From positions 1-64,000 of the forward strand of contig JOSY01000074.1 in assembly GCA_000746765.1 (NCBI GenBank): a DNA stretch of 64,000 bases, read 5' to 3'. Position 1 is the stretch's first letter. Every line of letters starts with the position of its first letter. Below are positions 1-64,000 of the stretch, piece by piece. The stretch comes from Marine Group I thaumarchaeote SCGC AAA799-D11. GTDB taxonomy: Archaea > Thermoproteota > Nitrososphaeria > Nitrososphaerales > Nitrosopumilaceae. The position numbers and the translations under genes were made by a program. Under the pieces are notes generated by a model that did not search any database, had not been told where the DNA came from, and was given only the letters and a program-made list of their open reading frames with translations.

Positions 1-222
1 AATTCTTGGAATTTCATGGAGATATGCTGTGTTTGCTATTTGTTAGATCAGGATGATCGTCAATTATTCACTAAATGATTAGTTTTGAGATGAGTTATTG
101 ATATTTCCTATTTCAACTACATTATAAATTTTGAAAAAATCTCAGAACAGATTTTACAATTGTAAAGTTAATTCTATTCTCAAAAGCAATTCTTTAATGA
201 AGTTAAAGAAAACAGAATCCAG
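1..222. other. Left-edge non-coding region upstream of the kelch gene
   Basis: No gene can be supported here. Two short frames open at the window edge stop at about 46 and 78 and could be the end of a gene lying outside, but they are too short to judge. A TATA-like tttaatga at 193-200 lies about 27 bp before the ATG at 223 and is the likely promoter of the kelch gene. Confidence 0.4.
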
Positions 223-1245
223 ATGAAAAAAATATTGTTTTTATTAGTTCTAATAAGTTTCCCAATCTCAACTATTTTTGCAGAAGAAGATTCAGAAGGT
301 TGGAAAAGGTTAGCAGACATGCCAGAAGTGAGATCAGAGATGGAATCATCTGCAATTGAGGAGAAAATCTATGTTGTTGGAGGAATAACCAATACAAATC
401 GTATTTCAAATTCTGTATTTGTTTTTGATGTCAAAACTGAATCATGGAGTACAGGAACGCCTATGCCCTTAGAATTACACCATGCAGGAACTGCATCTTA
501 TGATGGAAAACTGTATGTTATTGGAGGATACATGAAAGGATGGAATCCATCAAACTCATTATTGATTTATGATGTACAAACAGATTCTTGGAGTCAAGGT
601 GCCAACATGCCAACTGCACGTGGTGCATTAACTGCAGAGTTTGTAGATGGCAAACTATATGCAATTGGAGGATTCAATGAAAATTCTCGTACAGAAAACG
701 AATCTTATGATCCTGAAACTAATTCATGGGAGAAAAAATCTCCATTGCCCACCCCTAGAGAACATTTAGCATCAGCAGTCCTAGATGAGCAGTTATACGT
801 TATTGGAGGCAGGACAGGACAAGCAAATTCTGATGCAAATGAAAGATATGATCACATCACAGATACTTGGAAGGTGTTAGAGCCACTTCCTACAGCAAGA
901 AGTGGATTGACTGCATCTGTTCTTAATGGCGCAATCTTTGTTTTTGGTGGAGAAAGTTCGTTAAAGACATTTGAAGAAAACGAAGCATACATTCCTCAAG
1001 AAGGGTGGATAGCACAACAACCAATGCCAATACCAAGACACGGTTTGGCATCATCAACTGTAGGAGACAGCATCTATCTTATTGGAGGAGGAGTAGTTCC
1101 AGGGTTTAGTTTTAGTGGAATCACTGAAAAATATCACAACACAGTCATTCCAGAGTTTGGGATTTTGGCAATTATGATTTTAGCAGCATCAATGATTGGA
1201 ATAATTTTCTTTACAAGATCTAAATTCCAGTACAATATCCATTAA
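223..1245 (+). CDS. Secreted six-blade kelch-repeat protein with PEFG-type C-terminal anchor
   Basis: A signal peptide covers about residues 1-20. Six kelch blades follow, each marked by a hydrophobic strand ending in Gly-Gly (VVGG, VIGG, AIGG, VIGG, VFGG, LIGG) and a downstream Trp motif, so the protein should form a beta-propeller. PEFG at 310-313 is followed by a hydrophobic helix and a basic tail, the pattern of thaumarchaeal PEFG-CTERM sorting signals. It probably sits outside the membrane or in the cell envelope. Its ligand or enzymatic activity, if any, is unknown. The ATG is supported by a TATA-like box about 27 bp upstream. Confidence 0.85.
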   Translation: MKKILFLLVLISFPISTIFAEEDSEGWKRLADMPEVRSEMESSAIEEKIYVVGGITNTNRISNSVFVFDVKTESWSTGTPMPLELHHAGTASYDGKLYVIGGYMKGWNPSNSLLIYDVQTDSWSQGANMPTARGALTAEFVDGKLYAIGGFNENSRTENESYDPETNSWEKKSPLPTPREHLASAVLDEQLYVIGGRTGQANSDANERYDHITDTWKVLEPLPTARSGLTASVLNGAIFVFGGESSLKTFEENEAYIPQEGWIAQQPMPIPRHGLASSTVGDSIYLIGGGVVPGFSFSGITEKYHNTVIPEFGILAIMILAASMIGIIFFTRSKFQYNIH

Positions 1246-1249
1246 GAAT

Positions 1250-1384
1250 TCAGTTCCATATTCTCTTTTTGAAATACAACAACCAAATTCCTGCAACTAC
1301 ACTCAATGCAATTCCTAACATCAAGTTCATCGAATATTCAAGGTGCTGTTTTTCTTCAAGTTGATTGTCTTGAAGATCTTGCAT
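1250..1384 (-). CDS. 44-aa coiled-coil/transmembrane ORF, possible frameshifted tail of the Orc1-like ATPase
   Basis: This short ORF overlaps the 3' end of the Orc1/Cdc6-like gene in another frame. It encodes a Gln/Glu-rich helix (about residues 1-18), one strong transmembrane helix (about 20-38) and a basic end (KKRIWN). It may be a separate tiny membrane protein. Alternatively, one extra A in the seven-A run at 1391-1397 (minus strand) would join it to the ATPase and give a 336-aa protein with a C-terminal membrane anchor. The sequence alone does not decide between these. Confidence 0.45.
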   Translation of the reverse strand: MQDLQDNQLEEKQHLEYSMNLMLGIALSVVAGIWLLYFKKRIWN

Positions 1385-2259
1385 GTATGGTTTTTTTGTA
1401 GTTGCATAATTGCATCATCAACATGTTTTTTTGATATTTTTTTATTTTCAAGTCCTGCTAATTCTCCACTGGTTCTCAGTAAATCAATTGCACGTCTTGC
1501 ATCACCATGTTCTAATGAACTAATTTCTGCACAATGAGTCAAAACATCATCATCAATCTTTTGTGAAAATGATTTGTTTGCCCTATTGCGAATTATTTTT
1601 AATACATCATTTTGAGAATAAGAATCAAAATAAATTTCGGATGTACCAATTCGAGATATAACTCGATCATCTAAATTAAATTCTGATAGTACTTTATTAG
1701 ATATGGTAACAATGCAAAGATGTTTTTTTAGAGTACGTAGTTTTTCAACCAATACAAGAAGTTTGTAAACAAAATCAGAAGGTTTACCCCTTTTGTCATA
1801 AAATAATGTATCAAATTCATCAAGACACAATACAAATAAAGAGTTGCCAGATTTGTCAAGTGATTTTATAATTAATTCTTCTAATATTGTAAAAGCAGTG
1901 TTTATACCCTGAGCATTTTTTAGATTAGAATGACCCAATTCAGATAAGATCAGATTAATACATCCAAAAACAGTCTTTGCCTTTCTCAAATTTGCGTAAC
2001 AAAAATCTACATCCAAGTTTTTGCAGACAAATTGTACAATAGTTGATTTTCCTGAACCACTTCTGCCATAAACCGAAATCAATGGAACAACTAACCCCTT
2101 TTCAAATGACAAGAGAAATTTCACTAGTTTTTTTGATTCAGGTTCTCTCCCAATGATAGATGTGGGAGTAGAAAGATTGTCAAGAAATGATTTGTCTGAA
2201 AATATGGAATTTTGTTTTCGTACATCGCCAACAATTTTCTTTAGTTCTTTTTTGTCCAC
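1327..2259 (-). CDS. Orc1/Cdc6-like AAA+ ATPase lacking the winged-helix domain
   Basis: The order of motifs matches the Orc1/Cdc6 initiator family: a conserved IGRE motif (36-39), Walker A GRSGSGKST (65-73), Walker B LCLDEFD, sensor 1, an arginine-finger region (DDRVISRIG) and sensor 2 GDARRAIDLLR. At 310 aa it is about 90 residues shorter than replicative Cdc6 proteins, and nothing like the C-terminal winged-helix DNA-binding domain follows the lid. A role in origin recognition is therefore doubtful, and it may be a repurposed paralogue. The last 21 residues may be an out-of-frame tail created at a seven-A run (see the ORF at 1250-1384). Confidence 0.8.
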   Translation of the reverse strand: MDKKELKKIVGDVRKQNSIFSDKSFLDNLSTPTSIIGREPESKKLVKFLLSFEKGLVVPLISVYGRSGSGKSTIVQFVCKNLDVDFCYANLRKAKTVFGCINLILSELGHSNLKNAQGINTAFTILEELIIKSLDKSGNSLFVLCLDEFDTLFYDKRGKPSDFVYKLLVLVEKLRTLKKHLCIVTISNKVLSEFNLDDRVISRIGTSEIYFDSYSQNDVLKIIRNRANKSFSQKIDDDVLTHCAEISSLEHGDARRAIDLLRTSGELAGLENKKISKKHVDDAIMQLQKNHTCKIFKTINLKKNSTLNIR

Positions 2260-2334
2260 TAAAGTTCCACTAGAAACTCATATATAATTAATGGAGATAT
2301 TTTCATTCCTAGATTTAAAAAATTTTAGGAAAAA

Positions 2335-3708
2335 TCACATCCTAATGAGAGAAAAAGTCTCATGTTTTCTACTAATAGTAATTATACCAATTAGTGAAAC
2401 CACAAGAATCAACATTACAATAGTACCAAATTCAGGTGCAACCATTATTCCAAATTCAGTATCTTGTCCAGTGTTTCTAATATTTTCAAATTTTATTGTT
2501 GTAGGACCTGTTTGGTCTTCAGCAAATGTGAATTTTGTAAATTCACCACCAATTGTTGCTGTTCCAGATACACGGTGTAACTCATCTCCATTCTGAATGA
2601 TTACAAATGAATAATCAGAGTTTCTAAGAGGTTCATTTGTTCTTCCATCCCTAATAGTAAAAATGAAAGTTGTTTCAACTCCTGGTTCAAGGTCTATAGG
2701 ATCCCATGATAGATTCACTTTGAAATCTTCACTCTTTGTAAAGGCCTCTAATGGAAATGATATTTTTTCATTTGTAGTTAATGTAAAAACAATATTGTCT
2801 GGTAGTGGCTCATCAGATTTTTTCATCTCATTTTTTATGAATCTTAGATGGTCCTGCAACAAAACAAAGTGAACTATTCTTTCATCTTCTTCTGTGTAAT
2901 CATCAATTGATACGGAAGCTTTGAACAGTTCAATTCCATTTGCATATCCTGAATAACTAGGACTCAAAAATTCAATGAAATGTTTTGGAAAATGTACTTC
3001 TTCGTGCACAACTGTAACGTGGGACATGCTGTCCTCGCTCCAATCAAAAGGCATCTCAAAAGTTACTTGTTTGGCCTTAGGGTCATATTGGAAATTCTGA
3101 ATTTGATCAAAATAGGATTTCATTCTAAATTCAACATCATTTCCTTCAGCATCTTCTTGAGGATGCGAAGTGGTCTCAACAAGTGTCAAATCGGCACGAT
3201 ATACGCCTGAATCTTCTATGATGTTGGTGGGCTCATCAATGGTTCTGACTTCAATCTCAAAAGTGAATAATCCACCTTCATCAAAGACAGGACCTGCAAT
3301 CTCTATTGGTGATGATTCAGTTGCATGATATGCTCCCAAAAGTGAGTCTTGCTCGCCATTAATTACAAAATTATCATACCCTTGCTGGGATAGTACAGTT
3401 ATTGGCAAAACGCCATTTTCTGTGAAAAAGTAATTTCTAAAAATCATTTCATTGCTATGGAACAATCCAATGAGAAATGTGACATTTTTTGCAGGCTCGT
3501 CTGTCTCTTTGTCAGTTGCAGTAATTGTGATTTGTTCTCGCTCATTTTCAAAGTACATTGGCATCTCAACTGAAATTGAGATTTCTTTTCCAGCAACATC
3601 TACTGAAGATATTGTATCAATTCCTAGTCCATGACCATAAACGCTGCTAGCTGGAAATAGCAAACATGCTGCTAATGCCAATATTGAAAGTTTAGAAATC
3701 GACATCAT
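2335..3708 (-). CDS. Secreted protein of unknown function with PEFG C-terminal anchor
   Basis: The 457-aa protein has an N-terminal signal peptide (hydrophobic about 5-25, then AxG-type cleavage). A long acidic, beta-rich body has Ig-like character (repeated phrases such as ATDKETDEPAKNVTF and RDGRTNEPLRNSDYSF). The end carries PEFG, a hydrophobic helix and a short basic tail. It should be exported and held at the cell surface. I do not recognise a catalytic motif. It resembles the other PEFG proteins of the window in architecture but not in sequence. Two adjacent ATGs make the exact start uncertain by one codon. Confidence 0.8.
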   Translation of the reverse strand: MMSISKLSILALAACLLFPASSVYGHGLGIDTISSVDVAGKEISISVEMPMYFENEREQITITATDKETDEPAKNVTFLIGLFHSNEMIFRNYFFTENGVLPITVLSQQGYDNFVINGEQDSLLGAYHATESSPIEIAGPVFDEGGLFTFEIEVRTIDEPTNIIEDSGVYRADLTLVETTSHPQEDAEGNDVEFRMKSYFDQIQNFQYDPKAKQVTFEMPFDWSEDSMSHVTVVHEEVHFPKHFIEFLSPSYSGYANGIELFKASVSIDDYTEEDERIVHFVLLQDHLRFIKNEMKKSDEPLPDNIVFTLTTNEKISFPLEAFTKSEDFKVNLSWDPIDLEPGVETTFIFTIRDGRTNEPLRNSDYSFVIIQNGDELHRVSGTATIGGEFTKFTFAEDQTGPTTIKFENIRNTGQDTEFGIMVAPEFGTIVMLILVVSLIGIITISRKHETFSLIRM

Positions 3709-3726
3709 CTCAAATCTTACCTAGGG

Positions 3727-4437
3727 CTATTTTACTGTGAGTAATTCTTCAACACTTTGAAGTAATTCATCCATTGTTGTAGCTTCTAGTATTGGTTGCA
3801 AGTCATTAGGATCTTTTGCACCAAGTGCTGAAAGCGAATAGATGTAATCAATTGTAGGAGTATCAGTTGTAAGATAGTACTGTTCTAAAACATGATGTAA
3901 AGAATGTGGTTCAACTACTTGTGGCAGTGCTTGTTTGATAATTTTCTTTTTCCATAATTCAACGAGATTTTGCCATGTATAAATAGAAATATCATCATCA
4001 ATTTCAGGAATCATCTCAACTTCAGCTTGAATGTACATTTTTGCTTCAGTTCCAATTTTTTCATGTATCTCAGAGATTTGCTGATGACCTTCTACTGAAA
4101 GTGGATCATAGTTTTCAGGTTGAGGAATTGAAGGTGGAATAATTTTTTTGATTCTAAATGAATTTCTTCCCAGTGTTTCAATGTGGAGTTGCAGTCCATC
4201 CATTTCAACATCTGAGCATTTTGTAATTTTTGCAATGGTTCCTACCATCTTAGGAGAGTTCCAACCACTAACAGAATTTGTCTCATCAATTAGACATACA
4301 CCAAACTGACCATCACCTAGCATACAATCATCAACTAGTTGCTTGTAGCGAGGCTCAAAAATTCTCAAAGGCAGTTCTTGTCTAGGAAATAATACTAAAT
4401 CTAGAGGAAATATCGGAATGGTTTTTGTTTCTGTCAA
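3727..4437 (-). CDS. Stand-alone Lon N-terminal (LON substrate-binding) domain protein
   Basis: The opening IPIFPLDLVLFPRQELPLRIFEPRY stretch (about residues 8-32) is characteristic of the Lon N-terminal domain, which binds unfolded polypeptides. The 236-aa protein ends after the helical part and has no ATPase or protease domain, so it is not the Lon protease itself. Such stand-alone proteins occur widely and may act as adaptors, but the client is unknown. It lies upstream of the secreted protein gene at 2335, 18 bp away on the same strand, and downstream of pyrB. Confidence 0.8.
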   Translation of the reverse strand: MTETKTIPIFPLDLVLFPRQELPLRIFEPRYKQLVDDCMLGDGQFGVCLIDETNSVSGWNSPKMVGTIAKITKCSDVEMDGLQLHIETLGRNSFRIKKIIPPSIPQPENYDPLSVEGHQQISEIHEKIGTEAKMYIQAEVEMIPEIDDDISIYTWQNLVELWKKKIIKQALPQVVEPHSLHHVLEQYYLTTDTPTIDYIYSLSALGAKDPNDLQPILEATTMDELLQSVEELLTVK

Positions 4438-4478
4438 TGGATGTATTGAAACGTCTCTAGATATATGGAATACGGATT

Positions 4479-5408
4479 CTAGAATCCGTTCTCATTTAAT
4501 GTCAATCCCAATAATGCAGCACGAGTGTGTTTTCCATATTCAGCCTGCTCAAAGTACTTTGCATTTTTGGTTTTATCAATATCAGTTGAGATTTCATCAA
4601 TTCTTGGAAGAGGATGCAGAATTATGCTATCTTCTTTCATCTGTTTTAGCAAATCCAAACCCACAACATAACTCCCCTTTACTTTGAGATACTCTTCTTC
4701 ATCAGGGAATCTCTCTTTTTGAATTCTTGTGACATAAAGTACATCTAACTCATCAATGTGTTCTTCAATGTTCGTAGATTCAGTATAATCTAATCTCTGT
4801 TTGATTTCATAAGTTGAATCAGATCTAATTCGTAGTGATTCAGGGGAAATTAAACGGACATCAACATCATAGTTTCCAAGTCCATATAACAAAGAATAAA
4901 CTGTTCTGCCATACTTTAGATCACCGACAATTCCAATTTTCAGTCCATCAATCTTTTTCTTTTCTTTTTTAATTGTAAACAAGTCTTGAATTGCTTGGGT
5001 TGGATGTTCTTCAGTTCCGCTACCAGCATTAATTACAGGTTTGTTTGAGACTTCAGCTGCAAATCTACTAGAGCCATCCAATGTATGTCGTAAAACTAGG
5101 ACATCAGAATAAATCGACATCATTCTAACAGTATCAGCCAAGCTCTCACCTTTCTGAGTAGATGAAGAATTTGTATCGGCAATTCCCAAAGAGTTTCCTC
5201 CAATAGATGCCATTGCAGAATCAAAACTTAGACGAGTTCTAGTACTTGGCTCATAGAACAAGTATGCCAAAGTCTTTCCCTTGCAGATTTCTCTTCTATC
5301 AGAGGGATCTAGTTGCATAATTTTATCAGTAGAAGTAAAGACTTTTTCGAGTTGTTCCTTGTTAAAGTCCTTAATTGAGATTGTGTCTTTTTGGTAGAAC
5401 TCGTTCAT
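4479..5408 (-). CDS. pyrB: Aspartate carbamoyltransferase catalytic chain
   Basis: It catalyses carbamoyl phosphate plus aspartate to carbamoyl-aspartate, the committed step of pyrimidine synthesis. The carbamoyl-phosphate loop STRT is at 55-58, the incoming-subunit loop QKGES around 85-89, HPTQ at 135-138 and HPLPR at 265-269. Its 309 aa is normal for the family. The partner regulatory chain gene lies immediately upstream on the opposite strand, with the two start codons about 42 bp apart, so the promoters must overlap. In most genomes the two are cotranscribed as pyrBI. Confidence 0.95.
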   Translation of the reverse strand: MNEFYQKDTISIKDFNKEQLEKVFTSTDKIMQLDPSDRREICKGKTLAYLFYEPSTRTRLSFDSAMASIGGNSLGIADTNSSSTQKGESLADTVRMMSIYSDVLVLRHTLDGSSRFAAEVSNKPVINAGSGTEEHPTQAIQDLFTIKKEKKKIDGLKIGIVGDLKYGRTVYSLLYGLGNYDVDVRLISPESLRIRSDSTYEIKQRLDYTESTNIEEHIDELDVLYVTRIQKERFPDEEEYLKVKGSYVVGLDLLKQMKEDSIILHPLPRIDEISTDIDKTKNAKYFEQAEYGKHTRAALLGLTLNENGF

Positions 5409-5449
5409 TCTCTCAATGATATATACAGGTGGGTATACAAAGTATTCTG

Positions 5450-5911
5450 ATGGAGCAGTCCGAACTTATGGTTCGACGAATCAAAGAAGGCACTGTAATT
5501 GACCATATTGATGAAGGCAAAGGTCTTCAAGTGCTCAATGCTTTGAGGATAGATGGTAAAGATGGCAGTCTAATTACCATAGCCCTGAATGTACCCAGCG
5601 GAAAATTCAAGAAAAAAGATATCATCAAAGTAGAAAACAAGTTCCTAAAAGACGATGATACCAACAAGATTGCAGTTATTGCACCAAAAGCAACTATCAA
5701 CATGATAAAGGACTACAAATTAGTAGAGAAACGAAGAGTGTCACTACCAAATGAGATTGATAAGATATTTCGATGCTCAAATCCAGATTGTATTACAAAC
5801 AGTTCTGAGCACATAGAATCCATTATGGATGTAATTGACAAAGAGGGAACTGTTCTCAAGTGCAGATATTGTGCAAGAATACTAGATGTCAATAGAATAG
5901 ACTATAACTAA
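5450..5911 (+). CDS. pyrI: Aspartate carbamoyltransferase regulatory chain
   Basis: The N-terminal allosteric domain starts with RRIKEGTVIDHI, the conserved nucleotide-effector region. The C-terminal zinc domain has four cysteines in CSNPDC and CRYC pairs, which contact the catalytic chain. I choose the ATG at 5450, giving 153 aa, the usual family length. A GTG at 5429 and an ATG at 5468 are also in frame. It should bind CTP/ATP and set feedback control of PyrB. The very short divergent spacer (41 bp to pyrB) suggests coupled transcription. Confidence 0.93.
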   Translation: MEQSELMVRRIKEGTVIDHIDEGKGLQVLNALRIDGKDGSLITIALNVPSGKFKKKDIIKVENKFLKDDDTNKIAVIAPKATINMIKDYKLVEKRRVSLPNEIDKIFRCSNPDCITNSSEHIESIMDVIDKEGTVLKCRYCARILDVNRIDYN

Positions 5912-5945
5912 AAATTTTAAAAATTGAAAAATATGTTGTTTAGGA

Positions 5946-6251
5946 CTATTGTCCTAAGATGATAAACATCATAACTATACCGTAGATTGCGATTGATTCG
6001 ACCATACCTACGAAGATGAATACCTTAGATTGCATTGCGGGATTCTCACTAATGGCTGCGAGACCTGCTGCACCTACTTGACCAAGACCAATGCCTGCTC
6101 CACCTGCTGCAATACCAAAGGCCAAACCAGCACCAAGGAGTTTCATCGAGTCGCCACTAGATGCACCATCTTCTTGAGCAAATGCAACTCCAGTTGATCC
6201 TAGAATTGAAATTGCTGATGCTGCCAAAAGTAACATGACGATAGTTTTCAT
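5946..6251 (-). CDS. atpK: A-type ATP synthase proteolipid subunit K (c-ring)
   Basis: The 101-aa protein forms the membrane rotor ring. An N-terminal hydrophobic signal-like segment (about 1-25, AFAQ cleavage) precedes one hairpin of two helices: Gly-rich helix about 38-65 and helix about 75-100 with the proton-binding glutamate at 85 (GMVESIA). The extra leader before a two-helix proteolipid is a notable feature. It is the last gene of the E-A-B-D-K block but has its own TATA-like box about 30 bp before the ATG, so it may be transcribed in excess to supply many copies per complex. Confidence 0.93.
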   Translation of the reverse strand: MKTIVMLLLAASAISILGSTGVAFAQEDGASSGDSMKLLGAGLAFGIAAGGAGIGLGQVGAAGLAAISENPAMQSKVFIFVGMVESIAIYGIVMMFIILGQ

Positions 6252-6277
6252 TTACGATGTGGCTCCATTGGGTCCAT

Positions 6278-6285
6278 ATTTAAAT
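6278..6285 (-). promoter_or_regulatory. TATA-like box of atpK
   Basis: Minus-strand atttaaat is centred about 30 bp upstream of the atpK ATG (6251). The spacing fits a leaderless transcript dedicated to the proteolipid gene. Confidence 0.5.
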
Positions 6286-6303
6286 CATGTTGGGGAAATT
6301 TTC

Positions 6304-6435
6304 TCAAACTCGATCTAAAGTTTTCTTTTTGAAAGAACTCAAATCATCGTTTACAGACTTTACAAAATTATCATAATCTGCATCTAATGTTTTCTTTGAA
6401 TTTTCAACTAGTTTTTTAATTTCTTCTTTTGTCAT
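6304..6435 (-). CDS. 43-aa hydrophilic helical ORF between ATP synthase subunits D and K
   Basis: The ORF starts one base after the subunit D stop codon and encodes a 43-residue Lys/Asp-rich, entirely helical-looking peptide (begins MTKEEIKKLVENSKK, ends KKKTLDRV). The tight coupling to atpD suggests it is translated with the ATP synthase genes. No G/H-type peripheral stalk gene or subunit F gene is seen nearby. It could be a shortened stalk or accessory subunit, but nothing in the sequence proves this. Confidence 0.6.
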   Translation of the reverse strand: MTKEEIKKLVENSKKTLDADYDNFVKSVNDDLSSFKKKTLDRV

Positions 6436-6436
6436 T

Positions 6437-7066
6437 TTACCTGCTCTCCATCTTAGCCTTGACTTTTTTTAACTTTGCGAATTCCTCTCTTTCTCTTTCC
6501 TCAAGAGTAGCAATGATGAATCTAACTTTTTGTTGATATTGAGGAATGATGACATTTTCAAGGGCATTAAGTAATTTCTGAGTCTTTTCTAATGCTTTTG
6601 CAAGACTAAAAATGGAATTTTCATATTCTGCAGCTTTGCAAATTTTTGGCAAGAGTTCTTTGATCTGTTTTGCTCCTCTATCAATTGAAGAATTTGTATC
6701 AGCAAAACCATATGGCATTGATTTTGTATCTTTTTCAGTAACAGATAGTGCTGGAATTTTTACATCAACTACTCTTCTAACATTAACATCTACTTCCATT
6801 ACAGGAGGAGTGGATTCAGCAACAGAGTCAACAGTTGCAGTTCCTAATGCCAAATATGCTTCGTTTACAGAACTGTAAATGTCTTGGAGTGGTTCCCATA
6901 TTCCACCTCTTGCTTTTGAGGCTTCTTCAATCATCTCTTCAATGTTTTTTAGAAGGACTTTACGCTTATCATCTAGAATTTTCTGCACCATTACGGCTAC
7001 TTGACTAGATTTTTTGTATTTGAAAAGTTCAATCTTTGTGGCAGCAACATTTTGTCCAAACGACAT
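6437..7066 (-). CDS. atpD: A-type ATP synthase subunit D (central stalk)
   Basis: The 209-aa protein has long N- and C-terminal helices able to form the coiled-coil rotor shaft. The N-terminal ATKIELFKYKKSSQVA and the C-terminal PQYQQKVRFIIATLEEREREE segments match the V/A-type subunit D family. It connects the proteolipid ring to the A3B3 head. It lies 4 bp after atpB and one base before a 43-aa ORF, all on the same strand. Confidence 0.93.
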   Translation of the reverse strand: MSFGQNVAATKIELFKYKKSSQVAVMVQKILDDKRKVLLKNIEEMIEEASKARGGIWEPLQDIYSSVNEAYLALGTATVDSVAESTPPVMEVDVNVRRVVDVKIPALSVTEKDTKSMPYGFADTNSSIDRGAKQIKELLPKICKAAEYENSIFSLAKALEKTQKLLNALENVIIPQYQQKVRFIIATLEEREREEFAKLKKVKAKMESR

Positions 7067-7070
7067 TTTG

Positions 7071-8456
7071 CTACTCTTCCTTGTAATATTGTTCTACGTA
7101 CTTATCTTTGATTTTTGTAATTTCGTTCTTTGGTAGTTTGGATACAATCTTCCATAAGATACCTAATGTCTCTTCAATGGTTCTATTCTCATCAGTTGCT
7201 TGTGAGAGGAATTCATTTTCAAAGACATCACCAACATCCATGTATTTCAAATCAATTTCAGTAAGTCCTGCTTTACCTACAATTCCTGCAAGTGCTCTGA
7301 CTTCCTGTGCTCTAGAGTATGCATCATAAACTTGATTTGAAATTTCACCATGATCTGCTCTGGTACTTCCTTCACCAATACCGTCTTTCATCAGTCTTGA
7401 GAGACTCATCAAGATGTTGACAGGTGGATAAACTCCTTGTCTGAACAAATCTCTACCAAGTACAATTTGTCCTTCTGTAATGTAACCAGTAAGGTCAGGA
7501 ATTGGGTGAGTAATATCATCAGAAGGCATTGACAAGATTGGAACTTGTGTAACACTTCCTTTCTTTCCGTTTAGTTTTCCTGCTCTTTCATAAATTGTTG
7601 AAAGGTCAGTGTAAAGATAACCAGGATAACCTTTTCTTCCAGGTACTTCTTCTCTTGCTGCACTAATCTCTCTGAGTGCTTCAGCATAGTTTGTCATATC
7701 TGTAAGAATTACAAGAACGTGCATTCCTAATTCAAATGCCAAATATTCAGCAACTGTCAATGCAACACGAGGAGTAATAATTCTCTCAATTGCAGGATCA
7801 TCTGCTGTGTTTAAGAAAAGAACACTTCTTTTTAGAGCGCCAGATTCTTCAAGACTTCTTCTGAAATATTCTGCTTCGTTGTATTGCACACCAATTGCTG
7901 CAAATACTACAGCGAAATCATCTTGTGTACCAATTACACTTGCTTGTCTTGCGATTTGAGCTGCTAAGAGGTTGTGAGACATACCAGAACCTGAAAAGAT
8001 TGGAAGTTTTTGTCCTCTAACTAGAGTAATCATTCCATCAATTACAGATACACCAGTTTGAATGAAGTCCTTTGGATATTCACGTTGTTCTGGGTTCATT
8101 GGTTCACCGTTAATGTCGATAAATCTATCAGCAATAGGATCTGGGAGTCCGTCTTTTGGTCTGCCTAAACCATCAAAGACTCTACCGAGTACTTCTCTGG
8201 AAACTGGCATTTCCATAACTTTGCCTACAAACTTTGCATTTGTTGCGGCAATTGATAATCCAGTAGTTCCCTCGAAAACTTGGACGATTGCTTTACCGTT
8301 TCCAACTTCGAGAACTTTACCTAATCTTCTTTCACCTTCTTTAGTTTCAACTTCTACTAATTCGTCAAATGCTGCATTCTCAACGTCATCTACAATAACT
8401 AAAGGACCTTTGATTTCTGCAATCTTACTGTATTGAACTCCGCCTTCTGCTGTCAA
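7071..8456 (-). CDS. atpB: A-type ATP synthase subunit B (non-catalytic)
   Basis: The 461-aa protein is the regulatory, nucleotide-binding but non-catalytic partner of subunit A in the A3B3 head. It has the family order: N-terminal beta-barrel, a central domain with [15 protein letters not shown] in place of a true Walker A, then [23 protein letters not shown] typical of subunit B. Its start overlaps the end of atpA by 4 bp (ATGA), so the two are translationally coupled. Confidence 0.97.
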
Positions 8457-10231
8457 TTTGATACTTTCACTCCTGTAATTGATTTGAATTCTTCTTGCAT
8501 GTCTGCTTCTAATTGATCAAGTTTTGGCATCTCATCATCTTTGATATCCATTCTTGCTTTGAGAAGGGATGTAATACTTGACATAGCACGGATATCTGCA
8601 AGAGGAGTTCCTTCCTTGATTGCTTGTTGACCTTTCTTGTAAAAGTCAACTAGTAATTTCATTAGTTTGTATTGTTTCTCTGGACTACAATAAGTGTCGA
8701 CATCATCAAATGAGTTTTGTTGTAATAGACCAATCTTTACCATTCTTGCAACTTCAAGAATTAATTTCTCCTCATCTGGAAGTGCTTCAGGTCCTAAGAG
8801 TCTAACAATTTCTTTTAGGGTATCTTCTCTTTGCAAGACACCATAAACTTCACTTCTAAGACTCAACCAATCTTCGTTGATGTTCTCACCCCACCACTTT
8901 GCAATGTCTGCAAGATAACCAGAATAGCTGTTCATCCAGTTAATTGATGGATAGTGTCTAGAGTATGCTAGCTTTGCATCCAAAGCCCAGAAAGTTTTGA
9001 TAAATCTCATGGTGTGAGTTGTAACTGGTTCTGTAAAGTCACCACCAGATGGTGAAACAGCGCCAATCAAAGTTACAGAACCATCACGGTCTGGACTTCC
9101 TGCTGCTCTAACACGACCTGCTCTTTCATAAAATTCTGCTAATCTTGATGCAAGATATGATGGATAACCTTCTTCTGCTGGCATCTCTTCTAATCTACCA
9201 CTCATTTCTCTGAGTGCTTCGGCCCATCTACTTGTAGAATCTGCTACAAGTACAACGTCTTTACCCATATCTCTGTAATATTCTGCAATTGTTACACCAG
9301 TGTAGATACTTGCTTCTCTTGCTGCTACTGGCATGTTACTAGTATTTGCAACAAGTACAGTTCTGTCCATGAGTGGTTTTCCACTACGTGGGTCTTTGAG
9401 ATGTGGGAACTCTACAAGTACTTCTGTCATTTCGTTTCCTCTTTCACCACAACCGATGTAAACTACAACTTGGGAATCTGCCCATTTTGCAATTTGGTGT
9501 AATGTAACTGTCTTTCCTGTTCCAAATGCTCCTGGGATTGAACCGGTTCCTCCTTTTGCAATTGGGAAGAATGTGTCAATAACACGTTGTCCAGTAAGAA
9601 GTGGAACTGTTGGATCATATCTGTTCTTGTATGGACGTGGTTTTCTTACAGGCCATCTGTGATACATTTTGAGTTCGACATTTCCGCCTTCACCCTCAGT
9701 TGTTGCTAATACAGTTTCTAAATCATAATCTCCTTCTGATACAATGTTTGCAATTTTTCCACCTTTGTGGTCTGGCGGAACCATGATAGAGTGCTCAATA
9801 AGATCAGTTTCTTGAACAACTCCAATTACATTTCCTGCTGCGACTTCATCACCATTACTAACTGATGGGACAAAGTGATACTTTTTGGTCATGTCAACTG
9901 GAGTAGTTGTAATACCTCTTCCGATAAAGGAACCAGAAGCTTCTGATAATGCTCTTAGTGGTCTTTGAATTCCATCATAAAGTTGTCCAATAATTCCAGG
10001 ACCTAACAAAACACTAAGTGGGTTTCCAGTACCAACTACAGGTTCACCTGGTTTTAATCCACTTGTTGATTCGTAAACTTGGATAAATGCTACATCTCCG
10101 GTTAATCTAATTACTTCACCGACTAATTTTGAATCTCCAACTGTTACAGTTTCGTACATCTTTGCTTCAGACATACCATCGGCCCTAACTGCAGGACCGC
10201 TTACCCAAACAATTCTACCTTGAGCTGCCAT
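8453..10231 (-). CDS. atpA: A-type ATP synthase subunit A (catalytic)
   Basis: The 592-aa protein is the catalytic subunit. Walker A GAFGTGKT is at 234-241, preceded by the subunit A-specific non-homologous insert (about 115-190). The catalytic GERGNEM region follows it, and [11 protein letters not shown] is conserved in the family. It makes ATP from the proton (or sodium) gradient at the cytoplasmic membrane. It sits between subunit E (1 bp away) and subunit B (4-bp overlap). Confidence 0.97.
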
Positions 10232-10232
10232 C

Positions 10233-10847
10233 TTATTCTCCTACCCCGAATTTGGATGCAATCTCTTTCCTTATTAAAGGCTTCAGACGTTCAATTCTTG
10301 CATCGATCGTATTATCAAATGTCATTGCGCCGTCTTTTGACTTTACAACAATTCCACCAAGACAATCAATTGTATCAGGAGACATTTCAGCTCCTGGGAA
10401 TTGAGATAGTGTTGATTGAACTACGTCTTTGTCTTTTGCATTTGTAGTAACTGTAATTTCTGAAGTTCCCAAAATTTGAGTTGCTTCTTCAATCATTGTT
10501 TTAATTAAATTAGAATAATCACCACTACGATCAGCATTTGCAATTTGATCTAGTGCTTTTGAAAATACTTTATCGACTGCATCTTCTAATGCCATTAATT
10601 GCTTATTTCTAGCCTCAATATCGGCACTTCCCATGATCTGTTTTTCGATTTTTTCGGCTTCTTTTTTGCCATCTGAGAGAATTTTGTCATATTCAGCTTC
10701 TAATTTAGGAACAGAGTCATCAAGATTTTGTTGTGAATCATCAAGGGCTGTTTTGATATTTGAAAGGACATCATTTTCGGTATTTTTTAGAATTTTATCA
10801 ATTGTAACTTCTAAAGAATTAGATGCCAATGGGTGCCGTTCATCCAT
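10233..10847 (-). CDS. atpE: A-type ATP synthase subunit E (peripheral stalk)
   Basis: The 204-aa protein has an N-terminal long charged helix (about 10-75) and a C-terminal alpha/beta domain (about 100-204), ending with the [16 protein letters not shown] segment typical of V/A-type subunit E. It ties the A3B3 head to subunit I as part of the peripheral stalk. It is the first gene of the minus-strand block; the promoter lies in the 73-bp gap shared with the divergent subunit I gene. Confidence 0.9.
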
Positions 10848-10920
10848 AATAGATTTTAATGTTTGGGAAAAAATACCATCAGAAAGATATTAAACTCAAT
10901 AAAAATACCCAAAATTTGTC

Positions 10921-13020
10921 TTGGGAACAGCCGATCTAAAACTTGGAAGCGTAATTTTACCAAGAAGTGAATCACCAAAAGCAATTTCGAGATTAACAGA
11001 GTTTGAATGGTACCACAAGGTAGATTCTGCAAATGATCTAGTAACCCCTGAAATAGACGATCTTTTGTTAAAAGCACAGCAAACATTCCAATCAATAGAT
11101 GATGTAGTCAAAGGAATGGCAATTCCTCAAACAGTAGGAATAATGGAGATCATGTTCAAGGGAACTGTAATCAAGAAAAAAGACTATGAAATTAATGAAA
11201 TCGAAGAGATGGTTGCAGACTTGGAAAAAGAAGCACCATCAATTATTGATGAACCAGCAAAATTACTTGAAGATGCTGCAAATACTAGAGCAGCAATTGA
11301 TGAATACACCTCACTCAAAGAAACTCTAGAAATCATAAAGAAGTTAAACATGGATATTTCAGGATTTGGTTTAATGAAGTATTTTTTTACAAATCTCTTT
11401 GTTATTGATACTGTAAACTATGAAGAGATTACCCGCTCTCTTGAAGGAGTTACAATTAACAAATATGATTTAGGTAGCAAAGAAAAATCAGCAATTCTAG
11501 TAATTGCAGATAATAATGATTCTGATAAAGTTCTCAAAGTCCTAAGAAGTTTTAACTCAAATTCATTTAAAATTCCAGAAGGATTCCCACAAGTTCCTAG
11601 TGAAGCATATGCACTAGCCGAATCAAAAATCAAAGAATTAACTGAAAAACAAGCATCAATCAAAAAACAGTTGGCTGGATTAACAAAGAAGAGCAGACGC
11701 GATATTTTGGCTATTCATGAAAAAGCAATGGTTGCAAAAGATGTTCTTGAGACTTTGAGAAAGCCTGGTGGAACCAAAAATTTTGCAGTTATTCAGGGAT
11801 TCATCCCAGCAAAGATGGAATCAAAGTTCAAAGATTCTACAAAACAATGGACATCAGTTGTTGAGGATATTGTTGATCCAAAATTAAAGGAGCAAATTCC
11901 AACATTATTAGATAATAAGAAATTCGTTAGAACCTTTGAAGTTATTACAAAAAGCCAAGGAATTCCAAAGGCTGGAGAACCAGACCCAACACCAATGATT
12001 GCCCTCATGTGGCCAATCTTTTATGGATTGATGTTTGCAGATATGGGTCACGGATTATTACTCATGGGAATGGGACTTTTATTCAAAGTAAAAGGACAAG
12101 GTGAGCTTTCCAGATGGGGAATGCTTATTGCAATATCTGGAGCTGCAGCAGCAATAGCTGGCGTTGGAGCAGGAGAGGCGTTTGGTTATCACCTTGATCA
12201 TATGGGTCCATTTGAAGGATTGTTAGAGGAAGGTGGTGCGTTACATTCAGTTAGTTTTCTAGTAGGAATTTTGAGTGTTGCAGAATTAACATTTGAACAA
12301 GTAATTAACATTCTCAAAGTTTCATTGTTCTTAGGAATCGTACATCTCGTATGGGCAATGACTTTGCGAATTATCAGATTAATGAAAGAAGGACACAAGA
12401 TGGTAGCATATACTGAAGCAATTCCAAACATCACACTTTATGGCGGAATTGTTGTCATTATGATGTGTGCAATCGGTTCACAATATGATGTAATGAACAT
12501 GTATTCTAAAGTTCACACAGAATCAGTACCATGGGTTACAATATTCTTAGGAGAATGGGCTCAAGTTTGGATTATAACAAGAATTGCAGTGGTTACAGTA
12601 ATTGCATCAGTAGTAATTATGATGATTGGAGGTATAATGCATGCAAAGAAGCATCCAGAAGATGGAGCAGATCCTGCAAGTGTCATCATGGAAGTATTCC
12701 TTGGAAAGACAGTAGAGTGTCTTGCGCATACGATTAGTTATGCTCGACTTGGAATTATGTTACTGGTGCACGCAGCACTGTTGTTAACTGTCAATAATGC
12801 ATTTACTTCACTTGGAGGAGTAGAATCAGGTGGTGCAATGGCAATGATTATTGGAGGAAACTTGGGAATTATGATGATTGAGGGATTAATCGTGTATATC
12901 CAGTCGCTCAGATTGCATTTGTATGAATTCTTTACAAAGTGGTATACTGGTGGTTCTCAACCATTCAGACAAATTAGACCAGAGTTGATATACAATCAAT
13001 TTGTTTGGAAAAGAAAATAA
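10921..13020 (+). CDS. atpI: A-type ATP synthase subunit I (membrane stator)
   Basis: The 699-aa protein has a cytosolic N-terminal half with coiled coils (about 75-290) and a membrane half with about seven or eight helices (from about 355). It includes the SYARLGIMLLVHAAL helix holding the arginine that works opposite the proteolipid glutamate, and a C-terminal QSLRLHLYEFFTKWY motif. It forms the half-channels for ions. No ATG exists near the N-terminus, so the TTG at 10921 is the most reasonable start. The gene faces away from atpE. Confidence 0.95.
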   Translation: MGTADLKLGSVILPRSESPKAISRLTEFEWYHKVDSANDLVTPEIDDLLLKAQQTFQSIDDVVKGMAIPQTVGIMEIMFKGTVIKKKDYEINEIEEMVADLEKEAPSIIDEPAKLLEDAANTRAAIDEYTSLKETLEIIKKLNMDISGFGLMKYFFTNLFVIDTVNYEEITRSLEGVTINKYDLGSKEKSAILVIADNNDSDKVLKVLRSFNSNSFKIPEGFPQVPSEAYALAESKIKELTEKQASIKKQLAGLTKKSRRDILAIHEKAMVAKDVLETLRKPGGTKNFAVIQGFIPAKMESKFKDSTKQWTSVVEDIVDPKLKEQIPTLLDNKKFVRTFEVITKSQGIPKAGEPDPTPMIALMWPIFYGLMFADMGHGLLLMGMGLLFKVKGQGELSRWGMLIAISGAAAAIAGVGAGEAFGYHLDHMGPFEGLLEEGGALHSVSFLVGILSVAELTFEQVINILKVSLFLGIVHLVWAMTLRIIRLMKEGHKMVAYTEAIPNITLYGGIVVIMMCAIGSQYDVMNMYSKVHTESVPWVTIFLGEWAQVWIITRIAVVTVIASVVIMMIGGIMHAKKHPEDGADPASVIMEVFLGKTVECLAHTISYARLGIMLLVHAALLLTVNNAFTSLGGVESGGAMAMIIGGNLGIMMIEGLIVYIQSLRLHLYEFFTKWYTGGSQPFRQIRPELIYNQFVWKRK

Positions 13021-13037
13021 AATTTTAAAAAAAGAAT

Positions 13038-13202
13038 TTAGTCACCTTTAGCTTTATCATGTCCTTTTTTGGCAGCACCTTTTGTTCCCTCATATCCTTT
13101 GGTTCCAAGTTCTGCGCCTTTCTCAACACCTTTCTTGCCAAGGTCGGTTCCTTTTTCAACACCTGCTTCAGCAGTGTCTTTGAGTTTCTTTAGAAATCCC
13201 AT
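13038..13202 (-). CDS. 54-aa Gly/Lys-rich repeat protein (LEA-like)
   Basis: The ORF starts with MGFLKKLKDTAEAG and continues as near-repeats of VEKGTDLGKKG / VEKGAELGTKG / YEGTKGAAKKG, an 11-residue amphipathic pattern like that of LEA-type or other disordered stress proteins. It is very basic and has no Cys or Trp. It lies 17 bp from the end of atpI on the opposite strand. The repeat periodicity supports real coding rather than chance. The function is unknown; desiccation, osmotic or membrane protection is only an analogy. Confidence 0.7.
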   Translation of the reverse strand: MGFLKKLKDTAEAGVEKGTDLGKKGVEKGAELGTKGYEGTKGAAKKGHDKAKGD

Positions 13203-13258
13203 GAATTCTTTAGAGAGTTTCTTACATAAAAGATTGTCAGGAATTTCCTAGAAATGGA

Positions 13259-14035
13259 TTATGTTTCTACTAGATTAACTGAGATTTTTGTCATCGGTCT
13301 TGATAATTCATCAGGAATCACAATTAGTAATCCACCATTTTTATCGACTCCACTACAGATCCCTGAGAATTTTTGGAAGTTGTTTGCAAAACATCCTTCA
13401 TTTGAATAATGTTCAAAGTTTTTAGGATATAGGAAATAATACCATTGCTGAACATATGATGGTACAAAATACACATCAAATCCTATTGTATTATCATTAA
13501 CAGATACAGTATACTCATAGGTTGTAGATTCTTTGGATGTACAAATTGGGACAAATTGCGCAAATCCATTTTGGAGTTTTTGTTTTTGAGAGTCATCTGA
13601 ATAAGCAGAATTTGGGATAGTATTTTCTTCAAAGAAGTTTAAGTTGTATCCAATAAAATCAAGACCAGTCTTTGCATAATGGAACCACTGAGATTCACAA
13701 TCTCTGTAATCATATTGTACAGCAACTACTGGTTTGCTGTTAACATACTGAAGACCATTTTGTCTTTGTTTTGCACCATGTTTTGTAATGTCAGATTGCT
13801 CCTCTTCTCCTGGAATGACTTCACGCTCCCATGTAGTTGTGACATCAACAATCAGATTCCTAGGATAACTCTTCCATTCTGGTTGGAAATGAACATAATT
13901 TGCATATTCATTTGTTTGACTGATTTTGACAGTATCCCTTGATTCTCTAAAAGTTCCAAAAGCATCATCAAATGCTACGTTAACAGATAACAGAATTGTT
14001 AGCCCCAACATCATAGAGATTATTACAATTTTCAT
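13259..14035 (-). CDS. Secreted protein of unknown function
   Basis: I place the start at the ATG at 14035 (MKIVIISMML), because a clear signal peptide begins there; an ATG at 14065 would add ten polar residues. The mature part is about 235 aa, rich in aromatic residues and with a few cysteines (for example CESQWFHY, CTSKEST, CFANNFQKFSGIC) that could form disulfides outside the cell. No known domain is recognised, and there is no C-terminal membrane anchor, so it may be released or bound to other envelope proteins. Confidence 0.7.
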   Translation of the reverse strand: MKIVIISMMLGLTILLSVNVAFDDAFGTFRESRDTVKISQTNEYANYVHFQPEWKSYPRNLIVDVTTTWEREVIPGEEEQSDITKHGAKQRQNGLQYVNSKPVVAVQYDYRDCESQWFHYAKTGLDFIGYNLNFFEENTIPNSAYSDDSQKQKLQNGFAQFVPICTSKESTTYEYTVSVNDNTIGFDVYFVPSYVQQWYYFLYPKNFEHYSNEGCFANNFQKFSGICSGVDKNGGLLIVIPDELSRPMTKISVNLVET

Positions 14036-14135
14036 TTTCTTACGTTCTCCAGATGCATCATACAAGACATTATTCTAATTAAAGTCATAGCAGATTTTCA
14101 TAGGTGTACCAGCAAATATTTTGTATGGATATGTT

Positions 14136-14912
14136 TTAGTTTTCTACAGGAAGGTCTAATCGATTTCCCCATTCTCCCCATGAACCCAAATAGACTTTGA
14201 CGTTTGAGAATCCGAGTTTTTTGAGAACCAAAAAAGAGTTGGCAGCTCTGTATGCTCCTTGGCAATAAGTTACAATTTCTGTATCTTTTGGATAATCATA
14301 CATTTTTGATAATTCTTCATCATTCTTGAAGGTCCCATCTTCTCGAAGGTTCTGACTCCAATCAATATTGATGGCATTTGGGATGTGGCCTGATTGGGCG
14401 GCACGAATTGTGCTACCATCATATTCCCCAGGGGAGCGGGCATCAAGGATTTTCAGATTTTCAAGATTATCTTGAATATACTCAAATCCTGAAATTATCT
14501 CAGGGTTGGTTTTTCCTGAAAAATCAGATGGCTTGAATCCATTGGGGTTAGTCTCTATTGCAAGATTTTCTTTTTGCCATTTTGTGATTCCGCCATCAAG
14601 CATCATGGTATTTTGATGAGAGAAATACATCAGCATCCAAACACCTCTAGCTGCAAGCATTCCAGAAACTGAATCATAAAAGACAACTTTTTTTTCAGGA
14701 GTCACCCCAAGAAAAGATAGTAAAGATTTTGATTGATTGTTGAAGTTCTCAATTCCTTGTTTTGAAGTGTCAATCCAATGAAATGCAAACAAGTCTAAAT
14801 GAACGGCTCCAGGAATATGACCTTCTGAATATTCTTTGAAAGAGCGAGTATCAGCTATAATGAGATTTGAATCATCTAAAATCGAATTCAGTTCAGATGT
14901 GGAAATTAGCAT
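14136..14912 (-). CDS. Two-domain rhodanese-type sulfurtransferase
   Basis: Two rhodanese domains are visible: about 5-125 with the structural motif EGHIPGAVHLDL, and about 140-263 with SGHIPNAINIDW. The active-site cysteine is in CQGAYR (residue 222 counted from the upstream ATG at 14927). The equivalent loop of the first domain (VFYDSVSG) has no cysteine, as normal for two-domain enzymes. It likely moves sulfane sulfur from thiosulfate or 3-mercaptopyruvate to a thiophilic acceptor in the cytosol. The start at 14912 (MLISTSEL) fits family N-termini better than 14927. Confidence 0.88.
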   Translation of the reverse strand: MLISTSELNSILDDSNLIIADTRSFKEYSEGHIPGAVHLDLFAFHWIDTSKQGIENFNNQSKSLLSFLGVTPEKKVVFYDSVSGMLAARGVWMLMYFSHQNTMMLDGGITKWQKENLAIETNPNGFKPSDFSGKTNPEIISGFEYIQDNLENLKILDARSPGEYDGSTIRAAQSGHIPNAINIDWSQNLREDGTFKNDEELSKMYDYPKDTEIVTYCQGAYRAANSFLVLKKLGFSNVKVYLGSWGEWGNRLDLPVEN

Positions 14913-14949
14913 AAAATGATGTTTCAATAATCAAATTAATTTCTTTGAC

Positions 14950-15189
14950 TTATGGCAGATTTAGGCGCAAAGTGCCTCTGTTTACTATGATGATTTTGGG
15001 AGATATTGGAATTCCAACCTTGGGTTTTTTTGTGGTTCTATGAGATTTTGTTCCCCTTTGGATTGTTAATTTCAGGCCTTCTTTTGAGAATCGTACCATA
15101 TGATCACTTTTTGCAAATCGATTGCTATGAGATTTATCAGAACTAAATGATCTAGTTCCCCTACAACAATTCATCAAAACAAGACTCAT
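14950..15189 (-). CDS. 79-aa basic protein of unknown function
   Basis: The ORF encodes a basic peptide with an N-terminal Cys-Cys pair, a Ser/His-rich middle and a beta-rich C-terminus (GIPISPKIIIVNRGTLRLNL). It fills the gap between the sulfurtransferase and amt genes, and nothing competes on the other strand. There is no recognisable domain. It could equally be a spurious ORF in a long intergenic region; the codon use is not clearly different from neighbours. Confidence 0.4.
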   Translation of the reverse strand: MSLVLMNCCRGTRSFSSDKSHSNRFAKSDHMVRFSKEGLKLTIQRGTKSHRTTKKPKVGIPISPKIIIVNRGTLRLNLP

Positions 15190-15322
15190 TCAATCACTTC
15201 AACTCTATGTATTTATGTTTTTCATATAATATGAACTTATGTAATAATGAAAAATAAATTACAAATTTCTAATCATAGATTAGAGAGTGAATAATAAAAA
15301 GAAGAAAAGAAAAGGGTTTTTC

Positions 15323-16888
15323 CTATTCGTTAACGTATGCTCTTTCTCCGTGCTGAGCCAAATCGAGACCAATCTCCTCTTCTTTAGGAGTGACTCTGAT
15401 TCCGCCAGGCCATACTGCGTCCATTACCTTTAGGATTACAATGGTTATACCAAATGCATATGCAATTGATACTGCAGCACCGATGATGCTGATTGCTTGC
15501 TGTTCCATTCCTTCTGCAGTGCCAGTCCATGCACCAATACCGTCTCCGGTATCCCATACGTGTGGACTTGCTAATGTACCAGTCAAAATTGCACCGGTAA
15601 GACCACCCATTCCATGTATTCCCCATACATCTAATGCGTCATCCCACTTTCTTGCATTCTTGAATGCTACACTTGCATAACAAACTGTACCAGCGGCAAT
15701 TCCCATAATAATTGCAGCCATTGGACCTACCCAACCTGAAGCTGGAGTGATTGTTACCAATCCTGCTACTGCACCTGATGCAGCTCCAATAATACTTGGT
15801 TTTCCTGTATGTGCCCATGACATCAAGACCCAAGTAACTGCGGCCATACCAGTTGCGGTATTTGTAACAGTCCATGCGCTGACGGTAATGCCGTCTACCA
15901 TTACTTCACTACCTGCGTTAAAGCCGAACCATCCGAACCAGAGAATACTTGCACCAAGTACTACCATTGGGATGTTGTGTGGCTCCATTGGAACTTTGCC
16001 ATATCCGAGTCTTCTGCCAAGGACTAAGGCTCCAGCCAATGCTGCAAATCCTGAAGAAATGTGTACTACAGTACCACCAGCAAAGTCTAATGCAAACGTT
16101 GGCGATAAGTCTGGATCGAGGTCTAATCCACCTCCTCCTATGAAACCGCCTCCCCAGACCCAGTGTGCAATTGGGTCGTAAACGAAGGTACCCCATAAGA
16201 GTACGAATATGACTAACGCGCTGAATTTAATTCTGTCAATTAATCCACCAATGATAAGAACTGGTGTGATAATTGCAAAGGTTCCTTGGAACATTGCAAA
16301 CATTTGGTGAGGAACAGTTCCTGGCCAAGATTGACTACAATATTCGCCGTCCTTAAATTCATTCATCTGATAAGCAGCTGACCATGTATCGCCACAATGA
16401 CCTAGTTCACCAATTGGTGCCCAGGCTGAGACCATGTTAAATCCGGCATAATCTAGACTTCCCATGAACATGTTAGCGCCTTCATCCGCGTTTGGAGCAA
16501 ATGCTAGTGAGTATCCCCATAGAATCCATTGTACTGACATGAGACCCATAACAATGAGAGTCATACCAAGAACATTGACGACATTCTTTGATCTGGCTAA
16601 TCCGCCATAGAAGAAAGCGACACCTGGAGACATGAAGAGAACGAGTGATGTTGCGGTAAGCATCCATGCTGTATCACCGGTATCGATCATACAAGGTAGC
16701 ATGCCACCTTCGCCATCATCAAACCAACATTCGTTAGGGTTACCAGTGTAAATTCCACTGGTTCCTTTTACATATCCGTCCATACCATCTTCAACACTTT
16801 GTGCATATGCCTGTGACATTGCACCTGCTGCTGTGATGGATACTGCGGCTACAAGTAATAGAGCATACTTGTAGTTCCTAGAATTCAT
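15323..16888 (-). CDS. amt: Ammonium transporter (Amt/Rh family)
   Basis: The 521-aa membrane protein starts with a signal peptide (about 1-29, AYAQ) followed by eleven transmembrane helices. Family hallmarks are the GVAFFYGGLARSKNVVN motif, the pore histidine segments DFAGGTVVHISSG and WGIHGMGGLTG, and the FGWFGFNAGS motif. It imports ammonium, the energy and nitrogen source of an ammonia oxidiser. Two cysteine-containing extracellular segments (near NECWFDDGEGGMLPCM and GHCGDTW) are extra loops compared with bacterial AmtB. A good TATA-like box lies 26 bp before the ATG. Confidence 0.96.
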   Translation of the reverse strand: MNSRNYKYALLLVAAVSITAAGAMSQAYAQSVEDGMDGYVKGTSGIYTGNPNECWFDDGEGGMLPCMIDTGDTAWMLTATSLVLFMSPGVAFFYGGLARSKNVVNVLGMTLIVMGLMSVQWILWGYSLAFAPNADEGANMFMGSLDYAGFNMVSAWAPIGELGHCGDTWSAAYQMNEFKDGEYCSQSWPGTVPHQMFAMFQGTFAIITPVLIIGGLIDRIKFSALVIFVLLWGTFVYDPIAHWVWGGGFIGGGGLDLDPDLSPTFALDFAGGTVVHISSGFAALAGALVLGRRLGYGKVPMEPHNIPMVVLGASILWFGWFGFNAGSEVMVDGITVSAWTVTNTATGMAAVTWVLMSWAHTGKPSIIGAASGAVAGLVTITPASGWVGPMAAIIMGIAAGTVCYASVAFKNARKWDDALDVWGIHGMGGLTGAILTGTLASPHVWDTGDGIGAWTGTAEGMEQQAISIIGAAVSIAYAFGITIVILKVMDAVWPGGIRVTPKEEEIGLDLAQHGERAYVNE

Positions 16889-16909
16889 TGAATTTATCGA
16901 AATTGGATT

Positions 16910-16917
16910 TTATTTAA
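16910..16917 (-). promoter_or_regulatory. TATA-like box of amt
   Basis: Minus-strand ttaaataa is centred 26 bp upstream of the amt ATG, the spacing expected for a leaderless archaeal transcript. Confidence 0.55.
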
Positions 16918-17016
16918 GGGTTGGAGACTCAAGAGTGTCTAGAAAAGTAAATTATTATATTTTAGTATATTCTGATAGTAACATAAAATATGGAAATTAT
17001 GTTAATGTGATCGCAA

Positions 17017-17682
17017 ATGGGCAAATCAGAGACTAAACTAGCAATTTTTGATACCTTCAAGACAAAAGGAGAGGAGTTAACAGGGGAGGCACAACGACAA
17101 AGAGCAATCATTGGAATTCTTGCAAGTGATGCCAATCCTGCCGAAAGAACTAGAACAGGAATATCACAAAAAATGGCAAAGAAACAAGGAATTGCATGGA
17201 AGAATATCTATTCAGGAATTTTCAGAGATCTAGACGAAATACTACTTCCCATGGGAATTGCAGAAGAAGATGGCAGATTACCTCTACAGAGAGGTCCCAA
17301 AGCTCTTCAAGAAAAAGGGATTCCATATTATCATCTTACAAAAAAAGGGATTTTGATCGCCCTTTCAATTAATGATGTCAAAAATAGAGAAAATCTTCTA
17401 ACGGAGTTTTTTTCAAAGTCAGAAGATAAAGAAAAAGAGTTTGAGAAGATACTATCTAGTCTCTTAGAGAAAAGCCCAAAATTTGCATATTCTATTTTTC
17501 AGAAATATGTCAAGGCATTTTGCGATAACAAGATCAAGGAATTACTCCCATTTGACCTCACAAAATTGAAGGATATCTCCGATGAGTCATTGGTAATCCA
17601 AAAGGAGATTTTGGTAGCTTTTGCGGATCTCTCAAAACAGGAAAAAGAGGATGCCATCAAATTCCTTGAAAAAATCACCTAG
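17017..17682 (+). CDS. Conserved-looking helical protein of unknown function
   Basis: The 221-aa soluble protein is mostly helical. Residues about 15-110 look like a winged-helix-type fold (helices followed by GIPYYHLTKKGILIAL, a wing-like beta element). A second helical half (about 125-221) is rich in Lys and Glu. DNA binding is possible but not shown. It is transcribed in the same direction as the ATP synthase subunit C gene 61 bp downstream, with its own TATA-like box between them. Confidence 0.65.
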   Translation: MGKSETKLAIFDTFKTKGEELTGEAQRQRAIIGILASDANPAERTRTGISQKMAKKQGIAWKNIYSGIFRDLDEILLPMGIAEEDGRLPLQRGPKALQEKGIPYYHLTKKGILIALSINDVKNRENLLTEFFSKSEDKEKEFEKILSSLLEKSPKFAYSIFQKYVKAFCDNKIKELLPFDLTKLKDISDESLVIQKEILVAFADLSKQEKEDAIKFLEKIT

Positions 17683-17743
17683 AATTTGTTCCTAAACCAG
17701 ATCGCCAAACATTAAAATCAGTTACATATTGAGATTGATCGAA

Positions 17744-18781
17744 ATGGGAGGTTCCAAGAATGTTTATGCTTCTGTTAAAGCCTACAGCAAAAAGGGCAAA
17801 TTACTAACCAAAGCAGATTTTCAAACATTAGCAGAATCAAGAGACTTAGAAGAGTTGATGACGAGAATCAAGAATACCGTTTATGGAGAGGCAGTATCTG
17901 ATGTCCAAAAACCATTTTCTTCTCAGAGTATCGAATCTGCACTAAGAAGTAAATTGGCAGATATCCATTATTCTATTGCAAAAACATCTGGAAATTCGGG
18001 TGTTCTTGATGCATATTACATGAAATTCATTATATCAAATCTCAAACTAATTCTCAAGGGCAAAGCACTAGGTAAAGCACAAGAAGATATTGAAACTCAC
18101 GTAAATTTACATGCTGAAGAACTTATCAAACAAAGAGATGTCGTTGTCAAGGCTCTCGTTGCCAAAGATTTTGAAGAAGCAGTTGCAAGTTTAAGCTCTG
18201 TTCAGTTTGGAGAAGAAATTGCAAAAGCTGCTGCACTATACAATGAGAAAAAGAATGTACAAATTATTGACACATATTTTGATAAAATTCTATATCAGCA
18301 TCTTGTTGGAGCTATGAAAAATTTTTCTGACAAAGAAGCAACAAAATTAGTTGCAATGGACATTGACTTTTACAATATTCTCAGCGTCATTAGAGGAAAG
18401 TTTTGGGGATTACAAGAAGATCAGATTCAAGATTTGATAATTCCTACTAGTCCACCAGCAAGAGAATTACTTGGAAGAATGATGGCAGCAGGAACTGTTA
18501 GAGACGCATTCAATGAACTATCAAGCACAAAATACAAAGAACTTGTGCCACAAGTTGAAAATGAATTAGATGCAATTGCTGAATTTGAAAGAGCATTTGA
18601 GATGATGATTTACAGAACATCACTTAGGTCATTTGCAAAGATGTTTAGTTTTGCAACAGTTGTTGGAATTACCAAATTAACAGCATTTGAGGTAAGAAAT
18701 CTAGCAGCCATTGCTTTTGCAGTTGAGCAAAAAATTCCAACTGAGACAACAATGTCAAAATTAATCCTAGAAGAAGAATAG
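17744..18781 (+). CDS. atpC: A-type ATP synthase subunit C
   Basis: This all-helical protein of about 345 aa matches V/A-type subunit C, the funnel-shaped adaptor joining the central stalk to the proteolipid ring. The N-terminal VYASVKAYSKKGKLLTKADF and C-terminal ARELLGRMMAAGTVRDAFNEL and LRSFAKMFSFATVVGIT regions are typical. I choose the ATG at 17744 over the TTG at 17729; a TATA-like attaaaat lies about 30 bp before it. The gene is separated from the rest of the ATP synthase block by almost 5 kb. Confidence 0.9.
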   Translation: MGGSKNVYASVKAYSKKGKLLTKADFQTLAESRDLEELMTRIKNTVYGEAVSDVQKPFSSQSIESALRSKLADIHYSIAKTSGNSGVLDAYYMKFIISNLKLILKGKALGKAQEDIETHVNLHAEELIKQRDVVVKALVAKDFEEAVASLSSVQFGEEIAKAAALYNEKKNVQIIDTYFDKILYQHLVGAMKNFSDKEATKLVAMDIDFYNILSVIRGKFWGLQEDQIQDLIIPTSPPARELLGRMMAAGTVRDAFNELSSTKYKELVPQVENELDAIAEFERAFEMMIYRTSLRSFAKMFSFATVVGITKLTAFEVRNLAAIAFAVEQKIPTETTMSKLILEEE

Positions 18782-18791
18782 GAATTCTGAA

Positions 18792-19028
18792 ATGATTAAT
18801 TTTTCTAATAAAAAATCAAATATTTCATCTGAAGTTTTATTCAAAATGGTTTGGGTCAGTTCATTTTTGGCAATGATTTTTGTATTACCCCCATTAGGGT
18901 TATTTTTAGGAATCTACTTTTTAACAGGAGAATTGTTAATTGGGGCGGTAATTGGCTTTGGAGTACATTTTGTCATACTAGCCTTTTCTGGAAGAATCTC
19001 AAAATTTGTCACCAAATTAGTGAGCTAA
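18792..19028 (+). CDS. Small two-helix membrane protein of unknown function
   Basis: The 78-aa protein has two hydrophobic helices (about 18-45 and 48-70) with a short polar N-terminus. It starts 10 bp after the subunit C stop and is probably cotranscribed with it. That position, next to an ATP synthase gene, recalls small assembly proteins of other ATP synthase operons, but there is no sequence evidence for such a role. Confidence 0.6.
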   Translation: MINFSNKKSNISSEVLFKMVWVSSFLAMIFVLPPLGLFLGIYFLTGELLIGAVIGFGVHFVILAFSGRISKFVTKLVS

Positions 19029-19038
19029 ACTATAAGAA

Positions 19039-19710
19039 GTGATACAGGAAAATGATGTTATTATGATGGGAGACAGAGATTTTCGAACTACTATTCAAAA
19101 TGCTATAAAATCAATTGGAAATGAATTAGAAATTGACATAGATTCTAAGGACTTTGAAACTATCCATCTTCAAGAAGTCGTTAGATGTATGAGACGCTCA
19201 TACTATGATAGAATAGATCCTCAAGAAATTGAAAGGAGGGGATTTAATGAGCTTCTTTCAGGATTATTGCGAAAATTGGAATATGGTAGCAACCCAAAGG
19301 ATTTTGAAATTAACGAGATAAAGCTTCGCGGACAAGCAGATATGATTGTAGATGATGCAATTCTCCTATTCAGATCAGCTACTGAAGAATTAGAGAATCC
19401 TCATGCAAGTGATGTTTTGTATCTTAATGCATGTATGTGGATATACGACAAAGAAGATGGAATGATTGTCTATATTACAGGAGACAGGAAAGAATCAACA
19501 TTTTCACTAACACGTAACAAAAAGATGTTTGAAGATACAATACGCAGAGTAAGAGTTCTAAACAATCTCCTCAAAGAACAAAAAACGCCAATCTTAGAAC
19601 CATCTGGAGAATGTGCCGAATGTCAATATTATGAGAGATGTTTTACAAAAAAGAAAAATACCAAACAGACATCTCTTGCCGAAATGCTAGGACTTGGCAA
19701 ACAAGACTAG
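19039..19710 (+). CDS. Cas4-like Fe-S PD-(D/E)XK family protein with degraded active site
   Basis: Four cysteines are placed as in Cas4/AddB-type iron-sulfur nucleases: one in CMRRSYYDR (Cys50) and three in CAECQYYERC (192, 195, 201). A motif resembling nuclease motif II is present (GQAD, Asp101), but the expected E-x-K is replaced by L-F-R (about 110-112) and no clear Q-x-x-x-Y follows. The cluster may be kept while cleavage is lost. No CRISPR array or other cas gene occurs in the window, so this is not part of a local CRISPR system. The start could be GTG 19039 or ATG 19063/19066. Confidence 0.7.
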   Translation: MIQENDVIMMGDRDFRTTIQNAIKSIGNELEIDIDSKDFETIHLQEVVRCMRRSYYDRIDPQEIERRGFNELLSGLLRKLEYGSNPKDFEINEIKLRGQADMIVDDAILLFRSATEELENPHASDVLYLNACMWIYDKEDGMIVYITGDRKESTFSLTRNKKMFEDTIRRVRVLNNLLKEQKTPILEPSGECAECQYYERCFTKKKNTKQTSLAEMLGLGKQD

Positions 19711-19753
19711 TTAGATAAATGAAAAATATTGTAAAGGAATAATTCCTTTTTGT

Positions 19754-19864
19754 TTAATCTAGTGGTTCTGGGTGTCCTTTACCACGAAGAGCGAAACACA
19801 CTACTGCTAGTGCAATTGCGACTCCTGCTGCTGCGCCATAAGCGGCCATTCCTGCTTCTGCCAT
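19754..19864 (-). CDS. 36-aa single-helix membrane peptide
   Basis: The ORF encodes a peptide with an Ala/Gly-rich transmembrane helix (about 6-26) containing one Cys, then a short polar tail ending in HPEPLD. The high Ala/Gly content is far from what random AT-rich DNA would give. It stands alone between two genes with space for its own promoter. Possibly a small subunit of a respiratory or transport complex; no function can be assigned. Confidence 0.6.
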   Translation of the reverse strand: MAEAGMAAYGAAAGVAIALAVVCFALRGKGHPEPLD

Positions 19865-19953
19865 TTGATAAAATCCCAATGAAATTGCTTTTATAACTTT
19901 GCCAATATTTTGTCTCTAAAAACAAACTATCATAATTTTATGATTTTGTGATA

Positions 19954-20508
19954 CTATTGAGTAAATTCGAACATGAGTTCATTTTCCTGACCACTTGTCA
20001 TAGAACTCAAATTGTAAAACACGACACCTGAAACTTTCCAAGTGTTTGTATTTGATTCAAAATTAGACCATAATTCAGGAGTATTACCAGTGTTCTTTAA
20101 CACAATTTCATCTCGTAGTATGATAGAGTTTCCACCAAGTAGAGTATAGTAATTTGAACCAAATTCTACCATTCCTTCAGCTCTATGTCCAATTTGTCCC
20201 CCACCAAGTTGTTCAGAATGAGAATAACCTGTTTCATACAATTGATAATCCATAGTTGTAACAATCATAGAACGATCATTAGGATTTGTAATTTCAAATG
20301 CAACATCAATTGTAGCAGAACGTTCGGATATTTTTGAAACAACGATCTCTTCTAATTCAATTTGAATCGGTCTAACTTGTGGAATATCTGAACCATCAGA
20401 AGTTGGTCTTGGAGATTCAATATCAATTGAAGGTCCCATAATTAGAATTCCACCCAATACTGCAGCAAGCGCTGCAACTGCGATTCCAACAAAAATTTTA
20501 GGATTCAT
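19954..20508 (-). CDS. Membrane-anchored LEA14/WHy-like protein
   Basis: The 184-aa protein has an N-terminal transmembrane helix (about 4-25), a proline-rich linker and a beta-sandwich domain (about 48-184). The stretch ATIDVAFEITNPNDRSMIVTTMDYQLY matches the water-stress WHy/LEA14 pattern (NPN followed by a hydrophobic YQLY strand). It probably faces the outside. Similar architecture recurs at 48216-48710 and, less clearly, at 55859-56308. The function is unknown. Confidence 0.7.
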   Translation of the reverse strand: MNPKIFVGIAVAALAAVLGGILIMGPSIDIESPRPTSDGSDIPQVRPIQIELEEIVVSKISERSATIDVAFEITNPNDRSMIVTTMDYQLYETGYSHSEQLGGGQIGHRAEGMVEFGSNYYTLLGGNSIILRDEIVLKNTGNTPELWSNFESNTNTWKVSGVVFYNLSSMTSGQENELMFEFTQ

Positions 20509-20578
20509 AATTTTTGCAAACTCCTTTGATTTCTTAAATGTTGAGATAGTTATTATACCATTGGGCAGGAGAAAAATT

Positions 20579-20929
20579 ATGCAATATTTTCAAGCAGTAC
20601 AGCAGGGCAAACAAAGAGCAGGAAAATCTCAAATGAAGATGTTTGAAGCAGCAGGATTTGGAATGCTAACTCTTACTACAAAAAAAGTAGATGGTAAATT
20701 TCAGCCTGTAGGAGAGGAAGACTTTACGGCAGTTATTAATTCAGAAGAAGGATATGTTGCAATAATAGTAGACAAGGATGGGTATACCAAGGCTCAATCA
20801 AAGGCACTTGACAAAGATGAAGCCTTGGAAATTTACAAAAAACTCAGAGAATCAGGAATGGACGAATATCCTGGAAAAGAGATCCTGATATGGACTGAAA
20901 CTAGACCTACAATTCAAAATGAATCTTAA
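20579..20929 (+). CDS. Small soluble protein of unknown function
   Basis: A protein of about 116 aa with a mixed alpha/beta pattern. I start it at the ATG at 20579 because a Shine-Dalgarno-like aggag lies about 8 bp upstream; a TTG at 20561 would add six residues. The C-terminal ALEIYKKLRESGMDEYPGKEI looks like a helix followed by a strand. It ends 2 bp from the convergent pyrH gene. I do not recognise a family. Confidence 0.65.
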   Translation: MQYFQAVQQGKQRAGKSQMKMFEAAGFGMLTLTTKKVDGKFQPVGEEDFTAVINSEEGYVAIIVDKDGYTKAQSKALDKDEALEIYKKLRESGMDEYPGKEILIWTETRPTIQNES

Positions 20930-20931
20930 AA

Positions 20932-21615
20932 CTATTTTTTTGGTAAAACTATCTCAGTTCCAAAATTGCCACCTTTGATGGCTTTTTCAATAATTTTTGG
21001 GCTTGCTTTGAGAATTCTTGTTTTGATCTTTGAGCGTTCGATAATTTTTAGGGCTACTATATCCATTAGATCATAGCCTCCTGCAACAGAATCCTCATGA
21101 ACTAACATGTTCTTGAGATTTCTTAGTTCAATTCGTTTGAATTTTTTTGCTTTTTTGAATTTGTTTGGATCCATATCATAGACCCCATCAACATCAGTGG
21201 CATTAAGAAATTGTTCAGCTTTTACTTTTTCTGCAATCAAAGCTGCAGTTCCATTAGTGCTTTGACCAGGATGAAGACCTCCAGTAACAACAATTAGTCC
21301 ATCATCTACTGCATGTCTAACTTCTTGTAGAGTAGTTGGAGGATGAGAATATGCTTTATTTTTTAGAGCATAAATCAACAGTTTTGCATTTAATCTAGAA
21401 ATCTCAATTCCCAATTCATCAAGGGTTGACTCGTCAGCTCCTGAAGATCTTGCATGATTGATGTAGTGTCTTGCAATATTTCCACCACCAGCAATGATTA
21501 TTGGCTGACAGACTTTGCTAATCTTTACCAGAAATTCTGCCCAATCCTTTAGGAGTTTTACATTATCCATAGCAAAAACTCTGCCAGATAGTTTGATTAC
21601 AATTCTTTTTTTCAC
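20932..21615 (-). CDS. pyrH: UMP kinase (amino acid kinase family)
   Basis: The 227-aa protein has the amino-acid-kinase fold signatures: KLSGRVF at the N-terminus, [10 protein letters not shown] (about 44-53), the substrate loop [15 protein letters not shown], and [14 protein letters not shown] for nucleotide binding. The length and motifs fit archaeal UMP kinases, which phosphorylate UMP to UDP. Its start overlaps the upstream HD-domain gene by 4 bp, and tmk precedes that, so the operon links pyrimidine and thymidine nucleotide synthesis. Confidence 0.93.
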
Positions 21616-22847
21616 TCTAGTTCACCAATGATGGATTTTGCGGCAATTTCAACTTTTTTTCTATTCTTTTGGTGGGTATAGATTCTTAGTATATTCATAA
21701 AGCCTGAGATTGCAGAGACTACAGGAATTTCAGAAATGGGCATCTCTTTTGCTGAAGATTTGCCACCCTCATTTGTAATCAGAATTACTGATTTTGACTC
21801 GTTTTTAGAGGGTGCAAGTGGAATTGACGGAGTTACAGAACTATCAACAAAAATCTCATTTTCATCAACTTTGGATTTTTTGGAGATTGTAGAACGTAGT
21901 TCATTTGTTTTTATTTTCTTTAGATTTTTTCTACTTGTCAAAATGCTCTCAAACACACATTTGAGTAATTTCCTGTTTTGATAGTCTTGAGCAAATTTCC
22001 TTGCCCTTTTTAATTTGGAGGTTTTTGATGAGAGCAGACAAGATAGAACATATTCATCTGTTAGTTGGACAAACTCATCTAGGTTAAAGGTAGAGAATCC
22101 AAATTCATCATCAGAAGATCTCAAAGCTTCAAGTAACATTACTTCAGCTGCTCTTACCGTCTTGTGGAAATAAACTGCTTTGAACATCTGATATCTAGAA
22201 TGCATCATTGATTCAAAAGAATACAATGCTGAGCGTTCTAAGGCAAGTTTCTTTTTATGAACATCAAGGGATTGTGTAATTCTCTTATGATCAATTTTTG
22301 CATGTTCTGCTCCTGTAAAATAACCATCTCTAAGCAAGTAATCCATCATATCTGCACTAAGAGCACCTGAAACAATTTCATTCATGTACTGAAATTTTGA
22401 ATCGCCAAATGCAATTTTTGTTACAAGTTTTTTATCAAAACCATTTTTTGTTAAAATATCACCAAGTTCAGATTTTAAAATAATCTCTTTACCAAAGTCT
22501 TCATGAGAAATTTTCTTTTCTTGAATTATTTCTTCAAACAGATGTGAGAATGGCCCATGGCCAATATCATGTAGTAATCCTGCTAATCTAAGAATCTCAA
22601 TATCATCAGACTTCAAAAATCCTTTTTCATTTAGGACATTTCCAGCCTGACTAGAGATATGCATGACTCCAAGGGAGTGCTCAAATCTGGTATGTTGTGC
22701 TGCAGGATACGTTAAATGCGCGCCAGACAATTGTCTAATTCTTCTTAATCTCTGAAAAATAGGATTATCAATTATCGATAATTCATGGTCATAAACTCTA
22801 ATGAAATCATGAATCGGATCTATTATGTCTAGATAATTTTTTTTCAT
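21612..22847 (-). CDS. HD-domain phosphohydrolase (dNTPase-like)
   Basis: The 411-aa protein carries the metal-binding HD signatures [15 protein letters not shown] (about 57-71) and [13 protein letters not shown] (about 91-103). These put it in the large HD family related to dNTP triphosphohydrolases (COG1078-like). The last 130 residues are a charged extension. It lies between tmk and pyrH with 4-bp overlaps on both sides, which supports a role in adjusting nucleotide pools, but the substrate is unknown. Confidence 0.85.
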
Positions 22848-23425
22848 AGTCCTATTTTCTTTGAAAATGTTTTCATGATTTCTTCATGAACTTCTTGTTT
22901 AGATTTTGTAGCATCAATTATTTTCCAACGTTTTTTCTTTGCAGTGGTTTTGTAAATTTTAGAAATTTTTCTCAAAAATTCTTCATTCTTTTCAAATTTG
23001 TCTCGATTAGTTTTTTGTCTGTTAAAGGATTCTTTCTGACTCACATCAAGTAAAATTACAATATCTGCTTTTGGCAGTCCTGCATCCAAACTCTCAAGCC
23101 ATTTTTCTTTCATTCCATTTGCCAAACCATAGACTAAGTTTGAGTGATAATATCTATTCATTATGAGAACAGAATTTTTTTCTTGAGCAGTTTTAATTTG
23201 TTCTAATTTTTCCCATCTATTTGCAGATAATAGACAGTGAATTACTTGTGGTGGAAACTTTCTTTTTCCATCAAGATATTTTCTAATCTCTTTTCCAATA
23301 GGAGTTTTGTAATCTGGAAAATGAAACAATTTAGTTTTGATTTTTCTTTTTTTGAGTGCTTTTTCTAGCATAGTTGATTGTGTTAATTTTCCTGCCTGAT
23401 CTCCACCTTCAATTACAATTATCAT
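22844..23425 (-). CDS. tmk: Thymidylate kinase
   Basis: The 193-aa protein has a P-loop (GGDQAGKLTQ, about 7-16), an LID-like basic region (RQKTNRDKFEKN) and NRYYHSNLVYG in the place of the usual DRY motif. It should convert dTMP to dTDP. The P-loop departs from the standard GK[ST] by having Leu after Lys, and the DRY Asp is Asn; both may mark an archaeal subfamily or a shifted substrate. It is the first gene of the tmk-HD-pyrH operon. Confidence 0.85.
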   Translation of the reverse strand: MIIVIEGGDQAGKLTQSTMLEKALKKRKIKTKLFHFPDYKTPIGKEIRKYLDGKRKFPPQVIHCLLSANRWEKLEQIKTAQEKNSVLIMNRYYHSNLVYGLANGMKEKWLESLDAGLPKADIVILLDVSQKESFNRQKTNRDKFEKNEEFLRKISKIYKTTAKKKRWKIIDATKSKQEVHEEIMKTFSKKIGL

Positions 23426-23524
23426 AAGTTATCAAAACAGAGAAGTTAATTGATTAAAAATCTATCAAAGCAGATTCTTTAGAATTTACGAATTGTTTAA
23501 TATCCTCTTAAAATATTCCAAGTT

Positions 23525-23647
23525 ATGGCTGAAGAGTACTCATGTCCTTATTGTGAATCAATTTTTGAGAGTAAAGATGATCTTTCAAAGCATATTGATA
23601 GAATTCATGGAGATTCTGGAGTTTTAGAAGGCTCAAAATCATCCTAA
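23525..23647 (+). CDS. 40-aa single C2H2 zinc-finger protein
   Basis: The peptide has one complete C2H2 finger: CPYC, twelve residues, then H-x4-H (SKHIDRIHGD). Its Ser-rich tail is short. A TATA-like tttaatat lies about 25 bp before the ATG. It may bind nucleic acid or a protein partner. A two-finger relative is encoded at 59860-60048. Confidence 0.75.
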   Translation: MAEEYSCPYCESIFESKDDLSKHIDRIHGDSGVLEGSKSS

Positions 23648-23680
23648 ACTTTTTTGTTTTTTCAAAAACTTCTCTCAAGG

Positions 23681-23688
23681 TTTATAAC
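23681..23688 (+). promoter_or_regulatory. TATA-like box of hsp20
   Basis: tttataac is centred 29 bp upstream of the hsp20 ATG at 23713, consistent with a leaderless transcript. Confidence 0.5.
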
Positions 23689-23712
23689 CAAAAATTTACC
23701 ACATAACACGAA

Positions 23713-24093
23713 ATGGGACTAGTAAAAGAAGTGATAAAAGAAATTGGAAACAAGTCACGAGAATTCTACGAATTTGTTTTACCACCAATTGACATGTATC
23801 GTAGTTCTGATAGTCTCAAAGTGATCATAGACATCCCAGGATTCTCAAAAAAAGATATCAAGCTCACATTATGCGGAGATATTCTATCAATTCAAGCATG
23901 CAAAGAAGTAGATGAGAAAGAATCTGAATCACTAATTTCAAAACAAAGACCAAATATCATTGATAAAAAAATCAGACTTCCAATTGATATCAAACAAGGA
24001 GAAGAAAAAATTGATTCAGCAAAATACGAAGATGGTGTATTAACACTAGTAATCCCTGTAACTAAAAAGGGAAAAGATATCTCAATTGAATAA
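23713..24093 (+). CDS. hsp20: Hsp20/alpha-crystallin small heat-shock protein
   Basis: The 126-aa protein has an alpha-crystallin domain: SLKVIIDIPGFSKKDIKLTL (about 36-55) and the closing AKYEDGVLTLVIPV (about 102-115), where the usual A-x-x-x-n-G-v-L signature is evident. The N-terminal arm is short and a C-terminal I-x-I-like ISIE is present. It is an ATP-independent holdase that forms oligomers. It ends 2 bp from the convergent UbiB-like gene. Confidence 0.92.
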   Translation: MGLVKEVIKEIGNKSREFYEFVLPPIDMYRSSDSLKVIIDIPGFSKKDIKLTLCGDILSIQACKEVDEKESESLISKQRPNIIDKKIRLPIDIKQGEEKIDSAKYEDGVLTLVIPVTKKGKDISIE

Positions 24094-24095
24094 AA

Positions 24096-25640
24096 CTAGT
24101 AATTCCTAAAAATTGCAGAGCCTACCATTATCAGACCAGACGCAATCATTCCAGCAATTCCAATATTTTCATTTGTTTGATACAATAATACTGAGCCAAG
24201 AAAAACTGCAGATGCAAAAATACTTGCACTAAGAAATACTATTGGTTTTCTTTTCTGCATAGTAATTTTAGTTTCATCCATAAATCTCTCCATTTCAGGT
24301 CCCAATCTTAATGCAGAATCAATTGATTTTGCAAACTTGTCAAAAGAAATCTTTAGCTCTTCAACGTATGCCTTTGGAATCATGTTCTCTTCTTGCAAGA
24401 TATTTCTTAGAACTTTAACAAATTTGAAATCAACATTGTGTGTTTTGTAAATTCCTTCAATAATTGATGCCATCCTCATGTAAAGAGCCAAATTCTTTGG
24501 TAAAACAAAGGGGAATTTACTCATTGTTTGATTTGCAAGCTCCATTAAACTTTGAACTTCCATCTCATCAGGTTTGTTTCCATGCATAGCACGAATCGAT
24601 AACTCTATTCCTTTTTCGATTACTTGTCGGTTATATTCAGGAGTAAGCATTCCTAGTTCTGCCATTGCATTAACTACTCTAGGAGGATTTTTCTCAACTA
24701 ATGCAAGATATAGTCTGATGAGTTTGTATCTTGTTTCGTTGTTTATTTTTCCTACCATTCCATAATCATAGAGAATTAGTTTTCCATCATCAGTTACTGA
24801 GATATTTCCAGGATGAGGGTCTGCATGGAAAAGGGAATGTTTGAGAAGCATGGTAAAAAATACCTTGTGTACATCAATTACTAGTTGTTTTCTGTCAACG
24901 CCTTTCTCATCAAGTTCTTGTACATTTGTAACCTTGATTCCTGGCAGATATTCCATAGTTAGTACATTTTTTGAAGAATAATCATCGTAAACTGAAGGAA
25001 CTATGACTTTGTCATTGTTTTCCATATCATGTTTGATTTTTTTGAGATTTTCAGATTCATTTGTGTAATCCATCTCTTCTCTAATGGTTTCAATAAATTG
25101 AGAGAGCATGGCTTTTGCTGAATATCTAAGATTAGGATCAACAAATCTCAAAGCTAATGGCAAAATTTTCTTTAAGACCTTAAGATCTTCTCGTACAACG
25201 TTTTCAATACCTGGTCTTTTGACTTTGATGACAATTTGTTGCCCAGAGATTGTACCACGATATACTTGGCCTAAGGATGCCCCAGATATAGAATTTGTAT
25301 CAATATCATCAAATTTCTCATTAATTGGTCCCAGATCTTTTTCAATGATGGGTTTTACCTGTTCAAATGGTGCAGATGGAACACGATCTTGTAATTTAGA
25401 TAGTTCTTCAAGATATGGTTGAGGCAAAATATCTGCTCTTGATGACAACCATTGTCCTAGTTTGATATACACAGGCCCTAGAGAAACAAAAGTATCAAGT
25501 GCCTTTCTTGCATTTTTTCTAAACTGTTCAGAATCAATTGTGTTTTTTTCTTGTTGTGACCATTTTTTTCTGTCTTTACGTAGTGCCAAAATTGATGGCA
25601 AGAGTTTGATTAGTACATAGATTGTTCTTCCAGCAGACAT
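24096..25640 (-). CDS. ABC1/UbiB/ADCK-family atypical kinase
   Basis: The 514-aa protein has the family motifs in order: KxGQ (IKLGQWLSSRADILP, about 59-73), the Ala-rich nucleotide loop (SGASLGQVYRG), VKVKRPG-like lysine segment, and HADPHPGNISV and YDYGMVGKI for catalysis. Two hydrophobic helices lie at the C-terminus (about 470-510). In bacteria and mitochondria such proteins support ubiquinone synthesis; in this archaeon the target lipid or quinone is unknown. A small membrane protein gene lies 3 bp upstream and is probably cotranscribed. Confidence 0.9.
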   Translation of the reverse strand: MSAGRTIYVLIKLLPSILALRKDRKKWSQQEKNTIDSEQFRKNARKALDTFVSLGPVYIKLGQWLSSRADILPQPYLEELSKLQDRVPSAPFEQVKPIIEKDLGPINEKFDDIDTNSISGASLGQVYRGTISGQQIVIKVKRPGIENVVREDLKVLKKILPLALRFVDPNLRYSAKAMLSQFIETIREEMDYTNESENLKKIKHDMENNDKVIVPSVYDDYSSKNVLTMEYLPGIKVTNVQELDEKGVDRKQLVIDVHKVFFTMLLKHSLFHADPHPGNISVTDDGKLILYDYGMVGKINNETRYKLIRLYLALVEKNPPRVVNAMAELGMLTPEYNRQVIEKGIELSIRAMHGNKPDEMEVQSLMELANQTMSKFPFVLPKNLALYMRMASIIEGIYKTHNVDFKFVKVLRNILQEENMIPKAYVEELKISFDKFAKSIDSALRLGPEMERFMDETKITMQKRKPIVFLSASIFASAVFLGSVLLYQTNENIGIAGMIASGLIMVGSAIFRNY

Positions 25641-25643
25641 GAC

Positions 25644-26027
25644 TTACTCCAAATAATCTTTGACCTTTTTTGATGCAACATACCCAATGTATCCAGAAAG
25701 AACTGATGAAACCAATCCGGATGTTAAAGAAAGTTTTTTTGAATTACTATTAAAAACAGATTTTGCAATTTTAGAACCACCAAAAATTGCACAAGCTAAA
25801 CCAATCAAAACTTCTGGTGCATCATAAACAAGATGACCAATAGGATCTTTTCTTGGATCAATTTTATCAGTATGTACTAGAAATTTATCATCATATTCTC
25901 TAATGTGTAAATTGCCATAACGATATTGTTTTAGCGCACCATTTTTTTGTCCCAAAACAGTTTCTTCAGCTCCATCAATCATGAATTCACGTAATTCTTT
26001 TGGAACTTCAATCTCATCAAATGGCAT
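25644..26027 (-). CDS. Small protein with C-terminal hydrophobic segments, UbiB operon
   Basis: The 127-aa protein starts with a soluble part (about 1-75) and ends with two Gly/Ser-rich hydrophobic stretches (about 73-92 and 100-120) that may insert in the membrane. Its gene is upstream of the UbiB-like kinase, 3 bp apart, so the two may work together. No family is recognised. Confidence 0.65.
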   Translation of the reverse strand: MPFDEIEVPKELREFMIDGAEETVLGQKNGALKQYRYGNLHIREYDDKFLVHTDKIDPRKDPIGHLVYDAPEVLIGLACAIFGGSKIAKSVFNSNSKKLSLTSGLVSSVLSGYIGYVASKKVKDYLE

Positions 26028-26082
26028 GATCGCAAGATCGAGTAATTGCTTATATTTTTAGTGTAAAGTAAAGAATTCTCAA

Positions 26083-26271
26083 TTAATTTTTGAGCCTATC
26101 TTTTGTAAATATTACAAAACTAATTCCAAATACTATTAACATTCCAATTCCAGTTACATATGCATAATTGAATCCAACTCCAGGATGTTCTGTCTGATGA
26201 TAATTGTTTATCAGAAATGTTGCAACTAACAAAATAGAACCAATTATTGTTAGTTTTCTATGAGTTTCCAA
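26083..26271 (-). CDS. 62-aa two-helix membrane protein
   Basis: Two hydrophobic helices (about 6-23 and 34-54) are joined by a short polar loop containing NNYHQTEHPG. The C-terminus is basic (TKDRLKN), so it should stay inside. There is no recognisable domain. It stands upstream of the UbiB operon on the same strand, 55 bp away. Confidence 0.6.
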   Translation of the reverse strand: METHRKLTIIGSILLVATFLINNYHQTEHPGVGFNYAYVTGIGMLIVFGISFVIFTKDRLKN

Positions 26272-26313
26272 TAATCATGATTTTGATAATTACTATATGA
26301 ATTTAGAAAAAAA

Positions 26314-26394
26314 TCACAGTAGTGGGGTCGTAATAAATCCCACAATGCTACCAGCTAGAAATAGAAATATTCCCTTTGCCATACCGATTCCCAA
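26314..26394 (-). CDS. Very small membrane peptide (22-31 aa), tentative
   Basis: A short ORF encodes a hydrophobic peptide around MAKGIFLFLAGSIVGFITTPLL. Starts are possible at ATG 26382, TTG 26394 or TTG 26409. The hydrophobic helix and Pro-containing end recall single-span small proteins, and TATA-like sequence precedes it. The shortness makes a chance ORF possible. Confidence 0.3.
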   Translation of the reverse strand: MGIGMAKGIFLFLAGSIVGFITTPLL

Positions 26395-26440
26395 TTTAAT
26401 ATCATACAATTATGATATAAGTTTTGAATTGATTTTCAGA

Positions 26441-26782
26441 TCAGGGATTTGATTCCATTTTAGATAATCGTTGAATGACTTGTTCGAGTTCTTTCTTATT
26501 ATCATTAATTACACGTTTTACTACTTCAATTTCTTCATTAAGTTGTTCTAATTGTTCATTATCAGAATTTTTGATTTGATTTTCCAAGTCTTCTAAAACT
26601 TGTTGATTGTATTGATTGATTTTCTCTAATTCATTTTTGTATTTCTCTAACTTTGTATACGGATCAGAAATTTCTGAAAGTTCAGGGATATCAGTCATTT
26701 CTTGATTTGTCATGAATCCAGAAATAGCAACAATGCCTCCAATTACTAATGCTGCAATGATTACAACAATACTTAGTCTCAT
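26441..26782 (-). CDS. Membrane-anchored coiled-coil protein
   Basis: The 113-aa protein has an N-terminal signal anchor (about 3-22) followed by a Glu/Gln/Asn-rich helix with heptad spacing (about 38-110). It should project a coiled coil away from the membrane. The function is unknown. It follows the MacB-type export operon on the same strand, 40 bp downstream, and may belong to it. Confidence 0.65.
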   Translation of the reverse strand: MRLSIVVIIAALVIGGIVAISGFMTNQEMTDIPELSEISDPYTKLEKYKNELEKINQYNQQVLEDLENQIKNSDNEQLEQLNEEIEVVKRVINDNKKELEQVIQRLSKMESNP

Positions 26783-26821
26783 TTTGAATCGACCTTAATT
26801 CTCCAGATAAATATTAAAAAT

Positions 26822-28129
26822 TTAATCACTAGCCGTAATTGCAGTTTTTTTACGCCTACGCATTATGTAAATTCCCACACCAATGGCAATCACAATTGGA
26901 ATTATAATCATTGAAGAGTCAGGTCCAGATTCTTCACCATTTGTTGGTTCATTTACAAAGACAGTAGTATCTTCAATTACAAATAGCTCATCTCTAACAC
27001 CATCTTTGTATCTTACAGTAATTGTAATATCATGTTCGCCATATTCTGGATCACCATCAAATTCAATTGGAATGTTAAATGGCACAGGTGCATCTACTTC
27101 AATTTCGTCAATAAATTGAGTATTTGGTTTGATGTTTGAATCACCACGAGGCTCAACAGTGACAAATCCAAACAAACCATCTTCATTTCCTTCATTGATA
27201 ATTTCGCCAACTATCATCTGAGTTCCAGATAATTCAATGACATCGACATTGAATATTGTAAGCTCTATCAATCCTTTAATGTAAAAGTCAACAATTTTTG
27301 AAATTACATGTTGATCACCATGTGCATTATAGTATGAAATGGACAAAGGAATTCTCAGAGTATCATCTTTTAGTCCTTCTGGAACATAGACTGTTGCAGT
27401 AAGATGTCTAGCAGATTTGGGATCAATGTTTCCAACATCCCAATTAGATTCTAAGATTACAACATTTTCAACATTAGTAGTAGAAGATGTAGTTGATGCA
27501 CGTTCTGTTTGTGTGTTAGATGCAACAATATCAACACTAGATATTGGAGCTGTTCCATCATTTGCAATTTCAATTACTACACTGTTTGTTCTAAGAGATG
27601 TGAGAAATGGCTCTAATGCTCTTACATTTATCACACTATCACCAGTTACCTTAAACTGAAAGTCTTCAAATGCAGTTCTAACACCAGACTCTCTTAATCT
27701 AGAATAATCAACCTTAACTGTTCCAGGATATTGCTGAATACTGACATTCTTATCGATATTTACAAAGAATGTTAAATGGAAGTTTTCTCCTGCCAAAGAG
27801 TTTGAATCACTATCAGCTTTAATTATTGAACCAGGTCCATCAGAAGCTGAAAATCCAAAAGGCAATGATAGCTGTCCCTTGATTCCTGTAATGTCTTGAG
27901 TTCCAACATTTGCAAACACTACTGTAAATGGAACGTTACTATCTCCAGCTTCAACTTCGATTTTTTGATTTAATGTACCAAAGTATGCATCCAAAAATTT
28001 GACATCACCAAAATCTCTTTCAAATGGAGAATCTCCAAACCCACCAGATGTAATTTGTGCATATGAACTTCCTACAAACAGCGGTGCCAATAAGACTCCA
28101 AGTAACAAAAAGAATAGTTTTTGATTCAT
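26822..28129 (-). CDS. Exported multi-domain surface protein of the MacB-type operon
   Basis: The 435-aa protein has a signal peptide (about 1-24, SYAQ), three or so Ig-like/CARDB-type beta domains and a C-terminal transmembrane helix with a basic end (about 410-428, RRRKK). This topology resembles COG1361-type S-layer-associated proteins. It is the third gene of the permease-ATPase operon and touches the ATPase gene (stop and start overlap as TAATG), so it probably acts as the extracellular partner of that ABC system. Confidence 0.8.
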   Translation of the reverse strand: MNQKLFFLLLGVLLAPLFVGSSYAQITSGGFGDSPFERDFGDVKFLDAYFGTLNQKIEVEAGDSNVPFTVVFANVGTQDITGIKGQLSLPFGFSASDGPGSIIKADSDSNSLAGENFHLTFFVNIDKNVSIQQYPGTVKVDYSRLRESGVRTAFEDFQFKVTGDSVINVRALEPFLTSLRTNSVVIEIANDGTAPISSVDIVASNTQTERASTTSSTTNVENVVILESNWDVGNIDPKSARHLTATVYVPEGLKDDTLRIPLSISYYNAHGDQHVISKIVDFYIKGLIELTIFNVDVIELSGTQMIVGEIINEGNEDGLFGFVTVEPRGDSNIKPNTQFIDEIEVDAPVPFNIPIEFDGDPEYGEHDITITVRYKDGVRDELFVIEDTTVFVNEPTNGEESGPDSSMIIIPIVIAIGVGIYIMRRRKKTAITASD

Positions 28130-28833
28130 TATGCTACAACCTCCATCTCAGGTGGCATATCTCCTTCAAAGGCCTTACCATCTTTTATTGTGATTACTTT
28201 ATCCACATCACCAAAATGTTGACGATCGTGTGTTACAATAACAAATGTTTGATTTAGTTTTTTTGCCATTGATTTCATTAGTTGAACTATCGTTTCAGAT
28301 GTAACAGAGTCAAGGTTTCCTGTTGGTTCATCTGCTAAAACAATTGATGGTTTGTTGATTAATCCTCTTGCAATAGCTGCTCTTTGAGCTTGTCCCCCTG
28401 AAATTTTATTTGCACGTTTATACATTTGATCTCCTAATCCAACTGCTTTTAGCAAGTCCTTTGCATCTTTTTCGGCAGTGTCATTTGTACCTCCAATTTG
28501 ACGTGGCAACAAGACATTTTCTAAAACCGTCAAATCAGTAAGTAAATTAGAGAATTGGAAGATGAATCCTAGTTTTTTATTTCTAAATGAAGAGATTTTG
28601 TCATCATCAAGTGTAGTAGTGTCAACGCCATCAATGAAGATCTTTCCCTTTGTAGGACGATCAAGCAGACCAATCATGTTAAGCAATGTAGATTTTCCTG
28701 AACCAGAACTTCCAACAATTAAGACAATTTCGCCTTGTTCAACTGAAAGAGTTGCGTTATCAAGAGCCTTGACTTTATTCTCACCTTCTCCATATATTTT
28801 GGTCAAATTGTTAATCTCTAATACCTTAGACAG
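28129..28833 (-). CDS. ABC transporter ATP-binding protein (MacB/LolD type)
   Basis: Walker A GSSGSGKST, the Q-loop, signature ISGGQAQRAAIARGL, Walker B IVLADEPTGNLDS and the H-switch THD are complete. The EPTGNLDS form marks the MacB/LolD/FtsE class. The start is unusual: the first standard codon (TTG 28806) would cut off the expected first strand (KVLEINNL). A CTG at 28833, overlapping the permease stop region, restores it, and I favour that start. The class works as a mechanotransmission or export ATPase with a four-helix permease. Confidence 0.88.
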   Translation of the reverse strand: MSKVLEINNLTKIYGEGENKVKALDNATLSVEQGEIVLIVGSSGSGKSTLLNMIGLLDRPTKGKIFIDGVDTTTLDDDKISSFRNKKLGFIFQFSNLLTDLTVLENVLLPRQIGGTNDTAEKDAKDLLKAVGLGDQMYKRANKISGGQAQRAAIARGLINKPSIVLADEPTGNLDSVTSETIVQLMKSMAKKLNQTFVIVTHDRQHFGDVDKVITIKDGKAFEGDMPPEMEVVA

Positions 28834-30013
28834 TTCTCATCGCCTCCACTGGTAGTAGCTTTGTTGCCCTATACGACGGATAGAGTGATGCAATTATTGC
28901 CAAAACAAATGAAGTCAAAGCAGTTTGGATAATCTTCTCCCAATTGTAAGTAACTTCAAGAGGCAAACTGTTGTTAAATGACATTTTAGTTTCCTTTGCA
29001 TAGAAAGTATATCCCAAGCCCGCAGCCGTGCCTACACCGGCACCAATTGCGCCTATAATCATTCCTTGGAAAATGAAGATAATCAGAATATCTTTTCTTT
29101 TAGCACCAATAGAACGCATTACACCAATCTCACGAGTCTTTCCGTTTACTAACATCATCTGAATTGTTACAATAGCAAAAGCTGAAGACATCATTCCAAA
29201 ATAACCGATCATGTTAATCATTGCAATACCAGATCTAAAACCAGCTAGTTGTTCTTCAGCTGATTCTTCTATTGTTTCAGCTAAAAAGTCATCATTTGGA
29301 AATGAACGTAAGAAAAATTCCTTTACTTCAAATGCTTTTGTAGGATCATTTAGTTTAACCATAAAAGATCCCGTATCACCTTGTCTATTCATCATATCAC
29401 GCAAAGTATCAATATGAATAACTGCAGTATAATCAAATCCTTGACCGCCAGGAGATTGTGCAATTCCTGAAACAGTAAATCTTCGAATTTGATCTTCTCC
29501 CCATCTATCAACTACTAGCACTTTTACACTGTCACCAACTTGAGCTCCTCCAAGATCTCTTGCAACATTAGAACCCAATACAATAGAGTTCCTCGAAAAA
29601 ACATAACTTCCTTCTGAAACAGTTTCATGAACAGTTGATGCTCTAACATCTCTGAAAGGATCAATTCCAACTATGGGGATACGTGTTTCTTCAATTAGTT
29701 TTCCATTCTTTGTCATATTCATTTCGGCAGTTGATGAAAGCCGCGGTGTCGCCGCCTCTACATATGGAATTCTTTCAAACCAACTTACAATGGATAAGTC
29801 TGATTTGTCGATATAGTCTGCTTCATCAGTAACAAGAATGTCACCATTTCTGTAATCGCTGATATCTCTAACAATTGCATCAAACAACCCTTGGAAAATT
29901 ACAAAATTTACATGAATTACTAAAATTCCAATTGTAACAGCTAAAACTGCACCAATCAAACTTCCTTTTTTGTTGAATAACATCCTTTTTGCTAATCTTA
30001 ATCGATATTCCAC
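28826..30013 (-). CDS. ABC transporter permease (MacB/FtsX family)
   Basis: The 395-aa protein has one N-terminal helix (about 15-40), a large extracytoplasmic MacB-like domain (about 45-265) and three C-terminal helices (about 270-390). The segment GKTREIGVMRSIGAKRKDI is the typical coupling region contacting the ATPase. It is the first gene of the operon, followed by the ATPase and an exported protein. Substrate unknown; lipoproteins, surface proteins or peptides are typical for the family. Confidence 0.88.
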   Translation of the reverse strand: MEYRLRLAKRMLFNKKGSLIGAVLAVTIGILVIHVNFVIFQGLFDAIVRDISDYRNGDILVTDEADYIDKSDLSIVSWFERIPYVEAATPRLSSTAEMNMTKNGKLIEETRIPIVGIDPFRDVRASTVHETVSEGSYVFSRNSIVLGSNVARDLGGAQVGDSVKVLVVDRWGEDQIRRFTVSGIAQSPGGQGFDYTAVIHIDTLRDMMNRQGDTGSFMVKLNDPTKAFEVKEFFLRSFPNDDFLAETIEESAEEQLAGFRSGIAMINMIGYFGMMSSAFAIVTIQMMLVNGKTREIGVMRSIGAKRKDILIIFIFQGMIIGAIGAGVGTAAGLGYTFYAKETKMSFNNSLPLEVTYNWEKIIQTALTSFVLAIIASLYPSYRATKLLPVEAMRTV

Positions 30014-30129
30014 GGGATCAGTGAAATAGTCTGATATTTAACGTCTATGGTATATAGTGCTAACATTATAGACAATTTTATATGATATTAGTTTTTTATG
30101 AATTGTAAAAGAGTGTTGGAGATGACAAA

Positions 30130-31032
30130 ATGGACAATTTAGATATGAAAATTTTGAGCAGGTTGCTCAATAACTGTCGGGAATCAGACAGACAGATTGG
30201 AAAAGAACTGGGGATTTCAGGAGGAGCAGTTCGAGTTAGGATTAAGAAAATGCAAGAAAGCGGAGTTATTGAGAAATTTATCGTCAAAATCGAACCACCA
30301 ACTTTGGGTCATGGTGTCTTGTACTTTGTAGTATCAGGAGAAAATATTCAAGAAATTTTAGAGCAGGTCAGTCTAGTAGGTGAACCATACATTGTAGTTC
30401 CATGTGTTGGCGGAGTAACAGTATGTGGCATTGCTATTCAAGAAAACTTGGAGCAGAAGATTGATCTTGCAAAAAAATTAATGAAAGATCTTAGAGTCTT
30501 ATCAATTTTTGAAGCTGAGAATTCAGTTTTCAATTCCAATTTAACAAAAACAGATTTAGAAATTCTAGAAGAGTTAATCAAAGAACCAAGACAAAAAATT
30601 GAAAAAATTGCAAAGAATACAAACCTATCAACTAAAACAGTTACAAGATGCATTGAAAAATTACATGATAATGATGGTTTTCAATTTACATTAATTTATG
30701 ATCCAACAAAAATTGAAGATTTTATTCCTCATGCAGTACTTACATGGATTGAGGGGGATTTGAAAGACACATTAGAAAACTTGAATAATACATTTTCAGA
30801 ATCATATTTACAAATTCCTTTCATTGCAAAAAACCAAATTGTGTTATTTTTGTATAGTGACAGCATATTCAAAATGGATGAGCTAACACAAAAAGTTAGA
30901 ACAAGTAAAAATGTAAAATCAGCAGATCTCTTTATTCCTAAAAAAATCTCATTTTATACAAATTGGATAAAAAAATCAATTGAAGAATCAAAAAAATCAC
31001 CAAAATTACATCTTACATATCAAACCAATTAA
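30130..31032 (+). CDS. Lrp/AsnC-like transcription regulator with two HTH domains
   Basis: The 300-aa protein is an apparent internal duplication. An AsnC-type HTH at about 1-50 (LDMKILSRLLNNCRESDRQIGKELGIS) is followed by a sensor-like alpha/beta region, then a second HTH at about 138-185 (DLEILEELIKEPRQKIEKIAKNT) and a second alpha/beta region. This double arrangement recurs in archaea and would act as a built-in dimer on DNA. It is divergent from the export operon, 117 bp away, and could control it. Confidence 0.82.
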   Translation: MDNLDMKILSRLLNNCRESDRQIGKELGISGGAVRVRIKKMQESGVIEKFIVKIEPPTLGHGVLYFVVSGENIQEILEQVSLVGEPYIVVPCVGGVTVCGIAIQENLEQKIDLAKKLMKDLRVLSIFEAENSVFNSNLTKTDLEILEELIKEPRQKIEKIAKNTNLSTKTVTRCIEKLHDNDGFQFTLIYDPTKIEDFIPHAVLTWIEGDLKDTLENLNNTFSESYLQIPFIAKNQIVLFLYSDSIFKMDELTQKVRTSKNVKSADLFIPKKISFYTNWIKKSIEESKKSPKLHLTYQTN

Positions 31033-31056
31033 ATAATAATAATTTCATGAAATCAC

Positions 31057-31572
31057 ATGAAGAAAAAGAAGATCTATGAAGGAAAAATTTTAGGTCTTAG
31101 TGTTTATGATGGAAAAATTGAAGGAAGAAAAGTAAAACGAGAAATAATAGAGCACAGAGGAGCTGCAGCTATGCTTGCATTTGATGAAGATAAAAAAGTG
31201 ATTTTGGTAAAACAGCATAGATTCCCACACGGGTATGTTCTAGAGATTCCTGCAGGAACATTGGAGAAAAGAGAACAGCCTATCAAGTGTGCATTTAGAG
31301 AATTAGAAGAAGAAACAGGATACAGAGCAAAGAAAATGACTCCACTTATCACATATTACCCATCAATTGGGTACAATTCAGAGATTATTCACTGCTTTGT
31401 AGCCTCAGGATTGAAGAAAATTGCAGAATTGAAACTCGATGATGATGAGATTCTCTCAGTTGTAAAAGTAGATATAAAAAAACTACTCAATATGATAAAA
31501 TCTGGAAAAATCCAAGATTCAAAAACCATATGTGCAGTTTTAACGTATGCTGCAAAAAAGAAACTATACTAG
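31057..31572 (+). CDS. Nudix hydrolase, probable ADP-ribose pyrophosphatase
   Basis: A complete Nudix box is present: G-x5-E-x7-RELEEETGY (about residues 68-90), plus a downstream [14 protein letters not shown] typical of ADP-ribose/NDP-sugar hydrolases. At 171 aa it has the normal length. It likely splits ADP-ribose or a related NDP compound. It starts 25 bp after the Lrp-like gene on the same strand. Confidence 0.88.
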
Positions 31573-32553
31573 CTACTCATTATAGATTGGCTGAACAAGA
31601 TCTGCCACATCAGCCCAAGATTGAGCAATACGCTCAAACATAAACACCATATCAAGAAAATCTATTGGAATCTCTTTTTTATTACCTAATGAAGTTCTGA
31701 GTTTGCCAAGTTGTTCTTCAAATTTTTTATGTAAAGATATTGCTTCAATTGCCAATAGTCTATCAGGTTTTGTAAATGCATCAATTGATTTTTCTGCTAA
31801 GGCACTAAAATTTTTTACAACATCATGGATCTTTTTGTATTGTTCTTTTGACAACGAAGAATTATAGATAAAATCAGATAATTCCACAATAGAATCACCA
31901 GCGTTTTCAAGAAGATTTGCTGCAACTCTATAATCAAGAACATCAATATTTTCTAAATTAAATGCACTTGCTAATCTCTTATCAACAAGAGTACTACGAA
32001 TTAATCGTACAAGTAAAAAGTATTGTCTATTTACTTCTGCATCACGTTTTGATAAGGTCTGTAAATTTGATTTATCATCTGCAATTAATCCATTTGATGC
32101 ATCATCATACATTCCAAGTGCAATAGAACTCATACGTTTGAGAATTTTTTCAGGATTAAGTGTAGTTGAATCTAATAGAAATTGCATGTTGATGTGTGAT
32201 GAATCTTCTTCGATTATTTCCATTCCAACAAGTCGTCTCATAGAATTACGAATTTTTTCTCTATCTTCTCCTGGAATTATAGAATCAGAAGCAATCTCAA
32301 TGATGTCATATCCTAAAAGATAAGCACCAGTAATGTCAGCTACAATATTTTCTTCCTTTGGTAATGGATATGATATTACAAGTTCTTTTGTTGGACGTGT
32401 TTCTCTATTTGCAGAAATTGAAATACTGTCTTGTCCAGTTTCAAGTTCAACTTGACTGCTTTTGTCTAGTTTGTTTGCATCAACCCATTCTTTTGGTAGT
32501 GAAACTAGAATGCTACTTCCTATTCTTTGCAGGCGTCTAACAAATTTAGTCAA
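31573..32553 (-). CDS. AbrB/SpoVT-PhoU fusion regulator
   Basis: The first 45 residues (RRLQRIGSSILVSLPKEWVDANKLDKSSQVEL) form a SpoVT/AbrB-type DNA-binding swapped hairpin. The rest (about 100-326) is a helical PhoU-like domain. Archaeal PhoU proteins of this kind are linked to phosphate regulation. No phosphate transport gene is near. The start is TTG at 32553. It abuts the Nudix gene tail to tail. Confidence 0.85.
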   Translation of the reverse strand: MTKFVRRLQRIGSSILVSLPKEWVDANKLDKSSQVELETGQDSISISANRETRPTKELVISYPLPKEENIVADITGAYLLGYDIIEIASDSIIPGEDREKIRNSMRRLVGMEIIEEDSSHINMQFLLDSTTLNPEKILKRMSSIALGMYDDASNGLIADDKSNLQTLSKRDAEVNRQYFLLVRLIRSTLVDKRLASAFNLENIDVLDYRVAANLLENAGDSIVELSDFIYNSSLSKEQYKKIHDVVKNFSALAEKSIDAFTKPDRLLAIEAISLHKKFEEQLGKLRTSLGNKKEIPIDFLDMVFMFERIAQSWADVADLVQPIYNE

Positions 32554-32618
32554 TTTATACTAATTTAATTAATTTAAGCCATATTCTTATATTTTGTGTA
32601 AAATTTAAACTCAGATCA

Positions 32619-33530
32619 ATGAAGGGAACGGCATTTTGTCCTGCGCACATAACAGGTTTCTTCAAGGCTCATTTGGATAATAATCAAAGTGATTTACAAA
32701 GTCTAGGCTCAATGGGAGCAGGTTTTTCAATCAAACAAGGTGTCACTACCAGAGTAAAGATTGATGAAAAAAACAATCAAGATTCAAACTTTAGAATTAC
32801 AACAAAAGGATATCAATCTGATAAGACAGATGTTTCAGAATTTGTGTTAAATGAATTCCTAAAGATAGGGGACTTTGAAGGCAAGTTCTTTGATATTGAA
32901 CATGAGATTTCAATTCCAGTAGGATACGGTTTAGGTTCTAGTAGTGCTGTTGCATTATCATTATCATTTGCATTAGATCAAGCACTTGAAACAAAATTAG
33001 ACAAAAACACAATTGGACAAATTGCACATAATGCAGAAGTAAATTGTAAAACTGGTTTAGGGGACGTTTTAGCTTCATTTCATGGAGGGTTTGAAGTACG
33101 TGTAAAACCAGGAGCACCAGGAATTGGAACAGTTGAAAAAATTTCTACAGATAAAATTTCAGTAATCATGATTTGTTTCTCACCAATTTCGACTAACAAA
33201 TTCATTAAAGAGAGACTTTCACAAATTAATGGACTTGGTGGAAAGATGGTTAACAGATTATTAGAATCAAAAGATTATGAACACTTTCAAGATATGTCAC
33301 TAGAATTTGCAAAATATGTAGATGTAATGACACCACGAATGCAAAGAATTGTAGATAAGTTAACTCAAAATAATATTAAATGCGGTATTGCGCTTTTTGG
33401 AGAAACAATTTTCTCAATGGTTCCAAAAGAAGATGATCATAAGGTTTTAGAAATTTTAGAAAAATATTCTGATGGAGTAATAATAAATTCAGAATTAGAT
33501 GATATCGGAGCAAGAGTTCTAAATAATTAA
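32619..33530 (+). CDS. Pantoate kinase (GHMP family)
   Basis: This 303-aa archaeal enzyme phosphorylates pantoate to 4-phosphopantoate in the archaeal CoA route. Signatures are FCPAHITGFFKAH at the N-terminus and the GHMP ATP loop PVGYGLGSSSAVAL (about 104-117). Gene order supports the call: phosphopantothenate synthetase, panB and coaBC follow directly. Its promoter lies in the 65-bp divergent gap with the AbrB-PhoU gene. Confidence 0.92.
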   Translation: MKGTAFCPAHITGFFKAHLDNNQSDLQSLGSMGAGFSIKQGVTTRVKIDEKNNQDSNFRITTKGYQSDKTDVSEFVLNEFLKIGDFEGKFFDIEHEISIPVGYGLGSSSAVALSLSFALDQALETKLDKNTIGQIAHNAEVNCKTGLGDVLASFHGGFEVRVKPGAPGIGTVEKISTDKISVIMICFSPISTNKFIKERLSQINGLGGKMVNRLLESKDYEHFQDMSLEFAKYVDVMTPRMQRIVDKLTQNNIKCGIALFGETIFSMVPKEDDHKVLEILEKYSDGVIINSELDDIGARVLNN

Positions 33531-33540
33531 TTGAAGGTAA

Positions 33541-34305
33541 ATGCCATTAATACCAAAGTCACATCCAAGAGCAAAGTCACTTTTAATTCGTGAGAAACTT
33601 GTTAGTGGTTTTGACAAAGGACTAGTAGCAAAAGAGGGACTTTTGGCACAAGGACGAGGGGAAGCATTTGATTATTTACTTGGAGAGAAAACAAACCAGG
33701 CTGCAAAACGTGCCATAAAGGCAGCAGCTGCACAGTTACTCCAGGCTCAAAAACCAGTAATCTCAGTTAATGGAAACGTTGCAGCCTTGTGCCCAAAGGA
33801 GATTATCAAATTATCAAAGCAAATCAAAGCCAAACTTGAGGTAAATCTCTTCTATACAAATGAAAAGAGAAAACAGGCAATTATCAAGACTTTGAAAAAA
33901 AATGGAGCAAAAGAGATTCTGGGTACAAATTCAGCAAACTCAACTAGATTACCAGGAATTGATTCAGCACGAAGAATAGTAGATAAAAACGGAATTTTTG
34001 CAGCCGATGTAGTAGTTGTTCCATTAGAAGATGGTGATAGAACTATGGCATTAAGGAATGCAGGAAAAACAGTAATCACATTTGATCTAAATCCACTTTC
34101 ACGAACTTCACAAACTGCCAACATTACAATTGTAGACAATGTAACTCGAGCAATAGAGTTACTAATTTCTGAATCTAAAAAATTAGCAAAGAGAAATGAA
34201 AAGAATCTTCAAAAAATAATTTTAGATTTTGATAACAAGAAAAACTTAACAGAAAATGTAATTCAGATTAAAAATAATCTAACAAGGAGGGCAAGAGTTG
34301 CATAA
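33541..34305 (+). CDS. 4-phosphopantoate-beta-alanine ligase (archaeal phosphopantothenate synthetase)
   Basis: The 254-aa protein is of the archaeal PPS family (formerly DUF137), recognisable by IPKSHPRAKSLLIREKLV at the N-terminus and the conserved LEDGDRTMALRNAGKTVITFDLNPLSRT segment. It joins 4-phosphopantoate and beta-alanine using ATP, replacing bacterial PanC. It lies 10 bp after pantoate kinase and overlaps panB by 8 bp. Confidence 0.92.
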   Translation: MPLIPKSHPRAKSLLIREKLVSGFDKGLVAKEGLLAQGRGEAFDYLLGEKTNQAAKRAIKAAAAQLLQAQKPVISVNGNVAALCPKEIIKLSKQIKAKLEVNLFYTNEKRKQAIIKTLKKNGAKEILGTNSANSTRLPGIDSARRIVDKNGIFAADVVVVPLEDGDRTMALRNAGKTVITFDLNPLSRTSQTANITIVDNVTRAIELLISESKKLAKRNEKNLQKIILDFDNKKNLTENVIQIKNNLTRRARVA

Positions 34306-35137
34306 ATCAGTACAAGATATCATAAATATGAAAAAAGAGAAGAAGAAAATCTCTGTAATTACAGGTTATGACTATACACTTGCATCATTATGTGACAAAG
34401 CAGGAATTGATGTGTTGTTAGTTGGAGACAGTGCTGGAATGGTAATGCTTGGTTATGAGAATACAATTCCTGTAACAATGGATCAAATGTGTATGTTTAC
34501 TGAAGCAGTTAGTAGAGCACGAAATAATGCATTGTTAGTTGCAGATTTACCATTCATGTCATATCAACCAAGTATAGAGGATGCAATTAACAACTCAGGC
34601 AGACTAATCAAAGCAGGAGCCGATGCAGTTAAACTAGAAGGCGGTTCAATTATGGCTGAAACAATTAGTGCAATTGTTGAGGTTGGAATTCCTGTAATGG
34701 GACATATTGGATTACAACCACAAACAACAATGCTTTCACAAGGTTACAAAGTTCAAGGTAGAACAAAAGATTCTGCAATGCAATTAATCCAAGATGCAAA
34801 AGAACTCGAAGAATCGGGAGTATTTAGTATTGCATTAGAGATGGTAAGCCATGAAGTTGCACAAATAATTTCTGAAACTGTAAGTGTTCCTACAATTGGA
34901 ATTGGCTCAGGAGTAAATTGCGATGGACAAGTATTGGTAGTACAGGATTTACTTGGAATGTATGACAAGATAAAGCCAAAATTTGCAAAAAGATACATGA
35001 ATCTCTCTGAAGACATTGTAAAATCCCTTGAAGATTACAAAAATGATGTAGAATCAAGTACATTTCCTGCAGAGAAAAACTGGTTTTCAATGGATCCTGA
35101 AGAATTAAAGAAATTACGTGAGCAAATTGGCAGCTAA
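34298..35137 (+). CDS. panB: 3-methyl-2-oxobutanoate hydroxymethyltransferase
   Basis: PanB makes ketopantoate from 2-ketoisovalerate, the first step to pantoate. The N-terminal SVITGYDYTLASLCDKAG, the metal-site VGDSAGMVMLGY, and VKLEGG and GHIGLQPQ motifs are complete in this 279-aa protein. It starts with TTG inside the end of the PPS gene and overlaps coaBC by 20 bp, showing tight translational coupling. The ketopantoate reductase that would follow it in the pathway is not in this window. Confidence 0.94.
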   Translation: MHKSVQDIINMKKEKKKISVITGYDYTLASLCDKAGIDVLLVGDSAGMVMLGYENTIPVTMDQMCMFTEAVSRARNNALLVADLPFMSYQPSIEDAINNSGRLIKAGADAVKLEGGSIMAETISAIVEVGIPVMGHIGLQPQTTMLSQGYKVQGRTKDSAMQLIQDAKELEESGVFSIALEMVSHEVAQIISETVSVPTIGIGSGVNCDGQVLVVQDLLGMYDKIKPKFAKRYMNLSEDIVKSLEDYKNDVESSTFPAEKNWFSMDPEELKKLREQIGS

Positions 35138-36371
35138 AAAGAAAGCAAATGATCATCCATCACTAGATATCGTTTCATCACATGGTGTAGAGTTAACAGG
35201 GAAAAAAATCGTATTATGTGTAGCTGGAAGTGTTGCAGCATACAAAGCAATAGAGCTTGCAAGATTACTCATGAGACATGGTGCAGATGTAACATGTGTA
35301 GCAAGTGGAGCAGCAACCAAACTAATTCAGCCTGATTATTTCAAATGGGCTACAGGAAATGAGGTAATTACAAAGCTTACAGGCAAACTTGAGCACATAA
35401 AACTAGCTGATTACAATCAATCTGATTTAGTTATTGTATATCCTGCAACTGCAAATACTCTAGGAAAACTAGCAAATGGAATTGACGATACTCCAATTTC
35501 AACGGTATTAACTGTAGGATTTGGCTCTAGAATTCCAATTTTGATGTGCTTGGCAATGCATGAATCAATGTATGATAATTCTGCTGTAAAAAAGAATATT
35601 GAATTTCTAAAAAATAAGATTCAGTTTCTTTCTCCACAAATGATTGAAGGAAAAGCTAAAGCGCCAGAACCTGAAGACGTTTTAGAATTTGTACTAAAGA
35701 AATTTGGTTTCTCATCTATACTACAAAATAAAAAAGTGCTAATGACTGCAGGGCCAACAATAGAATACATTGATCCAGTCAGAGTAATAACAAATCTTAG
35801 TTCAGGAAAAACAGGAGTCTTGTTAGCTTCAGAGTTAATTTCAGCTGGGGCCAAAGTTACTTTAATTTATGGTCCAGGAAACGAAGAACCGCCAAAAGGT
35901 GCCAAAATAATTAATGTTACAACAAACAAAGAGATGTTTGATGCAACAAAAAAAGAACTAAACAAAAAATACGATATTGTAATTATGGCAGCAGCTGCCT
36001 CAGACTATACTCCTGAAAATGCATCAAAATCTAAGATAAAGAGTAACAAAAAATCACTCACAATTAGGCTCAAAAAGACCTCAAAAATCATTGATCAGGT
36101 AAAAAAATCTCAAAAAAATACCATACTAGTAGGATTCAAAGCAGAAACGAATCTATCAAAATCTGCCCTAATCAAATCAGCTAAAACAAAATTAAAAGAA
36201 TCTAATGCTGACCTTATCATTGCAAATGATATTGGAACAAAATATCAAAAGAATCCAAATAACAATCAAATCATAATTGTCGATGATAAAAACATCACAA
36301 CATCAGGATGGAAGAAAAAAGAAAAGATTGTAAAAATAATTAGAAAAGAGATTGAAAAGAAAATAAAATGA
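35118..36371 (+). CDS. coaBC: Phosphopantothenoylcysteine decarboxylase/synthetase
   Basis: The 417-aa bifunctional protein has an N-terminal flavin decarboxylase domain (CVAGSVAAYKAIELARLL, active-site histidine in LEHIKLAD, MHESMYDN substrate loop). The C-terminal CoaB ligase domain starts at TAGPTIEYIDPVRVITNLSSGKTG. It forms 4'-phosphopantetheine from phosphopantothenate and cysteine. GTG start at 35118 within panB. A 59-aa ORF overlaps its stop (ATGA). Confidence 0.95.
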   Translation: MSKLAAKKKANDHPSLDIVSSHGVELTGKKIVLCVAGSVAAYKAIELARLLMRHGADVTCVASGAATKLIQPDYFKWATGNEVITKLTGKLEHIKLADYNQSDLVIVYPATANTLGKLANGIDDTPISTVLTVGFGSRIPILMCLAMHESMYDNSAVKKNIEFLKNKIQFLSPQMIEGKAKAPEPEDVLEFVLKKFGFSSILQNKKVLMTAGPTIEYIDPVRVITNLSSGKTGVLLASELISAGAKVTLIYGPGNEEPPKGAKIINVTTNKEMFDATKKELNKKYDIVIMAAAASDYTPENASKSKIKSNKKSLTIRLKKTSKIIDQVKKSQKNTILVGFKAETNLSKSALIKSAKTKLKESNADLIIANDIGTKYQKNPNNNQIIIVDDKNITTSGWKKKEKIVKIIRKEIEKKIK

Positions 36372-36547
36372 AAAATTCTGAATTGAGAAAACTAGTTTCA
36401 CAATACAAAGAAATTAAAGACAAACAAAAAAAGAAACATGTAGATAACTTCAAACTGGCTGAAAGGCTAAAAGAAATAGAACGTAGATATTTTCATGAAA
36501 CAGGAAGAACATTAAAATCAGATCTAAAAGAGTTTAAAGAAAATTGA
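36368..36547 (+). CDS. 59-aa charged helical protein in the CoA operon
   Basis: The ORF overlaps the coaBC stop codon (ATGA) and is in turn overlapped by the next gene (4 bp), so it is clearly translated as part of the operon. The peptide is Lys/Glu-rich and helical (begins MKNSELRKLVSQYKEIKD), with HETGRTLKSDLKEF near the end. No family is recognised. The coupling on both sides is the best support for it. Confidence 0.65.
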   Translation: MKNSELRKLVSQYKEIKDKQKKKHVDNFKLAERLKEIERRYFHETGRTLKSDLKEFKEN

Positions 36548-37386
36548 AAGTAAAACCATTTGATTATAAGAAACGAAATATGTCAGTTTGGAACGAAGTT
36601 GCACCAAGATATCATAAAAGATGGGCAACAGCTAAAAGAGGTCCATTTCAAAGTACAAAAAAACTAGTAGAATTAATTGATATTCAAAAAGGAGACCATA
36701 TTCTTGATGTTGCAAGTGGAACGGGGGTTGTTACAAAATTATTAAATCGAAAAGTAGGAAAATCTGGATTTGTAGTTGGTGCAGATACATCAACTACTGC
36801 AATTAAAGTTGCAAAAACATGGAACAAAAAATCTTCAAATGTATTATTTGTAAATGCTGATGCTGAGAATTTTTCATTCAAAGAAAAATTTGATGTCATT
36901 ACATGCCAATACGCATTGTTTTTCTTTCCAAATGCCCAAAAAGCTCTAAAAAATATGAAAAATAGCCTCAAAGATTCAGGTAAATTAGGAATATCTGTGC
37001 ACGGACATCCAGATAGAGTACCATATTTTGATTGTATTTTCGAGGCTGTAACTCGATTTATCCCAAATTACATTCCACCTGGAACTCCTGATTTTGATAG
37101 ATTTGGAACAAAAAAAGCACTCAAAGATGAGATAAAAAAAGCTGGTTTTAGAAAAATCACAGTAAAAGATTACAATTTTCCATACAGTCCAGGTACTTTT
37201 GAGCAATACTGGAGTAATTATCTCCGATATGTAGCAAAACCAATTAAAGAAAAACTAGACACGCTTGAAAGATCTCAAAGAAAAGAGCTCAAAGAAATGG
37301 TAAAAGAAAACACAAAACCATACACAAAAAAGAATGGAATGATTCAATTTCCTTGGGAAGTTTTAATTTTAACAGCAAAACATTAG
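36544..37386 (+). CDS. Class I SAM-dependent methyltransferase
   Basis: The 280-aa protein has the SAM motif ILDVASGTGVVTKLL (about 51-65), the acidic strand VVGADTS, and FDVITCQYALFFFPN (motif IV-like). It belongs to the UbiE/small-molecule methyltransferase group; the acceptor is unknown. It starts with TTG and overlaps the 59-aa ORF by 4 bp, so it travels with the CoA operon. Confidence 0.85.
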   Translation: MKVKPFDYKKRNMSVWNEVAPRYHKRWATAKRGPFQSTKKLVELIDIQKGDHILDVASGTGVVTKLLNRKVGKSGFVVGADTSTTAIKVAKTWNKKSSNVLFVNADAENFSFKEKFDVITCQYALFFFPNAQKALKNMKNSLKDSGKLGISVHGHPDRVPYFDCIFEAVTRFIPNYIPPGTPDFDRFGTKKALKDEIKKAGFRKITVKDYNFPYSPGTFEQYWSNYLRYVAKPIKEKLDTLERSQRKELKEMVKENTKPYTKKNGMIQFPWEVLILTAKH

Positions 37387-37400
37387 GAAATTAGTAGAAA

Positions 37401-37883
37401 ATGGCCAAAGACAAGAAAAAGAAAGAAGAAGAAAAACCAAAAAAGTCAGGTTTACAGGCATTTCTTAAAAAAAGAACACCATTTTATCTTGCAGCAGTTG
37501 CACTAATTGCAATTTCAGCTCAAAGTGTGTTATCAGAGAAAAATTTTGAGAACAGTCTACCAGAATTATCAGGAGAAGAACAAATGGTTGTAGACACTTT
37601 GTTAAACTATAATGCAGGAGTAGAATCAAAACTTACTGTAAAAGAAGTAATCAAGAATCAAATAGATGAAGAGTATCCAGATGAAAAAATTTATGGACAC
37701 AAGAAAACTGTTCTTGATTTGTCAGTTACGAATGTAGATTCAGATGAGTATAATGTCATTTTGAATTTCAAATCATACAAGGGAGAGATGAATTTTGATT
37801 GGAATGTTAATGTAGAGTCTCAAGAAATTATATCAAACAATCCAGATTCAAAACATGTAATTGACGTAGTCACTTTTTCCTAG
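37401..37883 (+). CDS. Single-span membrane protein of unknown function
   Basis: The 160-aa protein has a very Lys-rich cytosolic start (about 1-26), one transmembrane helix (about 28-46) and an acidic outer domain (about 48-160) with a beta-rich end. It may end the CoA operon, 14 bp after the methyltransferase. No domain is recognised. Confidence 0.6.
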   Translation: MAKDKKKKEEEKPKKSGLQAFLKKRTPFYLAAVALIAISAQSVLSEKNFENSLPELSGEEQMVVDTLLNYNAGVESKLTVKEVIKNQIDEEYPDEKIYGHKKTVLDLSVTNVDSDEYNVILNFKSYKGEMNFDWNVNVESQEIISNNPDSKHVIDVVTFS

Positions 37884-37885
37884 GC

Positions 37886-38950
37886 TCAAATTGTGACTAG
37901 ATCTTTAGTAAATTTGTGCATAACAACTGGTTTTTTCTTAACAATCAATGAATCTTCAATTCTAATTCCAAATTTATTTTTAATATAAATTCCAGGTTCT
38001 ACTGTAATTGCCATATTTTCTTTAAGTTTTGTATCACTTCTGTACGAAACTGTTGGAAGCTCATGTACTTCTAATCCAATTCCATGTCCAGTTGAATGAA
38101 TAAAATATTTACCATAATTTTTTTCATTAATGTATTTTCTACATGCAAAATCAACATCTTTACAATTTGCATTTGGTTTTACAGCCTTTAGTCCATGTTT
38201 TTGAGATTCTTTAACAATCTCATATGCTTCTTTTGCTTGTGATGAAATATTTCCTATTGCAAATGTTCTAGTTGCATCAGAAACATATCCTTTGTATCTC
38301 AATGTAAGATCAGTTACAATAAGATCTCCTTTTTTGAATTTTCTATTTGTTACTTGGGCATGTGGTAAGGCACCATTAGGACCTCCAGCAATAATCAATG
38401 GATTAAGAGTAGATTTGTATCCAGTATCAAACATTTGCTGCTCCATTGCATATGTCATCAAAATTGTTTGTAATTCAGACTCTTTTTGTCCCACTTTAAT
38501 CCTTTTTGAACAAATTTCGAACATTTCGTCAATGATTTTGGAAGCTTTTTTGAGTACTTTGATCTCGTTTTCGTCTTTAATTATACGAGAATTGTAAAAT
38601 GGTTCTGTGGATGATTTTATTTTAGGAACAGATTTTTTCAAGGATGTCATTATAGAGTAATTTTGACAATCAGTACAAACGCGGTTTTTCTTTATTTTCT
38701 TTACAAGTGAAGATACAAGACCAGTACCACGTTCTGCAGTAATTACATCACAATCTTCAGATTCATCTTTTGCTCTTCCAACCTCAAGTTCCGGAGCAAT
38801 AATGGTAGTTTTGCCATTTTTTTCTAACAGACCTATAGCTTCGCCCCAAAATCCAGTCATGTAAAAGAGGTTTTCAGGCTCAAAAGTAACTAGAGTATCG
38901 CAGCCGATCTTTTGTGCGTGTTTTAGTAGATTTTTCCTACGTAGTTTCAC
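37886..38950 (-). CDS. M24-family Xaa-Pro aminopeptidase
   Basis: The creatinase-like N-terminal domain is followed by the M24 metallopeptidase domain with the five metal ligands in DLTLRYKGYVSDATRTF (two Asp), HSTGHGIGLEVHELP (His), VEPGIYI (Glu) and RIEDSL (Glu). It removes N-terminal residues before proline. I choose GTG 38950 because a TATA-like element lies about 25 bp upstream; TTG 38974 is in frame but would add only eight residues. It is divergent from the PP-loop gene. Confidence 0.9.
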   Translation of the reverse strand: MKLRRKNLLKHAQKIGCDTLVTFEPENLFYMTGFWGEAIGLLEKNGKTTIIAPELEVGRAKDESEDCDVITAERGTGLVSSLVKKIKKNRVCTDCQNYSIMTSLKKSVPKIKSSTEPFYNSRIIKDENEIKVLKKASKIIDEMFEICSKRIKVGQKESELQTILMTYAMEQQMFDTGYKSTLNPLIIAGGPNGALPHAQVTNRKFKKGDLIVTDLTLRYKGYVSDATRTFAIGNISSQAKEAYEIVKESQKHGLKAVKPNANCKDVDFACRKYINEKNYGKYFIHSTGHGIGLEVHELPTVSYRSDTKLKENMAITVEPGIYIKNKFGIRIEDSLIVKKKPVVMHKFTKDLVTI

Positions 38951-39022
38951 ACACAAAAAACACTTGTTTCTCAATTTATGTATGATGCAAAGTTTGTATA
39001 TGGAAATTCAGCCTAGATCGCT

Positions 39023-40036
39023 GTGACTGAAGAAAAAGAGAAGAAGAAAGTTGTTGCATTACTGTCTGGAGGTCTAGACAGTCAGCTTGCTGTCAGAATG
39101 ATGCAAGAGCAAGGATTTGATGTCTCTGCAGTTGCAATAAAGACTCCATTTTGTGATTTTGATTGTGGGAGAGGTTGTGGATTTGAAATTAGAGAAAGAG
39201 CAGACGATCTTAATGTAAATTTGAAGACAGTATATCTTGGTGATGAGTATATCGAGATGTTAAAGAATCCAAAACACGGAATTGGTGCAGGATTTAATCC
39301 ATGTATTGATTGCCGAGCCATGATGTTTGATGCTGCAAAAAAACACATGAAAGAGATCGGTGCAGAATTTATTGTATCAGGTGAAGTATTAGGTCAGCGT
39401 CCAATGAGTCAACATGGGCCTGCATTAAGAACTATTGAAAAAGAATCAGATCTTGTAGGAAAAATTGTAAGACCGTTGTCTGCTGCATTACTACCAGAAA
39501 CAATTCCTGAAAAAGAAGGATTGATCAAGAGAGAAAATCTAGGAATGATAAGAGGTAGAACTAGAAGAAATCAATTAGACATGGCAAAAAAATATGGAAT
39601 TGAAAATCCACCTAATGCTGGTGGAGGATGTCTATTAACAGAACCACAGTTTGGAATTAAAGCTAAAGATCTTTTCAGACATGTTGAAAATCCAACAATT
39701 AATGATATTGATTTGTTAAAAATTGGAAGACATTTCAGATTAGATGAAGAAACAAAATTAGTTGTTGGTAGAAACAAAGATGAAAATGAAATGATCAAAG
39801 CAATTGCATTACCAAATGATATTTTACTTGAAGCAAAAGATCACGTTGGCCCAACTTCAATTCTAAGAGGTAAGACGGCTAAAAACCATACAAACTTTGC
39901 ATCATCTGTAACTTTAAGATATTCAGATGCTCCAAAAAATCAACAAGAAGTTGTGTTAGTAAAAAAAGGAGAAGTTAGTGAAGAAATTAGTGCTAAAAGC
40001 ATAGAAGAAGAAGATTACATTAAATTCAGAATTTAG
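39023..40036 (+). CDS. PP-loop ATPase, tRNA thiolation (MnmA/ThiI-like)
   Basis: The 337-aa protein has the PP-loop ALLSGGLDSQLA (about 12-23) that binds ATP for adenylation of an RNA base. Cysteines in CDFDCGRGCGF and CIDCRAMM suggest a sulfur relay or metal site. The rest (GGGCLLTEPQF, then a beta-rich end) resembles the archaeal tRNA-modification PP-loop group. Substrate tRNA and position cannot be told. GTG start at 39023. Confidence 0.78.
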   Translation: MTEEKEKKKVVALLSGGLDSQLAVRMMQEQGFDVSAVAIKTPFCDFDCGRGCGFEIRERADDLNVNLKTVYLGDEYIEMLKNPKHGIGAGFNPCIDCRAMMFDAAKKHMKEIGAEFIVSGEVLGQRPMSQHGPALRTIEKESDLVGKIVRPLSAALLPETIPEKEGLIKRENLGMIRGRTRRNQLDMAKKYGIENPPNAGGGCLLTEPQFGIKAKDLFRHVENPTINDIDLLKIGRHFRLDEETKLVVGRNKDENEMIKAIALPNDILLEAKDHVGPTSILRGKTAKNHTNFASSVTLRYSDAPKNQQEVVLVKKGEVSEEISAKSIEEEDYIKFRI

Positions 40037-40109
40037 GCGTGAATTTTTTAAAAAATTAGTTAAAACTAAGGAAGAGTTTTTGAGGGAGTAGATCACATTT
40101 TCAAATAGA

Positions 40110-40388
40110 ATGCAAAAACAAGAAAATACGACATTTCTAAAGGCTATTACCATTAGAGACATCAGTGATGTACATTCGATTAAAGAAGATATCAAAAAAG
40201 ATATGATTTTGATTCTTAGAGTAACACCACTAGCTCAAAAAGATGTAGAACAGCTTAGAAAAGTTGTTGAAGAATTGTATTCTATTGCAAAAAGTGCCGG
40301 TGCAGATATTGCAAGATTAGGTGAAGAAAGAATTATTGTTGCTCCATCTAACATAAAGATCTGGAAACCAGAATATGATCTAAAATAA
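40110..40388 (+). CDS. sepF: SepF-like cell division protein
   Basis: The 92-aa protein matches the core SepF domain: FLKAITIRDISDVHSIKEDI, then MILILRVTPLAQKDVEQLRKVVEEL, and a closing GADIARLGEERIIVAP. In archaea with FtsZ, SepF anchors FtsZ to the membrane. The usual N-terminal amphipathic membrane helix is short or missing here (starts MQKQENTTF). Its presence in a lineage thought to divide by the Cdv/ESCRT machinery is notable. It converges on the FttA gene, with 9 bp of overlap. Confidence 0.82.
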   Translation: MQKQENTTFLKAITIRDISDVHSIKEDIKKDMILILRVTPLAQKDVEQLRKVVEELYSIAKSAGADIARLGEERIIVAPSNIKIWKPEYDLK

Positions 40389-42338
40389 TTTTATTCCTTC
40401 TTGAATTTGAGGATAATGAGCAGGAACTCTATGCATTCTTCTAATATTCATAGCAAGATTTTCTGATTTCTTTCTTTCGCCGTGATTGACTAGTACTCTT
40501 CGTAGTTTTGGTCTAAGTCTTTGTACAAATGACATTAGTTGATTATAATCACTATGTCCACTAAATCCATCTAGTTTTTCTACACCACAGTTGATCGTTA
40601 CAACTTCAACTTTACCTTCTTTTCCTAACATTGTTGCTTGCTTTGATCCATCAAGAACTCTTCTTCCCAGAGTTCCATTTACTTGATAGGACACAAAGAG
40701 AACTTTGCTCTTTTTATCAGGAGCAATATTTTTGAAATATTCTAAAACGGGTCCACCTTCTAACATTCCAGATGTTGCTAAAATTATACAAGGAGAGTCT
40801 TCTCTCATAGGTTCTTCTCTAGCATCTGCATGCTCAATGTTTGTGAAATATTCAGAATCAAACGGATTATCATCAGTTTCTAGAATTTTTTGCTTTAATT
40901 CACGTGCAAGATATTCAGGATATGATTCATGGATTGCTGATGCCTCTGAAATCATTCCCTCAGTAAATACTGGAGCCTCAATCATTTCACCAGATTTCAT
41001 ATAATGATCAATTACCATCATGATTTCTTGTGCACGACCAACTGCAGGAATCGGAATGAGAACTTTACCACCATCTGCAAGAGTATTGTTTACTGCATTA
41101 ATGAAAGCAGATTCAACTTCTTGTCTACTAGGTTGAATGTCTTCTTTAAGACCATACGTACTTTCGATAAGTAATGTCTCTACTCTTGGGAAATTCCAAC
41201 TAGCAGCTTCAAACAAAATACTTTTTCCAAATTTAATATCACCAGAATAAACAAAATTATGATCACCGTTTCCAATATGAAAATGACATAATGCTGAACC
41301 TAGAATATGACCAGCATTTGCAAGAACTAATTTGATGTCAGGAGAAATATCAGTTACAGTTCCATATGGTAAAGTAATTGTTTGTCTCATAATTTGTTTT
41401 ACATCACGTTCAGAATAGATAGGAGTTCTTCCTTGAGCTGCTGCAACTTTGATAGCATCTAATTGAATTAGATTCATCATAGGTAATGTTGGCTCAGTAC
41501 AATAGATTGGTCCTTTGTATCCGTATTTACATAATGTAGGTAAGAATCCAGTATGATCCAAGTGTGCATGACCGATAACTACAGCATCAAGATCATCTAA
41601 GGTGATATTCAAAGAGTCTAATCTAGGAAATGCATCCATTGGAGAACGTGCTCCAGGATTTATTCCACAATCAATGAGTATCTTACTTTCAGGAGTTGAT
41701 AACAATAATGAAGAACGTCCAACTTGACCAAATCCACCAAGAGTATAAAGTGAAACTTCGGTTCTCTGAGTTAGTCGGGGTCTGAAAATTTCATCACCGA
41801 CTTGTTTTAGTTGCTTACTTCTTTCAGCAGAAGCTTGTTTGAGAGTTGCATTAATTGTTTGAATGGTACGAGATGGAACAGTAGTGGCCTTTCTTACACG
41901 TATTTTCCAGCCTGTTTTCTCAGTTACTTCAGCATGATTGAATTCTTTTGCATTTCTCTGTAGTAACCAAGGTCGTTTTGCTTCAATTGATACTTCGCCT
42001 GTTGCAGTATCAAATAGTGTATTTTGTAATTTAGCGTCATCTGGTACTAAACTTGCAATAATTTTTCTAGCATCATCTTCAGGTTTTCTAATTGATTCGT
42101 CAGTTCTAACAACAATTCGTTTTTTGATCACACTTACAAGATTAGAAATTGTTTGATTGTTTTCCATCAGATAACGAGGAGAGTTTGTGTAAAGTGCAAT
42201 ACGTGGTCCTTCATATTCAATTTTTGTAACATTAGCCTCTTTAGGTATACTTTGCAGTATGGTGGCCATTATATTCTGGCTGCTAGGAGGTAATTCTTTT
42301 TGTTGTTGTTTTCTTTGCATTAAATCACTAAAGTTCAA
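40380..42338 (-). CDS. Archaeal CPSF-like nuclease aCPSF1/FttA (KH + metallo-beta-lactamase + beta-CASP)
   Basis: The 652-aa protein has N-terminal KH-type RNA-binding domains (about 15-160), a metallo-beta-lactamase core (GHAHLDHTGF and later metal residues) and a beta-CASP domain closing with GHSDYNQL and NHGERKKSE. This architecture is that of aCPSF1/FttA, which cuts nascent RNA and ends transcription in archaea. Its start overlaps the end of the proteasome beta gene by 11 bp, suggesting cotranscription. Confidence 0.93.
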   Translation of the reverse strand: MNFSDLMQRKQQQKELPPSSQNIMATILQSIPKEANVTKIEYEGPRIALYTNSPRYLMENNQTISNLVSVIKKRIVVRTDESIRKPEDDARKIIASLVPDDAKLQNTLFDTATGEVSIEAKRPWLLQRNAKEFNHAEVTEKTGWKIRVRKATTVPSRTIQTINATLKQASAERSKQLKQVGDEIFRPRLTQRTEVSLYTLGGFGQVGRSSLLLSTPESKILIDCGINPGARSPMDAFPRLDSLNITLDDLDAVVIGHAHLDHTGFLPTLCKYGYKGPIYCTEPTLPMMNLIQLDAIKVAAAQGRTPIYSERDVKQIMRQTITLPYGTVTDISPDIKLVLANAGHILGSALCHFHIGNGDHNFVYSGDIKFGKSILFEAASWNFPRVETLLIESTYGLKEDIQPSRQEVESAFINAVNNTLADGGKVLIPIPAVGRAQEIMMVIDHYMKSGEMIEAPVFTEGMISEASAIHESYPEYLARELKQKILETDDNPFDSEYFTNIEHADAREEPMREDSPCIILATSGMLEGGPVLEYFKNIAPDKKSKVLFVSYQVNGTLGRRVLDGSKQATMLGKEGKVEVVTINCGVEKLDGFSGHSDYNQLMSFVQRLRPKLRRVLVNHGERKKSENLAMNIRRMHRVPAHYPQIQEGIKLF

Positions 42339-42969
42339 TGACTGCTTTCTTTTGTTCTTCAGTCAAAAGACGGAATCCATCTTTATCCATTATTGCGATG
42401 TTAATTCCATCGCCGGTACCAATGTTTCTAACTATTGCTGCTTTTACAGCCCTTAAAGCAATTTTTTTTGCTTCTTCAACTGTAAGTTCTTCTCTATATT
42501 CTTCTTCAAGTAAACCATAAGCTACTGGTGAGCCGCTACCAGTTGTAACATATGCTTTCTTTTCAACTGAACCAAACATATCGATGTTAAACAGTGCAGG
42601 GCCTTCTGCATCATATCCTCCAACCAAAATATCAGCCATGAATGGATAGCCTCTGTTTTGATGGAAAATCAATGAGCAAAGTCTTGCAAGTGAATGAATG
42701 GATATTGGTTCATGTTTTTCAACTCTATGAAGATTAGAATGATAACGTAAAATATCAACAATGTTTTGTGCGTCTGCAACACCACCAGCAAGAGTCAATC
42801 CTGCATGGTCATCTATTTTTTGAATTTTCATTGTGTTGTTGTTTGCAATGAAATATCCAGCGCTTGCTCTCATATCTGCACATAAAACTACACCATCCTT
42901 TGCCTTGATACCTACAGTGGTCGTCCCGTGCAGAATTTTTTCTTCGACATTATTTGACAAAAAATACAC
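42328..42969 (-). CDS. psmB: Proteasome beta subunit
   Basis: After a 15-residue propeptide (ends ILHG) the catalytic N-terminal Thr of TTTVGIKAKDG is exposed. Counted from it, Asp17 (CADMR), Arg19 and Lys33 are all present, so this is an active catalytic subunit of the 20S proteasome. 213 aa is normal. The start is GTG at 42969. A TATA-like ttttaaataa at 43001-43010 lies about 37 bp upstream and may serve this gene and the divergent G1PDH gene. Confidence 0.95.
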   Translation of the reverse strand: MYFLSNNVEEKILHGTTTVGIKAKDGVVLCADMRASAGYFIANNNTMKIQKIDDHAGLTLAGGVADAQNIVDILRYHSNLHRVEKHEPISIHSLARLCSLIFHQNRGYPFMADILVGGYDAEGPALFNIDMFGSVEKKAYVTTGSGSPVAYGLLEEEYREELTVEEAKKIALRAVKAAIVRNIGTGDGINIAIMDKDGFRLLTEEQKKAVIEL

Positions 42970-43000
42970 CTATTAAGATAAAGTAAATGGCATTTCACCC

Positions 43001-43010
43001 TTTTAAATAA
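43001..43010. promoter_or_regulatory. Shared TATA-like element between psmB and the G1PDH gene
   Basis: ttttaaataa reads as a TATA box on both strands. It is about 32 bp from the G1PDH ATG (43038) and about 37 bp from the psmB GTG (42969). A single element may drive both divergent genes. Confidence 0.4.
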
Positions 43011-43037
43011 CTTTTTGATCTCTGGAAATCATAAATA

Positions 43038-44102
43038 ATGACAAAAAATCAAGATCGCATGAAATCACATACGATGGAATTACCTAGACAGATTGTTGTG
43101 GGTGAGAAGAACATAAATGAATTTGGAGAGTTTTTGCACAATTTAACAAAACCAAAAAAAATTTCTTTGATTTCTGGAATTCATGTAAAAAAAGTTCTTA
43201 GACAAAGAATTGAAAAATCATTGAAAACAAAAAAAATCAAGTTTGCATGGCATACGTCAAAAGATAATCAAATTAGCACTCTAAATAGAATTGAAAAAGA
43301 GGTAAAAAAAGATCACAGTGATATCATTGCAGGTATTGGGGGTGGACGTTCTGTTGATACTGCAAAATTAATTTCTTTTAATTTAGATATTCCATTTGTT
43401 AGTGTACCAACTGCAGCATCTCATGATGGTGTATCAAGTCCATTTGTTTCAGTAAAAAGTGATAAACCACATTCTATTGTAGCATCTGCCCCATTGGGGG
43501 TTTTTGTAGACATAGATATTATCAAAAAGGCACCAACAAGATTACTTGCTAGTGGTTGCGGTGATCTAATAGCAAATATCATTGCAGTCAAGGATTGGCA
43601 ATTAGGTCATCAAAAAACTGGAGAATATTATGGAACTTACTCAGCAGAATTAGCTATGATGAGTGCCATGATGGTACTAGATAATTCAAGAAAATATGCA
43701 AAAAATGGATTAGACGCAAGAGTAATTGTTGAGGCTTTGATTAGTGCAGGAGTTGCTTCATGTATTGCAGGAAGTAGCAGACCATGTTCAGGTGCTGAAC
43801 ATCTATTTTCACATGCTTTAGATAAAATTGCACCAGGAAAGGGGCTACATGGAGAAAAATGTGGAATAGGTTCTATCATGATTGCAAAACTTCAAGGACA
43901 AGATTGGAAAAAAATTATTAAAACACTAAAAGATGTTGGTGCTCCAACAACTGCAAAACAAATTGGTTTAACTGAAGATCAGATTATTGATGCCTTAGTT
44001 ATTGCACAGGATCTAAGACCTGAAAGATATACAATTCTAAAAGAGGTAGAGATGACTGAGAGAAAAGCAAAAAGTCTTGCAAAGAGTACTAAGGTAATTT
44101 AA
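43038..44102 (+). CDS. egsA: Glycerol-1-phosphate dehydrogenase [NAD(P)+]
   Basis: This 354-aa enzyme makes sn-glycerol-1-phosphate, the archaeal lipid backbone. The nucleotide site GIGGGRSVDTAKL (about 98-110) and the zinc region VPTAASHDGVSSPF, ASGCGDLIANI and GAEHLFSHAL (His ligands) are intact. Presence of this gene confirms an archaeal host. It ends in a 4-bp tail-to-tail overlap with the FKBP gene. Confidence 0.95.
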   Translation: MTKNQDRMKSHTMELPRQIVVGEKNINEFGEFLHNLTKPKKISLISGIHVKKVLRQRIEKSLKTKKIKFAWHTSKDNQISTLNRIEKEVKKDHSDIIAGIGGGRSVDTAKLISFNLDIPFVSVPTAASHDGVSSPFVSVKSDKPHSIVASAPLGVFVDIDIIKKAPTRLLASGCGDLIANIIAVKDWQLGHQKTGEYYGTYSAELAMMSAMMVLDNSRKYAKNGLDARVIVEALISAGVASCIAGSSRPCSGAEHLFSHALDKIAPGKGLHGEKCGIGSIMIAKLQGQDWKKIIKTLKDVGAPTTAKQIGLTEDQIIDALVIAQDLRPERYTILKEVEMTERKAKSLAKSTKVI

Positions 44103-44845
44103 GCAGCCTTTTGTTCAGGTGCTTTTTCTTTTGTTTCAGGTTTCTTTTCTTGGGTTTGTTTGTTGACATGGGTTTCAACAAAGTTTACTTTTTCTAAAGT
44201 AGGAACAAATTTGAAGATGTCTAATTGAATAAAGTGCTTCATAATTTGTAAGCCATCAGCACGAAGAATTTCTTCAGGAATAGTAATGCTTACTTCTTTA
44301 TCTTTCAAGTCAAATGAAATTTTTGAGTCCTCTACTGGAAGTCTGTTTTTTAGAATTCCATCAACTTTATCATTTGCTGAATCAAGAGATTTGAGAACAT
44401 TTACATCAAAAAGAATTGTTTTTCCTGCATATTTGTGATTATAATCAATTTGAACTCTTCCTGAACCAATAAAACGAATTATTCCACGTTTATTATCAAC
44501 TTCAATTGTATCTCCAACTGAAACTTTCTCTGCATCTTCACCTAGTTTTCTAATTGGAATCATTCTAACTTTACCAGAATCTCTTTCACCAAATCCTTTG
44601 TCAGGTGTAACTTCAACTGTAAGTTTGTCACCTACAGCTGTTTTTGCAAGAGCCTCATCAAGTCCTTTGAGAACGGGATATGAGACTTCACCAATTGAAA
44701 CTAATTTTGGTTGATACTTGACATTTTGTTCATGAATAGAATATTTTTTTGCATCCTCTTCTAAAGTTGTGTCAAATACTTCTTCACTATCTTTTACCTT
44801 AGCTGTATAATCAACTAGGATTAGTGAACCTTTATCGAAAGTCAA
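44099..44845 (-). CDS. FKBP-type peptidyl-prolyl isomerase (SlyD-like)
   Basis: The 248-aa protein has a split FKBP fold: GSLILVDYTAKVKDSEEVFDTT at the N-terminus, VGDKLTVEVTPDKGFGERDSG, and the closing GRVQIDYNHKYAGKTILFDV. The insert-in-flap domain typical of SlyD is between. A C-terminal domain of about 100 residues and a Lys/Glu/Ala tail are extra relative to bacterial SlyD. It helps folding of cytosolic proteins. Confidence 0.9.
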   Translation of the reverse strand: MTFDKGSLILVDYTAKVKDSEEVFDTTLEEDAKKYSIHEQNVKYQPKLVSIGEVSYPVLKGLDEALAKTAVGDKLTVEVTPDKGFGERDSGKVRMIPIRKLGEDAEKVSVGDTIEVDNKRGIIRFIGSGRVQIDYNHKYAGKTILFDVNVLKSLDSANDKVDGILKNRLPVEDSKISFDLKDKEVSITIPEEILRADGLQIMKHFIQLDIFKFVPTLEKVNFVETHVNKQTQEKKPETKEKAPEQKAA

Positions 44846-44887
44846 TGTGATCGGTCTCGAATTTCCTTATATTAAGTTAACAGGGTT

Positions 44888-46033
44888 TTAGAGAGACTTT
44901 AGTTTTTCTTCAGCAGTTTTTAGTCCTGCTTGAGCATCTACTTCATATCCCATCATTGCTAATGTTGATGAGATTGCTGAAATTGTTCTCATTACATGAT
45001 ATGAACTAACTTCACCCATACATCCAACTCTGAACACTTTACCTTTAAGATTTCCAAATCCTCCTGCAACAAGAACTTTGAATTTGTTTGCAAGTGTATT
45101 TCTAAATGTCTTGTCTTCAAGACCATCAAGATAGTTTAATGCAACAATAGAAATTGAACGATCTTCTTCTTTTGCAAATGGAGATAATCCCATTGCACTG
45201 AGTCCAGAATACAATGCATCTGAACATACTTTGTGTCTATTGAATACATTTTGCAGTCCTTCTTCAAGCAGGATTGCTAATGCTTCTCTGTATGCATAAA
45301 GTAAAGGTAATGCTGGTGTGAAAGGAGTGTGTTTTTCCTCATCATAATATTTGAAGTATCTTGCTAGATTGAAATACATTGTAGGTGGTGGGTTTTCTTG
45401 CATGTATTTTTTAGCTCTAGGACTAACAGAGATTGGTGAAATTCCTGGAGGTGCTGCAATTGCTTTTTGTGCTCCAGTCATACATACATCAACACCCCAT
45501 TTATCAACTGGAAGTGGTGCTCCACCTAAGAGAGACACAGAATCTACTACATAGAATGCATCGTTTCTAGAAGTTAAATCAGATATTCTGTCAAGATAAT
45601 TGACCATAGTTCCTGTCGAAGTTTCATTGTGAACAACATAGAATGCTTTAACATCTTTGTTATTGTCAAATGCTTCTTTGACTTGATCAAAAGTTGCGTT
45701 TTGTCCTGGTGGAGTTTCAAGTTTAACTACGTTTGCTCCTTGACCTTCAATTAATTGAGATAATCTATTACTAAATTCACCGTTAACTGGAATGATAACT
45801 TTGTCACCTTTCTTAACTAAATTAACAACTCCTGCTTCAACGGCACCAGTTCCAGATGCAGATAATGCTACAATATCATTTTTAGTTTCAAAGACTTGTT
45901 GAGTTTTGTCAACTACATCTGTGTATAATTCAACAAAATCATCACTTCTATGGTTGATGATTGGTGCCAACATTGCCCTCATAACTCGATTAGGTACGTT
46001 TGTTGGTCCTGGAAGCATTGAAAGATATTCCAT
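44888..46033 (-). CDS. Class V PLP aminotransferase (alanine-glyoxylate/serine-pyruvate type)
   Basis: The 381-aa protein starts with MLPGPTNVPNRVMRAM and has the N-H-R motif (PIINHRSDDF), DSVSLLGG as PLP Asp region, and the PLP lysine in TGAQKAIAAPPG. This is the AGXT/purine catabolism/phosphoserine-related group of class V enzymes. In autotrophic archaea it likely serves glycine/serine or glyoxylate metabolism, but the exact pair of substrates cannot be told. Confidence 0.9.
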   Translation of the reverse strand: MEYLSMLPGPTNVPNRVMRAMLAPIINHRSDDFVELYTDVVDKTQQVFETKNDIVALSASGTGAVEAGVVNLVKKGDKVIIPVNGEFSNRLSQLIEGQGANVVKLETPPGQNATFDQVKEAFDNNKDVKAFYVVHNETSTGTMVNYLDRISDLTSRNDAFYVVDSVSLLGGAPLPVDKWGVDVCMTGAQKAIAAPPGISPISVSPRAKKYMQENPPPTMYFNLARYFKYYDEEKHTPFTPALPLLYAYREALAILLEEGLQNVFNRHKVCSDALYSGLSAMGLSPFAKEEDRSISIVALNYLDGLEDKTFRNTLANKFKVLVAGGFGNLKGKVFRVGCMGEVSSYHVMRTISAISSTLAMMGYEVDAQAGLKTAEEKLKSL

Positions 46034-46074
46034 ATGTTATCTACCAGTCAGTACTATACGGGGTTTATTTATAA

Positions 46075-46569
46075 TTAGAGATTTTTTAGACGTTCTTTGG
46101 CATTATTATTTATCAAAAAATTTTCTGTTCCTTTGGGTACTAAGACATTCCAATTCTGATCGCTAATAATCAAATCTCTTACATTTGTTCCAGATAATTC
46201 GTTTCGTTTCAAAAAAGGAATAGAAACGACTTGAACATCTCGTTTTGAATACAAATGGTTAGTCAGTTCATCATTTGAGAAGACGATATCAAATTCTGGA
46301 ACTATAGTATCGATTTTTTCAATCCATTTTACATGATTATCTAAATCGGGGATATAGTAGATTGAAATTTTTTCTTTCATTGAATCATCAATTGAAGATA
46401 GAATCATTTCTTTGCGCTCTTCAGCTGTGAAGGGGTTATTCTTTTCAGGAGATTTGTTAGAGCTTCCTAAACCTAGCCATAATTTATCAACTTTTGATAA
46501 AGCAAATCGTAATGCTTCAAGATGACCTAAATGGAAAGGTTGGAATCTTCCTATTAACAGACCATTCAT
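46075..46569 (-). CDS. nadM: Nicotinamide-nucleotide adenylyltransferase (archaeal NadM)
   Basis: The 164-aa nucleotidyltransferase has the GRFQPFHLGHLEAL motif (about 7-20, HxGH-type) and the C-terminal NELSGTNVRDLI in the ISGTxIR position. Length and motifs fit archaeal NMN adenylyltransferase, the last ATP-dependent step to NAD+. A related activity (archaeal CoaD) has a different core, so I favour NadM. Confidence 0.88.
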   Translation of the reverse strand: MNGLLIGRFQPFHLGHLEALRFALSKVDKLWLGLGSSNKSPEKNNPFTAEERKEMILSSIDDSMKEKISIYYIPDLDNHVKWIEKIDTIVPEFDIVFSNDELTNHLYSKRDVQVVSIPFLKRNELSGTNVRDLIISDQNWNVLVPKGTENFLINNNAKERLKNL

Positions 46570-46631
46570 ACAAAATGATAGATAATTTCTTTTTAAAAAA
46601 CTATCATAAAGAGTGCTAAGAAGAAAAAATT

Positions 46632-47657
46632 ATGAATTTTCTTAAAATTAATGGAGCATTTGGGGAAGGGGGAGGACAAATAATTCGTTCTGCAATTACT
46701 CTCTCATGTATTACTAAACAACCAATACATATCGAAAATATCAGAAAGAACAGAAAAGTTCCAGGGTTAAAGCCGCAACATCTAACTGCAATTAAAATTT
46801 TAAAAAAAATTTCAGATTCTAAAATTATTGGAGATAAGATTGGTTCTACAGAATTAAAATTCATTCCAGGAGAAATTAAAAGTTCAAAATTAGTTGAAGA
46901 CGTAGGAACTGCAGGAAGTATTTCATTAATTTTACAAGTTTTAATTCCAATAGTATCCATCTCACAAAACAAACTTGAACTCATTATCAAAGGAGGTACA
47001 GATGTACAATGGAGTCCTACAATGTTTTACACGCAATATGTTTTAAGAGAAGCATATTCAAGGATGGGAATCAAGTTTTCATGTGATATAAAAAAAAGAG
47101 GATATTATCCAAAAGGAAGTGGGGAAATTAGTTTAGAGATTAATCCATCAAATGTCAAAGCTATTTCATTATCAAAAAGAAAAACAAATCAAGCAAAAAT
47201 TGTATGTACATTTTCAAAAATACCAATCGAAAAAATTAAAGATGAAATTAAGTTGATAGAAGAAAAGTTAACCAATAAAAAATTTGTAGTTAAAGTAGAA
47301 ATCAACGAACAAGAAGCGCTAGATTCAGGGGCATCTTTACTAGTTTACAGCATAGATAAGAATTCAATTATTGGGATTGACGCATTATTTGATAATAAAA
47401 CACAGAGATTTGATATAGATCTTGATGAATTTTTAGTAGATCAATTGGCAGTAGATGAAAACCTGGCAGATATGCTTGTAGTTCCAGCAAGTTTGGCTAA
47501 AGGGAAAACCACTTTTCAAGTAAAAAAAATTACAAAACATTTGGAAACTAACTTGTTTGTGACATCAAAAATTACAGGTTGTAGATACGGTATAGGAAAA
47601 TTACCAAATGGTTTTGAGGTAATTATTGAAGGAATATCACACGCCAGCATCAAGTAA
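46632..47657 (+). CDS. rtcA: RNA 3'-terminal phosphate cyclase
   Basis: The 341-aa protein starts with INGAFGEGGGQIIRSAITLS, the hallmark of RtcA, and has VGTAGSISLILQVLIP and the C-terminal nucleophile region (histidine in TKHLETN). It uses ATP to turn RNA 3'-phosphates into 2',3'-cyclic phosphates. The end overlaps the convergent CopD-like gene by 21 bp, an unusually long coding overlap. Confidence 0.93.
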   Translation: MNFLKINGAFGEGGGQIIRSAITLSCITKQPIHIENIRKNRKVPGLKPQHLTAIKILKKISDSKIIGDKIGSTELKFIPGEIKSSKLVEDVGTAGSISLILQVLIPIVSISQNKLELIIKGGTDVQWSPTMFYTQYVLREAYSRMGIKFSCDIKKRGYYPKGSGEISLEINPSNVKAISLSKRKTNQAKIVCTFSKIPIEKIKDEIKLIEEKLTNKKFVVKVEINEQEALDSGASLLVYSIDKNSIIGIDALFDNKTQRFDIDLDEFLVDQLAVDENLADMLVVPASLAKGKTTFQVKKITKHLETNLFVTSKITGCRYGIGKLPNGFEVIIEGISHASIK

Positions 47658-48134
47658 TGCTGCAAAAAACAATATTGCTACAGATAAAACCACAGTAATT
47701 TCTCCAAGAATAATGATTTTTTTTCTTAATGTTTGGATTTGGTGTTCAGGCATTTGATTTGACATTATTTTATCTTCAACATCTTTTCTAATTACTCTAA
47801 CATGTACAATGTACGTAATAATTAATGCAATCACAAGAAGTATTTTGATTATAAGAAAAGTTCCATAACTTGTTGCAACAAGAAGATCAGGTTTACTTAG
47901 TAAAACATGTGAGCTATACAATCCTGTTGCCATTAAAACAATCAATGAAGGAACAGCCACTTTGTTAAATCGTCTTCCAACACGAATCATTATCTGCATT
48001 CTTTCTTCGATAGAATTTGTCATAGTTTTGAGCAGTGGTGAAAAAACTATTCCAATAAACAATGAACCTCCTACCCATATTGCAGCTGCAACAAGATGAA
48101 TCCAAGTAAGAATTGCTTGTTCTAATGCTGCCAT
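47637..48134 (-). CDS. CopD-like membrane protein
   Basis: The 165-aa protein has four transmembrane helices (about 7-30, 55-75, 83-110, 138-160). The WIHLVAAAIWVGGSLFIGIVFSPLL pattern (here split across the first helix) with a conserved His resembles CopD and related copper or haem-linked membrane proteins. Copper is important to ammonia oxidisers, but a role in copper handling is an inference only. Its 3' end overlaps rtcA by 21 bp. Confidence 0.78.
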   Translation of the reverse strand: MAALEQAILTWIHLVAAAIWVGGSLFIGIVFSPLLKTMTNSIEERMQIMIRVGRRFNKVAVPSLIVLMATGLYSSHVLLSKPDLLVATSYGTFLIIKILLVIALIITYIVHVRVIRKDVEDKIMSNQMPEHQIQTLRKKIIILGEITVVLSVAILFFAALLDAGV

Positions 48135-48215
48135 AGTTAATCATATTTTGAATGAAATATTATGTATTTGGATCTTGACAACCTTTTTTAGTTGTACGTA
48201 ATTTGATACATTGAA

Positions 48216-48710
48216 ATGGCACTACAGAGCAGAATGACAGTTTATGTTGCAATAGCAGGAGTTTTTGCCTTAATGGGAGGAATTGTTTTCTATGCTAGTT
48301 TAGATAATGCTAAGTTAGAACAAGCAGAAATCGAATTGTTCAGTGTTGAATTGATAGATGTGGATAATGTGAAAAATGAAGCAAAGTTTGATGTTACATT
48401 TCTTGTAAAAAATCCAAGTGACAAAGCATTTACAGTTGGAGTTATTGATTATCAACTTTTTACTGATGGAGTTGAATTAGGTTCAGGTCAATATTCTGCA
48501 ATGGATGTTGCATTACCAGGAAGGGCAGTATTTTCTTCAGGTGATCAAATACCTTTGAACAGCATATTTGTTCTAACAAAATCTGAAATTAATCCTGAAA
48601 TCTACGAAGACATGATAAATGAAAGAATCAATAGTTTTTCTGCTGAAGGAATTCTTACTACTCAGACTTCATGGAGTACTATTGATAAAGAATTCAGTAC
48701 TGGTTTTTAA
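48216..48710 (+). CDS. Membrane-anchored LEA14/WHy-like protein
   Basis: The 164-aa protein has an N-terminal membrane helix (about 8-27) and a beta-sandwich with KFDVTFLVKNPSDKAFTVGVIDYQLF, the same NP-x(n)-DYQL pattern as the protein at 19954-20508. Both likely belong to one family of extracytoplasmic WHy-type proteins. Its function is unknown. A tRNA-Val gene ends 9 bp downstream on the other strand. Confidence 0.7.
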   Translation: MALQSRMTVYVAIAGVFALMGGIVFYASLDNAKLEQAEIELFSVELIDVDNVKNEAKFDVTFLVKNPSDKAFTVGVIDYQLFTDGVELGSGQYSAMDVALPGRAVFSSGDQIPLNSIFVLTKSEINPEIYEDMINERINSFSAEGILTTQTSWSTIDKEFSTGF

Positions 48711-48718
48711 TTAAAAAG

Positions 48719-48792
48719 TGGGCCGAGAGAGATTCGAACTCACGATCACCGCCGTGTCGAGGCGGTATCCTAACCAGCTAGACTACCGGCCC
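48719..48792 (-). tRNA. tRNA-Val(GAC) with unusual C33
   Basis: A 74-nt cloverleaf folds on the minus strand: acceptor GGGCCGG/TCGGCCC, D arm GTCT/GGAT, anticodon stem CCGCC/GGCGG, T loop TTCGAAT, discriminator A. The seven-base loop TCGACAC gives anticodon GAC (Val, 48756-48758), but position 33 is C instead of the nearly universal U, and the T stem has a T-T mismatch. CCA is not encoded. A run of five Ts follows as a likely terminator. If the loop were shifted to restore U33 the stem would not pair. Confidence 0.85.
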
Positions 48793-48874
48793 ATTGAAAT
48801 ACAAAACTAAATGGTGGCATTATTAACGTTTAACAAAAGAAAGGATGAATAAAAAGAAGAAAGGCGTGAATTAG

Positions 48875-49585
48875 TTGAAAGATAATTTTACTGAAGAAGA
48901 AAAAAGAGGATTCTACAAGGCAATTTATTCAAGGAGGGATGTAAGATCTCATTTTACATCAAGACCCATAGAAGATGAAGTACTCTCGAAAATTCTTCAT
49001 GCAGCACATCATGCACCATCAGTAGGATTTTCCCAGCCATGGAATTTCATTTTGATAAAAGATATTGAGACAAAAAAGAAAATCAAAGCATCATTTGAGG
49101 AAGAGAAAAATCGCTCATCACAATTAGTAGAAGAGCCAAAAAGATCAAAGTATCTTTCATTCAAACTAGAAGGAATCTTAGAATCTCCAGTGAATTTATG
49201 CGTAACATATGATCCATCAAAATTTGGTCCATTTGTGATTGGTAGATCAAGTATACCTGAAGCAGGATTATACAGTGTATGTTGTGCAATTCAAAATTTG
49301 TGGTTATCAGCAAGAACAGAAGGAATTGGTCTTGGATGGGTAAGCATTCTATCAAATGAAACATTAAAAGAAAATCTAGAATTGCCAGAACATGTTGTTC
49401 CTGTAGCGTATTTGTGTTTAGGGTATGTAGATGATTTTGCTGAAAAACCAGATCTTGAAACTGCTGGTTGGTTACCAAGACTTGATCTAAAAGATGTTGT
49501 ATATTTTGAAAAATGGAATGATCAAGAAAATGAAAGTTGGGAAAGTATTCAAAAAATGATCAAAGAAAATCTTGACTATGCTTAA
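48875..49585 (+). CDS. bluB: 5,6-dimethylbenzimidazole synthase-like nitroreductase
   Basis: The 236-aa flavoprotein has YSRRDVRSHFTSRPI (about 14-28), the BluB signature, and HHAPSVGFSQPWNFIL for FMN and the lid. BluB breaks down FMNH2 to form the lower ligand of vitamin B12. That matches a lineage known to make cobalamin with this ligand. It starts with TTG at 48875. Confidence 0.88.
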   Translation: MKDNFTEEEKRGFYKAIYSRRDVRSHFTSRPIEDEVLSKILHAAHHAPSVGFSQPWNFILIKDIETKKKIKASFEEEKNRSSQLVEEPKRSKYLSFKLEGILESPVNLCVTYDPSKFGPFVIGRSSIPEAGLYSVCCAIQNLWLSARTEGIGLGWVSILSNETLKENLELPEHVVPVAYLCLGYVDDFAEKPDLETAGWLPRLDLKDVVYFEKWNDQENESWESIQKMIKENLDYA

Positions 49586-49625
49586 ATAATTAAGAATGTT
49601 TTTTTTTGCTGGGCTTGTGGCGCAG

Positions 49626-49643
49626 AGTCAATTTGACGCGAAA
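49626..49643 (+). other. Probable tRNA intron (position 15/16, D-loop)
   Basis: Removing agtcaatttgacgcgaaa restores a normal D arm. It starts and ends inside three-base bulges flanking CGC/GCG, as the archaeal splicing endonuclease requires in relaxed form. The position is non-canonical (usual is 37/38). Confidence 0.65.
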
Positions 49644-49669
49644 CATGGATAGCGTGGTAGCCTCCTAAG

Positions 49670-50788
49670 TTACAGGTCGAGGGATCGAAGCCCTCCAAGC
49701 CCGCTTTCACTGTGTGTCCGAAACATGTCTTTGGACGATAACTTTTCCGTTTGGCAGAGTACCGATGTAACGCCAACCCCTAATGATACACTGCTCTGCT
49801 TCATCTGATGTGACGACTCGTTGCTCGATTTTGTTTTCCCGTTGTCAAGTACACTTAACAACTCTTGGACTTGAGCAAGTTGTTGGGCCGTCATTGTCTC
49901 AATTTTTTCCTTAACTTCTTCTTTTTTTGCTTCTATTGGGTCTTCTTGAATTATTTCAAGATCAAGTAATTCTTCACTTCTTTTGAAGGCATCACGCATT
50001 TCTGTTATCAGCGATTGAGGAAGTATTCCTTTGTTTGTTGTATAGACTGCTTCAATTGAGCCTTTGTGTCCCATGAAGAACACTCTAAAGTCATGTGCAA
50101 TCTTACCTCTTGATTCTGCAATGAGTAATTGCGTATCAAAGAATCGTCTTAGCACGTACGGTCTCCAATTGAATCGAGGTCTCATTGTGTTTCTTACTTC
50201 TCTTCTTATCACACCAGTAACTAGGAATTTTTTCTCAGTATTGTTTCCACGTCCATACTTGTATCTATGGTTAGGTGCAATCACGGCATCGTCTGGGCCA
50301 AGTGATTTTCCTGACATTATCCTTTCGTTAAGATATGCAAGAAGTTTCTTACTACCTTCGTTTGTGATGAAGGTAAAGTATTCGTTATCTTTCTTTGATA
50401 GTTCACTTCTTACTACAATCCTTGCTGGTTTGTGTGTGAATATAGCAAGTCCTTGAACAATAGCCAAGTCAGGCAAGTCTCTTATACTCAGTCCGTCGGA
50501 AGCATCAACGTTTCCTAAAACCTCTGGCCTTAGACCTGCTTTACCAATCAAAGCCATTATTGCCCCTGCTCTTGTATCTGCCCTGTTGAATAGTTCTGCT
50601 AACTCTTGTGGCTCAGGAATTTTTTCATCTTTTAATGTTGGTGTAGATGTAGGATTTCGTATTTTCAGTTTTCGTAATATTTTTACATCAAAATGATTTA
50701 ACCAAGACTTGACAGCAGTGATTGTTACACTGATGTAACTTGGTGCGTGGTTTTCGTTCTGGATGACGGATATATTCTGTCTCCTCAC
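49670..50788 (-). CDS. Tyrosine-family integrase, C-terminal end encoded in tRNA-Arg; N-terminus broken
   Basis: In the 372-aa frame the catalytic set of a tyrosine recombinase is visible: Arg87 (AGLRPE), Y-V-L-R at 211-214 in the place of HxxR, His241 (FMGHKG) and nucleophile Tyr249 (AVYTTNKG). A long coiled-coil tail (about 265-310) follows. The last codons read into the T arm of tRNA-Arg, as in archaeal tRNA-integrating elements. The first 17 residues look out of frame; the likely true N-terminus is in another frame upstream (50688-50924). Probably inactive unless the frame is recovered. Confidence 0.85.
   Translation of the reverse strand: MRRQNISVIQNENHAPSYISVTITAVKSWLNHFDVKILRKLKIRNPTSTPTLKDEKIPEPQELAELFNRADTRAGAIMALIGKAGLRPEVLGNVDASDGLSIRDLPDLAIVQGLAIFTHKPARIVVRSELSKKDNEYFTFITNEGSKKLLAYLNERIMSGKSLGPDDAVIAPNHRYKYGRGNNTEKKFLVTGVIRREVRNTMRPRFNWRPYVLRRFFDTQLLIAESRGKIAHDFRVFFMGHKGSIEAVYTTNKGILPQSLITEMRDAFKRSEELLDLEIIQEDPIEAKKEEVKEKIETMTAQQLAQVQELLSVLDNGKTKSSNESSHQMKQSSVSLGVGVTSVLCQTEKLSSKDMFRTHSESGLGGLRSLDL
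49692..49703. repeat. Left attachment repeat (attL core) in tRNA-Arg 3' end
   Basis: The 12-mer cctccaagcccg is the 3' end of the tRNA-Arg gene and is present again at 51525-51536 in the same orientation, bounding the integrase element. Confidence 0.75.
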
Positions 50789-50924
50789 GAAAAATATCTT
50801 TGTCTTCTACAGGTAGAACATCTTTATCATCTTCATCTGTCAAATCTAATCTTGATTTAAAATACCAGATGAAAAGATTATCGTTTTGTTTTCTTAGTTT
50901 TTCCTTTTTTGGCTTTATCCCTTT
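50688..50924 (-). pseudogene. Out-of-frame N-terminal segment of the integrase
   Basis: Another minus-strand frame, open from 50924, reads an integrase-like N-terminal part (phrases LFIWYFKSRLDLTDEDD, then EETEYIRHPERKPRTK) and stops at 50688-50690. It runs toward the point where the main frame begins to look right (YISVTITAVKSWL). One inserted or lost base near 50735-50790 would join them into a protein of about 415 aa. Confidence 0.5.
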
Positions 50925-51402
50925 TTACTTCAGCATCAATTTCTTTATGTATATCTTCAGTTTTCCATCGAAAAATATCTCTGTCTCTTGTGTCTTTTGG
51001 AGGCAAAATATTTGGATTATTTTCTTTTTCATGTTCATACTTTTCAAGTTCAGAAAAATACTCAACATGACTTCTATATGCTGAAACAAAATTTTCATCT
51101 ACAAATGTAGCAAATTTTTTATGCTGATATACATCATCTTTTTCTTTACAAATAGATGACATTTTGTTATAATGCGCACGTTTTTCTTCATCAATATATT
51201 CAGAGGTTGATGGGTCATTGGCAAGAAAATCGTAGGTACTAGCAGCAGTATTATAGCAATCTATTGCATGAATTTCCTTACCTTTCTTTTCATACTCTTG
51301 TGCTTCAGAAAAGAAATATTTTCCACCTTCTTCTACTGATTTAATCGATTCTTGTTGTTGTCTTTTCAATACTCGCCTTCTATCTTTAGTATCATCTCCC
51401 AT
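50878..51402 (-). CDS. Element cargo protein, helical, TPR/MIT-like
   Basis: The 174-aa soluble protein is highly charged and helical. Residues about 20-58 (EEGGKYFFSEAQEYEKKGK...HAIDCYNTAASTYDFL) have the pattern of a TPR or MIT-type helical hairpin. The C-terminus is a Lys-rich tail that could bind nucleic acid. It is the only cargo gene of the integrated element and lies upstream of the integrase; its 3' end overlaps the out-of-frame integrase segment. No known function. Confidence 0.65.
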   Translation of the reverse strand: MGDDTKDRRRVLKRQQQESIKSVEEGGKYFFSEAQEYEKKGKEIHAIDCYNTAASTYDFLANDPSTSEYIDEEKRAHYNKMSSICKEKDDVYQHKKFATFVDENFVSAYRSHVEYFSELEKYEHEKENNPNILPPKDTRDRDIFRWKTEDIHKEIDAEVKRDKAKKGKTKKTKR

Positions 51403-51524
51403 AACACACCTCTCTAGTAATTACTTTGTAGTGAGAACTTAAATAGAGAAAACCGTTTGGTGTTAAAATTAACATTTTGTTAAAAAATAGGTGGTGTGTT
51501 TCGTACACCCAGACCGTACGGACT

Positions 51525-51536
51525 CCTCCAAGCCCG
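51525..51536. repeat. Right attachment repeat (attR core)
   Basis: Exact copy of cctccaagcccg from the tRNA-Arg 3' end, in direct orientation, marking the distal end of the element. Host genes resume with the FMN reductase at 51587. Confidence 0.75.
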
Positions 51537-51586
51537 TTTAATTTTTGGTTCTAGAAATTTAAATAGAAAAACAATTGGTTGTAGAT

Positions 51587-52111
51587 ATGAAAGTTGTAGT
51601 AATTTCTGGAAGTCCAAGAAAAAATGCAAACACACAGATCATTATGAAATATGTGTACGAATACACAAAATCAAAAAATCAAGATACAAAATTTATCAAT
51701 TTATCAGATGGGCAAATTGAATGCTACAGAGGACCTGATGAGGAATACAATCAGGCAACAAAGAACGCTGCACAAGATATCACAGATGCAGATGTATGGC
51801 TAATAGGCTCACCAATTTACAATTCATTTTTCAGTGCCGCACTCAAAAATTTGTTTGAATATGTCAATTACAAAGAAACTGCTGGAAAAGTTGCAGGAAT
51901 GGCAATCTTGGCTGCAGGAAACATAGGATTTATTGATGTTCAGACGTTAATTACGCAATTATTATCATATTTCAAAGTAATTACAAATCCAAAGGCTGTT
52001 TTTTTAACAACAGAATCAATAACTGAAAATAACATTTCTGAAGATGGACAAACTAGACTAAAAGAAATGGTAGATGAAACTTTGGAACTAGCAAAAAAGC
52101 TAGAAAATTAA
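51587..52111 (+). CDS. NAD(P)H-dependent FMN reductase / flavodoxin-fold oxidoreductase
   Basis: The protein of 174 aa begins MKVVVISGSPRKNANTQ, the FMN-phosphate loop of the SsuE/NADPH-FMN reductase family, followed by GSPIYNSFFSAALKNLFEY around 77-95 for flavin binding. I choose ATG 51587 over TTG 51575 because atttaaatag (51557-51566) sits about 27 bp before it. The promoter therefore lies just beyond the attR repeat. Physiological substrate unknown. Confidence 0.85.
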   Translation: MKVVVISGSPRKNANTQIIMKYVYEYTKSKNQDTKFINLSDGQIECYRGPDEEYNQATKNAAQDITDADVWLIGSPIYNSFFSAALKNLFEYVNYKETAGKVAGMAILAAGNIGFIDVQTLITQLLSYFKVITNPKAVFLTTESITENNISEDGQTRLKEMVDETLELAKKLEN

Positions 52112-52353
52112 TTGAGTTTATTTTTTGATAATACACAACATACAAAAATAATTTCTCAAAATTTTCTTCTCATCTAGTAATTTTGAAAATAATAGATTCA
52201 TTTTGAGAAACTAGGATGATTGTTTACATGTTTTAAGAATCAAGAATAAACAATTTTGGAATAATTAATTTTAGATATATAAATTCTCTACTAGAAGTTT
52301 ATAAAAATCACAGTAAAACTGCAAAAGTCAAATACTAACAATATGTAGAAAAT
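52112..52353. other. AT-rich intergenic region with an inverted repeat
   Basis: An 11-bp perfect inverted repeat (tttctcaaaat at 52152-52162 and its complement at 52200-52210) encloses 37 nt that contains a second short inverted pair (attttc at 52161-52166 / gaaaat at 52185-52190). It could be a hairpin RNA or a protein-binding site. No ORF is supported here. Confidence 0.4.
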
Positions 52354-52479
52354 ATGCAAATGAGTAACAAAAAAGATCCTACAGAATTATGTTCATGTAA
52401 ATGTCATTATGGTGGTGCTGAAAGTTGTCCAGGTTGCAAAAGCAATCACGGAATTGTATGTTCTCATTGTAAAGATTAA
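52354..52479 (+). CDS. 41-aa cysteine-rich small protein
   Basis: The peptide carries seven cysteines: CSCKC at 13-17 followed by H18, CPGC at 25-28, and CSHC at 36-39. The spacing suggests metal binding (zinc or copper) or a compact disulfide knot. A second ATG at 52360 would shorten it by two residues. Such Cys density is very unlikely by chance. Function unknown. Confidence 0.7.
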   Translation: MQMSNKKDPTELCSCKCHYGGAESCPGCKSNHGIVCSHCKD

Positions 52480-52488
52480 GTTTTGAGT

Positions 52489-52950
52489 TTATTTTTTCTT
52501 GGATGCTAACATTTTCAAGTTAGCTAATTCAGTTTTTAATGATTCAATCTGAACAAGAGTTTGGAGATTAGAAATTTCTTGGTTTAGTCTTTCAATTTCA
52601 CTGTCTTTTAGTTTTACAGTTTCTTTTAGATTGTTTAGTTCAGAAGATAATTCAGATTGAACTTGTTTAATTTCTGAAAGACTTACTTGTGTACCTGTTG
52701 TTGTAGTTTGAACTGTTTGTGTATTACTCAAGCTTTTTTTTTCGCTGTGATGGGCATGTGCATACATGTAATCTGTACTTTTTTGGGATATCCAGCAAGT
52801 GAATACAAGAAACCAAGTAATTGGAACTGCCATAATGAATACGAAATTCAATATTGGTGCAAAGTCTACAAAGTATGGCCACAGTCCAGTTAATACTGCT
52901 GCAAAGACGCCAGTTGAGATTGTTGCCAAATGGTTTCCCAAATATCCCAT
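52489..52950 (-). CDS. Membrane protein with cytosolic coiled coil
   Basis: The 153-aa protein has two N-terminal transmembrane helices (about 9-29 and 33-55), a His/Ser/Thr-rich linker and a C-terminal coiled coil (about 92-150, Leu/Ile heptads, Lys tail). It probably scaffolds something at the membrane. No known family. Confidence 0.65.
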   Translation of the reverse strand: MGYLGNHLATISTGVFAAVLTGLWPYFVDFAPILNFVFIMAVPITWFLVFTCWISQKSTDYMYAHAHHSEKKSLSNTQTVQTTTTGTQVSLSEIKQVQSELSSELNNLKETVKLKDSEIERLNQEISNLQTLVQIESLKTELANLKMLASKKK

Positions 52951-53034
52951 AAATCATTTGAAAAATTCATTGTTTATAATAGTAATGGTAAAATTCAGAG
53001 AATAATAATAATTAAAAAGAAAAAAGAGTCGAAT

Positions 53035-53265
53035 TTACTCGTCTTCTTCAGATGCAACTGTTGCTTTAGGCATATCAGATTGTAGGATTTGGATTTTTTG
53101 TAATAATTCAGTTCTTAGATCCCTTGCAACTCTTCTGACAGTTGGTCTTGGAACACCAAGTTCATCAACTACTTTGGTATAGATGTCTTGTTTGTCAGTT
53201 ACCCCTTTGTCAAGATAAGAATTAATTGCTTCTTTAATGATCGTACTCTGGTTTGTGCGATTCAA
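53035..53265 (-). CDS. Small HTH DNA-binding protein
   Basis: The 76-aa protein has a helix-turn-helix (about 10-50, with DIYTKVVDELGVPRPTVRRVARDLR), where PRPTVRRVAR is the recognition helix. The tail is acidic. Starts with TTG at 53265. A small transcription factor is likely; targets unknown. Confidence 0.75.
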   Translation of the reverse strand: MNRTNQSTIIKEAINSYLDKGVTDKQDIYTKVVDELGVPRPTVRRVARDLRTELLQKIQILQSDMPKATVASEEDE

Positions 53266-53502
53266 CGAATTCTAAATTTTAATTGTTCTATATAAGACTA
53301 TAACTTTTGAAATTTCAAAATTTTAATTTATGAGAAATTCATACTTTTCACTACAGAAAAATTCTAAGTCTTCAAAAATTTTATGTGTCAACGAAAAACG
53401 TACTGATAGTTGTAGATTTTTCAAAATAGATATGCAATCTATAAGAATTATCAAATGTATTTTCGCAAAAGACTCTTATGATAATAGTATAGAGTATTTT
53501 TG

Positions 53503-53979
53503 ATGACTACAGCAAATATTGAAACAAATTTTGGAAAGATTTCATTTAAACTTCTACCTGATTTGGCTCCTGAAACAGTAAGAAACTTTGAGAAATTAGC
53601 TAAAGATGGATTCTATGATGGAACTCTTTTCCACAGAGTAATTCCAGGATTTATGATTCAAGGTGGAGACCCCAATACAAAAACAGATAACAAAAGTTCA
53701 TGGGGTATGGGTGGTCCAGGATATAATGTAAAAGCAGAATTTAATTCCAGATCTCACCTACGCGGAATAGTTTCAATGGCTAGAGCACAAGATCCAGATA
53801 GCGCAGGCTCACAATTCTTCATAGTAACAACGGATAGCACATTTCTAGACAGACAATACACTGTGTTTGGAGAGGTTGTTGAAGGTATGGATGTAGCTGA
53901 TAAAATTGTAAATCTTGAAAGAGATGGCAATGATTGTCCTTTAGAAAAGGCACAGATGACTCGTGTAACTGTGGAATAA
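53503..53979 (+). CDS. Cyclophilin-type peptidyl-prolyl isomerase
   Basis: The protein of about 158 aa has the cyclophilin core FHRVIPGFMIQGGDP (catalytic Arg in FHRV), GTLFHRV, SMARAQDPDSAGSQFFI and the closing FGEVVEGMDVADKI. It speeds proline isomerisation in folding. ATG 53503 is preferred over the adjoining TTG 53500. It is followed with no gap by the next gene at 53980. Confidence 0.93.
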   Translation: MTTANIETNFGKISFKLLPDLAPETVRNFEKLAKDGFYDGTLFHRVIPGFMIQGGDPNTKTDNKSSWGMGGPGYNVKAEFNSRSHLRGIVSMARAQDPDSAGSQFFIVTTDSTFLDRQYTVFGEVVEGMDVADKIVNLERDGNDCPLEKAQMTRVTVE

Positions 53980-54876
53980 ATGGATTCAAAGATTTTTGCA
54001 ATTTTAGTTATCATTTCTCTTGTGACTGTTATACCAACAGCTTATGCACAAGTAACAATTGCAGACAAAGCTAACCAAAAATTAGTTGAAGTTAGAATTG
54101 ATTCAGAAGGAAATGTTCATGTGATACATGTTATTGATAATGCAAACACTCCAAAACAAGTTGATTTGATTCCTGGAACGGTTTCAAATATTTTAGTCAC
54201 TGATGAACAAGGCGATGAAAAACAACTCTCAATAATTGGAGACAACAATGCAGTACTAATAATGCCATCTAATGAAGATTCTATTTTACAATACGAACTT
54301 GATAATGTTATTACAGAAATAGACAGTATATGGACATGGGATTTTTTATATCTTGAATCAACTACATTCGTTTTACCTGAAGAAGTTGATCTGTTATTTG
54401 CAAATGAACGACCAGTTTTTCTAGATGACAAAAAAGGAATTGCATGTCATGGATGTCAAATGCTTTTAGAATATTCCATAAATGAATCAAGAAGCTATGA
54501 AAATGTAAAGTGGGAAGATAAAGAGTTTCAAGTAGAGATAAGAAATCAGAAAGGTATTGATAAATTTATTTTTGATCAACCATCAAAGAGTATTGCATTT
54601 GAGATTTTTGGAGAAGATAGATTTGTTACAACTATAATTCCTTTAGAATTATTGTGGGAACCTTACATAGTATTTCTAGATGATGAAAAAATTCAATCTC
54701 ACCAATACATCAATAATGGAACGCATGTTTGGGTAAATATCAAGCCAGATGCATCAGGACAAGTCAGTATTATTGGAACAACTGTGGTGCCTGAATTTTC
54801 AATAATGGCACCGTTAATCATAGGATTTTTGGTAATTCTTGCCGTACCATTTATGAAAAAAATTAATCTCCACTAG
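53980..54876 (+). CDS. Exported protein with PEFS-type C-terminal anchor
   Basis: The 298-aa protein has a signal peptide (about 1-23, AYAQ), a beta-rich body and a C-terminal PEF(S) motif followed by a hydrophobic helix and a basic tail (KKINLH). It resembles the PEFG-CTERM design with Ser for Gly. A Cys pair (CHGC) lies in the middle of the body. It starts at the base following the cyclophilin stop codon and may be cotranscribed with it. Its 3' end overlaps the convergent 58-aa ORF by 14 bp. Confidence 0.75.
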   Translation: MDSKIFAILVIISLVTVIPTAYAQVTIADKANQKLVEVRIDSEGNVHVIHVIDNANTPKQVDLIPGTVSNILVTDEQGDEKQLSIIGDNNAVLIMPSNEDSILQYELDNVITEIDSIWTWDFLYLESTTFVLPEEVDLLFANERPVFLDDKKGIACHGCQMLLEYSINESRSYENVKWEDKEFQVEIRNQKGIDKFIFDQPSKSIAFEIFGEDRFVTTIIPLELLWEPYIVFLDDEKIQSHQYINNGTHVWVNIKPDASGQVSIIGTTVVPEFSIMAPLIIGFLVILAVPFMKKINLH

Positions 54877-55039
54877 AGCCACACGAACAAAATCCATACT
54901 CATCTATTCTAACATCACAAACAGGGCATTTTTCACCATAATCTACTTCCCAAGGTTCTTTCCCAAATAATCTGAAATGATCATCAATCTCAATTGGAAT
55001 TTCTCGTTTCTTTTCCAATAATTTGTATAGGTGCTGCAA
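54863..55039 (-). CDS. 58-aa zinc-ribbon-like small protein
   Basis: A TTG-started ORF encodes a basic N-terminus (QHLYKLLEKKREIP), a central GKEPWEVDYG and a C-terminal Cys pair set CPVC...CSCG typical of a zinc ribbon. It overlaps the end of the PEFS gene by 14 bp and starts 28 bp before the ATG of the next Cys-rich gene. The Cys pattern supports real coding. Confidence 0.6.
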   Translation of the reverse strand: MQHLYKLLEKKREIPIEIDDHFRLFGKEPWEVDYGEKCPVCDVRIDEYGFCSCGSSGD

Positions 55040-55066
55040 CTATACATACATTATTGGAGAAAAATA

Positions 55067-55255
55067 ATGAAAATTGAATGTGGATGTCATTGTATTAAAT
55101 GCAAGAGCACTAATTTAGAATCTAACAGAATTGGAGAGATAGAAAAAGATGGATATTTTGACATGCATCATACATGCAATGACTGTAATGTACACTTTGA
55201 TCATTTAGATGGAGAAATTTTTTCTAATTGTGAAAAATGTAGTTTTTCTAGTTAG
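55067..55255 (+). CDS. 62-aa Cys-rich zinc-binding-like protein
   Basis: I start this ORF at ATG 55067 (MKIECGCHC). It has nine Cys: CGCHCIKC near the N-terminus, CNDC in the middle and CEKC near the end. The pattern suggests two zinc ribbons, and a conserved-looking IGEIEKDGYFDMHHTC lies between them. Its 3' end overlaps the convergent gene at 55248 by 8 bp. A TTG/ATG further upstream (55031) is less likely. Function unknown. Confidence 0.65.
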   Translation: MKIECGCHCIKCKSTNLESNRIGEIEKDGYFDMHHTCNDCNVHFDHLDGEIFSNCEKCSFSS

Positions 55256-55727
55256 CTACTAGAGCTTCTTCAACAAAGTAATGAGTTCTATTCTCACTAG
55301 AGTTTTTCAAAATTTCTTTGTTTGATGCCATTTTTGCTAATGCCTTTGATACATCTAAAGGACTTGCAGCCCAACCATACTCACGTAATTGTTCAACAGT
55401 TTCTGTAACTGTTCTAGGAGAATCAAAGAATCTACTAGTTTCTAAAATACGTAATTTTGATTTTACTTCATTTGGTGCAATGTGTGTGGGTTCGTTAAAT
55501 TCTGGTTCAAATATTTCTGCATCCTCAAGGGATTCCAGTCCAGATTGAGTATGGGTTTCAGCAGGTGCTGCAACAGGTTCAGTTTCATAAACAACTTTTG
55601 CATGATTTTCAGGTAAATGATTTGTCATATTTTGAATAATTTCCCCTAACGTTTGATTATCAACATAGAAATCTCTAGAATCAACCTCAATTTCATTCTC
55701 TCCTAACTTGAGTTTTATTCTAGCCAT
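55248..55727 (-). CDS. Winged-helix-like protein of unknown function
   Basis: The protein of 159 aa begins MARIKLKLGENEIEVDSRDFYVDN, a small beta domain, has a Pro/Glu-rich middle (about 55-85) and a C-terminal helical part (about 95-158) whose VEQLREYGWAASPLDVSKALAKMASNKEI looks like a winged-helix with a wing near the end. A DNA or RNA role is possible. I choose the ATG at 55727 over 55733. Confidence 0.65.
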   Translation of the reverse strand: MARIKLKLGENEIEVDSRDFYVDNQTLGEIIQNMTNHLPENHAKVVYETEPVAAPAETHTQSGLESLEDAEIFEPEFNEPTHIAPNEVKSKLRILETSRFFDSPRTVTETVEQLREYGWAASPLDVSKALAKMASNKEILKNSSENRTHYFVEEALVAN

Positions 55728-55858
55728 CAACAAATAATCATGTAATTTTGATTTATTTTACTAGCTCTAAGGAGCTTAAAGAGTAGATCAAATCTTTTAC
55801 ACAATTTATTGGGATTTTTTCCCTTTTAGGTTAAAATGTAGTTTTCTTAAAATTAATC

Positions 55859-56308
55859 ATGAATTCATCAAAGAAGGGAGGATTGGTTATTCTCTTCATT
55901 CTAGGAATGAGTATTTTTGGATATTCGCAATATGCTTCAGCATCACAAATAGGAGTAAGCATAACTCAGAGTGAGTTATTGAGTGAGAATGAAAAAGGTG
56001 CAGAATATAATATTGAATTACAGTTTGAAAATCCATCACTGTTAATCCTAACTTCAGGCACAACTGAGTTTTTTGTTATTGCAGATGAACAGATGGTAGG
56101 CAAAGGTCAGTTAGAACCATTTACACTACAACCTCTAGATAGTAGTTATGTGAAGGGAACTTTTCATACAGACTCAGATAATGATGAAGCTCAATCAGTA
56201 AAAATTACAGGTGTGACAAAATATGATGCAATCTTTACATCAATTGAGATTCCATTTGTATACTATCCAACAGAAGAACAAGCAAGAGAATTTATACATC
56301 AAGGATAA
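55859..56308 (+). CDS. Exported WHy-like small protein
   Basis: The 149-aa protein has a signal sequence (about 1-29) and a beta-sandwich with EYNIELQFENPSLLILTSGTTEFFV, where ENPS resembles the NPN/NPS strand of the WHy-type proteins at 19954 and 48216. No C-terminal anchor is present. Function unknown; the gene precedes a PfkB kinase by 11 bp on the same strand. Confidence 0.6.
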   Translation: MNSSKKGGLVILFILGMSIFGYSQYASASQIGVSITQSELLSENEKGAEYNIELQFENPSLLILTSGTTEFFVIADEQMVGKGQLEPFTLQPLDSSYVKGTFHTDSDNDEAQSVKITGVTKYDAIFTSIEIPFVYYPTEEQAREFIHQG

Positions 56309-56319
56309 TTTCTTCACAA

Positions 56320-57213
56320 ATGCTTACTGTTTTTGGTTCAACAGCACTAGATACAATTAGAACCCCAAAAAAAACGTTAAAGAATGTTTTAGGAGGTGCT
56401 GCAACTTTTGCTGCAATTTCTGCAAGCAACTTTGTTGATACAGGATTAATTGCAGTTGTAGGAAAAGATTTTCCAAAACAACACCACAAAACTCTATCAA
56501 AATATCTTGATTTAGAAGGACTATCTGTTGAAAATGGAAAAACATTTCGTTATGATGGGAAATATGATAATACGTTAAGCACTAGATCAACTCTCAAGAC
56601 AGAGTTAAATGTTCTAGCAGATTTCAAACCTACAGTTCCTGAAGCATATAGAAAATCTCAATTTGTTTATCTTGCAAATAATGATCCTGAACAAAATACT
56701 GAATTAATAAAAGAATTTGATAAAGTAAAATTTTCTATGTGCGATACAATTGATTTTTGGATCTCTACAAAAAGAGATGCTGTAATAAAGATGATAAAAT
56801 CTGTAGATGCAGTTGTAATCAATGATGAAGAAGCAAAACTTCTCACAAAAGAATTCAATTTGATAAAATGTGCAAAAAAAATGATGCAGTGGGGCGCAAA
56901 GTATGTAATTATTAAAAAAGGCGAGCATGGTTCACTAATGTTTTATGATGACGTAATCTTTCCAACAGCTGGTTTTTCATTAGAAGATGTGGTAGATCCA
57001 ACAGGAGCAGGGGATTCGTTTGCAGGTGCCATGATAGGTTACCTAGCAAGTAAAAAATCGACCAGTCTTTCTGAGATTAAAAAAGCAGTAGTTTATGGTA
57101 ATGTTTTAGGTTCATTTGCAGTTGAAAAATATGGATTGGACGGATTGTTAAAGATCAAAAATGGAGACATTACAAAAAGAGTCAAGATGTATGAAAAAAT
57201 GATCAGATTCTAA
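56320..57213 (+). CDS. PfkB-family sugar/nucleoside kinase
   Basis: The 297-aa protein has the ribokinase-type core: a GGAATFAAISASNFVD region (about 25-40), NDEEAKLL, and the ATP/catalytic motif DPTGAGDSFAGAMIGYL (about 225-241) with the catalytic Asp in GAGD. The phosphoacceptor is unclear from sequence. It lies in a row with the WHy-like gene and the MazG-like gene. Confidence 0.88.
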   Translation: MLTVFGSTALDTIRTPKKTLKNVLGGAATFAAISASNFVDTGLIAVVGKDFPKQHHKTLSKYLDLEGLSVENGKTFRYDGKYDNTLSTRSTLKTELNVLADFKPTVPEAYRKSQFVYLANNDPEQNTELIKEFDKVKFSMCDTIDFWISTKRDAVIKMIKSVDAVVINDEEAKLLTKEFNLIKCAKKMMQWGAKYVIIKKGEHGSLMFYDDVIFPTAGFSLEDVVDPTGAGDSFAGAMIGYLASKKSTSLSEIKKAVVYGNVLGSFAVEKYGLDGLLKIKNGDITKRVKMYEKMIRF

Positions 57214-57252
57214 AAAGACTTAAGTTCAATAATTTCTCAAATTAATTTATCA

Positions 57253-57600
57253 TTGTCACAAGAAGTAACTGAGGACAGATTAGATACTATTTTCCAACTT
57301 CAAAAAGGACTATCAAAGATGATGAAGCTTGACAGATATCCAAAAGATTCTGAAGGCAGAGTGTCTGCATTATGTACTGCAATCATGCATGAGGCAGTAG
57401 AGTTACAGAGAACCACCAATTGGAAATGGTGGAAAACACCAACAAAGTTCAATGAAGCTGAAGCAAGAGAAGAATTAATCGATATTTGGCACTTTGTAGT
57501 TCAAGCATCACTTGAATTAGATCTCACACCAGATGATATTGTAGCTGAATACAAAAAGAAAAATGAGATCAACAGAGAGAGACAAAAAAACAGTTATTAA
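57253..57600 (+). CDS. MazG-like nucleotide pyrophosphohydrolase
   Basis: The 115-aa all-helical protein has the metal-binding pattern MHEAVELQ and EAREELIDIWHF of MazG/dUTPase-like pyrophosphohydrolases (E-x-x-E and E-x-x-D type). It likely hydrolyses a nucleoside triphosphate to the monophosphate. Starts with TTG. Its 3' end overlaps the MtrA-like gene by 4 bp, tail to tail. Confidence 0.82.
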   Translation: MSQEVTEDRLDTIFQLQKGLSKMMKLDRYPKDSEGRVSALCTAIMHEAVELQRTTNWKWWKTPTKFNEAEAREELIDIWHFVVQASLELDLTPDDIVAEYKKKNEINRERQKNSY

Positions 57601-58073
57601 GAAATTTTAACTTTTTTAGAAATTGTTTCAAGATTAGTTTTACCAATCAAATCTATTATCGTGATATTTTTTTGAAAATATTCTATCATGTCTTTTGAAA
57701 CTGTAAGATATGGATCTGGACTAACTGAATTAATTATTCTATAATTCTCATCAATTCCATTTTTGTGTAATTGTAATAATGAATGGCCAGATTTATGACC
57801 CCAAACTTCTTTTCCACAAAGGATTATTTTTTTTATATTCCTGTTTTCATAAACATATTGTATCATACTATCAATTCCCTTATTTTCTGAAAATAGTCTA
57901 CCAATGATTGCAACATTAGACAGTATTCCAGAATCCTTCAAATCATCAAGCAATGATATGCTTGCAAGTGTGCATATTGCAATTTGTGAATTAGGGTTAC
58001 CAGGGTAAAATTCCTGCTTTATAGGCAGGACCACTTTACAGATTTCTCCAATTATATTTCCAATGCTATTCAT
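57597..58073 (-). CDS. MtrA-like corrinoid-binding domain protein
   Basis: The 158-aa soluble protein resembles the cytosolic domain of methyl-tetrahydromethanopterin:CoM methyltransferase subunit A: NSQIAICTLASI, AIIGRLFSENKGIDSMIQYV, KKIILCGKEVWGHKSGHSLLQLHKNGID and PDPYLTVS. The histidines in GHKSGHS are where the cobalt ligand is expected. No other Mtr subunit or membrane anchor is present. It overlaps the end of the DegT-family gene by 8 bp and should be cotranscribed with it. The methyl donor or acceptor is unknown. Confidence 0.75.
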   Translation of the reverse strand: MNSIGNIIGEICKVVLPIKQEFYPGNPNSQIAICTLASISLLDDLKDSGILSNVAIIGRLFSENKGIDSMIQYVYENRNIKKIILCGKEVWGHKSGHSLLQLHKNGIDENYRIINSVSPDPYLTVSKDMIEYFQKNITIIDLIGKTNLETISKKVKIS

Positions 58074-59154
58074 TTACCAAATCACGCACAGATTTTGCGA
58101 TATACTCAATATTTTTGACAGATACTTTTGGATGAACAGGCAAAGACAACACATGTTTTGATGCCCAATCAGTATTTGCTAATTTTGATTTTATTTTGTA
58201 AATAGGAATTTTATGAACAGGTGTTGGATAATAAACTGCAGCTCCAATTCCTTTTGAATTTAATTTCTTTAAAATTGAGTCTCTATTTTTTGTTGCAATA
58301 GTGTATAGACTCCAATTGAACTTTTCATTTTTTCCTTCAAAAGGAATTTTTATTTTTGTATCAGACAATAGTTCTGATAATAATTTTGCGTTACGTCTTC
58401 TTGATTGAATAAATTTTGGTAATTTTTTAATTTGAATTTTAGCTATTGCTGCATTAATTTCAGGAAGCCTTAGATTTAGTCCAAATATTTTAGAATCATA
58501 TCCTTTAACCATTCCATGATTTCTAATCATCTGTAATTTGTCATAAAGTTTTTTGTTATTAGTAACTATCACCCCACCTTCTCCAGAAGTCATTACTTTT
58601 CCTGGATAGAGACTATAACATCCAAGTTCAAAAAATGTTCCAGTTTGTTTTCCTTTCAAAGTAGAACCAAGAGATTGTGCAGCGTCTTCAACTACTGAAA
58701 GATTATGTTTTTTTGCAATTTCCTTAATTTTGCCAATTGAGGATATGTGGCCATACAAATGTACAGGCATTATTGCTTTAGTTTTTCTAGTAATTTTTTT
58801 TGCAATTGATTCAGGATCAATTGTAAAATTTTCTTTTAAGATATCTGCAAAAACAGGTTTTGCGCCAGTAGATGCAATAGCGTTTGCACTAGCAACAAAT
58901 GTAAAAGAAGGCACTATAACTTCATCTCCTTTTTTGATATCAAGTGCATATAATGCTGCTTGTAGTGCCGCAGTACCAGAATTTACTGAAACAGCATATT
59001 TGGATTTTGTAAAAGTTCTGACTGACTTTTCAAATTCCTGCACATTCTTTCCACCGTCCTTTGAGGCCGAAGTGAGTCCGCCTGATTTTACAACTGAGAC
59101 TACTGCTGAAAGTTCTTCTTTACCTAGAACAGGCGTGTTAATTGGAATTTTCAC
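58066..59154 (-). CDS. DegT/DnrJ/EryC1-family aminotransferase (sugar nucleotide type)
   Basis: The PLP enzyme of about 362 aa has the NTPVLGKEELSAVVSVVKSGGLT start, VEDAAQSLGSTLKGKQTGTFFELGCYSLYPGKVMTSGEGG with the PLP lysine in PGKVMTSG, and a closing ALPVHPKVS-type region. Such enzymes aminate keto-sugars for surface glycans. I choose GTG 59154 since CTTTATAC lies about 25 bp upstream; ATG 59199 is in frame. Followed by the MtrA-like gene with 8-bp overlap. Confidence 0.9.
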   Translation of the reverse strand: MKIPINTPVLGKEELSAVVSVVKSGGLTSASKDGGKNVQEFEKSVRTFTKSKYAVSVNSGTAALQAALYALDIKKGDEVIVPSFTFVASANAIASTGAKPVFADILKENFTIDPESIAKKITRKTKAIMPVHLYGHISSIGKIKEIAKKHNLSVVEDAAQSLGSTLKGKQTGTFFELGCYSLYPGKVMTSGEGGVIVTNNKKLYDKLQMIRNHGMVKGYDSKIFGLNLRLPEINAAIAKIQIKKLPKFIQSRRRNAKLLSELLSDTKIKIPFEGKNEKFNWSLYTIATKNRDSILKKLNSKGIGAAVYYPTPVHKIPIYKIKSKLANTDWASKHVLSLPVHPKVSVKNIEYIAKSVRDLVNE

Positions 59155-59234
59155 AAATTTTGTCCTTAGTACTACTGTATAAAGACAATCACTACGCATG
59201 AATTTTTATATTTCAAAATTTGGCAATCGGCATA

Positions 59235-59807
59235 ATGAAATCACGTCATCTAGAAAAAACAGACAAAGGGTACAAAGTTTTTCTGTATATTTTCTATGTT
59301 TGTGGATTCATCATGGCATCATCATTAATCTTTGGAGTGTATGTTACTATGATTGAGTGGATAGAAAATGGCACATATGTAATGGGAGAAGCCATACACA
59401 ATACAACCATTCCATTTGAAAATTTTGCCAGAGTGTCAACTTGGATATTTTTTTCTACAATAGTTGGATGGTATTGTGTATCTAGAATAGGTTGGAGAAG
59501 AACCGCAGGAAATAAAATTGTTGGAACACGTATGGCATTACTACAGTTAATGTTGTTAGGATTTTCAATTATCACTTTGTTTGAAGTAATGTATAACTTT
59601 TCAGTATTAACAGCTCAGATTTCTGCAGGAATTGTTGATGGAATACTTCCAGATATAGACAGATTATCAATTGCATATCCAGATCCAGATCGGCCTTGGA
59701 ATACAATTTTTGCAATCAAAATGTTTCTAGCGGCATTTATCATCAGCACTCATGCATTTTATCTAAGTACAAAACCTAGAAAACCATTAGATGAGCCAGA
59801 AGTTTAG
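59235..59807 (+). CDS. Four-helix membrane protein of unknown function
   Basis: The protein of about 190 aa has four hydrophobic helices (about 14-36, 70-88, 100-125, 155-175 from the ATG at 59235). A TTG at 59220 would add five residues. It has no known motif. It is divergent from the DegT gene. Confidence 0.7.
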   Translation: MKSRHLEKTDKGYKVFLYIFYVCGFIMASSLIFGVYVTMIEWIENGTYVMGEAIHNTTIPFENFARVSTWIFFSTIVGWYCVSRIGWRRTAGNKIVGTRMALLQLMLLGFSIITLFEVMYNFSVLTAQISAGIVDGILPDIDRLSIAYPDPDRPWNTIFAIKMFLAAFIISTHAFYLSTKPRKPLDEPEV

Positions 59808-59859
59808 ATTTTAAGGAATTTATGTTAAAACTTTTGTTCCAGTATATTCATATTATATC

Positions 59860-60048
59860 ATGGGGTTATTTGGTGGAAATAAAAATGAGTTAAAATGCAA
59901 AAAGTGTGGAACGGTACTTTCAGATTCAGAGAGATTAAAAAAACATCAAGAAGTAGCCCATAATAAGAAAAAAGAAAAATGCAGAGCTTGTGGAACAGAA
60001 TTCAATACTCAAGAAGATTTGAGAAAACACAAAAAAAATTGTAAATAG
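59860..60048 (+). CDS. 62-aa protein with two C2H2 zinc fingers
   Basis: Two complete fingers are visible: CKKCGTVLSDSERLKKHQEVAH (about 13-34) and CRACGTEFNTQEDLRKHKKNC (about 41-61), the second closing with H-x3-NC. The Gly-rich start (MGLFGGNKN) is followed directly by the fingers. Likely nucleic-acid binding. It ends 6 bp from the convergent gene at 60055. Confidence 0.8.
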   Translation: MGLFGGNKNELKCKKCGTVLSDSERLKKHQEVAHNKKKEKCRACGTEFNTQEDLRKHKKNCK

Positions 60049-60054
60049 GTTTGA

Positions 60055-60264
60055 TTATTCAGATAAACCTGATTCATATTTTGGAGGTCGTTTAAGGGCT
60101 TTTTCTATGGATTCTAAATTTTTTATTTCATTTTTAGAATTCATAGTCAAGGTTTTGACCATTTCTGTGCCTAATTGGACAGATTGTTCAGGTAATGTTT
60201 CTAAGAATTTTTCAAGACCTTTCTTGTAATTTTCAATTAATTCCAATCCTTCTTCAAGAGTCAT
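60055..60264 (-). CDS. 69-aa helical protein of unknown function
   Basis: A short, acidic, two-helix protein (about 4-24 and 27-57) with ETLPEQSVQLG between the helices. It starts with ATG at 60264, 94 bp from the divergent TyrRS gene. No motif is recognised. Confidence 0.6.
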   Translation of the reverse strand: MTLEEGLELIENYKKGLEKFLETLPEQSVQLGTEMVKTLTMNSKNEIKNLESIEKALKRPPKYESGLSE

Positions 60265-60324
60265 AACTATAATTGGTGCATCTTCTATTCAAAGGTTCTA
60301 ATTTTTCAAATATTCTTTGAATAA

Positions 60325-60332
60325 CTTTATAC
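60325..60332 (+). promoter_or_regulatory. TATA-like box of tyrS
   Basis: ctttatac is centred about 30 bp before the TTG start at 60359, fitting a leaderless TyrRS transcript with a non-ATG start. Confidence 0.4.
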
Positions 60333-60358
60333 GTTTACCACTCAAAAGTTGATTTGAT

Positions 60359-61405
60359 TTGGATATAACTGAAAAAGTTGATTTGGTTGAAAGAGCACCA
60401 ACTGAAGAAGTTGTTACACGTGACGAATTAATTGAATTATTCAAAACAAATTCATCTCCAAAACATTACATTGGTTTAGAGATTTCAGGTTTTTTACATC
60501 TTGGTAGTCTAATCAGTACAGGGTTTAAAATTAATGATTTTGCAAAAGCTGGTGTAAAGTGTACAGTATTTCTTGCAGATTGGCACACATTAATCAATGA
60601 CAAATTAGGAGGGGATTGGGAAACAATTTCTAAAGTTTCAAAATATTATCAAGATGCTTTCAAACTAGTTTGCCCTGATGCTGAAATTGTTTTGGGTTCA
60701 AAACTTTATGAAGAAAAAACAGAGTATTGGTCAGAGCTTGTAAAATTTACAAAACATATGTCATTAGCTAGAACAATGAGAACTCTAACAATTATGGGGC
60801 GTTCTGAAAACGAAGAGAAGATAGACGTAGCTAAACTATTGTACCCAGCAATGCAAGCAGTTGATATTCATTCATTGGATGTAGATATAGCTCATGCAGG
60901 GATGGATCAAAGAAAAATCCACATGTTAGTTCGAGAAATATTTCCTAAAATGAAATGGAAGGTACCAGTAGCTGTTCATCACAAACTATTACCAGGACTC
61001 TCCAAGCCTGCAGATACTAGTGACTCACAAGTTCTAGGAAAAATGAGTAAATCTGATCCAAATTCAGGCGTTTTTATTCACAATACAGATGATGAAATTA
61101 AGAAAAAAATGAACAAAGCTTGGTGCGAAGAGGCTAACATAGAGAACAATCCACTGTTAGAAATTGCAAAAACTGTGATTTTCCATGAATTTGACGAGAT
61201 GAATGTAGAGAGACCTGAAAAATTTGGAGGAAATGTATCATATCAGAATTATAATCAACTTGAAACAGATTTTGCTCAAAAGAAACTACATCCAGGAGAT
61301 TTAAAGCAAACAGTTGGAAATTATTTGGTAAAAATAATATCCCCAATAAGAGATAAGCTTAATCTTACTGAAGAATTACACGAGGCAATTAAGAAAAGTT
61401 ATTGA
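60359..61405 (+). CDS. tyrS: Tyrosyl-tRNA synthetase (archaeal type)
   Basis: The 348-aa class I synthetase has HLGS in the HIGH position (ISGFLHLGSLISTGF, about 42-56) and KMSKSDPNSG (about 227-236). The tyrosine pocket is in the DWHTLIND and MQAVDI parts. Length is typical of archaeal TyrRS, which lacks the bacterial C-terminal domain. Starts with TTG. Its 3' end overlaps cbiH by 7 bp. Confidence 0.93.
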   Translation: MDITEKVDLVERAPTEEVVTRDELIELFKTNSSPKHYIGLEISGFLHLGSLISTGFKINDFAKAGVKCTVFLADWHTLINDKLGGDWETISKVSKYYQDAFKLVCPDAEIVLGSKLYEEKTEYWSELVKFTKHMSLARTMRTLTIMGRSENEEKIDVAKLLYPAMQAVDIHSLDVDIAHAGMDQRKIHMLVREIFPKMKWKVPVAVHHKLLPGLSKPADTSDSQVLGKMSKSDPNSGVFIHNTDDEIKKKMNKAWCEEANIENNPLLEIAKTVIFHEFDEMNVERPEKFGGNVSYQNYNQLETDFAQKKLHPGDLKQTVGNYLVKIISPIRDKLNLTEELHEAIKKSY

Positions 61406-62196
61406 ACTTTAAGATCTGGATTAGTTTGTTCTTCTAAATTGTATTTTGATTTGTATCCTCTTGGATTTATCATCAAGTCTTTGTAGGAATAAGTAGATGA
61501 ATTTCCCACAATAACAGTACTAGTCATTCCTAATTTGTCTGAATGATTTGGTAAGTTTTCTAAATCAGTAATAACTATTGACTCAGATTCTCTATATGCA
61601 CTTACAATAATTGCAACAGGTGTGGAAGGTTTTCTGTATTTTAATAAAATTTTTCTAGTATCTTGTAATTGATGAACTCTTTTTTTACTAGCAGGATTGT
61701 AAATTACAATTACAAAATCACCTTTTGCTGCAGACTCTACTCTGTTTTCAATAACTTCCCATGGAACTAACAAATCACTCATACTCACAACTGCAAAATC
61801 AGACATTAATGGTGAACCAACAATAGAGGCACAAGAATTGAGTGCAGATACGCCTGGAACAACCTCAACTTGAAGTCCATCTTTTGGATCCCAACCACTT
61901 TCAGCTAAAGTTTCATAAATTAATCCAGCCATACCATAAATTCCAGGATCACCACTTGATACAAGAGATACAACTTTTCCTGATTTTGCAAGATCAATGC
62001 ATTGATGAGCTCTTTCAACTTCCTGAGTCATTGCATAACGATGAACTGTTTTTCCTTCAATAAGATCTGAAACTAAATTGACATATGTTTCATAACCAAT
62101 AATGATATCACTTTCACTAATTACTTCTTTTGCTCTAAAAGTCATATGATCATTGTTACCAGGACCGACACCAACAATGTTCAATTTTCCAGTCAA
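61399..62196 (-). CDS. cbiH: Precorrin-3B/cobalt-factor III C17-methyltransferase
   Basis: The 265-aa SAM-dependent enzyme starts with NIVGVGPGNNDHMTFRAKEV and has VVSLVSSGDPGIYGMAGLIYE and PGVSALNSCASIVGSPL, the signatures of the CobJ/CbiH group in corrin ring contraction. It belongs to cobalamin synthesis together with bluB at 48875. The other B12 genes are not in the window. Confidence 0.9.
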   Translation of the reverse strand: MTGKLNIVGVGPGNNDHMTFRAKEVISESDIIIGYETYVNLVSDLIEGKTVHRYAMTQEVERAHQCIDLAKSGKVVSLVSSGDPGIYGMAGLIYETLAESGWDPKDGLQVEVVPGVSALNSCASIVGSPLMSDFAVVSMSDLLVPWEVIENRVESAAKGDFVIVIYNPASKKRVHQLQDTRKILLKYRKPSTPVAIIVSAYRESESIVITDLENLPNHSDKLGMTSTVIVGNSSTYSYKDLMINPRGYKSKYNLEEQTNPDLKVQ

Positions 62197-62240
62197 TTTT
62201 ACAACAGATCATCTTTGAAGTAATTTATCCCTTTAGTGAA

Positions 62241-63707
62241 TTATTGAAAGGGATCTACAAATGGACAATTTACTATGTGATCATTATTAGTTGGTCGTGC
62301 TATACTAACAGTAATCAGATCATCTGCCCTGAACGCATCAATGTCAGATTTTGTTTCAAGAATTTTTGCATTTTCTGAATTATTCCATTCAATTAGATAA
62401 ATTCTCCACATTGGACTATAGTTCTCATCACCTAACGCAGCAGCTGCAATTCCAGGTTGAAATCCTAAAGGTCCTGTACCTTTAATTCCATTTTTAAATT
62501 GGAAAAGATCAACTGCTCCTGAATGTGCAATTAGATTTGCAGAAGTTGGAGATGAAGACACTCCCATCATCTCAGCTGGGCCAGATGGAGTGGCATCAGT
62601 TACAATATAGTAGATTGTTCTTCCATCAGGTCCCCATCCTCTATGTGCAACAAATGTGACAGTCATTTCTTCTTCATTAATTTCAGTGATTTGTCCTCCT
62701 CCATAGGGCATATCATCAGTAATTTCTTTATCGGAACGTACTTGCATCTGTCCATCAGGCCAAACAATGTGAGGAGTGTTTAGTACAATTCCTGTTTCAT
62801 TAAATTCAATTCTTCCACCTTCTTCAGCTGCAATCACATCATTAGCAGATTCAAAGACAATTTCTTTTTGGCCTGTCTTCCATGTTACTTCAATTACAGA
62901 GGATAACGCACTGTATTCGGATTCTTGTTGTGGAGTACTAGAGAATACTTCATCTTGGAATCCATATATCCCATCTCCTTTAACTCCATTTTTAAAAACA
63001 AATATTTTTTGAAGAACATCTTCTGGAACATCAGCTAGTACAGGTGCAAGCTCTACATTCCATTCTTGTTTTTCTGATAGAGTTTTTGCATACTCTTCAT
63101 CACTTCCATCAGTAATAATGTACAAGATTTTTTCTCCATCATAGATTCCTTTATGCATTGGAATTGTAGCTGGAACATTTGCTCTTGAAAGTAATGATGA
63201 TGGTTCTTCTTTTTCTAATTCAATTTTTTGTATAATAACTTCAGTTGGCTGTCCACGAATCCATCCATCAACACTTACAGTTGATGTAAATGATTTTGAG
63301 TTTGGAGAATGTAATCCAAGTGCAGCTCCTGTAAATTCAAAAGAGCCAGATTTTTCTTGCAAATCAATCAAAGATAATCCATAAACAGTTTCTCCATCAA
63401 TGTTCCAGGTGGGTTGGCCTTTTGCATCATTTAGGTTAATTTCATGTAAAACAACAATCTGAACAGGCTCACTAGAGGTAAATGTCATTGAACCATCATA
63501 GATTGTGCCCTCATTAGGCGACAAAATTAGTGATAGTTGATGATTTTCATGTCCTTGACCGGGATCTTGTGATGAGGAGAAAGTTTGTGTAAAGTGAATT
63601 TTTTTTCTAGATCCTGCATCGGCAAATTGATCTGACAATGAAGAAATTGTAATGATGCTTGTTGCAAAAATTCCAATAATCAATACGGCAAGTAATTTTC
63701 TCAACAA
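62241..63707 (-). CDS. Secreted or surface protein of unknown function
   Basis: The 488-aa protein has a signal peptide (about 1-31, ADAG). Its body has two similar halves that each contain a segment on a transformed time series of phrases (GEKILYIITDGSDEEYA and RTIYYIVTDATPSGPAE, each followed by VFKNGVKG- or FQFKNGIKG-type text). This looks like an internal duplication of about 150 aa. No membrane anchor is seen at the C-terminus. Function unknown. Confidence 0.7.
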   Translation of the reverse strand: MLRKLLAVLIIGIFATSIITISSLSDQFADAGSRKKIHFTQTFSSSQDPGQGHENHQLSLILSPNEGTIYDGSMTFTSSEPVQIVVLHEINLNDAKGQPTWNIDGETVYGLSLIDLQEKSGSFEFTGAALGLHSPNSKSFTSTVSVDGWIRGQPTEVIIQKIELEKEEPSSLLSRANVPATIPMHKGIYDGEKILYIITDGSDEEYAKTLSEKQEWNVELAPVLADVPEDVLQKIFVFKNGVKGDGIYGFQDEVFSSTPQQESEYSALSSVIEVTWKTGQKEIVFESANDVIAAEEGGRIEFNETGIVLNTPHIVWPDGQMQVRSDKEITDDMPYGGGQITEINEEEMTVTFVAHRGWGPDGRTIYYIVTDATPSGPAEMMGVSSSPTSANLIAHSGAVDLFQFKNGIKGTGPLGFQPGIAAAALGDENYSPMWRIYLIEWNNSENAKILETKSDIDAFRADDLITVSIARPTNNDHIVNCPFVDPFQ

Positions 63708-63742
63708 AGTTCATTGAGGTTATTCCCTTAAATGATTTTGTC

Positions 63743-64000
63743 TTAATTGATCTTGTCTAATGCAAATGCATTATGCAATGCACGAACAGCTGCATTTGTA
63801 TCAGAATTTTTAACGACAAATGCCAGATTTAGTTCAGATGAACCTTGAGTAATCATTGAAACATTCACTTTATTTTTCTCAACAGCACCAAAAACTTTGG
63901 AAGCAACACCTACAGTTCCACGCATTCCTGAACCAATAAGTGCAATAATTGCTACATTTGTTGTTACTTCTAATTTTTTGATAATTTTTCCTAAAAGTTC
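63743..64000 (-). CDS. Aspartate kinase C-terminal part (ACT domain), cut by window edge
   Basis: The visible part encodes a regulatory ACT domain: VAIIALIGSGMRGTVGVASKVFGAVEK followed by VNVSMITQGSSELNLAFVV, the canonical aspartokinase sequence for allosteric amino-acid binding. The kinase domain lies beyond the right edge. The gene starts the aspartate-family pathway (Lys/Thr/Met). Confidence 0.88.
   Translation of the reverse strand, partial: ELLGKIIKKLEVTTNVAIIALIGSGMRGTVGVASKVFGAVEKNKVNVSMITQGSSELNLAFVVKNSDTNAAVRALHNAFALDKIN

Follow-up and report, generated by a model that had tools for sequence, protein, structure and literature searches.

A probable 1.83-kb remnant of a thaumarchaeal integrated element, with a predicted bulge-helix-bulge intron in its integrase gene

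The window, a 64,000-nt stretch of contig JOSY01000074.1 from Marine Group I thaumarchaeote SCGC AAA799-D11, very probably contains an 1833-bp remnant of a cryptic integrated element, whose integrase belongs to a clade with a predicted bulge-helix-bulge (BHB) intron. According to our reconstruction, site-specific integration by a tyrosine recombinase would have placed the element at the 3' end of tRNA-Arg(CCT), leaving the tRNA whole, and the integrase would have lost its N-terminal domain, so that the element is probably unable to move by itself. The mRNA of this integrase clade is predicted to carry an intron of 20–35 nt. The host tRNA-splicing endonuclease would cut within the two 3-nt bulges on either side of a 4-bp helix; once an RNA ligase had joined the exons, the catalytic domain and a conserved C-terminal module would be read in one frame. 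Unspliced, the open reading frame would end early or, as in the window, continue into the tRNA. Both the splicing and the immobility of the element are deduced from genome sequences. The features of the locus are listed in Table 1.

Table 1. Features of the integrated element and its target site in the window
Feature	Position	Strand	Basis
tRNA-Arg(CCT) with D-region intron, integration target left whole	49611..49703	+	ARAGORN after removal of ~15–27 nt; conserved in relatives
Left att core CCTCCAAGCCCG (tRNA 3' end)	49692..49703		Direct repeat D8
Right att core CCTCCAAGCCCG	51525..51536		Direct repeat D8 and empty-site comparison
Gene for a tyrosine recombinase without its N-terminal domain; product of 350 aa, ending ...GTLPNGKVIVQRHVSDTQ, predicted after splicing	49707..50788	-	Family homology
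Unspliced 372-aa ORF, runs into the tRNA	49670..50788	-	ORF list
Second exon, C-terminal module QRVVT..GW.YIGTLPNGKVI, -1 relative to the catalytic ORF	49707..49834	-	Alignment with relatives
Predicted BHB intron of 29 nt within the integrase gene, cleaved after the 2nd nt of each bulge	49835..49863	-	Phase-free search, splicing prediction, covariance model
Whole bulge-helix-bulge structure	49832..49871	-	Covariance model R1 (window excluded from training): 40.9 bits, E 1.4e-10
Orphan gene (cargo, 174 aa); helical throughout, with a three-helix bundle that may be MIT-like	50878..51402	-	Homology searches, single-sequence structure model

The element is bounded by two exact 12-nt direct repeats, whose copies are 1833 nt apart; 14 of 15 positions match if the repeat is extended to 15 nt. 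The left copy coincides with the 3' end of a tRNA-Arg. Occupancy of the site was assessed in 29 same-genus loci holding the FMN reductase gene that lies on the right-hand side. In 26 of these, tRNA-Arg(CCT) directly adjoins the FMN reductase gene with nothing between them, and a nitroreductase gene is nearly always found to the left of the tRNA. The exceptions are one locus at a contig end (L013) and two loci without a tRNA beside the FMN reductase gene (L026 and L033). In the closest relative (G020), the tRNA 3' end runs straight into the sequence found after the right repeat of the window. The 26 empty loci, together with this junction, thus identify the 1833 bp as a real insertion. Judging from these comparisons, it is specific to the source genome (1.36 Mb, 77 contigs, 87% complete) among the genomes sampled. 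The preliminary description had proposed a tRNA-integrated element of about 1.83 kb between 12-base repeats of the tRNA-Arg 3' end and had called for an occupancy comparison; the exact repeats, their spacing and the empty sites agree with that proposal. The arrangement is not fixed among the relatives, which supports an accessory element. A sub-threshold Rfam match to the C/D box RNA sR52 (25.6 bits; gathering threshold 50) is located just upstream of the nitroreductase gene, at 48838–48896.

The target tRNA was not called by ARAGORN on the native sequence, and its score of 24.4 bits is below the Rfam tRNA gathering threshold of 29, owing to an intron in the D-region. Deletion of about 15–27 nt of the D-arm/D-loop was sufficient for ARAGORN to call tRNA-Arg(CCT). 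Accordingly, the integration target itself is an intron-containing tRNA.

Only two genes are present between the repeats, an integrase-like gene and a cargo gene, as described earlier; no genes for replication, packaging or helper dependence are encoded in the insert. The integrase shares 49–55% identity with six relatives in the alignment and up to 64% with others in thaumarchaeal genomes. The contigs encoding its relatives belong to Nitrosopumilus, Nitrosotalea, and other Thaumarchaeota; no relatives were found among viral contigs, and an order-wide repeat of the search added no genomes. A direct-repeat search around the relatives, made to obtain element sizes, gave one candidate. The catalytic motifs of the window integrase are kept and its catalytic part is open. 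Its homology to the relatives starts only near 50755, and its match to the family model (428 positions) at position 95; of the complete relatives, most start at positions 6–26. About 90 N-terminal positions of the family are therefore absent and the integrase is not complete. A search for the N-terminus in another frame detected no homology. Since most of the N-terminal domain is gone, independent mobility of the element is doubtful. A 36-nt repeat (78%) links the stretch just before the integrase homology (50770–50805) with the end of the cargo gene (50951–50986). It may have been left by a second cargo copy or by the deletion in which the integrase lost its N-terminus; a second copy is not claimed here, because the protein similarity was matched by 20 of 1000 shuffles.

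Most likely, the insert is what remains of a thaumarchaeal cryptic integrated element and can no longer move. Such elements (Krupovic 2019, PMC6563490) share with the window an integrase, a short att repeat at a tRNA 3' end, the use of intron-containing tRNAs as targets, empty sites in relatives, and the absence of viral or conjugation genes. The smallest one reported is 2.6 kb in size, as compared to 1.83 kb in the window, where the integrase is truncated and accompanied by one orphan gene only. We use the term 'remnant' because an incomplete integrase does not make an intact member of this group. By itself, the element is ordinary apart from its small size. SSV-type (suicidal) integrases (PMC8371274) are likewise tRNA-targeting tyrosine recombinases with an att site adjoining the gene; in contrast to them, the att core of the window lies outside the spliced gene, so that integration does not split it.

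Three readings of the element had been offered previously. That of a relic is the best supported, given the missing N-terminal domain of the integrase. The second, a live satellite moved in trans by the integrase of another element, is rather improbable in our view. Truncated integrases might act in trans or with a partner, and both the intact att repeats and the open catalytic part of the integrase fit this scenario. On the other hand, the insert has no helper, packaging or replication gene, the source genome (87% complete) has no second close integrase, and no further copy of the cargo was detected anywhere searched, with homologues lacking in 250 family genomes, viral contigs, phages, and plasmids. 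The same lack of a cargo homologue applies to the third reading, a moron-type cassette, in favour of which nothing was found.

The integrase family possesses a conserved C-terminal module, QRVVT..EAEQLI..GW.FVGTLPNGKVI, which is in frame with the catalytic domain in some relatives but in the -1 frame in the window. More than 30 related integrase loci show the same out-of-frame arrangement. After removal of duplicates, the module was placed at -1 in 19 loci (the window included), at +1 in 4, and in frame in 18; it was absent from 47. Among the shifted loci, codon changes have a synonymous share of 0.34 in the module frame versus 0.09 and 0.08 in the other two frames, and the third codon position of the module frame varies most. 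No ATG, GTG or TTG for an independent start of the module is available in 15 of 19 shifted loci. A tree built from 82 integrases places every shifted row except for the weak L162 in one clade of 36 rows (support 100/100): the module is at -1 in 17 of them, at +1 in 4 and in frame in 3, and 12 have no module. This coding signature and the clade-wide persistence indicate that the out-of-frame state is old and maintained. The predicted spliced integrase of the window would extend from a GTG at 50788 to a C-terminus three bases outside the att core; the tRNA-encoded tail is present only in the unspliced ORF. The earlier statement that the integrase reads into the tRNA is thus correct for the unspliced frame, but not for the conserved C-terminus, which lies in the -1 frame and ends just outside the repeat. 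The apparent reading into the tRNA is a by-product of a probable intron.

The junction between the two frames has a common sequence pattern. The motif CKGBAANNY follows the phase of the module rather than that of the upstream frame in 23 of 24 shifted or broken loci, and none of the 23 in-frame rows has it; its background is 1.8% per window, and being derived partly from the same loci, it is no independent test. The fourth base of the motif and the third base of a GTN/ATG codon upstream form a pair in all 22 loci (G-C in 16, C-G in 3, A-U in 3). Folding gave a hairpin (mean z -2.3) with a 4-bp lower helix, a 3-nt bulge on the 5' strand (ANA), and an inner helix that reaches 9 bp at most. A pairing considered initially, with a bulged A and G12-C21, was replaced by the inner pair G14-C21. 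Beyond the lower helix, three bases (ANN) make up a second bulge, closed by a covarying G-C or A-U pair. Two 3-nt bulges are hence located on opposite strands between an inner and an outer helix, the latter usually consisting of only one or two pairs, of which only one is conserved.

This architecture corresponds to the substrate of the splicing endonuclease, whose recognition site is a 4-bp helix with a 3-nt bulge on either side (PMC7714728); cleavage takes place after the second of the three bulge residues (PMC2738675). Two genes for this enzyme (PF01974) are present in the source genome. The implied introns are 29, 20, 32 or 35 nt long in the -1 loci and 28 or 22 nt long in the +1 loci. These lengths fit the frame need of each locus, which a single frameshift mechanism would not serve in both directions. 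Across the 22 loci, 96.6% of cells in the 4-bp central helix are paired, with double changes in two pairs, and 97.7% in the 22-locus blocks. For 14 pairs over 12 loci of equal length, 92.9% of cells are paired and 8 pairs display compensatory double changes; the covariation score is 0.524 versus 0.233 in shuffles (0 of 500) and collapses in slid controls. The central helix of the window has three of four pairs and one A.G mismatch, common to L118 and L039, and was missed by the strict BHB definition.

The first extraction of these structures was phase-bound, and the search was therefore repeated without the phase condition. A canonical BHB was found in 19 of 23 shifted loci, compared with 10% in shuffles, and the best structure restores the frame in all 19. 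The loci missed were the three with one A.G mismatch, including the window, and the outlier L162. At the junction of L036, L038, and L213, the module frame is interrupted by TAA codons, which fall within the predicted intron.

A covariance model (R1) was trained on 12 loci with the window left out. It recovered the window structure (Table 1), which was also the top match over the whole source genome (E 3e-9). Among 40 integrase loci, the model matched the shifted ones, none with the module in frame, and, weakly, three module-less relatives. The latter (L206, L217, and L123) appear to contain weak hairpin remnants, with scores of 22, 19, and 13 bits, respectively. In a search of 250 family genomes, R1 revealed 12 previously unseen loci among those fetched and parsed, all of them in integrase genes with the module downstream. 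Removal of the predicted intron yields one continuous ORF in all 12 and is required for it in 11. The remaining one, L259 (G185:C8:135721-135761), has a 30-nt intron and reads through whether spliced or unspliced; it is a possible step in intron loss or gain. One weak match (22 bits, E 0.0035; L237:1501-1540, corresponding to G000:C6:94500-94539) is situated at the start of a rimI-like acetyltransferase gene. Its removal restores no frame and the match is probably due to chance.

Programmed ribosomal frameshifting, which would join the catalytic ORF to the module during translation, was our initial hypothesis. It would account for the predominance of -1 loci (19 of 23 shifted loci) and for a module frame that is coding yet has no start codon, and -1 frameshifting is known in archaea from fucA1 (PMC8211752). 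We now regard it as quite unlikely and have dropped it. The junction lacks an X XXY YYZ slippery heptamer and is followed by no stable structure; instead, the conserved hairpin covers the junction segment itself. The +1 loci have the same motif as the -1 loci, phased with the module rather than with the upstream frame, and frameshifting accounts neither for these loci nor for the TAA codons of the three loci named above.

It is more improbable still that the shifted loci are simply pseudogenes or assembly errors in which the module has been broken off. Integrated elements often decay, further stops occur in several copies, and broken or partial integrase genes are common in the clade (L042, L108, and L230; the module of L042 is in frame behind a stop), so that some loci may indeed be decaying. 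Nevertheless, the arrangement recurs in many independent assemblies and persists throughout the clade, with coding selection in the shifted frame and compensatory base changes. Folded hairpins serve as substrates of integron integrases, and the hairpin described here lies close to att within a tyrosine recombinase gene, but its interpretation as a DNA or RNA element of the recombination site is very improbable given the U-G wobble common at one position (9 of 22), which favours RNA, the BHB geometry, the restoration of the frame by its removal in both -1 and +1 loci, and its absence where the module is in frame.

The closest parallel to the predicted integrase intron is that in the pre-mRNA of cbf5, a housekeeping gene, in crenarchaea (Watanabe 2002; Yokobori 2009, PMC2738675). 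In both cases, a BHB-like structure breaks a protein-coding gene, the frame is regained once it is taken out, and intron-less relatives exist; the first cbf5 examples were also confused with frameshifting. The integrase differs in being a tyrosine recombinase of a mobile element from another phylum, with an intron of only 20–35 nt near the 3' end and with splicing that is predicted only. Another reported BHB intron in an archaeal message, that of HVO_1309 in Haloferax volcanii (PMC7714728), is processed by the splicing endonuclease but is located in the 5' UTR, whereas the integrase intron would separate coding exons. Within the open-access literature in PMC, these two were the BHB introns found for archaeal messages, and texts combining BHB with integrases concerned tRNA only; earlier reports elsewhere are possible.

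The integrases of mobile elements in ammonia-oxidising archaea are thus predicted, on the basis of comparative analysis, to represent a second, independent family of archaeal pre-mRNA introns beside cbf5. If this is true, messages undergo tRNA-type splicing more often than supposed, and such cases hide behind 'frameshifted' genes; labelling such integrases as pseudogenes calls for caution. The introns recur across genera, with intron-less relatives for comparison, and offer a system for testing intron gain and loss as well as the regulation of recombination; new cases were found at once by the covariance model. Tentatively, the intron could also function as a switch, the unspliced message giving a short integrase and the spliced one an integrase with the module, which would amount to alternative splicing in archaeal mobile elements. 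The host tRNA-splicing endonuclease would then influence integration versus excision of elements residing in tRNA genes, which often bear introns themselves.

The cargo gene gave no match to Pfam, PHROGs or PDB sequences and nothing significant in NCBIfam or PADLOC. Searches of 400 class genomes resulted in marginal matches only, the best of which (E 0.008), to a 77-aa zinc-ribbon-like protein, was judged to be due to chance. This small protein was observed at L065, L067, L072, and L073 and is conserved in the genus; its marginal similarity to the cargo is probably fortuitous. The single-sequence model of the cargo is all-helical (pLDDT 72). Among solved folds, that of the MIT domain of Sulfolobus Vps4/CdvC fits best (2w2u; probability 0.94, TM by target 0.82, rmsd 1.9 A, but E 3), and the likeness covers about 74 residues forming a three-helix bundle. 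Comparison with the MIT profile of the host CdvC was weak (hhalign E 0.012 in one comparison), and Pfam MIT (PF04212) was not matched at E 10. Assignment to MIT domain proteins was rejected for these reasons and the likeness is kept as a fold hint only. The cargo also differs from Vps4/CdvC in having no AAA ATPase. Based on the model, its fold is possibly MIT-like, with the three-helix bundle as the shared element.
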